A stretch of 41,469 nt of DNA, taken from the NCBI GenBank assembly GCA_025060245.1, contig JANXCP010000004.1:1-41469 (forward strand), in the 5' to 3' direction. Positions 1 through 41,469 of the stretch are shown piece by piece. The translations under genes were made by a program, and so were the position numbers. Positions within the stretch are counted from its first letter, which is position 1. Every line of letters starts with the position of its first letter. The notes under the pieces are model-generated. The model did not search any database and was not told the DNA's origin. It worked only from the letters and a program-made list of their open reading frames with translations. This DNA comes from Thermoanaerobaculum sp. (lineage in GTDB: Bacteria > Acidobacteriota > Thermoanaerobaculia > Thermoanaerobaculales > Thermoanaerobaculaceae).

Positions 1-498
1 GCCGGTGGCAGTGGTGATCAAGGCTTCAGAAATACCCGCGGCTACCGCCCCGGGGTTGGATAGACCCGCCTGGGCCAAGGTGGCAAAGGACTTGATCATG
101 CCGGTAACCGTCCCCAAAAAGCCCATCATGGGAGAGATGTTGGCCGAGGTGGCGAGCACCATGAGCCCCCGCTCCAGCCGAGCGCTTTCAAAAACCGCTG
201 CCGACTCAATGTTCTTCTCAATGTCCTCTTTTGGATGACCGTAACGCGCCAGAGCAGCCTTGACCACCGAGGCCACCGGTCCCTGATACTCCTCGCAAAC
301 CTTCATGGCGCCCCGCACATCCCGGTTCACCAGCAACGCCTTGCGGACCTTGGAGAGAAACTCGTTGACGTTCACCTTGGCCTTGCGCAGTGCCAACCCA
401 CGCTCCACAATAAAGGTGGCCGTCAGCAACGAAAAGACCAAAAGAGGCCACATCACAATGCCGCCTTGTTGAAAATAAAGCACGAGATCTCCGAACAC
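1..498 (-). CDS. MotA/TolQ/ExbB proton channel family protein (3' end beyond window)
   Basis: Minus-strand translation from GTG at 498 preceded by AGGAGG: VFGDLVLYFQQGGIVMWPLLVFSLLTATFIVERGLALRKAKVN...ERGLMVLATSANISPMMGFLGTVTGMIKSFATLAQAGLSNPGAVAAGISEALITTAT; hallmark ExbB/TolQ core. Confidence 0.88.
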   Translation of the reverse strand, partial: MFGDLVLYFQQGGIVMWPLLVFSLLTATFIVERGLALRKAKVNVNEFLSKVRKALLVNRDVRGAMKVCEEYQGPVASVVKAALARYGHPKEDIEKNIESAAVFESARLERGLMVLATSANISPMMGFLGTVTGMIKSFATLAQAGLSNPGAVAAGISEALITTATG

Positions 499-639
499 GG
501 CTTCCTCCTCACTTTCCCGGGCTTGCGCGTATTCGCGTAAGCTCCGTCAGTTTTGCCGGGTAGGGGCCACCTGCCCGCGGCTTGGTGAGGCTAGCACAGG
601 AACAAAAGCCGAGTCAACGACCAGGGCCAGCCGCACTGG

Positions 640-1164
640 TCACCCCAGGGGCTGCAGGACTTGCAGTTCCAGCAGGTGGCACAACGCCAATGCCAACGCA
701 TCGGCGGCATCGGGGGGGAGGGGCTGGGGCAAGGAGAGGAACCGCTGGACAAACCACGCCACTTGTTGCTTTTCCGCCCGTCCATTTCCCACCACCCAGG
801 CCTTCACCCGTGCAGGTTCATACTCCACCACCGCACATCCCTGGCTCCCCACCACCGCCAGCAGCGCCCCGCGCGTCTCAGCCAAGAGAAGGCTAGCTTT
901 TTGAAACCTAGCGACAAAGGGGGTTTCCACCGCCACCACCTGCGGGCGCCAGGTGGCCAAAACGCTGCGCAGTTGCCCACTCAAATCGGCCAGGACCTCG
1001 GCCCGCGGTTTCGTTCTCTTGCCCTTGAGGCCGCCCCAGGCCGCCCGCACGACCCGTCCTTCTAACGCCTCAAGATAACCCCAACCCGTGACCTGGGTGC
1101 CTGGGTCCACCCCCAGCACACGCAGAGGCTCAGTGGGCTTCCAGCAGGCGGGCGTCAATGTCAA
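640..1164 (-). CDS. ruvC: Crossover junction endodeoxyribonuclease RuvC
   Basis: [25 protein letters not shown] and C-terminal [12 protein letters not shown] acidic motifs; follows yebC. Exact start uncertain. Confidence 0.9.
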
Positions 1165-1876
1165 AGTTGGCCCATACGTTTTGCACGTCGTCGTGATCCT
1201 CGAAGGCTTCCATGAGGCGGATCATCTGCTCCGCTCGCTTGTCCTCCAACCGCACCTGGGTCGTCGGCACCATCTCAATCTTCGCTTGCTCCACCACGTA
1301 CGACTTGGACTCTAAGGCGGCTTTGACCTTATGGAGGTCCTCAGGGGCGGTATAAATTTCGTAAAACTCCGGGTCGTCGGCAAAGAAATCCTCTGCCCCC
1401 GCCTCCAGAGCTACCTCCATCACCGCGTCCTCTGAGCCCGAACCCTTGGCAACCAGCAAGTAGCCCTGCTTTTTGAACAGGAACGCCACGCACCCGCTTT
1501 CCCCCAAGTTTCCCCCGTGTTTAGCAAAGAGGTGGCGGATCTCGGCTGTGGTGCGGTTGCGGTTATCGGTCAACACCTGCAACATGACCGCCACACCTCC
1601 CGGGCCGTACCCTTCGTACATTACCTCTTCGTAGGTGACCCCAGGCAATTCACCGGTCCCGCGCTGAATGGCTTTGGTGATGTTTTCCTGCGGCATGTTC
1701 GCTGCTCGCGCCGCCTGAATGGCCGTGCGCAGTCGCGGGTTGGCTTCGGGATCTCCGCCCCCAAGGCGGGCAGCGGTGGTGATCTCGCGGATCAGCTTGG
1801 TAAAGAGCTTGCCCCTCTTGGCGTCAAGCTTGCTTTTCTTGTGCTTAATGGTGCTCCATTTGTTGTGCCCTGACAT
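1130..1876 (-). CDS. yebC: YebC/PmpR family transcriptional regulator / translation factor
   Basis: [32 protein letters not shown]...; canonical YebC N-terminus and length (248 aa). Confidence 0.96.
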
Positions 1877-1887
1877 AAGACGCTCCC

Positions 1888-1901
1888 GGCCTGATCAGGC
1901 C
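1888..1901. promoter_or_regulatory. Perfect 14-bp palindrome GGCCTGATCAGGCC between divergent yebC and kinase gene; candidate operator
   Basis: Direct sequence; lies 8 nt upstream of a -10-like TATATT (1909-1914). Confidence 0.35.
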
Positions 1902-1905
1902 TGTC

Positions 1906-1914
1906 TGCTATATT
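1906..1914 (+). promoter_or_regulatory. Putative extended -10 element TGCTATATT upstream of kinase gene
   Basis: TGnTATAAT-like match; no good -35. Confidence 0.35.
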
Positions 1915-1996
1915 CTACAACCACGGCGTTCCCTTGACGTGACCGCCAGCTGTGGGGGACAATGATCCCAGTTGGAGCGAGAGGTGGGATGGTCCC

Positions 1997-4735
1997 ATGA
2001 AACCAACAGTCCTCCTCGTTGATTACGAGCCCCGTAACGCCACCCGGTACGCCGCCGCTCTAGCCTCCCTGGGAGTTGAGTTCCTCTCCGCCACCGATGT
2101 GGATGGGGCCGTCGCGCACTGCAGCAAGGTGGAACCCTCCCTGGTTCTGCTGACCTCCGTGCTGCCCCGCGTGAAAGTGGAGGATGCTATTACCCAGTTG
2201 CGCGCGCGCGCCGGTCTGCGCTCCACCCCCTTTGTGGTGTTGATGAGCGGGTACAACGGTAGGGATACGAGGGCCGACGCCGAACGCCTAGGGGCGCAAG
2301 ATATTCTCCCAAAGCCCTTTTCCGATCAGCAACTACGGGATTGCGTGCGCTTTTGGCTAGAAAGCAGTGCGCGCGGTGCCAGCCTGTCGGAAAAAACCAA
2401 AGTGGAGATCTTGGAAGCCCTCAAGCAACAGGGTGCCCAGGGCGGGGGGATCACCTCCCAAGAGCTGTTTGGCGATCTTCTGGAAGAAGAGGGGCCTAGC
2501 CCCGCGGACACCCAACGGATTCGCGTGGAGCCGAAAGCACCGGTGGTGAAGAAAGTGCCGTCACCAGAGGCCACCGCTCCCCAGCCACCTTCCACCCCAG
2601 CCGTCCCGGCCCAGCCCGCTTCGCCGCCGCGCCAGGTTCCAGCTCCCAAGGGGGTGGTGGAGGATGTGGAGCGGGTATTGGAGGCTACCATCGCCGACGT
2701 CCTCAAAGGCGAGGAGAAGCGGCAAAAACCGGTTGAGGATACCGGGACCAAACGGGTGGAAGAGCTCTTGTCCCAAACCCTCTCGGGGCTCGAGGTCCCG
2801 GTCAAACCCAAACCCGCGGCCCCCCCCAAGCCTCCCACCTCCCCGGCTCCACCCACCCCGACGGCACGGCCCCAGCCTCCGCAGGTGGAGACCCCGACCC
2901 CTCCCGCCACCACTGGCACCGCCTTCGGCCAGTACGAGCTTATCGCCCACATAGCCACCGGAGGTATGGCGGAGGTCTATAAAGCGCGGATGAAAGGGCT
3001 GGAAGGGTTCCAAAAGATCGTGGCCATCAAGCGCATCCTCCCCCACCTCACCGACAACGATGAGTTCGTCACCATGTTTGTGGACGAGGCCAAACTGGCC
3101 GCCCAGCTCCAACACCCCAACATCATCCATATCTACGACCTCGGGAAGATTGACCGGTCTTACTACATTGCCATGGAGTACATTGACGGCCTGGACCTGC
3201 GCTCCATCCTGATGCGGCTCCAGGCCAAAGGACAGCGCTTCCCATTGCCCCTCGCCCTCTACGTGGGTGCACGCCTCGCCGATGCCTTGGATTACGCCCA
3301 CCGAAAGCGGGATTTTAAAGGTCAAGCCATGGCGCTGGTGCACCGCGACGTTTCCCCGCAAAACGTGTTGATCTCCTACGAAGGGGAAATCAAGCTGTGC
3401 GATTTCGGCATTGCCAAAGCCGCTTCCAAGGCCTCCCACACCCGCGCCGGCGCGCTCAAGGGCAAACTGCAGTACATGTCCCCGGAGCAGGCTTGGGGCA
3501 AAGACCTGGATCACCGTTCGGACATCTTTTCCTTGGGCTTGGTGCTGTACGAAATGGTGGTAGGTCGCAAGGCTTTCAGCGGGGACTCGGAGCTATCCAT
3601 CCTGGAGCAGGTGCGCAGTCCCCGCCTCACCCCACCGCGGGAGCTCGATCCCACGATTCCCCCGGAGGTGGAACAAATCCTTCTGAAAGCCCTGAAGGAA
3701 AAACGCGAGGAGCGCTACCAGTCGGCCGCCGACATGGCGCAAGATCTGGAAGCGGCCATGCGCGCTTTTGAGCCAGCGCCCAGCGCCGCTCAGCTTGCCG
3801 CCTTCGTCTGCGACCTGGAGGGGCGCGAGCGCCCCGCCTTGGCCACCGAAGCAGCGACCGTGCGCATCCCGACGCCGGCGCCGACCCCGCGACCAGCGGA
3901 AGCTCCGCCGGTCCCCGAAGCCAAGCCAGCCCCGCGGCCGGCTCCCGCACCTGCGCCCATTCCCGAGTTGAAGCCCGCGGTCCCTCAACGTCGGGCACCC
4001 TCGCCTTTGGTGTGGGCGGTCCCCTTGGGTTTGCTTTTCGCCGCGGCAGGGTACTGGTTGTTCACCCAGCGGCAACAGGCCCCGCCTGCGCCGCTGGCAC
4101 CCCCAATCCCCGCGGAACAGGTGGCACAGGCAACACCTGCACCCCTAGGGGAGCAACCCATGGCCTCCGAGCAGGAGCCGGTACCCACTCCCATCCCCCA
4201 GCCTGCGTTGGCCACCCCTGTGGTACAGGAAATCCCAACCCCCGCTCCGGTCACTCGGCCCACGGCGGCTCCCACACCGGCGCCCACCAGAGCCCCCGTG
4301 GCGGTCCCCACCTCCCCCCCGGCAGTGGCACCTCCCCCGGTGGCCGCCGAACCCGAGCCAACCCCTGAACCCACAGCCACGCCGCGACCCTCCCCGACTC
4401 CAGCACCGGTGGTGGCCCAGGTTCCAGGGCCCACGGTGAAGGAAGGTGATTTTGTGGAGGTTCCGGACGTGTGGCCCGAGGCCATCGTCATGCCCAAACC
4501 TGCCTACCCGCCTTTGGCGGCACGGCAACGCCAAGGGGGCACGGTGATTTTGCGCGTGCTTGTGGATGAAAATGGCATCGTGCGGGATGTTCAGGTAGCC
4601 CGGGGGATTCGCCCGGATTTAGGTCTTGACGCGGCCGCAGTGGCAGCGGTAAAGAACTGGCGGTACCGACCCGCCACTAAAGACGGGGTTAGAGTGAAGA
4701 CTTGGTTTACGCAACCCATCCAGTTTAGGCCCTAG
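1997..4735 (+). CDS. Serine/threonine protein kinase with N-terminal degenerate receiver domain, TM segment, Pro-rich linker and C-terminal TonB domain
   Basis: REC-like MKPTVLLVDYEPRN...LVLLTSVLP...LPKPF; kinase GGMAEVYKA, VAIKRI, VHRDVSPQNVL, DFGIAKA; TM SPLVWAVPLGLLFAAAGYWLF; TonB_C PAYPPLAARQRQGGTVILRVLVDENGIVRDVQV...AVKNWRYRPA. ORF opens at 1952; 1997 ATG preferred. Confidence 0.9.
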   Translation: MKPTVLLVDYEPRNATRYAAALASLGVEFLSATDVDGAVAHCSKVEPSLVLLTSVLPRVKVEDAITQLRARAGLRSTPFVVLMSGYNGRDTRADAERLGAQDILPKPFSDQQLRDCVRFWLESSARGASLSEKTKVEILEALKQQGAQGGGITSQELFGDLLEEEGPSPADTQRIRVEPKAPVVKKVPSPEATAPQPPSTPAVPAQPASPPRQVPAPKGVVEDVERVLEATIADVLKGEEKRQKPVEDTGTKRVEELLSQTLSGLEVPVKPKPAAPPKPPTSPAPPTPTARPQPPQVETPTPPATTGTAFGQYELIAHIATGGMAEVYKARMKGLEGFQKIVAIKRILPHLTDNDEFVTMFVDEAKLAAQLQHPNIIHIYDLGKIDRSYYIAMEYIDGLDLRSILMRLQAKGQRFPLPLALYVGARLADALDYAHRKRDFKGQAMALVHRDVSPQNVLISYEGEIKLCDFGIAKAASKASHTRAGALKGKLQYMSPEQAWGKDLDHRSDIFSLGLVLYEMVVGRKAFSGDSELSILEQVRSPRLTPPRELDPTIPPEVEQILLKALKEKREERYQSAADMAQDLEAAMRAFEPAPSAAQLAAFVCDLEGRERPALATEAATVRIPTPAPTPRPAEAPPVPEAKPAPRPAPAPAPIPELKPAVPQRRAPSPLVWAVPLGLLFAAAGYWLFTQRQQAPPAPLAPPIPAEQVAQATPAPLGEQPMASEQEPVPTPIPQPALATPVVQEIPTPAPVTRPTAAPTPAPTRAPVAVPTSPPAVAPPPVAAEPEPTPEPTATPRPSPTPAPVVAQVPGPTVKEGDFVEVPDVWPEAIVMPKPAYPPLAARQRQGGTVILRVLVDENGIVRDVQVARGIRPDLGLDAAAVAAVKNWRYRPATKDGVRVKTWFTQPIQFRP

Positions 4736-4753
4736 AGCGAAGGAGGAACGACC

Positions 4754-4978
4754 ATGCCGGTTTTGACGGAACAACAGCGTAAGTTTTACGAGGAAACCCT
4801 AAAGGTAACCAAGCAAGAGATCCAAGACTTGGAAAACCAAATTCAGGAAGAGCTCCAGCGGGTGAAGCAACGCATTGCCGAACTGCAGGCGGCGCAAAAA
4901 GCGGCCCGGCAAATGTACGACGCGGCCTGCCAGCGTCTCGGGATTCCCAACGACCTCGAGGAAAGCCCGGCGGCCTAA
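4754..4978 (+). CDS. Small coiled-coil protein of unknown function (74 aa)
   Basis: AAGGAGGAACGACCATG; heptad-like EEL/QRVKQRIAELQAAQKAARQ; followed by hairpin. Confidence 0.7.
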   Translation: MPVLTEQQRKFYEETLKVTKQEIQDLENQIQEELQRVKQRIAELQAAQKAARQMYDAACQRLGIPNDLEESPAA

Positions 4979-5016
4979 CTTGGGCAAAACCCCCATTGCG
5001 GGGGTTTTTGCTCAAG
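4979..5016 (+). terminator. Probable Rho-independent-type hairpin
   Basis: CTTGGGCAAAACCCCC-ATTGC-GGGGGTTTTTGCTCAAG inverted repeat immediately after the 74-aa ORF stop. Confidence 0.65.
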
Positions 5017-5035
5017 TTTCGGGTAAGCTTGCACT

Positions 5036-5869
5036 ATGGTTTGGTTTCGCCGAACCAACCGAGAGGAGCGCCCGGCCAGTCGCGTGCCCGAGGGCTTGTG
5101 GGTGAAGTGCGAGGGCTGTCGGGAAATCCTTTACCGCAAGGAGCTGGAACGTTCGCTTTTTGTCTGCCCACGTTGCGGCCATCACCACCGCATCTCCGCC
5201 CGGACTCGCCTGGCCCAACTGTTTGACAACGGCGAGTGGAAAGAGCTCTTTGGCAACGTGTACTCCACCGATCCCCTGGAGTTCGTGGACTCCAAGCCCT
5301 ACGGGGAGCGGCTCAAGGCCCTTAAGGAAAAAGGGCTGAGACACGACGCCATGCTCATCGGCTTGGGCAAAATGGGCGGGCGCCGAGTCATCATTGGCGC
5401 CATGGAGTACGCCTTCATGGGGGGCTCCATGGGCTCGGCCATGGGGGAAAAGCTCACCCGTGCCATTGAACGTTGCCTGAAGACCCGCACCCCGCTGATC
5501 ACGGTGTCCTGCTCTGGCGGCGCCCGCATGCAGGAAGGTGTGCTCTCCCTCATGCAGCTGGGCAAGATTTGCACCGCCTTAGCCAAGCTGCACCAGGCTA
5601 GAGTCCCCTTCATTTCGGTCCTCACCGATCCCACCACCGGCGGTGTCACCGCTTCCTTCGCCATGCTGGGCGACATCAACATCGGTGAGCCAGGCGCCCT
5701 CATTGGCTTTGCTGGCCCACGGGTCATTGAGCAAACGATCCGGCAAAAGCTCCCGGAAGGCTTCCAGCGAGCGGAGTTCCTGCTGGAACATGGGATGTTG
5801 GACCGCGTGGTCCCTCGGGGCGAGCTGAAGGAGACCCTCGTGAAGTGTCTCGCTCTGTTGAGCGACTAG
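5036..5869 (+). CDS. accD: Acetyl-CoA carboxylase carboxyltransferase subunit beta
   Basis: N-terminal CxxC...CxxC zinc ribbon (VKCEGCREILY...FVCPRCGHHHRI), SCSGGARMQEG, SVLTDPTTGGVTASFA. Confidence 0.96.
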   Translation: MVWFRRTNREERPASRVPEGLWVKCEGCREILYRKELERSLFVCPRCGHHHRISARTRLAQLFDNGEWKELFGNVYSTDPLEFVDSKPYGERLKALKEKGLRHDAMLIGLGKMGGRRVIIGAMEYAFMGGSMGSAMGEKLTRAIERCLKTRTPLITVSCSGGARMQEGVLSLMQLGKICTALAKLHQARVPFISVLTDPTTGGVTASFAMLGDINIGEPGALIGFAGPRVIEQTIRQKLPEGFQRAEFLLEHGMLDRVVPRGELKETLVKCLALLSD

Positions 5870-7116
5870 AGCTGGATTCGCTGCTGGCAGGCCGTTGGGA
5901 GACCCGGGTCGTCCCCGGCCTTGAGCGGATCGTGCAGGTGCTGGCTGCCCTAGGAAGCCCCGAGACCCGTTACCCTTCCGTCTTGGTCTTGGGGACCAAC
6001 GGGAAGGGGTCCACCTGCGCGTTCCTTGCCTCGCTGCTGCAGGCCATGGGACTGAAGGTGGGTCTTTACACTTCCCCCCATCTGGTGCGGGTGGAGGAGC
6101 GCATCCGCATCAACGGCAAGCCGTTGGCACCCCAGGAAGTGCTCAGCTGGGTACGGCAGCTGGAGTCCTGGCCGCAGCTTTCCTTTTTTGAAACCCTCAC
6201 CGCCGTGGCCTTTGCCGCCTTTGCCGAGCACGCGGTGGATGTGGCGGTGGTGGAAGCCGGTCTGGGTGGGCGGTGGGACGCCACCAACGCCAAGCGGCAC
6301 GAGGTGGCGTTGCTGACCAACGTGGGCACTGACCATCGGGAGTGGCTTGGCCCCACGCGCGCCCACATTGCCGCGGAAAAGGCAGCGGCCATCCGCGGTT
6401 GTGAAGGCATCCTCGGCCAATGGGATCGCTTGCTGCTTCCCATCATTAAAGCCCACGCCGACCCCGCCACACCCCTCACCCCGGCCACAGCCTGGGCGCA
6501 GGTCCGCCTGGCACGGGAGCGCCGCCAAGGGCTGTTCTGTACCGTCACGGCTAAGGCCCTTGGCAGCTCCTGGACCGTGCAGCTTCCCTTGGCCGGCCGC
6601 TTCCAAGTGGCTAACTACCGGTTGGCCTTGGCCGGGCTGGCAGCCCTCTGCCACCACCGGCTGATCCCTACCCCTTCGGTGGCCGCCCTCATCGCCGGCA
6701 CCCAGGCCACCCAGTGGCCCGGAAGACTGCAGCCGCTTCATTGGCGGGGAAAGTGCTTTTTCCTTGACGGCGCGCACAACCTGGAAGCGGTGGGGGCCCT
6801 CGTGACCAGCCTACGGCAAACCGAACTGGCGGGGGAGTTGGATCTGATCTTTTCCTGCCTGGCCGACAAGCCTTTGGCCGCCATGGCCCGCCGACTGCTG
6901 CCCGTGGTGCGCCAGGTGCAGGTGGTGCCGGTGGACTCCCCCCGGGGCCGGGATCTTGACGAGCTCCAACGCGCCTTCCCCGGCTCACGCGCGGCAGCGA
7001 GCCTGAGGCAGGCCCTGGAGGAAGCCTCCCCGGAGCGCCCCACCCTCATCACCGGCTCCCTGCGCCTGGTGGGAGAGGCCCTCGCGGTGCTGCAGGCGGA
7101 CCCATGGACCGGGTAA
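5845..7116 (+). CDS. folC: Bifunctional folylpolyglutamate synthase/dihydrofolate synthase
   Basis: VLGTNGKGSTCAFLASLL, GLYTSPHLVRVEERI, VEAGLGGRWDATN, LDGAHN motifs; GTG start overlapping accD. Confidence 0.93.
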   Translation: MSRSVERLELDSLLAGRWETRVVPGLERIVQVLAALGSPETRYPSVLVLGTNGKGSTCAFLASLLQAMGLKVGLYTSPHLVRVEERIRINGKPLAPQEVLSWVRQLESWPQLSFFETLTAVAFAAFAEHAVDVAVVEAGLGGRWDATNAKRHEVALLTNVGTDHREWLGPTRAHIAAEKAAAIRGCEGILGQWDRLLLPIIKAHADPATPLTPATAWAQVRLARERRQGLFCTVTAKALGSSWTVQLPLAGRFQVANYRLALAGLAALCHHRLIPTPSVAALIAGTQATQWPGRLQPLHWRGKCFFLDGAHNLEAVGALVTSLRQTELAGELDLIFSCLADKPLAAMARRLLPVVRQVQVVPVDSPRGRDLDELQRAFPGSRAAASLRQALEEASPERPTLITGSLRLVGEALAVLQADPWTG

Positions 7117-8441
7117 GGCCACGCTTGCGGGCGTTCCTGGAGGCGCAGGAAGAGGAACGGCTGGCCCCCTACGCCACCTTGTCTCGGCACGCCACGCGGA
7201 GGCACCCTCTGTCCACCCCGGATCCGGAAGAGGACTACCGCACCCATTTTGCCCGCGACCGCGACCGCATCCTCCACGCCCGGGCCTTCCGGCGGCTCAA
7301 GCACAAAACCCAGGTGTACGTCCCTCACACCGCCGATCACCCGCGTACTCGCCTCACCCACACCTTGGAAGTGGCGCAGCTGTCGCGGACCATAGCCCGT
7401 GCCCTGGGCTTGAACGAGGACCTGGCGGAAGCCATTGCCTTGGGGCATGACCTGGGTCACACACCCTTTGGCCACTCCGGTGAGAAAGTCTTGGCCCGCA
7501 TCCTCCGCGGGGAAGAGCCCACCTGTCCCCTGCCGCCCGCGCTGGTGGCGGAGGTGGGTACCTTCAAGCACAATTACCACTCCCTTCGGGTCGTGGACTT
7601 GCTGGAGCAACGCTACCCCACCCCCGGCCTCAACCTGACCGACCAGGTGCGGGAGGGCATCCTCAAGCACACCTCGTGGACCCCCGATTTGCCCTTTCCC
7701 CTGCCCAACCGCGAGGGGTTACGGTGGGATCGCCCGTGCCACCTGGAGGGGCAAGTGGTGGCGCTGGCTGATGAGATTGCCCAGCAGACCCACGACCTGG
7801 AAGACGGCCTGGCCAACGAGGCGGTGAACCTGCCAGCGGTGGAGCGGTTAGGACTCATCCAACGGGCCATTGCCGTCCTCGGGGCCACGTACGCCAAGGA
7901 GCCATCTGCCTTCCGCCGCGCCGCTGGGCTGCAACGGACCCTCATCCACTTACTGGTGACCGACACGGTGCGCCATAGCGCCGGCCAACTGACCCACCTG
8001 GCCCAACGGCATCGCCTACGTTCCCGGGAGGATTGGCAGGCCTTCCTCGCCGACGAGGGGCCCCTCGCGGTGGGCCTCTCGCCCCAGTTGGAGCCCCTGT
8101 TCGCAGAGTTGCGAGGGTTTATCTACCAGTTCATCATCAACCACCAGGAGGTCAACCTGCAGGATCACCGCGCCCACCTGGTGGTGACGGGGCTCTTCCG
8201 CGCCTATTACCTCAACCCCCTCACGTTGCCTGCCTACGTCCTGCGCCGCTTTGCTGAACTTTCGGGGCGCCCCTACCTGCGCGACGTGCCCTTGTCAGAG
8301 ACCCGCCAAGAAGTGCAGCAGCACTACCTGCCCAACCCCCTTTTCGTGCGGGTCCTGGTGGACCACTTGGCTGGAATGTCGGATCGCTTTGCCCTGGCGG
8401 AGTACGAATCGTTGTACCATCCTCGAGCCGGTTCTTGGTGA
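7104..8441 (+). CDS. dgt: Deoxyguanosinetriphosphate triphosphohydrolase-like HD protein
   Basis: RDRDRILHARAFRRLKHKTQVY, RLTHTLEVAQLSRTIARAL, ALGHDLGHTPFGHSGE. Confidence 0.92.
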   Translation: MDRVRPRLRAFLEAQEEERLAPYATLSRHATRRHPLSTPDPEEDYRTHFARDRDRILHARAFRRLKHKTQVYVPHTADHPRTRLTHTLEVAQLSRTIARALGLNEDLAEAIALGHDLGHTPFGHSGEKVLARILRGEEPTCPLPPALVAEVGTFKHNYHSLRVVDLLEQRYPTPGLNLTDQVREGILKHTSWTPDLPFPLPNREGLRWDRPCHLEGQVVALADEIAQQTHDLEDGLANEAVNLPAVERLGLIQRAIAVLGATYAKEPSAFRRAAGLQRTLIHLLVTDTVRHSAGQLTHLAQRHRLRSREDWQAFLADEGPLAVGLSPQLEPLFAELRGFIYQFIINHQEVNLQDHRAHLVVTGLFRAYYLNPLTLPAYVLRRFAELSGRPYLRDVPLSETRQEVQQHYLPNPLFVRVLVDHLAGMSDRFALAEYESLYHPRAGSW

Positions 8442-8455
8442 GCCGGCAAAAACCC

Positions 8456-8899
8456 ATGAAGGTCCTGATCGCCTCCGACCACGCTGGCTTCGCCCTCAAG
8501 CAGGCGCTCAAAGCTCACCTGCAAGGGGCGGGGCATGAGGTGGTGGATCTGGGGGCCTTTTCCGCCGACCCTGCGGATTACCCCGATTTCGCTCACGCCT
8601 TAGCGCAACAGATCCAACGGGAACCGGGAGCCCGCGGCATCCTCATCTGCGCCACAGGTATTGGGATGAGCATGGCCGCCAACCGGCACCCCGGGGTGCG
8701 GGCAGCCCTCTGCCACGACGCCTATACCGCTGAGATGGCTCGCCGGCACAACGACGCCAACATCCTCTGTTTAGGGGGAAAAGTCACCGGTGAAGCGGTG
8801 GCCCGACAAATGGTGGAGATCTTCTTGGCCACGCCCTTTGACGGGGGTCGGCACAGTGGCCGCGTGGCCAAACTGGAGGCATACCATGGACCAGCGTGA
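8456..8899 (+). CDS. rpiB: Ribose-5-phosphate isomerase B
   Basis: [53 protein letters not shown]. Confidence 0.95.
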
Positions 8900-10157
8900 A
8901 CAGTTCTTCTCCTTCCTTGAGCAAACCGTAGCCCAGGTGGACCCGCAGGTAGCACAAGCCTTGAGTCAGGAACGGGCGCGGCAAAACCACGGACTGGAGC
9001 TGATCGCGTCGGAAAACTTCGTCTCCCCTGCCGTGCTGGCCGCCATGGGTTCGGTCATGACCAACAAGTACGCCGAGGGTTACCCCAGCAAGCGCTACTA
9101 CGGCGGGTGCGAGTTTGTGGACGTGGCGGAAGAGCTGGCGCGGGAGCGAGCAAAAACCTTGTTTGGTTGTGAGCACGTGAATGTGCAGCCCCACTCGGGT
9201 GCCCAGGCCAACATGGCGGTTTACTTGGCGGTCCTGCAACCCCAGGACGTGTTCTTGGGCATGGACCTGACCCACGGCGGCCACCTCACCCATGGCCACC
9301 CCCTGAACTTTTCCGGCAAGACCTTCACCGTGGTTCCCTACGGTGTCCGCCGCGACACGGAAACCATTGACTACGACCTCCTGCGGCAATTGGCCAAAGA
9401 AAAAAGACCACGGCTCATCGTCTGCGGTGCCTCGGCCTACCCACGCCTCATTGATTTCGCCCTCATCGCCGAAATCGCCCACGAGGTGGGCGCCTACGTC
9501 ATGGCCGACATCGCCCACATCGCCGGCATGGTGGCCACCGGCTTTCACCCCTCGCCGGTCCCCCACTGCGAGTTCGTCACCACGACGACTCACAAGACCC
9601 TGCGCGGACCACGAGGGGGCCTGGTAATGTGTAAGGCAGAGTTCGCCGAAGCCCTAGACAAGGCGGTGTTCCCCGGGGTGCAGGGGGGACCGCTGATGCA
9701 CGTCATTGCCGCCAAAGCGGTGGCCTTTGCGGAAGCTTTAAAACCGGAGTACAAGGCCTACATTGCCCGAGTGCTGGACAATGCCAAAGCGCTCTGCGAG
9801 GAACTCCAAGCCCTGGGTTGGCGGATGGTTTCCGGCGGCACTGATAACCACCTCATGTTACTTGACTTGGGACCTGATGGCATCTCCGGAAAAAAGGCCG
9901 AGGAACGGCTGCAGCGGGCGGGTATTACAGTGAACAAGAACACGATACCCTTTGACACCCGCAAGCCGTACATTGCTTCTGGGATTCGCCTGGGAACACC
10001 CGCGGTCACCACCCGCGGTATGGGGCCCGAGGAAATGCGCCTCATTGCCCGCCTTATTGATCGGGTCCTGCGCAGCGAGGACGAAGGGGTGTGGGCTCAA
10101 GTGCGAGGGGAAGTGGAAGCCCTTACCCGGGCTTTCCCCCTCTACGGCCAGCTCTAA
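8886..10157 (+). CDS. glyA: Serine hydroxymethyltransferase
   Basis: [64 protein letters not shown]. Confidence 0.97.
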
Positions 10158-10881
10158 GCCCCTCCCACCAGAGGTGCCAGCGTAAACGCAGGGCATCCCG
10201 CACCATGGCGAGCCCGTGCCGCAGCGGGCGCACACGGGAATCCTCCACGTGGGCCCAGCGCACCGGTACCTCGACCACGGGAAACCCCGCCCGCTGGGCT
10301 CGCGCCAGCAGCTCCACGTCGTAGATAAAGCCATCAAAGAGGAGCTGGCTGCTTACGCGGCGTGCCAGGGTCCCGGGTAAAAGCTTAAAGCCACACTGCG
10401 TGTCGCCGATGTGCGTCAACCGCAAGCCGCGCAACAGCAGGTTGAACAGCCGCCCCAACCGGTCGCGGAGCCAGGGTTGGCGACGGGTAATCAGCCGCCG
10501 GTCCACCGCCCTGGATCCACAGGCCACCGCACCCGGGGCAAAAGGTAAGAGCTTTTCCAGCTCCTCAATGGGCGTGGCCAGGTCCGCATCGGTGATGAGC
10601 ACCAGCTCCCCCGCGGCCAGGGCCAGACCGGCCCGAACCGCCGCCCCTTTGCCCCGATTTTGCGGAAGCACGTGCAACACCACCGCCACCCCAGGGGGTG
10701 GCTGCCACGACTCCACCACCTGCGCGGTCCGGTCCTCTGATCCGTCGTCCACCACCACCACTTCCGCCGGCAAGAGCTGCGGGTGCTTGACCAGATACTC
10801 CCCCAATTGTGCCAGGCTTTGCGGTAAACGGTGCTCTTCGTTGAAGGCGGGAATCACCAAGGAAAGGCGGGGTGCGTGCAT
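10123..10881 (-). CDS. Family 2 glycosyltransferase (dolichyl-phosphate hexosyltransferase-like)
   Basis: [69 protein letters not shown]. Confidence 0.9.
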
Positions 10882-10897
10882 TCCCGTCAGGAACCCG

Positions 10898-10906
10898 TGC
10901 TATACT
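10898..10906 (+). promoter_or_regulatory. Putative extended -10 promoter element TGCTATACT
   Basis: Good match to TGnTATAAT about 50 nt upstream of the small DUF4177-like ORF. Confidence 0.45.
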
Positions 10907-10952
10907 GCGCGACGCCTCGCGCAGGACGCGTTCGAAGACGGGGGAGAAAAGT

Positions 10953-11156
10953 ATGGGGCGGACTAGGTGGGAATACAAGGTGCTCAACATTCAGTCGCGA
11001 AACTACCAACTGCCCATTTCCTACGAAGACGAGCTCAACCGCCTGGGGGCTGAGGGGTGGGAGCTGGTGGGAATTGCCGCGATCAACTTTAAAACCGGGG
11101 CGACGGATCATATCAGCCTCGTCTTCAAGCGGCAAAAGGAGTCCGGACAACTTTAA
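10953..11156 (+). CDS. Small DUF4177-like protein
   Basis: MGRTRWEYKVLNIQ...EDELNRLGAEGWELVGIAAINF...HISLVFKRQ; W-E-Y-K / LN-LG-EGWELV pattern. Confidence 0.75.
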   Translation: MGRTRWEYKVLNIQSRNYQLPISYEDELNRLGAEGWELVGIAAINFKTGATDHISLVFKRQKESGQL

Positions 11157-11604
11157 GGCGCCCTTCGGCAAGTCTTTCCAGCCACCGCGAAGGCGAACGG
11201 CCTACCGCCAGCGGCAATCCCGCCGTGGGGAGGGCGAAGAGCACAGCCAGCCAAAGAATCCAAGCAGTCCGGGGCGGCATTGGCTTGTCCAGTGACAGGT
11301 GGAGCAAGCGCATGCCCAATGTGGCGGAAAAGCACCACAGAAAGGCAAACTCCACCGTTCCAGCCACCGCCACCGAGCCCACACCGGCGACGATGAGCAC
11401 CTGGGGGAGGGTAAGCGAAACCTGCCAGCTCAAGCTCACAGCGGCCAGCAACAGCAGCACGCAGCCGGTGGCAAAGCCAAAATCCAACCAAAGAGCAGCC
11501 AGCAGGCGGACAAACCCCACCTGCGGTCTGAACTCTTCCCCCTTTTCCGGGGGAGGGGTGCCCCAGGCCAGCTCCACGTCCAAAGGCAAACGCGGGTTGG
11601 CCAT
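11125..11604 (-). CDS. RDD-like integral membrane protein
   Basis: Several hydrophobic segments; VRLLAALWLDF and SATLGMRLLHLSL resemble RDD family. Confidence 0.55.
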   Translation of the reverse strand: MANPRLPLDVELAWGTPPPEKGEEFRPQVGFVRLLAALWLDFGFATGCVLLLLAAVSLSWQVSLTLPQVLIVAGVGSVAVAGTVEFAFLWCFSATLGMRLLHLSLDKPMPPRTAWILWLAVLFALPTAGLPLAVGRSPSRWLERLAEGRLKVVRTPFAA

Positions 11605-13583
11605 TACGGCAGCTCGCGAAAGTTCAGGTTGTTCACGAAAATCTTGTACCGCGGATCCACCGAACGGGAGAGGTAGCTGCGGGCCAGTTCGTGGAGCCGA
11701 CCCACCTCCGGGTCGTTGCTGTCCTTGGCCAAACCCTCGAGGACCCTCGCCGCCTCGGCCACCTCAAACCCCCGCAAGAGCACCAACGCCCAGTTGTACC
11801 GCGCCACCTGCCAGGCCTGCTGGAGCTCCCCGTCCTGCGGGTGCGCCTCCACCATGTTGGTCAACAGGCGCACCGCTCCCTCCCAGTTGCCACGCTCCCA
11901 GGCATCAGCCAGGGCGGGAAGGCTCGCGTCGTACGCCGTCACTTGGGCCATGGTTTGGCGCAGCTGCTCATCCTGCGGCAACTGCTTGGCCGCCTCCCGC
12001 AGCAGCCGCAGCGCCTTGAAATACCGTCCGGAAGCGAGCGCCTCGCGGGCCGGGGTCAAGTCCACCGAGGGTGCAGGCCTCGTCTGCACCTTGAGCTTGC
12101 GTTGGTATTCCAAGATGCGTTGCTGCACCTCATTCGCTTCCGACCCCTCTAGGTTCAAGGTCTGCAGTAACTTGATCGCATCCTGCAATTGCCCTTGCTG
12201 GGCCAGTCGCTCCGCCTCCTGGAGCGTGTCCTCCAGGGAGGGACCTGACTGGAACACCTTGCCGCCCAAAGTAAACCCCAAGACCACCAAGACCACCAGC
12301 GCCAATCCCACCCCCAGCAGCACCGGCAAGGGAATGGGCAGAGACCATCGCGGGGCAGCGGCGCGCGCCCGCGGGCGTGGTGTGGGCCGCACCTCCACCT
12401 CGGGCGCCGGAATTGCCATGCTTTCACCGGAGGCGATTTCCCGCGGGACAAAATCGTCACGGAACAAGTCCTCTTCCACCACCGGCAGATCCGCTGGCAG
12501 AGGAGGGGGAGCTTGAGGGGTTTCCAAACGCGCCAGCAGGTCGTTGGCATCCACATGCTGTGGCTGCAGGGCCAGCACCTCATGGAGCAGTTCCCGTGCC
12601 CGTTCGTACTGCTCCGCCTCAAAGGCCTCCATGGCCTCGGCGAACTTCATTTCCGCCTGCCGATCCAGCTCCTCACGACGACGACGGGCCTGTTCAATCC
12701 GCCGCTCCGCCTCTTGGTTATGGGGGTCAATGAGGTAAATGCGCGACCACACGTCCACGGCCGCCGTGTAATCACCCCGATCAAAGGCCTCCTGACCCTC
12801 AGCCAACAGCATGGCTACACGGTCCTCGCCGCCCGAGGACTGCACCTCCTCCCCACCTCCAAAGGCGGGGGCTTCGGGCACCGACTCAAAGGCCAACTCC
12901 CCCGCCGGGACTTGCCAATCCCCGCCCCACGACGTTTCACCCCGCCCACCTTGGGCACCCCCTCCCCCCTTGGCAGGAACGGTTGCATGGGGAACCTGAA
13001 AGGTCTCAATTTCCACGGAAAATCCTTCGGACGGGGTTTGGGAGGCTAACTGCGCCTCCAGCTCCGCCAGCTCGGGGTGATTGGGGTCCAGCTGCCGCAC
13101 CAAGGCCAAAAAACCCTTGGCCTCGTGGACAAGCCCCGCCGCCAGGGCTTGCCGCGCCCGCGCCAGCTGCGTTCGCACCTCCGTGTCCCCTTTCAGGGCC
13201 GCCTGCGCCTGTTGCAGGATCGCCCTCGCCTCCTGGTGTCCCGGCAGCTCCCGCAGGACCGCCTGGGCTAACTCGGCGGCCCGGGAAAAGTTCCGCTGAC
13301 CCAGGGCTTGGCGGGCCTGGCCCACCCACTGATCGGTTTGGGTGGGGGTTTGGCCGGCCACGTCCCCGAGCAGCGAAGCCAAGTCCACGGGGAGTCCCTG
13401 GATCAGGGCGCTTTCCAAGCGCTGCGCGGGGCGAAAAGCGGGATCCACCTCCAGGATGGAATGGAGCACCGTTTGACACTCTTCCCGATGCCCATCCTGG
13501 TACAAACGCACCGCCTCCCGGAAGGCGGCCAAGATCCTCTGCTGTACTCTTGGGTCCTTGTCCGGTGAGCCAGGGTATGACAT
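11604..13583 (-). CDS. TPR-repeat membrane protein (N-terminal TPRs, one TM, C-terminal TPRs)
   Basis: Repeated TPR-like helices; TM LPIPLPVLLGVGLALVVLVVLGFTLGG. Confidence 0.8.
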   Translation of the reverse strand: MSYPGSPDKDPRVQQRILAAFREAVRLYQDGHREECQTVLHSILEVDPAFRPAQRLESALIQGLPVDLASLLGDVAGQTPTQTDQWVGQARQALGQRNFSRAAELAQAVLRELPGHQEARAILQQAQAALKGDTEVRTQLARARQALAAGLVHEAKGFLALVRQLDPNHPELAELEAQLASQTPSEGFSVEIETFQVPHATVPAKGGGGAQGGRGETSWGGDWQVPAGELAFESVPEAPAFGGGEEVQSSGGEDRVAMLLAEGQEAFDRGDYTAAVDVWSRIYLIDPHNQEAERRIEQARRRREELDRQAEMKFAEAMEAFEAEQYERARELLHEVLALQPQHVDANDLLARLETPQAPPPLPADLPVVEEDLFRDDFVPREIASGESMAIPAPEVEVRPTPRPRARAAAPRWSLPIPLPVLLGVGLALVVLVVLGFTLGGKVFQSGPSLEDTLQEAERLAQQGQLQDAIKLLQTLNLEGSEANEVQQRILEYQRKLKVQTRPAPSVDLTPAREALASGRYFKALRLLREAAKQLPQDEQLRQTMAQVTAYDASLPALADAWERGNWEGAVRLLTNMVEAHPQDGELQQAWQVARYNWALVLLRGFEVAEAARVLEGLAKDSNDPEVGRLHELARSYLSRSVDPRYKIFVNNLNFRELP

Positions 13584-13592
13584 CGCCTGATG

Positions 13593-14948
13593 CTAGCTTT
13601 CTCCCGCCGGCCCGTCAACCTTAAGGCCCAGCGCCTTGACCTTGCGGTACAGGTGCGAGCGCTCCAGACCCAGCAGGCGAGCGGCTTGCGACATGTTGTG
13701 CTGGCACAGGCGCAGCACGTGGGCAATGTACTCCCGCTCAAAGGCCTCCCGCGCCTCCCGGAGGGGGATCGGACCACCGGGAAGGAACCCTTCCACCCCT
13801 TCGCGCCGCAGGGGGATGTCTGCCGCCGTCACCTCTTCCCCCGGGACCATGATCAACAACCGCTCCACCAAGTTACGCAGCTCTCGCACGTTGCCCGGCC
13901 ATGGGTAGCGCTTGAGCAGGGCCATCGCTTCGGAGTGCACCCGCTTGGGTCGCACTCCCATGCGGAACGCCAGCTTGTTCATGAACGCCTCCACCAGGAG
14001 GGGAATGTCCTCCGGGCGCTCGGCCAACGGGGGAACACGAATCGGGATCACCGCCAAACGAAAGTACAGGTCTTGGCGGAAGCGGCCGGCAGCTATTTCC
14101 GCTTCCAGGTCTTTGTTGGTGGCGGCGATGACCCGCACGTCCACCCGGATTTCTTGCGACCCTCCCAGGCGGGTGAACCGCGACTCCTGAAGCACCCGCA
14201 ACACCTTTGCCTGGGTCAGCAGGCTCATGTCCCCCACCTCGTCCAGCAGCAGCGTGCCCCCGTCTGCCAGCTCAAACTTGCCGCGTTTGGCCTCGTAAGC
14301 ACCGGTAAAAGCCCCCTTGGTATGGCCGAAGAGCTCGCTCTCAATGAGCTCTGCTGGAATCGCCGCGCAGTTGAGGGCGACGAAGGGTCCGCCGGCGCGA
14401 CGGGAATGCCGGTGCAGCAGGCGCGCCACCACCTCCTTTCCCGACCCGTTGGGACCGGTGATGAGCACCCGCGAGTCAGTTGGGGCAGCAAGGAGGATCT
14501 GTCGGCGCAGCTCTACCACCGCCGGGGAGACCCCCGTGAGCTCCACCTCTTCCTCTTCCTCCCGCAGTCGCTCCACCAGGCGAGCCCGCTCCAGCACGTT
14601 TTCCACCGTCACCAGAACCCGCTCTAAACCCAGCGGCTTTTCCAAGAAATCCGCCGCTCCCTCGCGCACCGCCAGGGCGGCTTGCTCCACCGTGGCATGC
14701 CCCGAGATCATGATCACCGGCAGGCGGTGCCCCCCTGCCTTCAGTTGCCGCAGCACCTCCAGTCCGTCCATCCCGGGCAGCCTCACGTCCAGCAACACCA
14801 CGTCAAAGATCTCCCGCGCCACCGCGGCGAGCGCCTCCTCCCCCGATGCCACGGCGGTGACGACGAACCCTTCGTCGCTGAGGATTTGCTTCAAAAGCTG
14901 ACGAATGCCGGGCTCGTCATCCACCACCAACACCGCACCACGCCTCAC
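13593..14948 (-). CDS. Sigma-54-dependent response regulator, NtrC/NtrX family
   Basis: REC with DVVLLDVRLPG; AAA+ with GPNGSGKE, ELFGHTKGAFTGA; C-terminal Fis-type HTH (SQAARLLGLERSHLYRKVKALGL). Confidence 0.95.
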   Translation of the reverse strand: MRRGAVLVVDDEPGIRQLLKQILSDEGFVVTAVASGEEALAAVAREIFDVVLLDVRLPGMDGLEVLRQLKAGGHRLPVIMISGHATVEQAALAVREGAADFLEKPLGLERVLVTVENVLERARLVERLREEEEEVELTGVSPAVVELRRQILLAAPTDSRVLITGPNGSGKEVVARLLHRHSRRAGGPFVALNCAAIPAELIESELFGHTKGAFTGAYEAKRGKFELADGGTLLLDEVGDMSLLTQAKVLRVLQESRFTRLGGSQEIRVDVRVIAATNKDLEAEIAAGRFRQDLYFRLAVIPIRVPPLAERPEDIPLLVEAFMNKLAFRMGVRPKRVHSEAMALLKRYPWPGNVRELRNLVERLLIMVPGEEVTAADIPLRREGVEGFLPGGPIPLREAREAFEREYIAHVLRLCQHNMSQAARLLGLERSHLYRKVKALGLKVDGPAGES

Positions 14949-17050
14949 GGCTCACCCCCAGGGACCCGCACGACGGCGCGTACACCCCCGCCATCCCGAG
15001 GCAGCAGGCGGACCGTGCCACCGTGATCGGTGACGATGCGCAGGACCACCGCCAACCCCACCCCCGAGCCGCGGCCCTTGGAGGAAAAAAAGGGCTGGAA
15101 GAGCAGTTCCGGGTCCTCCACCGGCAAGCCTGGCCCGCGGTCCAGCACCTCCACCACCACTTCATCCCCTTCCCAAAAAGCCCTCACCGTCACTTCTGCC
15201 GGCGGGGTGGAAGCCTCCACCGCGTTGTCCAAGAGGTTGATGAGCACCTGGCGGAACAGCTCGGGGTCCAGCCATACTTGGCCCTGGTCCAAATCTGCCT
15301 CCAGCTTCACCTCCACCCCCGGCTTGACCCCTTGGTAGAGGCGCACCACCTGCCGCAACAGTTCCCCCCCATCCACCGGCCGCCGTTGCACGGCGGGAAG
15401 CTTGGCGTAACGGGCAAAGGCATCTAGAAGCTCCTGCATGGCGCGGACGTGATCCACGATTGCCCGACAACCGGCGGGGATCACCTCATCCAGGTCAGGG
15501 CGGTTCTGCGCAAAATGGCGGGCAATCCGTTCCGCCGCCAAGCGAATGGGGGTCAATGGGTTCTTGATCTGATGGGCAATTTGCCGAGCCACCTCGCTCC
15601 ACGCCGCTTGCCGCTGCGCCCGCAAGAGCTGGGTCAGATCTTCCAAGGCCACCACCCAGCCGGCAGGTTCCGCTCCCCGACCCAAGGCCTGAACCGTCAC
15701 CTCCACGTGGCGGAGGATGCCTCCCGCCTGGACGGTAAGAGAGCCACGAAACCCCGAAGCAGCCGAGCGCAGCACCTCCACCAGTCTCCCCAGGCCTCCC
15801 TCCGCCAGCGCCTGCAAGGGCAGCTCCTGCTCCGCCAAGGCAGGACAGGCCAACATCGCGGCCGCGGCGGGGTTGCCGCGCACCCGGGTCTTGTCCGGGT
15901 CTAGCCATAAGATCCCCGCGCGGATGGAGGCCAGCACCGCGTCCAGGCGGGCCACGGTGGCCCGCAGCTCTCGCTCCTGCGCCTGCAGCCGCCGCACCAT
16001 CGAGTTGAACGAGGCCACCAAAAGCGCCACTTCGTCTTCCCCAGGGACCGGCACCTCGGAGAGCTCGGCTCCTTCTGCCACCGCTGCCGTCGTTGCCGCC
16101 AAAGCCAACAGAGGTTCGGTGAAGCTCCGGGAAAGGTACAGCCCCGTCCACACGGCGGCAAAAACCACCACCAGGGCGATGCCCGCAAAGGACAGGACCA
16201 AGGTAGCGGTGATGGCAGGTCGCTGGAGTTTCAACGCCTGATACGAAGCGGCCGCTTGGGCCAAGCGTCCCTGGGCCAAGGCCACCTCTTCCGGCCACAC
16301 TTCCCCGCAGACCACCACGCTTCCCTCCAGCAAAGGCACCCAGGCCCGCACCACCACCCGACGAGAGAGCCGATCCACCCGAGTCCCAGGGTGAACGGTC
16401 TCGGCCCCGGTGAGGGGGGGGAGGAGCAGGGCGGCGGTTTTTTTGGGATCTTGCAGCTCCACCAACGTGGTTCCACCCTCCAACAAAGCCGTCAGGTGGC
16501 TGTGCCAGGCAAAGTGCAGGCGCTCCAACTCGGCTGCCCGCCGCGATCCCTCTACCGCTGCCAGGCGCGCGGCAAAGGCCTGGGCGCACCGGCGAACCCG
16601 GTCCTCACTCTCGCGTCGTACCCCTTCGGCCAGGTGAGCCCCCGCCTCCACCACCGCCTCCACCGGCGGGGAAAACCAGGAAGAGGCCAAGTGGGAAAAC
16701 AGCGATGCCGCCAGAGCAGAGATCAGCAGGGCCGGTACCAGGATGAGCAACAGGTAGGAAAGCAAGAGCTTCATGCGGAAGCGTGAGCCAATGATGCCCA
16801 ACCGCCGTTCCACCAAGAGCTTGAAAAGGCTGCGCAGGAGCACGAAGACCACCACCACCATCAGGGTGAGGTCGAAGACGGTGAGGAGCAGCACCAAGAG
16901 CCGGTTGGTCAGCTCTTCCGCCGGAACCCGTTGCAGCTTGGCGATGAGGGCGTAAAGGGATGCCCCCAGAGCCACCAAGACCACGTAGACTCCCACGAGG
17001 AAGCGGGCCTGTCGGCGCCAACGCAACCAAGAGCGTCGCCAACGCTTCAC
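14945..17050 (-). CDS. NtrY-like sensor histidine kinase
   Basis: N-terminal TM segments, HAMP/PAS-like region, H-box ARQIAHQIKNPLTPIRLAAERIARHF, N/G boxes (NLLDNAVEAS, DRGPGLP, GSGVGLAVV). Start from GTG 17050. Confidence 0.92.
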   Translation of the reverse strand: MKRWRRSWLRWRRQARFLVGVYVVLVALGASLYALIAKLQRVPAEELTNRLLVLLLTVFDLTLMVVVVFVLLRSLFKLLVERRLGIIGSRFRMKLLLSYLLLILVPALLISALAASLFSHLASSWFSPPVEAVVEAGAHLAEGVRRESEDRVRRCAQAFAARLAAVEGSRRAAELERLHFAWHSHLTALLEGGTTLVELQDPKKTAALLLPPLTGAETVHPGTRVDRLSRRVVVRAWVPLLEGSVVVCGEVWPEEVALAQGRLAQAAASYQALKLQRPAITATLVLSFAGIALVVVFAAVWTGLYLSRSFTEPLLALAATTAAVAEGAELSEVPVPGEDEVALLVASFNSMVRRLQAQERELRATVARLDAVLASIRAGILWLDPDKTRVRGNPAAAAMLACPALAEQELPLQALAEGGLGRLVEVLRSAASGFRGSLTVQAGGILRHVEVTVQALGRGAEPAGWVVALEDLTQLLRAQRQAAWSEVARQIAHQIKNPLTPIRLAAERIARHFAQNRPDLDEVIPAGCRAIVDHVRAMQELLDAFARYAKLPAVQRRPVDGGELLRQVVRLYQGVKPGVEVKLEADLDQGQVWLDPELFRQVLINLLDNAVEASTPPAEVTVRAFWEGDEVVVEVLDRGPGLPVEDPELLFQPFFSSKGRGSGVGLAVVLRIVTDHGGTVRLLPRDGGGVRAVVRVPGGEP

Positions 17051-17547
17051 GGCGCCTCCGGCACGGCCCGGGTAACCCACTCCGTGCCTTCGGTCACGGG
17101 GATGACCAAGAGCTTGTAACGGGTCAGAAATTCTGCCCGCACCAACAGCCACAGGGGTTCGTGATGCAGGGGAATGGGTAGCTCCGCCGTTGGTGGGCGA
17201 CTGACCCACTGCAAGGCCTGCTCCAGCGCGGCGGTTTGCGAGGAGGCCAAGACCTCCCCATCCAACTCCGCCTGCAGCGAGATCACCCCGCTCACCGGCT
17301 CTCGCTGTGCGCGCACCACCAGCTCGTGATTGGCCAAGCGTTGGTCCCACAGGAAGCGGCGATTACGAAACACCTTGAGGCGGTAGGTCACCGCCACCGG
17401 GGCCCCACCTTCCAGGCCCTCCACCCAGTCCTCAGGAATGGGTTTATGCAGGGTGATCTGGACCAACAGCCGACCAGGAGCCGGGGTGAGGCTCACCTCC
17501 AGCTCCGGGGCAACCACCGCGGCCAAGAGCACCCAGGCCAACACCAT
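17047..17547 (-). CDS. DUF4390-like exported protein
   Basis: Signal-like N-terminus, VTYRLKVFRNRRFLWDQRLAN, located directly upstream of ntrY-like gene. Confidence 0.65.
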   Translation of the reverse strand: MVLAWVLLAAVVAPELEVSLTPAPGRLLVQITLHKPIPEDWVEGLEGGAPVAVTYRLKVFRNRRFLWDQRLANHELVVRAQREPVSGVISLQAELDGEVLASSQTAALEQALQWVSRPPTAELPIPLHHEPLWLLVRAEFLTRYKLLVIPVTEGTEWVTRAVPEAP

Positions 17548-17609
17548 GGTGTGGCAAAACTACCACAGCAGAAGGGAAAAGGCGAAGGGACGGGGCTTGT
17601 TGGGCGAGG

Positions 17610-18521
17610 CTAGCCGGCTACGGCGTGTGCCACCGGCTCCAGGGCAAAGGGGTGCACCGAAAGAGGCGCCACCCGTTCCGGTTCGTAAAGCTCCCAAGCT
17701 TCCGGTTGGGATAAGAGCTCGCGCACCACCGCCACGTGCAAGGCATGACCGGCCTTGTGGGCAACCACGTGGGCGCGCAGCGGGTACTCCAACAGGGCCA
17801 AATCACCGATGAGGTCCAAGATCTTATGCCGCACAAACTCGTCGCGGAACCGCAACCGTCCGGAGAGCACGCGGTACTCGTCCACGATGACGCAGTTATT
17901 GAGGCTCCCTCCCCGGCCCAACCCCCGGTCTCGCAGATGCTTCACATCGGACAAAAAGCCAAAGGTGCGGGCCGGTGCAATGGCGGAGGTAAAGCGTTCC
18001 GGGGTTACGGTGAGGGTCAGGCGCTGCTCCCCCACCACCGGGGATCTATAGCGCACCCGGTAATCTACCGAGAAATGCTCGGCCGGGTGCAACTCCACAA
18101 AACGGTCCCCGTGGCTCACCCGCACCGAGCGCAAGAGCCGCACCTCCGGCAACGAGCGGTTCTGCTCCAACACCCCGGCCCGTTGGATCATCTGCACGAA
18201 GGGCAAGGCCGAGCCATCCATCACCGGCACCTCGGGCCCGGAAAGGTCCACAAACACGTTGGTGATCCCCAACGCGTACAGGGCGGACATCAGGTGCTCA
18301 ACGGTTCCCACATTGGCCCCGCGAACCCCAATGGTAGTGGCAAAGGAAAAGTCCCGGGCGTGTTCCGCCCGCGCCGGGACCGCCACCCCCAAATCGGTGC
18401 GCACGAACACCACCCCCGTCCCCACAGGAGCGGGGCGCAGCCGGACTTTGACCTGTGCACCGCTGTGAATGCCTACCCCTTCCGCCTCCACCGCACGAGC
18501 CAGGGTTTTTTGCCAGCCCAT
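17610..18521 (-). CDS. lpxC: UDP-3-O-acyl-N-acetylglucosamine deacetylase
   Basis: QKTLARAVEAEGVGIHSG, VEHLMSALYALGITN, VMDGSALPFV, FVRHKILDLIGDLALL, AHKAGHALH. Confidence 0.95.
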   Translation of the reverse strand: MGWQKTLARAVEAEGVGIHSGAQVKVRLRPAPVGTGVVFVRTDLGVAVPARAEHARDFSFATTIGVRGANVGTVEHLMSALYALGITNVFVDLSGPEVPVMDGSALPFVQMIQRAGVLEQNRSLPEVRLLRSVRVSHGDRFVELHPAEHFSVDYRVRYRSPVVGEQRLTLTVTPERFTSAIAPARTFGFLSDVKHLRDRGLGRGGSLNNCVIVDEYRVLSGRLRFRDEFVRHKILDLIGDLALLEYPLRAHVVAHKAGHALHVAVVRELLSQPEAWELYEPERVAPLSVHPFALEPVAHAVAG

Positions 18522-18635
18522 CCTCGCCTCCCGCGCTGGAGCCGTGCCAAATCCGTGCCAAGATGAAACCATTTCGCCAGTGCAGCCAGGTGTGGCTTTG
18601 GCGCACATCTGTGGCTTTCTTGCCACACCCGAGGG

Positions 18636-18644
18636 TGCTACACT
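18636..18644 (+). promoter_or_regulatory. Putative extended -10 element TGCTACACT
   Basis: Upstream of HD-GYP gene; SD GGAGG follows. Confidence 0.35.
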
Positions 18645-18659
18645 GGCGCCGGAGGTCGC

Positions 18660-20126
18660 ATGTTGCCACCGCTGGATCCCGTGGCGGTCCGCCGCATCAA
18701 GGAGGTGCTCTACCGGTTCATGGAAGAGCTGCAGACCACCAAAGCAGCGTTGTACCTGCTGGGAAACCGCGGGGCTTTTGAGCTGGTGGAAAGCTTTGGC
18801 TTTGGCCGCCGGGAAGCCATTCATGCCGAAGTCTCTCCCGACCACCCCTTGCACCACTGGATCCGTCGCCACCGCACCGCGCCCGCGGTCCTGGCAGAGG
18901 CGGCCAGTGAAACGGCCCTGGGGGAAATGCTCCGACTTTCCGGCAGCAGCACCCTGATGACGGTACCCCTCATCAGCGGTGATAACCTTGTGGGCTTTGT
19001 GGATGCCCGCGACCGGGCGGGGCGAAAAGCCTACGGCCCGGAGGAATTGAAGCAAGCCAAACGCATCGCTGAGACCCTCCTGGATGTCTTGCGGGAGGTG
19101 GGCTTGGTGTCAGGGCTGCCCGCGCCAGCGCCTGAAGAGGTACCCCCGACCCCGGCGCGGGCGGGTAAATTTCCGCCGGCCTTGGAAAAGCTGGTGGGGT
19201 TTTGTGGCGCGCTGGCGCCCAGCGAAGGTGTGGCCGCCCTCGGGCTCACGGTGGCCGACGGGCCCACGGTCCGTTGCCTCCTCATCACCTCCACCCCCAT
19301 GGAGAGCACCGAGCGGGAAGCTTTGGCGCGCCACCAACTGGAGGTGGCCTCACAAGCTGGCGTGGCTTTGCCGCCTGTGGAGCGGTGGAGCTTTGCTGAA
19401 CGTCCCTCGCTGGGTCGGGAGGTACGGCGGGAAGAAATTCGCACGCTGCTGTTGAGCCGGGACGGGATGGCCGTGGTGGTCTCCCTCCTCAGCCCTGCGG
19501 GGAGCGCCGCCACGAACCTGCTGGCCGCCGTGCAAGGGGTATGGGAGTTGGCGCAGCGTGAACAGGTCCTGCGGCGGAGCGTGCGCAACATGGCCCGCGT
19601 GTTGCTGGAGCCCGGAGACCTCACCTTCCCCCATTTGCGCCAGCACAGTCAAGCGGTTTCGGAGCTTGCCCAAAAGATGGCCCAGGAGCTGGGGCTCGGG
19701 GAAGATGAGGAAGAGCTGGTGACGCTGGCAGGGTACCTGCACGACGTGGGCATGCGCGAGCTGGACTACCAACGGGTCTACCGCCTGGAGCGTCCCCAGG
19801 AGGCGGATCGCCGCCTCTACCAGCGCCACCCGGTGGTGGGCGCGCGCATTCTGGAGGAGACCTCCTACCCGGGGTTGGCTGAGGCGGTGCGGCACCACCA
19901 TGAGCGGTGGGACGGGGGAGGGTACCCGCAACGTCTGGCCGGGACCGCCATCCCTTTGGCTTCCCGCATCGTGCACCTGGCCGAGGTGTTTGACGTGCTC
20001 ACCTCCCCGGGCTCCTACAAGCGCCCCGTCACCCGCGACCAGGCCTTACAAACCATTGAACGGGAGGCGGGAAAGCAGTTTGACCCCAATCTGGTGCCGG
20101 TTTTGGCCAAGGTGGTCGGGGCGTGA
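18660..20126 (+). CDS. GAF-like sensor plus HD-GYP domain protein (c-di-GMP phosphodiesterase family)
   Basis: GYLHDVGMRELD, HPVVGARILEE, HHHERWDGGGYPQRLAGTAIPLASRIVHLAEVFDVLTS. Confidence 0.9.
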   Translation: MLPPLDPVAVRRIKEVLYRFMEELQTTKAALYLLGNRGAFELVESFGFGRREAIHAEVSPDHPLHHWIRRHRTAPAVLAEAASETALGEMLRLSGSSTLMTVPLISGDNLVGFVDARDRAGRKAYGPEELKQAKRIAETLLDVLREVGLVSGLPAPAPEEVPPTPARAGKFPPALEKLVGFCGALAPSEGVAALGLTVADGPTVRCLLITSTPMESTEREALARHQLEVASQAGVALPPVERWSFAERPSLGREVRREEIRTLLLSRDGMAVVVSLLSPAGSAATNLLAAVQGVWELAQREQVLRRSVRNMARVLLEPGDLTFPHLRQHSQAVSELAQKMAQELGLGEDEEELVTLAGYLHDVGMRELDYQRVYRLERPQEADRRLYQRHPVVGARILEETSYPGLAEAVRHHHERWDGGGYPQRLAGTAIPLASRIVHLAEVFDVLTSPGSYKRPVTRDQALQTIEREAGKQFDPNLVPVLAKVVGA

Positions 20127-20569
20127 AGGTTCTGGCGCACAACCGCAAGGCCCGATTTGAGTACGAGCTCATTGAACGCCTCGTGGCTGGGCTGGTCCTC
20201 ACCGGTAGCGAAGTCAAGTCGGTGCGGGAGGGTCGGGTGAACTTGACCGACGGGTACGTCACCTTTGACGGCGGTGAGGCGTTCTTGGTTAACGTGCACA
20301 TTGCCCCCTACGCCAACGCCGGTTACGCCGGCCATGATCCCCTGCGCCCACGTAAGTTGCTCTTACACAAGCGCGAACTGAAGCGATTGGCGGGTAAAGT
20401 GCAGGAAAAGGGTCTGACCCTCATCCCTTTGGCCCTGGGTTTGGAAGGGAACTGGATCAAAGTTGAGCTGGCTTTGGCCAAAGGGAAAAAGGTCCATGAC
20501 AAACGGGAAGCGATTAAGCGGCGGCAGCTGGAACGGGAAGCAGAAGCGGCGATGAAACGCTACCGCTAG
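20123..20569 (+). CDS. smpB: SsrA-binding protein SmpB
   Basis: NRKARFEYELIERLVAGLVLTGSEVKSVREGRVNLTDGYV, HDPLRPRKLLLHKRE, KGKKVHDKRE. Confidence 0.97.
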   Translation: MKVLAHNRKARFEYELIERLVAGLVLTGSEVKSVREGRVNLTDGYVTFDGGEAFLVNVHIAPYANAGYAGHDPLRPRKLLLHKRELKRLAGKVQEKGLTLIPLALGLEGNWIKVELALAKGKKVHDKREAIKRRQLEREAEAAMKRYR

Positions 20570-20572
20570 GCT

Positions 20573-21124
20573 TCAGCACCGTTCGCCACCCACCTGCTCT
20601 AACAAGAGTCCGGCCTGCTGCGCGAGGAACAGGCACGCCACCGTCTTGGCATCGCGTAAGACCCCTTGGCCCAGCGCCTCTTGCACCTCCCGCCAGGTCA
20701 GCGGGCAAACCTCCACCACTTCATCGGTGTCAGGTTGGGGCTGCTCCGCCGCCGAGATGTGCGCTGCAAAGCAGCTCAAGTGCTCGTCGCAAAACCCGGG
20801 GGCTGAGTACAGTTCCCCCAAGGGTACCAGCTCCCCCGTGAGGCCCGTTTCCTCCCGCAGCTCTCGCGCTGCACACTCCCCAGGCGGCTCCCCCTCTTGG
20901 CGGGTACCTGCGGGCAGCTCCAAGAGCTGCTCACCCACCGCAAAACGGTACTGCCGCACGAACACGATCCTGCCGTCGGGCAGCAGGGGAAGCACCACCA
21001 CCGCTCCGGGGTGGCGGACCACCTCCCGCACCGCCTCCCGGCACCCCTCCAGCTGCACGCGGTGGACCTCCAGGCGCAACAGCTTGCCGGAAAAAACCTC
21101 GCGGCACTCCACACTCCGCTCCAT
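20573..21124 (-). CDS. NUDIX hydrolase, ADP-ribose pyrophosphatase type
   Basis: Nudix box [39 protein letters not shown]. Confidence 0.9.
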
Positions 21125-21181
21125 ACCCACCCCCTGGGGCTGGCCCAGTGGGGCCAGCAAGGGTTAAGATAGCCCTTCTGG

Positions 21182-24022
21182 GTGAAAGGGATGAGGGACG
21201 TTATTTCCATTCGCGGGGCACGACAGCACAACCTGAAAAACATCAACCTGGACATCCCCCGAAACAAGCTGGTGGTGATCACCGGTGTTTCGGGGTCCGG
21301 CAAGTCCTCCCTGGCCTTTGACACCCTCTTTGCCGAGGGGCAACGCCGCTACGTGGAATCCCTCTCCGCCTACGCCCGCCAGTTCCTCGAGCAAATGGAC
21401 AAGCCCGACGTGGACGTGATTGAGGGGCTTTCCCCTGCCATTTCCATTGAGCAGAAAAGCGTCTCCAAGAACCCCCGTTCCACCGTCGGCACGGTGACGG
21501 AAATTTACGACTACCTCCGCCTGCTGTTTGCCTCCATTGGCGAGGTTTTGTGCCCAGACTGCCACATCCCCATTGCCGGCCTGACGGTCCAACAAATGGT
21601 GGACCGCATAGCCAGCCTGCCCCCCGGCACCCGTTTCCTGGTCCTTGCCCCCTTGGCCCAAGCGAAGAAGGGGGAGCACCGCCGCCTGTTTGAACAGATG
21701 GCCCGCGAGGGGTTCGTGCGGGCACGGGTCAACGGCGAGCTGGTGGAGGTGGCCAACCCCCCGGAGCTGGATAAGAAGCGCAAGCACACGGTGGAGGTGG
21801 TGGTGGACCGCCTCGAGGTGCGCCCCGATCTCCTGGGGCGGCTGGCGGATTCCCTGGAAACGGCCCTACGCGTGGGGGAAGGCCTGGTGCGGATCGCCCC
21901 TCGGGAAGGCGAGGAGTTCGTGCTGTCCAGCCGCCATGCCTGCCCCCAGTGCGGATTTTCCCTCTTTGAGCTGTCACCGCGGCTGTTCTCCTTCAACTCC
22001 CCTCAGGGAGCCTGCCCCTCCTGCACTGGCCTGGGGACCGTCCAGGAAATTGACCCGACCAAGCTGGTCTTGGACCCTCAACGCTCCCTGGCCGCCGGTG
22101 CGGTGGCCGGCATCGTGGAGTCAGGGCGCTCTTTCCGCTGGCGCCAGCTACAAACCCTGGCGCGCGCCATGGGCTTTTCCCTCCACACCCCGTGGCAGAA
22201 CTTGCCGGAGAAGGTGCGGCAAGCGGTGCTGTACGGCACCACCCAGGAGCTGCACTTTGAGTTCGTGGGGGAACGCTCGCACTGGGCCTACCGCGCCCCC
22301 TTTGAGGGGCTGGTGCCGGCGCTGGAACGCAAGTACCGCGAGACCCACTCGGCAGATGTGCGGGCGGAGCTGGAGCGGTTCATGTCGCAAAAACCCTGTC
22401 CCGCCTGCGGAGGTCGGCGATTGCGCCGGGAGGCTTTGGCGGTACAGGTACACGGCAAGAGCATCCACCAGGTGGTGGAGCTTTCGGTGCGGGAGGCCTT
22501 GGCGTGGTTTTCCGGGCTCTCCCTCACCCCCCGTCAACAGCAAATTGCCGGGAAGATCCTCAAGGAAATTCGGGATCGGCTGGAATTTTTGGCTGCGGTG
22601 GGTTTGGACTACCTGACCCTTTCCCGAACCTCGGGGACCCTCTCCGGTGGGGAGGCGCAGCGGATCCGCCTGGCCACGCAAATTGGGTCCAAGCTCATGG
22701 GGGTGCTGTACGTGTTGGATGAACCCTCCATTGGCCTGCACCAGCGGGACAACCGCAAGCTCCTCGCCACCCTCAAGGGGATGCGTGACCTGGGAAACAC
22801 CGTGCTGGTAGTGGAGCACGATGAGGAGACCATGCGGGAGGCCGACTGGATCGTGGATCTAGGCCCCGGGGCGGGGATCCACGGCGGGGAGGTGGTGGCG
22901 GAGGGTCCGCCGGAGGTAATCCCCACCTTTCCCCGCTCCCTCACCGGCCGCTACCTGGCGGGAAAACTCGTCATCCCCCTGCCCAAGGAGCGGCGGCGTG
23001 GCAACGGAAAACGGCTAATCCTCTACGGAGCGCGGGAACACAACTTAAAAAACCTCACCGTCGCCTTTCCCTTGGGAACCTTCATTTGCGTCACTGGGGT
23101 TTCCGGCTCGGGAAAGTCCACGTTGGTGAACGAAGTGCTGTACAAGGCCTGCGCCCGGCACCTGTACCGGGCTTTGGAAACCCCAGGGGCCTATGACCGC
23201 CTCACCGGCCTGGAACACATTGACAAAGTGGTGGCCATTGACCAGTCCCCCATCGGTCGCACCCCCCGCTCCAACCCCGCCACCTACACCAAGGTCTTTG
23301 ACCCCATCCGGGAGCTGTTCGCCCTCACCCCCGAAGCGCGGGCCCGAGGTTATAAGCCCGGGCGCTTCTCCTTCAACGTGCGTGGGGGTCGGTGCGAAGC
23401 CTGCAGCGGCGACGGACAAATCAAAATTGAAATGCACTTCCTCCCCGACGTCTACGTCACCTGCGAGGTGTGCAAGGGGCGCCGGTACAGTCGGGAAACC
23501 CTGGAGGTCCACTACAAGGGCCTTTCCGTTGCCGATGTGCTGGACCTCACGGTGGAGCAGGCGCGGGAGCTCTTTGCCGCCCACCCCCAGATCACCCGCA
23601 TCTTGGATACCCTCATGGCCGTGGGCCTGGGGTACATCAAGCTGGGCCAGCCGGCAACGACCCTTTCGGGAGGGGAAGCCCAGCGGATCAAGCTGTCGCG
23701 CGAGCTGGCCCGGCGCGCTACCGGTTCAACCTTGTACATCCTGGACGAGCCCACCACCGGTTTGCATTTTGACGACGTGAAGAAGCTCTTGAATGTCCTG
23801 CACACCCTGGTGGACCGCGGCAACACGGTCGTGGTCATTGAGCACAACCTGGACGTGATCAAGACCGCCGACTGGATCGTGGACCTGGGGCCTGAAGGCG
23901 GCGACGAAGGGGGGTACGTGGTGGCGGAAGGGACACCCGAAGAGGTGGCGCGCGTCCCGCAAAGCTGGACCGGCCGCTACCTCGCGCCGCTGCTCACCAA
24001 TGCCGCCGCTCTGGCAAGCTAA
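21182..24022 (+). CDS. uvrA: Excinuclease ABC subunit A
   Basis: [65 protein letters not shown]; zinc modules and both ABC signatures; 946 aa. Confidence 0.98.
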
Positions 24023-24077
24023 CGGGTGCTCGGTAATTTCGCCCGTGGCCGCGGGCCCGCCGCTTTTGGTTACACTC

Positions 24078-24938
24078 GTGGCCGTGTCCCGCTTGCTGAG
24101 GTCTGCCACCCATCTCTACGACCGGATGGCCCTTCGTTGGGAAGGGACCAGGTGTTGGCCACGCGTAGGCAGCGCTCTGGTGATTACCTTTCTTGCCGCT
24201 TTGGTGGCCATCGAGCGGCGACGTCGGCACCTGCTGCCGGCAGCCTTCTCGGCCCTAGTGCCGGAAAACCACTTTTACGCCGTGAACCTGGCTTTTTCCC
24301 TGCTGCTGTTAGTAGAGGTGGTAAGCCTCGTCTTCACCCTGGCCAGCTCCGTGGCCATTTCGGTGGGCAAGCAATTGGAAATCTTTTCTTTGATCCTGCT
24401 ACGGGAAACCTTTAAGCAGTTCACCGCTTTCCCTGAGCCGGTAACTTGGTCGGCGGTGGCACCGCACATCCCAGCCATGTTGGCGGACATGACGGGGGCG
24501 TTGGCGGTCTTTGCTCTCCTGGCCTTCTACTACCGCGCCCAGCGCCACCAAGCCATTACCCCCAGCCGGGAAGACCAGGAAAGCTTTGTGGCCACCAAGA
24601 AGCTCATTGCATTGGCGCTGCTGGGCCTTTTTGCTGCCGTCGGCCTCCACCACAGCTGGGTTTACCTGGCCACCGGTACCACCTACGGCTTTTTCGAGGT
24701 GATCTACACCGTGCTCATCCTCAGCGACGTGCTGCTGGTGCTGGTGGCCCTGCGCTCCAGCAACCGCTACTGGGTGGTGTTCCGCAACTCCGGCTTTGCT
24801 GCCACCACCGTGCTGGTGCGGCTTGCCTTGGTGGCACCTCCCATCCTCAACGCCGCCTTAGGCGTGGCAGCGGCCTGCCTGGCCCTCGCCTTTACCCTGG
24901 CCTACAACACCTTCTCCCGCACCCTCCACCAAGGCTAA
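24078..24938 (+). CDS. Conserved-looking multi-pass membrane protein, function unknown
   Basis: Multiple hydrophobic helices, charged loops; start uncertain (ORF opens at 24000). Confidence 0.65.
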   Translation: MAVSRLLRSATHLYDRMALRWEGTRCWPRVGSALVITFLAALVAIERRRRHLLPAAFSALVPENHFYAVNLAFSLLLLVEVVSLVFTLASSVAISVGKQLEIFSLILLRETFKQFTAFPEPVTWSAVAPHIPAMLADMTGALAVFALLAFYYRAQRHQAITPSREDQESFVATKKLIALALLGLFAAVGLHHSWVYLATGTTYGFFEVIYTVLILSDVLLVLVALRSSNRYWVVFRNSGFAATTVLVRLALVAPPILNAALGVAAACLALAFTLAYNTFSRTLHQG

Positions 24939-24964
24939 ACCGGTCTGGCCACGGCCGCGTGAAA

Positions 24965-24995
24965 CCCTTGCTTTGCGGGTAGCAGGGCAACCCGC
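24965..24995. other. H-type pseudoknot-like / mutually exclusive hairpin element
   Basis: CCCTTGCT-TT-GCGGGT-AGCAGGG-CA-ACCCGC: two interleaved inverted repeats between convergent genes. Confidence 0.4.
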
Positions 24996-25048
24996 TCTCC
25001 TAGTTCCCGGTTGCGCATCCAAAAAACGACGCTTCGGCCTCGGTCCCC

Positions 25049-27067
25049 TTAGGGAGCAGACCTGGTCACGCGGCTCAATACGTACCAGCCCTCGGAGTCG
25101 TGAGGGGTTTGAATCGCCAGCTTCACGAACCTCAAGTTAGGGTGGGTGTGCGCGGCCTCAGGGCTGAAAACCCCTAGGGCCAGCTCGTAATCCCCTGGGG
25201 GCGAGAAAGCTGGCCAGTTCACCACCACGGTCTCCGTACGCGGCCCCGGTTGCCAACCCTTGACGGAAAGCAAAGGAGGCGAGACCCAACGGAATGCCCC
25301 ATGGGTCAAACGTACCCGCAGCAGGTAATCCCCATAGGGCGGCGCCACGCCCACGTTTTCCCAGGTCATGGTGATGGTGAAGGAAGAACCTGAGCTTTGG
25401 GCTGGGTGGCACAGCTCCCGCAGCACCAATCGGTAGCCGATCCGCCGCAGGGCTTGCTGCACCTCCGGCAGCCACTGGGGGGGAATCGGGGCGCTCTTGT
25501 TTTGCAGGTAGCTGGCGTGCCGGCTCAAGGCCCAGTCTAGGATAAACCGAATATCCCATCCCTGCTGCTGCCAATACTCCATGGTCCAGCAGGGCTCCAA
25601 GGCCACCGGCCCCACCCGCCAGGCATGGCTAGCCCCAGTTCGTTCCAATTGGTGGTCGTAGAAATGGGGCATGTGCCAGCGCATGTCCCCCCAGCAGTCG
25701 GCCCGCCAACCGGCGCGATGCCAACCCGTGGCGTGGCGCATCCCCGCCGCGTCCCCAATGAGCATCACCTTGGGCAAACGGGGAAAAGCCATCACCCAAG
25801 TGTCCACGATGCTGCGGCGTACCTCTTCTTCCGATGGCATGGGGACCCATTGCCCCACGGTGCCGCCGCTGGGCGGCCGCCCCACCACCTGCTTGATCAC
25901 CGCCCGCCAAAAGTGCCACTCTCCCCACAGTCCTACCGAGCCAATGTCCAGGGAGTCCATGAACGGATGGGACTGGTAACGACGAGCCAACTCCGCCACC
26001 AAACGGTCGTGATAAAAGCGAGCCACCGGATCGGCTAGGTCGGGCGCCCAAAGGTCCGGTTCATCCGCATCCTGTCGGTCGTTTTCGTTGCCGTCAAAGT
26101 AGTAGATGTAGCCAGCAGCCCCTTGATCCTTAAGCCAAAGGGGGGCGTAGCTCAAAAGCGGGGTGTAAGGTGGCGCGGCTTCGGATCCCGCCACCATCAG
26201 CCGCCAAGCCAGTCGCTGTCCGCTGCGCCGGGCTTCGCCCAACCAGTACTCCATGGCGCGAAAGGCGAAGTTCCCCTCCTCCGGCTCCAGCTCGTGCCAG
26301 GTGAGGCGCGCGTAAAGGGTGGTGCTGGGAAGTTGGGCTCGGTGCTCATCTCGATCCGCCGCCCGGTAAAAGGTCTGCCACCCCATGCCCGGGTTGGCGT
26401 AAAGGGATTGGGTGTCCTCCAAGGGCCGGACCCGAACCACTCCCGGTGGGCAGTCCCGCGGCCGCTGCAGGCGCGGAAAAATCCGATGTGGCTGACCTCG
26501 CACGAAGGACTCTTCCGGCACTCCGCCCTCTCCCTGCCCCCCCAGTGCCTCCTCCTTCGGGAAGTTTTCCCTCAAAACCAGGCGGGTATCGGCGCCTCGC
26601 AAAACGGTTGCCTCCTCCGGGTAACCCCCGGCTGGGACCTGGCGGGGCGCCAGAGCAAACAAATCGACCCTGCGCCTGAGGGGCAGGGAGCGCTTCCACC
26701 CTTGAGGGTGCAGCAGCTCGGCGGCTCGGAAATCCGCGGAAAAAGGCCCGGCGGCTCCCGCCTCACGGGAGGTGTTGCCACAGGAGACTGTGGCAGCAGC
26801 TGTAGGGCGAGCTGGCCCAGTCCCCGTCTTGGCTGTACCCGAAAAGCAAAGGTTTGGAGCTCCCAGGGCCGCGGGGAGCAGCGTGTTGGCCTCTGCACCA
26901 ATTACCGAAGCGATGCAGCCCAAAAGCCCCAACAGGCTTACGCGGAGACTCGTGCCCGCCGCCTTGCCCGCGTTCCGCCGCCGCTGCCGTTTGGCCGCGG
27001 CAGCTTCCCTCCCTTTTTGGGCGGGGCCCAATTGGTGCTTCGAAAACCGTCTTGCAACGACTCTCAC
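25049..27067 (-). CDS. Secreted DUF4832-like (glycoside hydrolase-fold-like) protein
   Basis: NPGMGWQTFYRA, LTWHELEPEEGNF, WRLMVAGSE, DSLDIGSVGLWGEWH; hydrophobic leader LRVSLLGLLGCIASVIGAEA. GTG 27067 is a tentative start. Confidence 0.7.
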   Translation of the reverse strand: MRVVARRFSKHQLGPAQKGREAAAAKRQRRRNAGKAAGTSLRVSLLGLLGCIASVIGAEANTLLPAALGAPNLCFSGTAKTGTGPARPTAAATVSCGNTSREAGAAGPFSADFRAAELLHPQGWKRSLPLRRRVDLFALAPRQVPAGGYPEEATVLRGADTRLVLRENFPKEEALGGQGEGGVPEESFVRGQPHRIFPRLQRPRDCPPGVVRVRPLEDTQSLYANPGMGWQTFYRAADRDEHRAQLPSTTLYARLTWHELEPEEGNFAFRAMEYWLGEARRSGQRLAWRLMVAGSEAAPPYTPLLSYAPLWLKDQGAAGYIYYFDGNENDRQDADEPDLWAPDLADPVARFYHDRLVAELARRYQSHPFMDSLDIGSVGLWGEWHFWRAVIKQVVGRPPSGGTVGQWVPMPSEEEVRRSIVDTWVMAFPRLPKVMLIGDAAGMRHATGWHRAGWRADCWGDMRWHMPHFYDHQLERTGASHAWRVGPVALEPCWTMEYWQQQGWDIRFILDWALSRHASYLQNKSAPIPPQWLPEVQQALRRIGYRLVLRELCHPAQSSGSSFTITMTWENVGVAPPYGDYLLRVRLTHGAFRWVSPPLLSVKGWQPGPRTETVVVNWPAFSPPGDYELALGVFSPEAAHTHPNLRFVKLAIQTPHDSEGWYVLSRVTRSAP

Positions 27068-27230
27068 GAATAAGAATATACAGGCAGGGGGAGGAGGGGG
27101 CAATCTGTGGCCCATGATCGGAGGACGGTTGGTAGGGCGAGATGAGGCATGGCGAGGATAGCTGGAAATCCCAGTGCAACCTCCCCAGGCAAAGCCTACC
27201 CTGTTCGCCGGGGACACGAAAAATGCCGGA

Positions 27231-27266
27231 TTGGTTTTGCGCCAACGAAGCCAAGAAGTGCCAAGG
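27231..27266. repeat. Hairpin plus AAGAAGTGCCAAGG motif, copy 1
   Basis: TTGG-TTTTGCG-CCAA then 7 nt then AAGAAGTGCCAAGG; same layout as 27630-27665. Confidence 0.45.
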
Positions 27267-27629
27267 CCGGAGCCGTAGGACCCTCAACCTTCCCAAGGGT
27301 TTGAACCGCCGCATGGTGCCTCGGGGCCAGTGAGAGAACATACCAAGAGAATCTGGGAAGCCAGGAATGGCTCGGGCTTCCATCGGCTGCGAACGGGAAG
27401 GCAAGGCGAGAGCACCTCGCATCTCATCCCAATCCACTGGCATCTCAAACCACCCTATAAACCACGGCGACAAGTTCGCGGGTGCCCTGAGGAGGCAACA
27501 AACCTTGGAAAAACAACCGATGCTGCCGGGGCTCCCCCACCCGCGCCTCTTCCCCTTCCCTTGCCGGGGAGCTGGCCATCACCTTGCTCACCGTACACGC
27601 TTCACCGAATTCTGGCGCAGGACGCGAGG

Positions 27630-27665
27630 GTCAGTTTTTTCGCCTGACAGAAAGAAGTGCCAAGG
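27630..27665. repeat. Hairpin plus AAGAAGTGCCAAGG motif, copy 2
   Basis: GTCAG-TTTTTTCGC-CTGAC then 3 nt then exact AAGAAGTGCCAAGG. Confidence 0.45.
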
Positions 27666-27867
27666 AAAGAAACTGCCACTGCACCAGCCCATCGTGGTTA
27701 CCGCCAAAAGACTTCACGGCAGAAGTTTTGGCCCCGCACCCTCACAGGGCCTTGGCCCACCCAATAGACCTTCTCCTATACCTCTGCGAAGTCTCGATCC
27801 ATCGGGCAGCTGGGATCGGGGGTCAACCTGAAGGTCCTACGGTGGCAACCCTGTTTGCCGGAAGGCT

Positions 27868-27885
27868 AAGAGCTTGCAAGCTCTT
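27868..27885. repeat. Perfect 18-bp palindrome AAGAGCTTGCAAGCTCTT
   Basis: Direct sequence; flanked by GGCT and AGCC that extend the stem with a 5-nt bulge. Confidence 0.75.
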
Positions 27886-27959
27886 CTGATAGCCCTCCCA
27901 AGGGGAACCTGCCGCCTGCACCTCCTCCCCAACAGCCGCAAGCTCGGGTGCCCAAACCT

Positions 27960-28439
27960 CTAATAGATACCCGGGAGGAACTTGGATACCCGGCGGCGGT
28001 AGGCCTCGTACTCGGGGAAACGCTGCAACAGCCAATGCTCTTCTGCTGCGGCCTTGCGGTCAAAAAACCAAAACACCACGACGCACCACAGGGCGGCCAT
28101 CCAGGAACCCCACCACCAGGACCAACCCAGAAAGGTGAGCACCGCGCCCGCGTACATGGGGTGGCGCACCCTGCGGTACAGTCCGGAAGTCCGCAAGACG
28201 GCGTTGGCCTTGGGCACCGGAAAAACCGTGAGGGCGCGCCCCAGCTGCCGCGCTCCGCCCAACAGCAGCAGCAAGCCCAGCAACACGAGGGCCATACCCC
28301 CTCCGGTCCTGTTCCAACCTGGGACGGGGTCCCAATCCCCCGTGCAAGGAGGCAAAAGGGTAGCCACCATCAATAGGGGCAGTTGCACCACCACCCACCC
28401 CGATCCTGGAGGAAAAGTCCAGCGAAGCCCGCGCACCAC
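27960..28439 (-). CDS. Isoprenylcysteine carboxyl methyltransferase-like (ICMT/PEMT-type) membrane protein
   Basis: LRTSGLYRRVRHPMYAGAVLTFLGWSWWWGS...EEHWLLQRFPEYEAYRRRVSKFLPG. Confidence 0.85.
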   Translation of the reverse strand: MVRGLRWTFPPGSGWVVVQLPLLMVATLLPPCTGDWDPVPGWNRTGGGMALVLLGLLLLLGGARQLGRALTVFPVPKANAVLRTSGLYRRVRHPMYAGAVLTFLGWSWWWGSWMAALWCVVVFWFFDRKAAAEEHWLLQRFPEYEAYRRRVSKFLPGIY

Positions 28440-28510
28440 CCAAGCATACCCAACAACCGACCCGCGGGGTGAGCCCCGTCACCAGGGGGTGGTGAGCACA
28501 TGAGGAAATA

Positions 28511-30301
28511 TTGCTCCCTGTGATGCGGTTATATATCCTTGACCATTCGTCTATGTCAGGGGTGAAGACGCCGGTGGTGCCTGGGCGGCTTTTGGTGCTC
28601 TTTGCCAGCGTGCTCTTCTGGCTGACACCCTCACCAAGCGATGGACCAACGGAACGCCGCTTTGAGGACAGCTGTCATTTGCGTGTCCTAGAGGTTCGGT
28701 ATAGTTCTGACCCTGCCCTTACGGCCCCGCCGGCGCAGCCTACCCCTGCGCGTCTTTTCCGCGCGCCTCCAAGCGAGCGGGTGGCCCCAGGGAACTACTG
28801 GCTGACCCTGGTCGTCCACAACTGGGAAACCCGCGACCGCACTTGTTTGCTCATTCCAGACCGTTACGCGGCTCTCGTGGAGCTGTTCAAGCCTGGCGAG
28901 GGCGAGCCTGCAGCCCGCAGCGGGTGGCAGCTCCCGCTGCGGGATCGGGCCATGGAGTACCCACACCCGCTCTTGCCGGCCGTGGTGGCGCCGGGGGACA
29001 ACTACTTTCGCCTCCGGCTGTGGGTTCCTGAAGACGCACCGCTCGTCACCGAGAGCTTGGGTATCACCGCTATGCCGCTGGAACGGTGGGCAAGAGACCA
29101 AACCCGCGTAGACCACGCCCAGGGGGTCTACGGCGGCATCATGTTGGCGGTGGTGCTGTACAACTTGTTCCTCTTCTTTTCCTTGCGGGAAAAGCTTTAC
29201 ATCCTCTACGTTGCCTATGCCACCTCCTTTGGCCTCATTTGGCTGGTCCTTTCAGGTTTCGCGCTGGTCTTTCTCTGGCCAGATTGGCCAAGGTGGGACG
29301 CCCAAGCTCATTACGTCTTCGTGGCTCTGGCCATCGTCTTCGGTAACACCTTCACCAGGGCCTTCTTGAACCTGGCCAGTGCCACCCCGAGGCTGGCCAG
29401 GCTCCTGCAGCTGGTGAGCTACGGGGCCATCCTCACCCTGGTGGGTGTGGCCTTCCACCGATTCTCCCTTATCCAGATACCGCTCGCCCTGTTGGCGCTG
29501 ATCACGTGCACCCTGTACCTCGCCGTCGGAGCCACCCGCTGGTGGCAGAAAAGCCCCGAAGCACCCTATTTCCTCGCCGCCACCGGGTTGGTGGCCGTGG
29601 GCACCTTGGTGTACATCGCCACGTTCCTCCAGCTCTTGCCGGAAACACCGGTGACCCGTCACGCGGCGCAACTGGGCTCGGCAGCGGAAATGGTGCTGTT
29701 GGCCTTTGCTCTCGGCCACAAGATTCGCCATCTGCGCTTTGAAAAAGCCGAGGCAGAGGCGCGCTCCCTCACCGATCCCCTCACTGGACTGGCGAACCGC
29801 CGGGCCTTAGACCAGCTCCTGGATCAAGAGTGGCGGCGGGCGTACCGGCAAAAGAGCAGTCTGGCCTTGATCGTGGTGGATGTGGACTTCTTCAAAGCGT
29901 ACAACGACGCCCGGGGGCACCAAGAGGGCGATCAGCTCCTCAAGCTTTTGGCCGAAGAGCTGAACAAGGTCTGTCGCCGACCTGGGGATGTGGCCTCGCG
30001 CTATGGGGGCGAGGAGTTCGTTCTTGTCCTGCCCGGTGTGAACCTGCACCAAGCCCGAGACATGGCGGAAAAGCTGCGCAGTGCCGTAGAGGCCTGTTGC
30101 TGGCCTCATCCCGCCTCCCCCGTGAGCCCGTACGTCACCGTCAGTTGCGGTGTGGCGGTGGGCAAGCCGGTGGAAGGGGTGCCGGTGACTAGCCTGTTCG
30201 CCGAAGCGGATGAGGCGTTGTACCGAGCCAAGCAAAACGGCAGAAACCAAGTGCACCTGCGCAGCGCGTCGGGTCAATGGACCGGGATTCGCCCTGCCTG
30301 A
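28511..30301 (+). CDS. 7TMR-DISM sensor diguanylate cyclase (GGDEF)
   Basis: N-terminal extracellular DISM-like domain, seven-helix region (QGVYGGIMLAVVLYNLFLFFSLREKLYILYVAYATSFGLIWL...), GGDEF domain with RYGGEEF. Start uncertain (28523 and 28553 also possible). Confidence 0.92.
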   Translation: MLPVMRLYILDHSSMSGVKTPVVPGRLLVLFASVLFWLTPSPSDGPTERRFEDSCHLRVLEVRYSSDPALTAPPAQPTPARLFRAPPSERVAPGNYWLTLVVHNWETRDRTCLLIPDRYAALVELFKPGEGEPAARSGWQLPLRDRAMEYPHPLLPAVVAPGDNYFRLRLWVPEDAPLVTESLGITAMPLERWARDQTRVDHAQGVYGGIMLAVVLYNLFLFFSLREKLYILYVAYATSFGLIWLVLSGFALVFLWPDWPRWDAQAHYVFVALAIVFGNTFTRAFLNLASATPRLARLLQLVSYGAILTLVGVAFHRFSLIQIPLALLALITCTLYLAVGATRWWQKSPEAPYFLAATGLVAVGTLVYIATFLQLLPETPVTRHAAQLGSAAEMVLLAFALGHKIRHLRFEKAEAEARSLTDPLTGLANRRALDQLLDQEWRRAYRQKSSLALIVVDVDFFKAYNDARGHQEGDQLLKLLAEELNKVCRRPGDVASRYGGEEFVLVLPGVNLHQARDMAEKLRSAVEACCWPHPASPVSPYVTVSCGVAVGKPVEGVPVTSLFAEADEALYRAKQNGRNQVHLRSASGQWTGIRPA

Positions 30302-30341
30302 GCCTTTTCCCCTGCGCAAACTCGGCTGGTAAGCTTACCCC

Positions 30342-31244
30342 GTGGGTGATGTGGCAATCCTCGGGGTGCCTATGGATTTGGGCCAATCGCGGCGGGGCAC
30401 GGACATGGGCCCATCGGCCCTACGCTACGCCCGCCTGGCGGAAAGCTTGGAAGCCCTTGGCCATAAGGTAACCGACCTGGGCAACGTGCCGGTACCGGTG
30501 GTGGAAAGCCTCGGAGGAGGGGACCGTCGCCAGCGCGGGGGAATGGCGTACCTGGAGGCCATCCGGGAAGCCTGCCAACGCACCGCTGAAACCCTCAGAG
30601 CTCTTGAACCCCGCGTCTTTCCCATCATCCTAGGGGGAGACCATTCGGTGGCCCTGGGCTCCGTCTCCGGCGTGCGTACCTTCGGACCCACAGGGGTCAT
30701 CTGGGTGGACGCCCACGCCGACTGTAACACCCCAGAGACCTCCCCCTCTGGGAACATCCACGGCATGCCCCTGGCGGCCCTCTGCGGCCTGGGTGATGGG
30801 CGACTGCAGGAGTGGCTGCTCCCCCCGGGGCCGTTGTTGGCGCCAGAGGAGGTGGTGCTGGTGGGGGTGCGGAGCGTGGACCCCGGGGAGAGGGAGCATC
30901 TCCGGAAAGCCGGCATCACCGTGTACACCATGAAAGAAGTGGACCGTCTGGGGATCGCCGCCATTGCCCACGAAATCACCCTCAAGTTGGCCCACCTGCC
31001 GCGGGTGCACCTCAGCCTCGACGCCGATGTGCTGGACCCTGAGGAAGCGCCAGGCGTGGGAACGCCGGTTCCCGGTGGCCTTTCCTACCGCGAGGCCCAC
31101 CTCTTGATGGAGCTCTTGGCCGACTGGGGCAAGGTCACCAGCTTGGACTTGGTGGAGGTGAACCCAATCTTGGACCGCCGGAACCGCACCGCTAGTCTTA
31201 TGGTGGAGCTGGCGGCCTCCCTTTTGGGCAAACGGATTTTTTGA
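30342..31244 (+). CDS. rocF: Arginase
   Basis: ILGVPMDLGQSRRGTDMGPSALRYA, LGGDHSVALGS, WVDAHADCNTPETSPSGNIHGMPLA, SLDADVLDPEEAPGVGTPVPGGLSYREA. Confidence 0.93.
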   Translation: MGDVAILGVPMDLGQSRRGTDMGPSALRYARLAESLEALGHKVTDLGNVPVPVVESLGGGDRRQRGGMAYLEAIREACQRTAETLRALEPRVFPIILGGDHSVALGSVSGVRTFGPTGVIWVDAHADCNTPETSPSGNIHGMPLAALCGLGDGRLQEWLLPPGPLLAPEEVVLVGVRSVDPGEREHLRKAGITVYTMKEVDRLGIAAIAHEITLKLAHLPRVHLSLDADVLDPEEAPGVGTPVPGGLSYREAHLLMELLADWGKVTSLDLVEVNPILDRRNRTASLMVELAASLLGKRIF

Positions 31245-31409
31245 TCGCCGGGCCCCGCTGCCGGCGGCACCCCAAGGGCGCGGGAGCCCCGCCCCCTGGT
31301 GGTATTGAGGATTGCACTGCCTGGGCCGCACCGGAAGGGGTCGGGAAGGTCTCGCCAACGCAGAAAGCCCTCCTGCACCGTCGCCTCATCCCCTGCCAGG
31401 GGACCACCG

Positions 31410-31730
31410 CTACGGGTTGAGGTACACCTCGAGGAGCGCAGGCAAATCCCGAAAAAACGTGGATTTCGCTAGCACCACCACGCCCGCCTGCCGTAGCCTC
31501 GCCCAAGAGCTGCTCTCCCCGTGGGGGCCAAAGGCCAGCACCTGGACCCCCTGATGGGTGAGGGCCAGCACTGCTTCGGGGTCCACGGCTTCCAGATCGA
31601 CCACCACCACCTGGGGGAGGGGGCCTTCCCCGCCGGAAAGGCGCCGGGGGGTTGCACCACAGGCGCGCACCGCCGCCTCTACCACAGCAAAATGAAACAG
31701 GTTGGGCACCCAAATGCCCACCTCAAGCAC
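31410..31730 (-). CDS. Small receiver-like (flavodoxin-fold) protein, function uncertain
   Basis: VVVVDLEAVDPEAVLALTHQGVQVLAFGPHGE...AGVVVLAKSTFFRDLPALLEVYL resembles C-terminal part of a REC fold; overlaps GDPD stop. Confidence 0.55.
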   Translation of the reverse strand: MLEVGIWVPNLFHFAVVEAAVRACGATPRRLSGGEGPLPQVVVVDLEAVDPEAVLALTHQGVQVLAFGPHGESSSWARLRQAGVVVLAKSTFFRDLPALLEVYLNP

Positions 31731-32355
31731 CTAGCACCTCCAGGGCTCGGTCCGGGTAGTTGGTGGTAAGGGAGGCCACACCGAGAGCTGACAAGTTCCG
31801 CAGACGCTGGGGCCGGTTCACGGTCCAAGGGTGCAACGGCACGGGAAGATGGCGCAGTGATTCCACCAACCTGTGGTGGGGGGAAAGTTCCAGGCCAGGT
31901 GGCAGCCTTTCCGGAACCCGTGTCACCACCCAAGAACAAGGGGCAGCGGGCAAGGCCATGCGCAGCACGGCCAGTACCGCCAGGGAAGAGGAAAGCACCC
32001 GCAGGCGGGCTCGCCCTTCCACCAGGCGCACCAAGGGATCCACCAAAGGCAGAAGGGCTCTAGTCGAGAGAGGTTTCACCTCCAAAAAAAGGAAACGATC
32101 CTCCGGGACAGCCTCCAGCACCAGGGCCAGGGGCGGCACCTCTTCCCGCCGCAGATCCGCCAGGGACCAACTGGTGAGGGGCCGCCCGTGGCGCTTTCGG
32201 TCGTGGTGGCACACCCACACCCCCTCGCGGCAAGGGCGCAGGTCCACTTCCACCCCGTCGGCTCCACAGGCCACCGCCGCTTCCACAGCCTGCAAGGAGT
32301 TGTCCCGGTAGCGACCGGCAAACCCGCGGTGGCCAATGATCATCGGCCGGCTCAT
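31723..32355 (-). CDS. Glycerophosphodiester phosphodiesterase family protein
   Basis: MIIGHRGFAGRYRDNSLQAVEAAVACGADGVEVDLRPCREGVWVCHHD. Confidence 0.92.
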   Translation of the reverse strand: MSRPMIIGHRGFAGRYRDNSLQAVEAAVACGADGVEVDLRPCREGVWVCHHDRKRHGRPLTSWSLADLRREEVPPLALVLEAVPEDRFLFLEVKPLSTRALLPLVDPLVRLVEGRARLRVLSSSLAVLAVLRMALPAAPCSWVVTRVPERLPPGLELSPHHRLVESLRHLPVPLHPWTVNRPQRLRNLSALGVASLTTNYPDRALEVLGA

Positions 32356-33110
32356 GCCAGGATGGAGTAGCCGCCGTCCACTACGATGGTCTGGCCGTGG
32401 ATCATGGAGGCAAACTCAGTGCACAGGAACACCACCGCGTTGGCCACATCCTGGGGCGTGAGCAACCTCCCCGCCGGGGTGCGGCGACGAGTCTCCTCCA
32501 ACAGCTCTTCACGATTGGGAAAGTGCTTGAGGGCATCGGTATCCACCGTGCCGGCGGAAACGGCGTTGACGCGCACACCTTTCCCTGCCAGCTCGCAGGC
32601 CAGATGGCGCACCATGGACTCCAGGGCGGCTTTGGAAGCCCCCACCGCCGTGTAGTTGGGGATGGCCCGCACGGCGCCCAGAGAGGACACCGCCACCACC
32701 ACTTTCTCGCCGTTGCTGGGCAGGGTCAGGAAACGCTGCACTAAAGGCAGGAGGGCAAGGGCGTTGATGTCCATGGTCCAGTGCAGGTGGTGCATGGTGA
32801 GCTGGGTGGCCGGCTTGAGCACCCCTGAGGCAGCGTTGGAGATCAAGAACTCCAGCCCCCCCCACTGCTGGTGGATTTCCTCAAACATCCGCGTCACATG
32901 CCGTTCATCCGCCACGTTGGCTTTGATCACCAGAGCCCGCGCCCCCCGGGCCTCAATTTGCCGGGCCACCTCTTCCGCTGGCCCCCGCTGGCGGAAGAAG
33001 TTGATCGCCACGTCCACCTTGAAGTCAGCCAAGGACAAGGCAATGGCCCGCCCTATTCCGCGGGATGCACCGGTGACCAGGGCCCGCTTGCCCCGAATGC
33101 GTAAATCCAT
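32352..33110 (-). CDS. fabL: SDR-family enoyl-ACP reductase, FabL-like
   Basis: VTGASRGIGRAIA, SNAASGVLKPA, WTMDINALALL, NYTAVGASKAALE, GTVDTDALKHFPNREELLEETRRRTPAGR, GQTIVVDGGYS. Confidence 0.8.
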   Translation of the reverse strand: MDLRIRGKRALVTGASRGIGRAIALSLADFKVDVAINFFRQRGPAEEVARQIEARGARALVIKANVADERHVTRMFEEIHQQWGGLEFLISNAASGVLKPATQLTMHHLHWTMDINALALLPLVQRFLTLPSNGEKVVVAVSSLGAVRAIPNYTAVGASKAALESMVRHLACELAGKGVRVNAVSAGTVDTDALKHFPNREELLEETRRRTPAGRLLTPQDVANAVVFLCTEFASMIHGQTIVVDGGYSILA

Positions 33111-33168
33111 TTGGCGTCTCCTCCCCGCGGCGAACTGTAGCCCAATGGCCGTGTTCCCACAAGGGGTT

Positions 33169-33177
33169 TGCTAGAAT
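33169..33177 (+). promoter_or_regulatory. Putative extended -10 element TGCTAGAAT upstream of efp
   Basis: TGnTATAAT-like, 38 nt upstream of the efp start. Confidence 0.4.
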
Positions 33178-33214
33178 AGGGGGGCGGCGAACGCCGCCTG
33201 CTGGGAGGTTTTCC

Positions 33215-33775
33215 ATGCAAATCGTCGCCACGGAGTTACGCCCTGGCTACATCATCGTCCACAACGGCCAGTTGCACCGGGTTCTCACCGTGGTGCACAT
33301 TACCCCTGGCAACTGGCGGGGCATGGTGCAGTGCAAGCTGCGCAACCTCAAGACGGGCACGCAGCTGGAGCACCGCTTCCGCTCCGAGGACCGCGTGGAG
33401 AAGGCAACCCTGGACACCCACGAGATGCAGTACCTGTACTCCGACAACGCCGGCCACCACTTCATGAATATGGAGACGTACGAACAGGTCACCTTGAACG
33501 ACGAGGTGTTGGGCGATGCCCTCTCCTACCTCCTGCCGGACACGGTGGTGACCGTGGACTTCTTTGAGGGAAACCCAGTGTCGGTGGAGCTGCCCAACAG
33601 CGTCACCTTGACGGTGGTGGAAACGGAGCCCCCGCTGAAAGGCGCCACCGCCGCCGGTGGCTCCAAACCCGCCAAGTTGGAAACCGGGTTGGTGGTGCAG
33701 GTGCCCATGTTCGTGGAGGCGGGCACCAAGATCGTGGTGGACACCCGCACCGGCGAGTACATCTCCCGCGCTTAG
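33215..33775 (+). CDS. efp: Elongation factor P
   Basis: TELRPGYIIVHNGQLHRV...PGNWRGMVQCKLRNLKTGTQLEHRFRSEDRVEKA...TGEYISRA; three-domain length. Confidence 0.96.
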   Translation: MQIVATELRPGYIIVHNGQLHRVLTVVHITPGNWRGMVQCKLRNLKTGTQLEHRFRSEDRVEKATLDTHEMQYLYSDNAGHHFMNMETYEQVTLNDEVLGDALSYLLPDTVVTVDFFEGNPVSVELPNSVTLTVVETEPPLKGATAAGGSKPAKLETGLVVQVPMFVEAGTKIVVDTRTGEYISRA

Positions 33776-33786
33776 TTCCCTGCCTC

Positions 33787-36711
33787 CTACGGCGAAGTCC
33801 CAAACACCAGGGTGGCCACCTCCCCCGCCACCACCTGCACCGGGCGTGCCTGCCCTTCACCCTGGCAGGTGGTGACCCGCACGGTGTAGGCACCGGGGGC
33901 CAAAGATCCAAAAAGGGCGCTACGGGTGTGCAGGGGGACAGGCCCAGGGGGCACCTCCAGACTGAGGGGAGCCCACTGGCCGGAGGCGGAACGCACCTCC
34001 AGGGTGCACGGGTCAGCCGGCAGCTGCCACAGGAGGTGCAGCTGACCGGAGGGGGCAAGGCCACCAGGGTGGGCTCCCCACCCGGGCTCAGCACCACCAT
34101 CAGACGGGCATAGCCGGCGGCCTGCAGCACCAGGGTGTGGGGTGCCGGGGCAAAGGCGGGGAGCCGCACCACCCCTTCTTCGTCTGCCTGCCAAGAAGCC
34201 CATAAAGCCGTCTGGTGGGCCGGCCCAAAGACCCGCACCGCCAAGCGCCGGATCGGGGTTCCGGCGAGGGCATCCACCACCTTCAGGTTGAGGGTGGGGC
34301 GGCGCGGCAGGGCGAGGGGCAGGGGGTGTGTCGCTGGCACCCGCACCTTGGCACTGGCCAGGCTCCCGCCTTCGCTGGCCACCACCCGGTAGTGGCCGGG
34401 GCCCGGCAGGTGCACGCGGAACCGCCCCTCTGCCGTCACCGTGGCAGCCACGGCGCTGGCTTCCACCTCCGCCCCCTGGCGTTGAAAGGTGACGGTGCAA
34501 TGGCCACAGGGTTCTTGCTCCAACTGCACGGCCCCTTCCACCACCACCCCCGGGGGCAGCTCCAGCACCACCCGATGGGTGCCCACCGGCGGCACCTCCT
34601 CCCCCTGGGTCAGCAGGGTGGCACCGCTGCGCTGCTCCTCCACCCACAACCAATGGGGCCCGGGGACACCTCCGCCAGGCGGAAGTGACCCTGGGCGTCT
34701 ACCGGAACTTCCCAGCTTTGGCCAGGGCGCTCCGCGAAGACCGCCCGCTTCGCCTCAACCCAGCGCTCCAGCCCCATCACCTGACCCACCACCACCTGCC
34801 CCAAAAGCAGCAGACGGATCGCGTATCCCCTGGCCCCGTCACCACCAGCCGTTGGGCGTGAGCGCGCAGGTTGGGGATGCTGGCGGAGGCCCGATAACTC
34901 CCGCGGGACACACCCGTGAGCCGGCAATCCCCCGCCTCTGCCGTGGGACCGTGGAAGGCGCGCCCTTGCCCAAGGGCCTCCAGCCGCACCTCCGGTCCTG
35001 CCACCGGGGCCTGCTCCCCCGCGCGCAGCACCTGGACCGTCACCGTGGCACCCCGCTGCAGGGTCACCTCCTGGCGGGATACCCCCTCGGGAAGCTCCAC
35101 CTCCAGCTCCCGGGGAAGGTAATGGGTGTGACCCACCTTGAGGCGGTAGCTGCCAGGGGTGAGGGTGGCCATCACCCCCACGCCCTCCCCGTCGGTGTAC
35201 GCCTGCGCCTCCAGCAGGCGGACAGGGCTCCCCGGAGGACCGGGAAGGGCCAGCTCCAGGTTGGCGCCCGCCAGGCCCTGCCCATCTTCCCCCCGCACCT
35301 GCACCTCCAACCCGGCTTCTAAGCCCAGGAGCACCTCAGCGCCACCCGGCGAGGCCAGCGTCACCCTCCCTGGGGCAAAACCTTCTGCCTGAACCTCTAA
35401 CACCACCGGTGGCAGCCAAGGCACCTCCAGGCAACCCTCTCCCTGTAGGTGGTCCACTTCTCGGCTTGGCCCCCGGTGGCGGGCCACCGAGCCCCCCTCC
35501 CCCAACCTCTCTGCGGGCGGTGAGGGTAAAGCGCGCCACGGGGCGGCCAGTGGCCCGCGCCCGCACCGCAACGCAGTACCGGTCCGCCCGGTCCAGCACC
35601 AAAGGCTCCGCCAGCGGTCCGGTGAGGCGCAAGGGCCGGTAGCCTGCTGCCTCCACCACCAGGGTGCCAGCCACCACCTCGCTCGCCAACTCCAAGGAAA
35701 AGCTTCCCGCCTGGTCCGTGTTCCTGGGCGCCAAGGGGACACCGACCAAGCTCACCTGCACCTGCGCCCCGGCGACGGGCTGCCCCTGCCGGTCCACCAC
35801 TTTCCCTTGCAGGGCCAGAGCCCTCCGCAGGGCAAACTCGCTGACCTCCCCCAGGCCCGCCAGCCACCACACCTCCCCCACCAAGGCACCCCCCACGCTG
35901 CGGCGCAAGCCCTCCGGCGGCGCACCGACGGGGTGGAGCAGGGGCGTGCACCGCTGCAACTGACCTTGGGCGTCAAACAGGGCCAGCTGCCATCGCTGGC
36001 CGGTGCGCAGCCAAAACCCGCTGCCCGCCGGCAGCACCTCCAGGGACGGGACCGTCCCACCGCAGGGAGCAGTGGGAAATTACTGCTCCCAACGCAGCTG
36101 CCCGTCCCCGCTGTAGCCGCGCAGCAGGGGGCGAAAGGGGTGAGCGGCCACCAACCCGTCACCCACCGCCGCCAAAAGGAAGCTGTTTTCCTCCCCTTCG
36201 GCCCCCGGGGGTGCCGGTCGTCGTTGGCCAAAACAGCGGCGGTTCCCTTCCCCCGTCCAGCGGCAGAACAGCCCCGTGCCCAAAGGGGCGTTCACCACCA
36301 GCGTGCCATCCTCCAGCGCCATGGCACCCCCCAACCGGCTGCCCCAGGGCCAAAGGGGAGCGCCAGTTCCCCCCATCCCACAGCCACGCCCGCTGCCCAA
36401 GCCCATCCACCAGCCAGGCCCGGTCCGGCGCCACCACCGCCAGCTGCACTTCCCAAACTGTGGGCGCCAACCCGGGGGGAAAGGGCAGCTCCTGCGGGAG
36501 CAAGTCGGGGCGGTACCAGCAGAGGATTTTCTCCTCACGGTTGGACCCACCAAACCGCGCCGCCGCGGGCGACCAGCAGACGGCTGTTCCAAGGAACTGG
36601 CCCCGGAGCGGGGGTGGAAACCGCCGTCACCTGCCGAGCAAACACAAAGGCAGCGGGCAGTTCCCCTCCCACTGCCAGAACCAAACCCAAGAAAAGGATG
36701 GTGGCCCCCAC
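33787..36711 (-). pseudogene. Disrupted large secreted protein: N-terminal beta-propeller-like region and multiple carboxypeptidase-regulatory (Ig-like) repeats
   Basis: Continuous protein-like sequence hops among all three minus frames: ...ATILFLGLVLAVGGELPAAFVFARQVTAVSTPAPG...WWVQP / EEKILCWYRPDLLPQEL...SPLAL / GGAMALEDGTLVVNAPLG...GQLRWEQ* / FPTAPCGGTVPSLEVLPAGSGFW...RFTLTARR / EGGSVARHRGPSREVDHLQGEG...VVTG / GYAIRLLLLGQVVVGQ... / WVEEQRSGATLLTQGEE...TLVALPP / SGQLHLLWQLPADPCTLEV...VFGTSP*. Confidence 0.7.
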
Positions 36712-36731
36712 CGGTCAACTCCGCCAAGAGC

Positions 36732-36983
36732 TTACGACAGCTTCGGTTCTGGGCATTGAACCCTCAAGGTTGCCGTGGTCTGGGTGTTTTTCTCCACATT
36801 CACCGAGGTACAGGTTCCCCCAGTGGCGGTGGCCCTACAGGAGCCGGAAAGGTTTCCCTGGGCGTGGCAACTTACCCCCCAGTCCGCTTCGGCGGTTCAA
36901 GCAAAGCCCCAGAGGGGTCCTGGGCTGCCCAGACCCAGGAAGGTGATCACCAACAGCACCGACAACCCTTTCCGCTGGGACAG
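36732..36983 (-). pseudogene. Possible small secreted Cys-containing protein interrupted by TGA after its signal peptide
   Basis: LSQRKGLSVLLVITFLGLGSPGPLWGFA*TAEADWGVSCHAQGNLSGSCRATATGGTCTSVNVEKNTQTTATLRVQCPEPKLS*; TGA at 36899-36897; AAGGAGG just upstream. Confidence 0.4.
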
Positions 36984-37103
36984 ATCCTCCTTGCTTGCCT
37001 CGTCTTCTCCGGCCGCGGCCCGGCTCTGGCGGCATAAGAACACGTTTTCTTGTCAAGACCTCCATCCCCGAGTTCCCCCGGGGTTTGGCCGATCCCGGGC
37101 GGC

Positions 37104-38657
37104 CTAAAACAACGAAACTCCAGTGAGCAGTAGGATAGGCCCCCCTCCTCGGTCCGGCCAGGCCAGCTCCAAACGCACCACGCGCAACACCGAAGCGCGG
37201 GTAATTTCGGCCAAAAGGCCGATTCCTGCATTTGCCCGCCACCCACCCGTATCCGCACCCACCCTGGCCCCCCAGGTCCTCCCCACATCGCCAAACAGCA
37301 CCACCCCCAGCACCGCCACGTGCAACACCTCACCCGTAAGACGCCGGCGCCACTCCAGGTTCACCACGGCACGGGAGGTGCCATCAAAGGTGTCCGGGTC
37401 CCACCCCCGCAGCCCCGTGTTGGCCCCCAGGGTGAGCTGACGGTCCAACCCCAGGCGGTGTCCCAGTTCCCACACCCCGCGCAGGCGCAAGCCCCCTTCC
37501 CCCACCTGCGCCGCCCCCACCTCCAGGCGGCTCACCCCATCCACCACCGCGCCCTCCTCCCAGCGGCCGCTGCTGCTTAAAGAAAGCCAGCGGTACCACG
37601 AGTCACGGCGAAAGCCGCGGAAGTAACGGGCCTCGTAGGGCAGGCGCAGGCGATCCCCCCCCAGGGCGGGCAGAGAAACCCCCAGCATCAACTGAACATT
37701 GGGTCCCAGAGGGATGTCCTCCTGCCGCCACCACCCGCGGAAACCCTTCACCACCTCCCAGCGGCTGGCCTGGCTCTCAAAACCCACCTGCAAGCCCACC
37801 AGTTCCCGGTCCTCCGGCTCCGGGTACGGGGAACCCTGCCGGTGGCGCCAGCGGGAAAAGGCAGCGCGTTCGGCAAAAATCCCCGCCACCAGACGCCGGG
37901 TGGTGTCACCATTTCCGGGCAAGCGCATCCCCCCCCACACCACCAGGGAGCGGCGCAGGGTGTCCCCGGAGACCACCTTCTTGCCGTTGGCCCACAGGTA
38001 CTCCACCAGGCTTTCCCGCCGCACCGTCACCCCCCCCGCCCGCGGGGTGGCCAGGGAAAAGAAGGGGTAGCTCAAGGAAAACTCGTTGGCGGTGCCATCG
38101 GAGGCTTCCCGGTGGGCGGCGGAGAGGCGCCACCGGGTGCCGAAAAACATGGGGTCGGAGTAGCCAGCGGTGATGGAATCCCGTTCCGGATCGGAGCGGG
38201 CGTCCAGGTACACGTTCTTTCCCCAGCCGAGGAAGTTTTCCTCGGAAATGGAAATCCCCGCCTTTTGCCGTCGGCCCAGGCGCCCGTAGTTCACCGCCAG
38301 CTCCAAGGTGAACTGGTCGCGGGTTTCCACGTACACCTCCACACCCCCGGCCACGGGCTTGGGGTAAATGTGCACCGGATTGAGAAAGCCCGTTCCCCGC
38401 AAGATGCGCTCGCTTTCCGCCGCCAGCTGCGGATCCCAGGGGTCCCCTTCGCGGAACAGCAGCAGCGAGCGGATGAAGCGCTCCCGAGACAGGGTGTGAA
38501 GGGCGTTGGCGGCGCGGTAAGGCCAGGAAGAGGTTTGGGGATCGGTGAGGTCAAAGACGTCGTGGCGCACAATGTGGATGGCCACGATGGTGGGGGCAGG
38601 TTCCCCAAGACCGGCTGCAACGGCCCACAGCAAGCACAGGGCGAACATCCCTAGCAT
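37104..38657 (-). CDS. Omp85/BamA-superfamily-like outer membrane beta-barrel with a short POTRA-like N-terminal domain
   Basis: Signal peptide, TIVAIHIVRHDVFDL...LLFREGDPWDPQLAAESERILRGTGFLNPVHIYP, barrel with GLRGWDPDTFDGTSRAVVNLEWRR and terminal Phe. Confidence 0.82.
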   Translation of the reverse strand: MLGMFALCLLWAVAAGLGEPAPTIVAIHIVRHDVFDLTDPQTSSWPYRAANALHTLSRERFIRSLLLFREGDPWDPQLAAESERILRGTGFLNPVHIYPKPVAGGVEVYVETRDQFTLELAVNYGRLGRRQKAGISISEENFLGWGKNVYLDARSDPERDSITAGYSDPMFFGTRWRLSAAHREASDGTANEFSLSYPFFSLATPRAGGVTVRRESLVEYLWANGKKVVSGDTLRRSLVVWGGMRLPGNGDTTRRLVAGIFAERAAFSRWRHRQGSPYPEPEDRELVGLQVGFESQASRWEVVKGFRGWWRQEDIPLGPNVQLMLGVSLPALGGDRLRLPYEARYFRGFRRDSWYRWLSLSSSGRWEEGAVVDGVSRLEVGAAQVGEGGLRLRGVWELGHRLGLDRQLTLGANTGLRGWDPDTFDGTSRAVVNLEWRRRLTGEVLHVAVLGVVLFGDVGRTWGARVGADTGGWRANAGIGLLAEITRASVLRVVRLELAWPDRGGGPILLLTGVSLF

Positions 38658-38693
38658 TCTACGGGCAGGCTCGCCCCTGCGCCGTGGGGTTGC

Positions 38694-39362
38694 TCACACC
38701 CGCCGCCAGGAAGCGGCCAAAAGCCCCGAGGGCAGCTCCGTCACCGCGCCCACCAGCCCCTGCGGGCAGTGGGCCTGAAGTTCATGGGCCGTGAGCTCTT
38801 GGCTGACGAAGCCGTTGGTGAAGGCAAAGGTGCCCTCCCGGGTGCGCGCCGGGTCAAAGGGGGGCAGAAGGCCTGCCCGCTGCTGGGCCTCGTACCATTC
38901 CCGGCGGGCCTGGCGGGCCTGCGGCCCGTAGGCGGTGACCAACAGCCTGCCTCCTGGAGCCACCAGTTCCGCAAGAGAAGTGAGCATCCGGCGGCGAAGG
39001 GGTTCACTGCCCAAAGATCCCAAGGTAGCCTGGCCAAAGATCACCGTGCGCCAGTGGTTGCGGCGAAGGGGTGGACGCAGGCCATCCCCCGCCACCCACC
39101 AGGCCGGCACGTTCAGGCGGCGTGCCGCCACCAGGTAGCGCGGTACCAAGTCCAACCCCACCACGCTTCCGCCCTGCACCCCCAGGGCAGCCAGGATGCG
39201 CCCTGCCCCGCACCCCACCTCCACCAGCGGGGGTTGCACCAGCCGTTGCAGCCAGGCCAGTTCCTCCGCCAGGAGCTTTTGGAACGCGGGTGGGGCCAGG
39301 GCATAGGCTGCCACCACCCACTGGGGGTGGTGGGCGTCGCGGTAGCGCAAGAAGGACTCCAC
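38694..39362 (-). CDS. Class I SAM-dependent methyltransferase
   Basis: LVEVGCGAGRILAALGVQGGSVVGLDLVPRYL...LVAPGGRLLVTAYG. Confidence 0.85.
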   Translation of the reverse strand: MESFLRYRDAHHPQWVVAAYALAPPAFQKLLAEELAWLQRLVQPPLVEVGCGAGRILAALGVQGGSVVGLDLVPRYLVAARRLNVPAWWVAGDGLRPPLRRNHWRTVIFGQATLGSLGSEPLRRRMLTSLAELVAPGGRLLVTAYGPQARQARREWYEAQQRAGLLPPFDPARTREGTFAFTNGFVSQELTAHELQAHCPQGLVGAVTELPSGLLAASWRRV

Positions 39363-39407
39363 GGGGCAAAGTGTAGCTGGTGTACCATCCCCTCCTTGGA
39401 GGCAGGC

Positions 39408-40337
39408 ATGCGGGTGGTCACCTCGGTCCTGGAGCTCATTGGCCAGACCCCCCTGCTGCGGCTCGGGGAGCTAGAGGACGGCGGGGCTGAGATTTGGGCG
39501 AAATTGGAAACCGCCAACCCCGGCGGGTCGGTGAAGGACCGCATTGGCTTAGGCATGGTGCGGGCGGCGGAATCCACGGGCCAGCTCAAGCCCGGGGGGA
39601 CCATCGTGGAGGCCACCGCGGGCAACACCGGCATAGGGCTGGCCCTGGCCGGCCGCCGCTGCGGCTACCGGGTCATCCTCCTGGTGCCGGAAAAGTACTC
39701 GGTGGAAAAGCAAAAGCTCATGCGTGCCCTGGGCGCCGAGGTCATCGTCACCCCTACGGAGGAGGGAATGGAGGGGGCACGGCAGCGGGCCCGGCAACTT
39801 GCCGAGCGCACGCCAGGGGCGGTGTACGTGGACCAGTTTGCCAACCCCGCCAACCCGGGCACCCACGAAGCCACCACCGGTCCGGAGATTTACCAACAAA
39901 TGCAAGGCCAGCTGGACGCCATCGTGGTGGGGTGCGGCTCGGGGGGCACCTTCATGGGGGCCGTGCGCTACTTGAAGGCGCGCATCCCCCACCTGTGGGC
40001 GGTGGCGGTGGAGCCGCAAGGTTCGGTGCTGGGGGGAGGGCAGCCGGGGACCCACCTGGTGGAGGGGATTGGCATGGACGAGATCCCCCCCATCATGGAC
40101 CCCGGCCTCGCCGATGAGGTGATGATGATCCCCGATCCGGAGGCCTTTGCCATGGTGCGCCGGTTGGCCCAGGAGTGCGGCGTGCTGGCCGGCTCCTCCG
40201 CCGGCGCCAACGTGGCGGCGGCGGTGAAGGTGGCCCAGCGCTTGGGAGCCGGGAAACGGGTGGTGACGGTCATTCCCGACTCCTGCGAGCGGTACCTGTC
40301 CAAGCAAATCCTGGAGCTGTTTGCGGAGGAGGCATGA
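39408..40337 (+). CDS. PLP-dependent cysteine synthase / cystathionine beta-synthase family
   Basis: LELIGQTPLLRL, AKLETANPGGSVKDRI, EATAGNTGIGLA, GCGSGGTFMG, VLAGSSAGANVAAA. ORF track opens far upstream (38769) but ATG at 39408 matches the family start. Confidence 0.92.
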   Translation: MRVVTSVLELIGQTPLLRLGELEDGGAEIWAKLETANPGGSVKDRIGLGMVRAAESTGQLKPGGTIVEATAGNTGIGLALAGRRCGYRVILLVPEKYSVEKQKLMRALGAEVIVTPTEEGMEGARQRARQLAERTPGAVYVDQFANPANPGTHEATTGPEIYQQMQGQLDAIVVGCGSGGTFMGAVRYLKARIPHLWAVAVEPQGSVLGGGQPGTHLVEGIGMDEIPPIMDPGLADEVMMIPDPEAFAMVRRLAQECGVLAGSSAGANVAAAVKVAQRLGAGKRVVTVIPDSCERYLSKQILELFAEEA

Positions 40338-41469
40338 AGGACCACACCCTGTGCGTGCACGCGGGACCCGGGCCGGACCCGCAGACCGGCGCCGTCAACA
40401 CCCCCATTTACGCCACCTCCACCTACGCTTACGCCGAGTTTGGCCGCCACCGCGGCTGGGAATACTCGCGCACCGCCAACCCCACGCGGGTGGCCCTGGA
40501 ACAGGCGGTGGCCCAACTGGAAGGCGGCGCCGACGCCTGCGCCTTCGCCTCGGGCATGGCAGCCATTGACGCCCTCACGGATCTGCTGCAAGTGGGCGAC
40601 CACATCCTGGCGGCGCACAACCTCTACGGCGGCACGTACCGCCTCTTCACCACCATCACCGCCCGCCACGGCCTGGAGGTGAGCTTCGTGGATGCCACCG
40701 ATCTTAACCTCCTGGAAGCCAGCTTCCGTCCCAACACCCGCATGCTGTTCCTGGAATCCCCCACCAACCCCCTCATGGCCTTGGTGGACCTGGAAGCGGC
40801 CAGCCAGTTGGCTCACCGGCGGGGGGTGCTGGTGGTGGTGGACAACACCTTCCTCTCCCCCATCCTCCAAAAGCCCTTGGCCTTGGGGGCCGATGTGGTG
40901 CTGCACTCCACCACCAAGTACCTGAACGGCCATTCCGACGGAGTGGGTGGGGTGGTGGTCACCAAGGAAGCTGCCTTGGGGCAGGAGCTGCACCGCATTC
41001 AAAACAGCGCGGGGGCCATCCTGGGCCCCTTTGATGCCTACCTGGTGCTGCGCGGGATCCGCACCCTGGCGGTGCGCATGGCCGCCCACGAGGCGGGGGG
41101 CCGGGCGGTGGCCCAGTTTTTAGCTCAGCACCCCAAGGTGCAGCGGGTCTACTACCCCGGCCTTCCCCACCACCCGCAGCACGCCTTGGCCCAGCGGCAG
41201 CAGCGAGGCTTTGGGGCCATGGTGGCCTTTGACCTTGGCAGCTTGGAGGCGGCCCAGACCGTGTGCAACCGGGTGCGGCTTTTTACCCTGGCGGAATCCC
41301 TAGGGGGGGTGGAGTCCCTCATCGCCCACCCCGCCACCATGACCCACGCCTCGGTGCCCCCCGAGGAGCGGCAGAAACTGGGGATTACCGAGGGGCTTTT
41401 GCGGCTTTCCGTGGGCATTGAGGACCCCGAGGACCTGGTGGAGGACCTGCGGCAAGCCCTGGCGGCGTT
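40334..41469 (+). CDS. Cystathionine gamma-lyase/synthase family PLP enzyme (3' end truncated by window)
   Basis: ATGA overlap with upstream gene; MKDHTLCVHAGPGPDPQTGAVNTPIYATSTY...YSRTANPTR...ASGMAAI...STTKYLNGHSDGVGGVVV...AESLGGVESLIAHPATMTHAS. Confidence 0.95.
   Translation, partial: MKDHTLCVHAGPGPDPQTGAVNTPIYATSTYAYAEFGRHRGWEYSRTANPTRVALEQAVAQLEGGADACAFASGMAAIDALTDLLQVGDHILAAHNLYGGTYRLFTTITARHGLEVSFVDATDLNLLEASFRPNTRMLFLESPTNPLMALVDLEAASQLAHRRGVLVVVDNTFLSPILQKPLALGADVVLHSTTKYLNGHSDGVGGVVVTKEAALGQELHRIQNSAGAILGPFDAYLVLRGIRTLAVRMAAHEAGGRAVAQFLAQHPKVQRVYYPGLPHHPQHALAQRQQRGFGAMVAFDLGSLEAAQTVCNRVRLFTLAESLGGVESLIAHPATMTHASVPPEERQKLGITEGLLRLSVGIEDPEDLVEDLRQALAA

Follow-up and report, generated by a model that had tools for sequence, protein, structure and literature searches.

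What does a receiver domain that has lost its phosphorylation site do on the same chain as a Ser/Thr kinase and a TonB domain? The question is raised by one gene in the window, by which we mean the whole stretch of Thermoanaerobaculum sp. DNA that was analysed (41,469 nucleotides). The features on which an answer depends are the following:

1-498, minus strand: exbB/tolQ-like gene, 5' part, at the contig edge
1997-4735, plus strand: REC-Pkinase-TM-TonB_C protein, 912 aa, ATG start; frame open from GTG 1952
1997-2380, plus strand: pseudo-receiver domain, residues ~1-128 (T53 at the acceptor position, D9-Y10, S84, K106)
2453-2479, plus strand: conserved linker motif TSQELFGDL, about residues 153-161
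2753-2788, plus strand: linker helix with the conserved motif ELLSQTLSGL, about residues 253-264
2933-3721, plus strand: Hanks-type Ser/Thr kinase domain (VAIK, HRDVSPQN, DFG and SPE all found)
4004-4066, plus strand: single predicted transmembrane (TM) helix, residues 670-690 (M1 numbering), no His
4067-4477, plus strand: Pro/Ala/Thr-rich periplasmic stalk, predicted disordered
4493-4729, plus strand: TonB C-terminal domain (PF03544)
4754-4978, plus strand: 74-aa coiled-coil protein, conserved partner gene directly 3' of the kinase gene
4977-5018, plus strand: strong, terminator-like RNA hairpin with a U-tract (-27.4 kcal/mol, z -5.6, by folding)

One uninterrupted open frame runs from 1952 to 4735 on the plus strand. 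ATG 1997, from which the original prediction also counted, is the start kept in relatives, which share the N-terminus M-x-x-x-ILL-x-D/E-Y-E-P-R. The Pfam coordinates were counted from GTG 1952, and subtracting 15 converts them to the numbering with M1 at ATG 1997. Matches were obtained for Response_reg at 20-132 (E-value = 1e-10; 7.5e-12 alone), for Pkinase (PF00069) at 328-590 (E-value = 7.5e-40) and for TonB_C at 848-926 (E-value = 4e-20), all exceeding the Pfam cut-offs, and nothing else that matters was detected in the 912-aa protein. When the whole protein is modelled with AlphaFold2, the receiver (REC), the kinase, the TM helix and TonB_C come out ordered, and the linkers between them disordered. 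The TM segment, the Pro/Ala/Thr-rich linker and the C-terminal TonB domain that had been read from the letters were all recovered in this way, and the triple fusion is confirmed.

The receiver had been called dead, with Thr at the acceptor position, a D-Y pair and the Lys kept, and the structural comparison bears this out. Whether the receiver is aligned to PleD or modelled with AlphaFold2, Thr53, and no Asp, falls at the acceptor position, where strand beta-3 ends. The active site is made up of D9-Y10-T53-S84-K106 in place of the canonical pentad (D/E-D/E, acceptor D, S/T, K), with Tyr10 replacing the second metal-binding acid, Ser84 as the switch residue and Lys106 retained. The receiver model (residues 1-165; pLDDT 94-98 for residues 1-120) resembles canonical receivers in Foldseek, such as PhoP (1mvo, TMt 0.84) and CheY4 (4hnr, TMt 0.86). 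As a control, the same alignment procedure was applied to the other receivers of the genome: the acceptor Asp is kept in 29/29 and the full pentad in 28, the 29th sequence ending before the Lys. The TonB-fused receiver is the only one among the 30 aligned that lacks the acceptor Asp, and the structure model together with this control rules out an Asp masked by misalignment. A further REC-Ser/Thr kinase fusion of 462 aa is encoded on contig C197 (26144-27361, minus strand; L010/L223), and its receiver active site is intact (DDDSK), which makes it a helpful protein for comparison.

Loss of the active site extends to the whole family. Among 95 distinct orthologs the full receiver pentad occurs in none, and Tyr replaces the second acid in 72. 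At the acceptor position the 95 kinase-bearing orthologs carry S (37), T (30), N (10), R (6), A (4), D (3), Y (2), C (1), G (1) and E (1), column assignment being unsure for some very divergent N-terminal regions. Across the host order the alpha-3 segment DAITQLRARAGLR hardly varies, and its persistence despite loss of the catalytic pentad suggests a binding surface, which supports the docking or allosteric role proposed for the receiver at the outset. Alpha-3 and its adjoining loops are also among the regions named for study in pseudo-receivers in a 2025 perspective (PMC12632262).

Concerning the kinase, the Gly-rich loop, VAIK Lys, alphaC Glu, HRD, DFG and (A/S)PE are all present, as expected of a Hanks kinase. 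The catalytic motifs are invariant among 26 orthologs, in agreement with its first description as intact-looking, and the activation segment GIAKAASKASHTRAGALKGKLQYMSPEQAWGK is conserved almost letter for letter. The closest solved structures are PknB, PknA and StkP, which are membrane-anchored kinases. Membership in the PASTA (PknB/Stk1) kinases was considered and rejected: the NF033483 model scored 294.8 bits against a cut-off of 450, with the match confined to the kinase part, and no PASTA repeats were found in the 912-aa protein by the Pfam scan.

The most constant neighbour of the gene is a small one. The coiled-coil ORF starts 18 bases past the kinase stop and is preceded by the ribosome-binding sequence AAGGAGG; an automatic terminator scan gave chance-level hits only, the hairpin 3' of this ORF having been found by folding. 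In 98/100 distinct loci whose flank is long enough, the next gene downstream, on the same strand, is a homologue of ~75 aa (median gap 30 bp), and other neighbours are much less constant (accD 62/96, ruvC 54/88 and exbB 26/83 loci). The wider neighbourhood was discarded as a functional clue, since accD, folC, yebC and ruvC have housekeeping roles and are not the same from lineage to lineage. Among 396 genomes over the phylum, the coiled-coil gene occurs in 106 of the 114 that are kinase-positive, an association whose Fisher p ignores relatedness. The protein itself gave no Pfam match above cut-off, and its PDB matches were keratin coiled coils only. Where the coiled coil occurs without the kinase, the gene upstream encodes REC-TM-TonB_C (families f55, f60, f66, f87 and f28) or, in family f43, TM-TonB_C with neither REC nor kinase; at four f60 loci (L195, L200, L204 and L207) no REC, kinase or TonB_C match was found in the frame beside the coiled-coil gene. 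Because it is kept with kinase-less or REC-less neighbours, the coiled coil is a better marker of the unit than any one domain.

Two motifs in the linker between receiver and kinase, TSx[DE][LI]F[GSA][DE] (also given as TSxDLFGD) and LLSxTLSGL, recur through the phylum, the corresponding peptides in the window protein being TSQELFGDLL and VEELLSQTLSGL. The first is found even in forms without TonB_C (L166 and L171) and in one kinase-less form (L198). These motifs are candidate binding sites for the coiled-coil protein.

The reading that we favour, with roughly an even chance of being correct, is that of a bitopic inner-membrane Ser/Thr-kinase sensor with a non-phosphorelay receiver as its regulatory or docking module. 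The cytoplasmic half would consist of the pseudo-receiver, the flexible motif-bearing linker and an active Hanks kinase, and the periplasmic half of the Pro-rich stalk ending in the TonB-type C-terminal domain. TonB_C would most likely contact a periplasmic or outer-membrane partner, either a TonB-box protein or peptidoglycan; the 10 TonB-dependent receptor plugs encoded in the genome are candidate outer partners. We infer that signalling would run inward, with the state of TonB_C, set by its putative ligand, passing through the TM helix to kinase dimerisation or activity. The pseudo-receiver would not be phosphorylated by histidine kinases and would act as a docking or autoregulatory module, probably via the conserved alpha-3 surface, with the co-encoded ~75-aa coiled-coil protein.

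An alternative that we regard as possible but unlikely gives the acceptor position itself a role. The receiver would have switched from Asp to Ser/Thr phosphorylation, the residue replacing the acceptor Asp (Thr53) being phosphorylated by the Hanks kinase of the same chain with no phosphorelay, and kinase-less lineages would have fixed a phosphomimetic Glu. Ser, Thr or Tyr stands at the acceptor position in 69 of the 95 distinct kinase-bearing orthologs (73%), compared with 12% for the three residues together among all aspartate-less receivers (PMC4395418), a baseline drawn from another sample. Thr is found in 28/32 members from the host order, and phosphorylation of Ser/Thr at such acceptor positions was speculated on in the same survey (PMC4395418). 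This bias means that the receiver may be regulated at the acceptor residue rather than simply be dead. Additionally, all nine kinase-less REC-TM-TonB_C relatives examined (L194, L197, L201, L205, L209, L199, L193, L196 and L198), from at least two lineages, carry Glu there. A tree of REC, TonB_C and coiled coil with the acceptor column left out rejects the kinase-less group as a single clade (p-AU 8e-8) and requires at least two changes for Glu and three for kinase presence. However, Glu occurs in the kinase-bearing L164 as well, which is nested in the larger kinase-less group on this tree, and the Glu state amounts to two events only. Moreover, such a switch cannot hold for the whole family, since some kinase-bearing members have N, R, A, C or G at the acceptor and the kinase tree calls for 15 shifts between hydroxyl and other states. 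It is the most interesting testable version of the mechanism.

It is improbable that the receiver is a structural relic or a plain scaffold with no regulatory role. It is very degenerate in some clades and was not detected in the f43 gene beside the coiled coil, as a relic might be, but it has been kept over phylum-level divergence, and the near-invariance of alpha-3 within the order argues against this view.

The TonB end of the protein bears on a further alternative. TonB_C matches solved TonB C-terminal domains significantly, and in the manner of GltG an adjacent ExbB-ExbD motor could drive it, with the kinase and the receiver regulating force transmission from the cytoplasm. A candidate motor is encoded next door: yebC-ruvC-exbB-exbD-exbD-tonB-DUF4388-TPR runs divergently from the kinase gene and is intact in a species of the same genus (L067), and the exbB-exbD-exbD-tonB cluster adjoins the kinase gene in 25-26 loci. 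In the present genome it is divided, with the start of exbB on the contig of the window (C153, window positions 1-498) and exbD-exbD-tonB-DUF4388 on contig C69; as exbB is cut at the edge and the cluster continues on C69, these contigs probably adjoin each other in the genome. Precedent comes from Myxococcus xanthus, where GltG (FHA-TM-TonB) binds AglR (PMC3169522). TonB energy transducers, however, use a His in the TM anchor for ExbB coupling. No ortholog has a His in this helix, and it is present in three separate TonB/TolA-like proteins elsewhere in the genome. The neighbouring cluster also carries its own His-bearing TonB, and exbB is adjacent in only 26 of the 83 loci with enough flank. 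TonB-type ExbB coupling of the fusion protein is therefore unlikely, it was set aside as the main reading, and we consider a motor-driven transducer quite improbable.

The kinase sensor that we favour is not the only protein of this genome to end in TonB_C. On contig C197 (L004:49-1722) a degenerate kinase, with HRD changed to HGF and DFG to GFG, is followed by a TM helix, a Pro-rich stalk and TonB_C, and contig C127 (L003:1498-2391, minus strand) encodes a DUF4388-TM-TonB_C fusion. Another DUF4388 protein, not part of this fusion, is encoded next to the exbB-exbD-exbD-tonB cluster. Counting the window protein, TonB_C is used in three fusions of one genome as the outer, periplasmic end of cytoplasmic signalling proteins.

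The fusion is distributed well beyond the window. The family HMM matches 108/149 genomes of the class (60/70 genera; E-value 1e-80 or better) and 114/396 genomes sampled over the phylum (E-value 1e-110 or better); both counts are lower bounds, given the two different thresholds and a few cut contigs, and a genome matched by the HMM need not encode all three domains. The triple fusion also occurs in other Acidobacteriota classes. Among 38 diverse members scanned with Pfam, Pkinase was found in 38, TonB_C in 29 and a detectable receiver in 27. TonB_C is absent from family f39 and some other lineages that keep the kinase and the coiled coil, and the kinase is absent from several lineages that keep REC-TonB_C and the coiled coil, so each of the two, kinase output and TonB_C sensing, is dispensable to the unit. 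Separate genes joined by an assembly or annotation error, as a draft genome of 2.35 Mb in 208 contigs might suggest, have practically no probability, for 30/31 genomes of the host order, assembled independently, have the identical single-frame fusion, and it recurs through the class, where homologues are likewise one gene. That frequency, with the sole Asp-less receiver among the 30 aligned, also shows that the fusion is not due to chance.

The original prediction was right in its observation, which proves more general than it claimed, and neither of the two results that it had named as refuting was obtained. Its interpretation is supported in part, the coupling of the kinase to TonB partners being putative. 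To it are added the coiled-coil partner, the two linker motifs, the exbB-exbD-exbD-tonB cluster next to the gene and the preference for Ser/Thr at the acceptor position. REC-kinase-TonB with its coiled coil is an old, conserved, phylum-level unit made of known domains and apparently undescribed: the architecture was not found in the open-access literature searched, and TonB is not mentioned in the main text of the 2015 survey (PMC4395418) or the 2025 perspective (PMC12632262) on such receivers. Of the proteins already described, the nearest analogue is GltG/PglI of M. xanthus (FHA-TM-TonB; PMC3169522, PMC5349195), which likewise combines a cytoplasmic signalling domain, a single TM helix and a periplasmic TonB_C, with an ExbB/TolQ-type motor in the picture. 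It carries FHA, whereas the Pfam scan of the window protein gave REC and kinase and no FHA; and GltG is part of a gliding machine, whereas the window protein has a TM helix without His and no Glt genes were noted among its neighbours. PknB/Stk1-type kinases share the cytoplasmic Hanks kinase, the single TM helix and an extracytoplasmic part, but carry PASTA where the window protein has TonB_C on a Pro-rich stalk, together with an N-terminal pseudo-receiver. Canonical TonB/TolA transducers share the PF03544 domain and the Pro-rich stalk; in the window protein the TM helix, devoid of His, is internal and follows a large cytoplasmic signalling part. Finally, aspartate-less receivers have the same fold without the acceptor Asp, Ser/Thr being a known class of substitution (PMC4395418, PMC12632262), and they are enriched with Ser-Thr kinase/phosphatase modules (PMC4395418). 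The present one differs in being fused to a Hanks kinase and TonB_C and in forming one orthologous lineage kept across the phylum. For pseudo-receivers in general the mode of switching is an open question (PMC12632262), and we infer for this one a TonB_C-sensed kinase that the pseudo-receiver would regulate with its coiled-coil partner. In this phylum-wide lineage a pseudo-receiver is tied to one defined kinase, one small partner protein and one periplasmic TonB domain, so that one protein and a few mutants are enough to put the question to the test.
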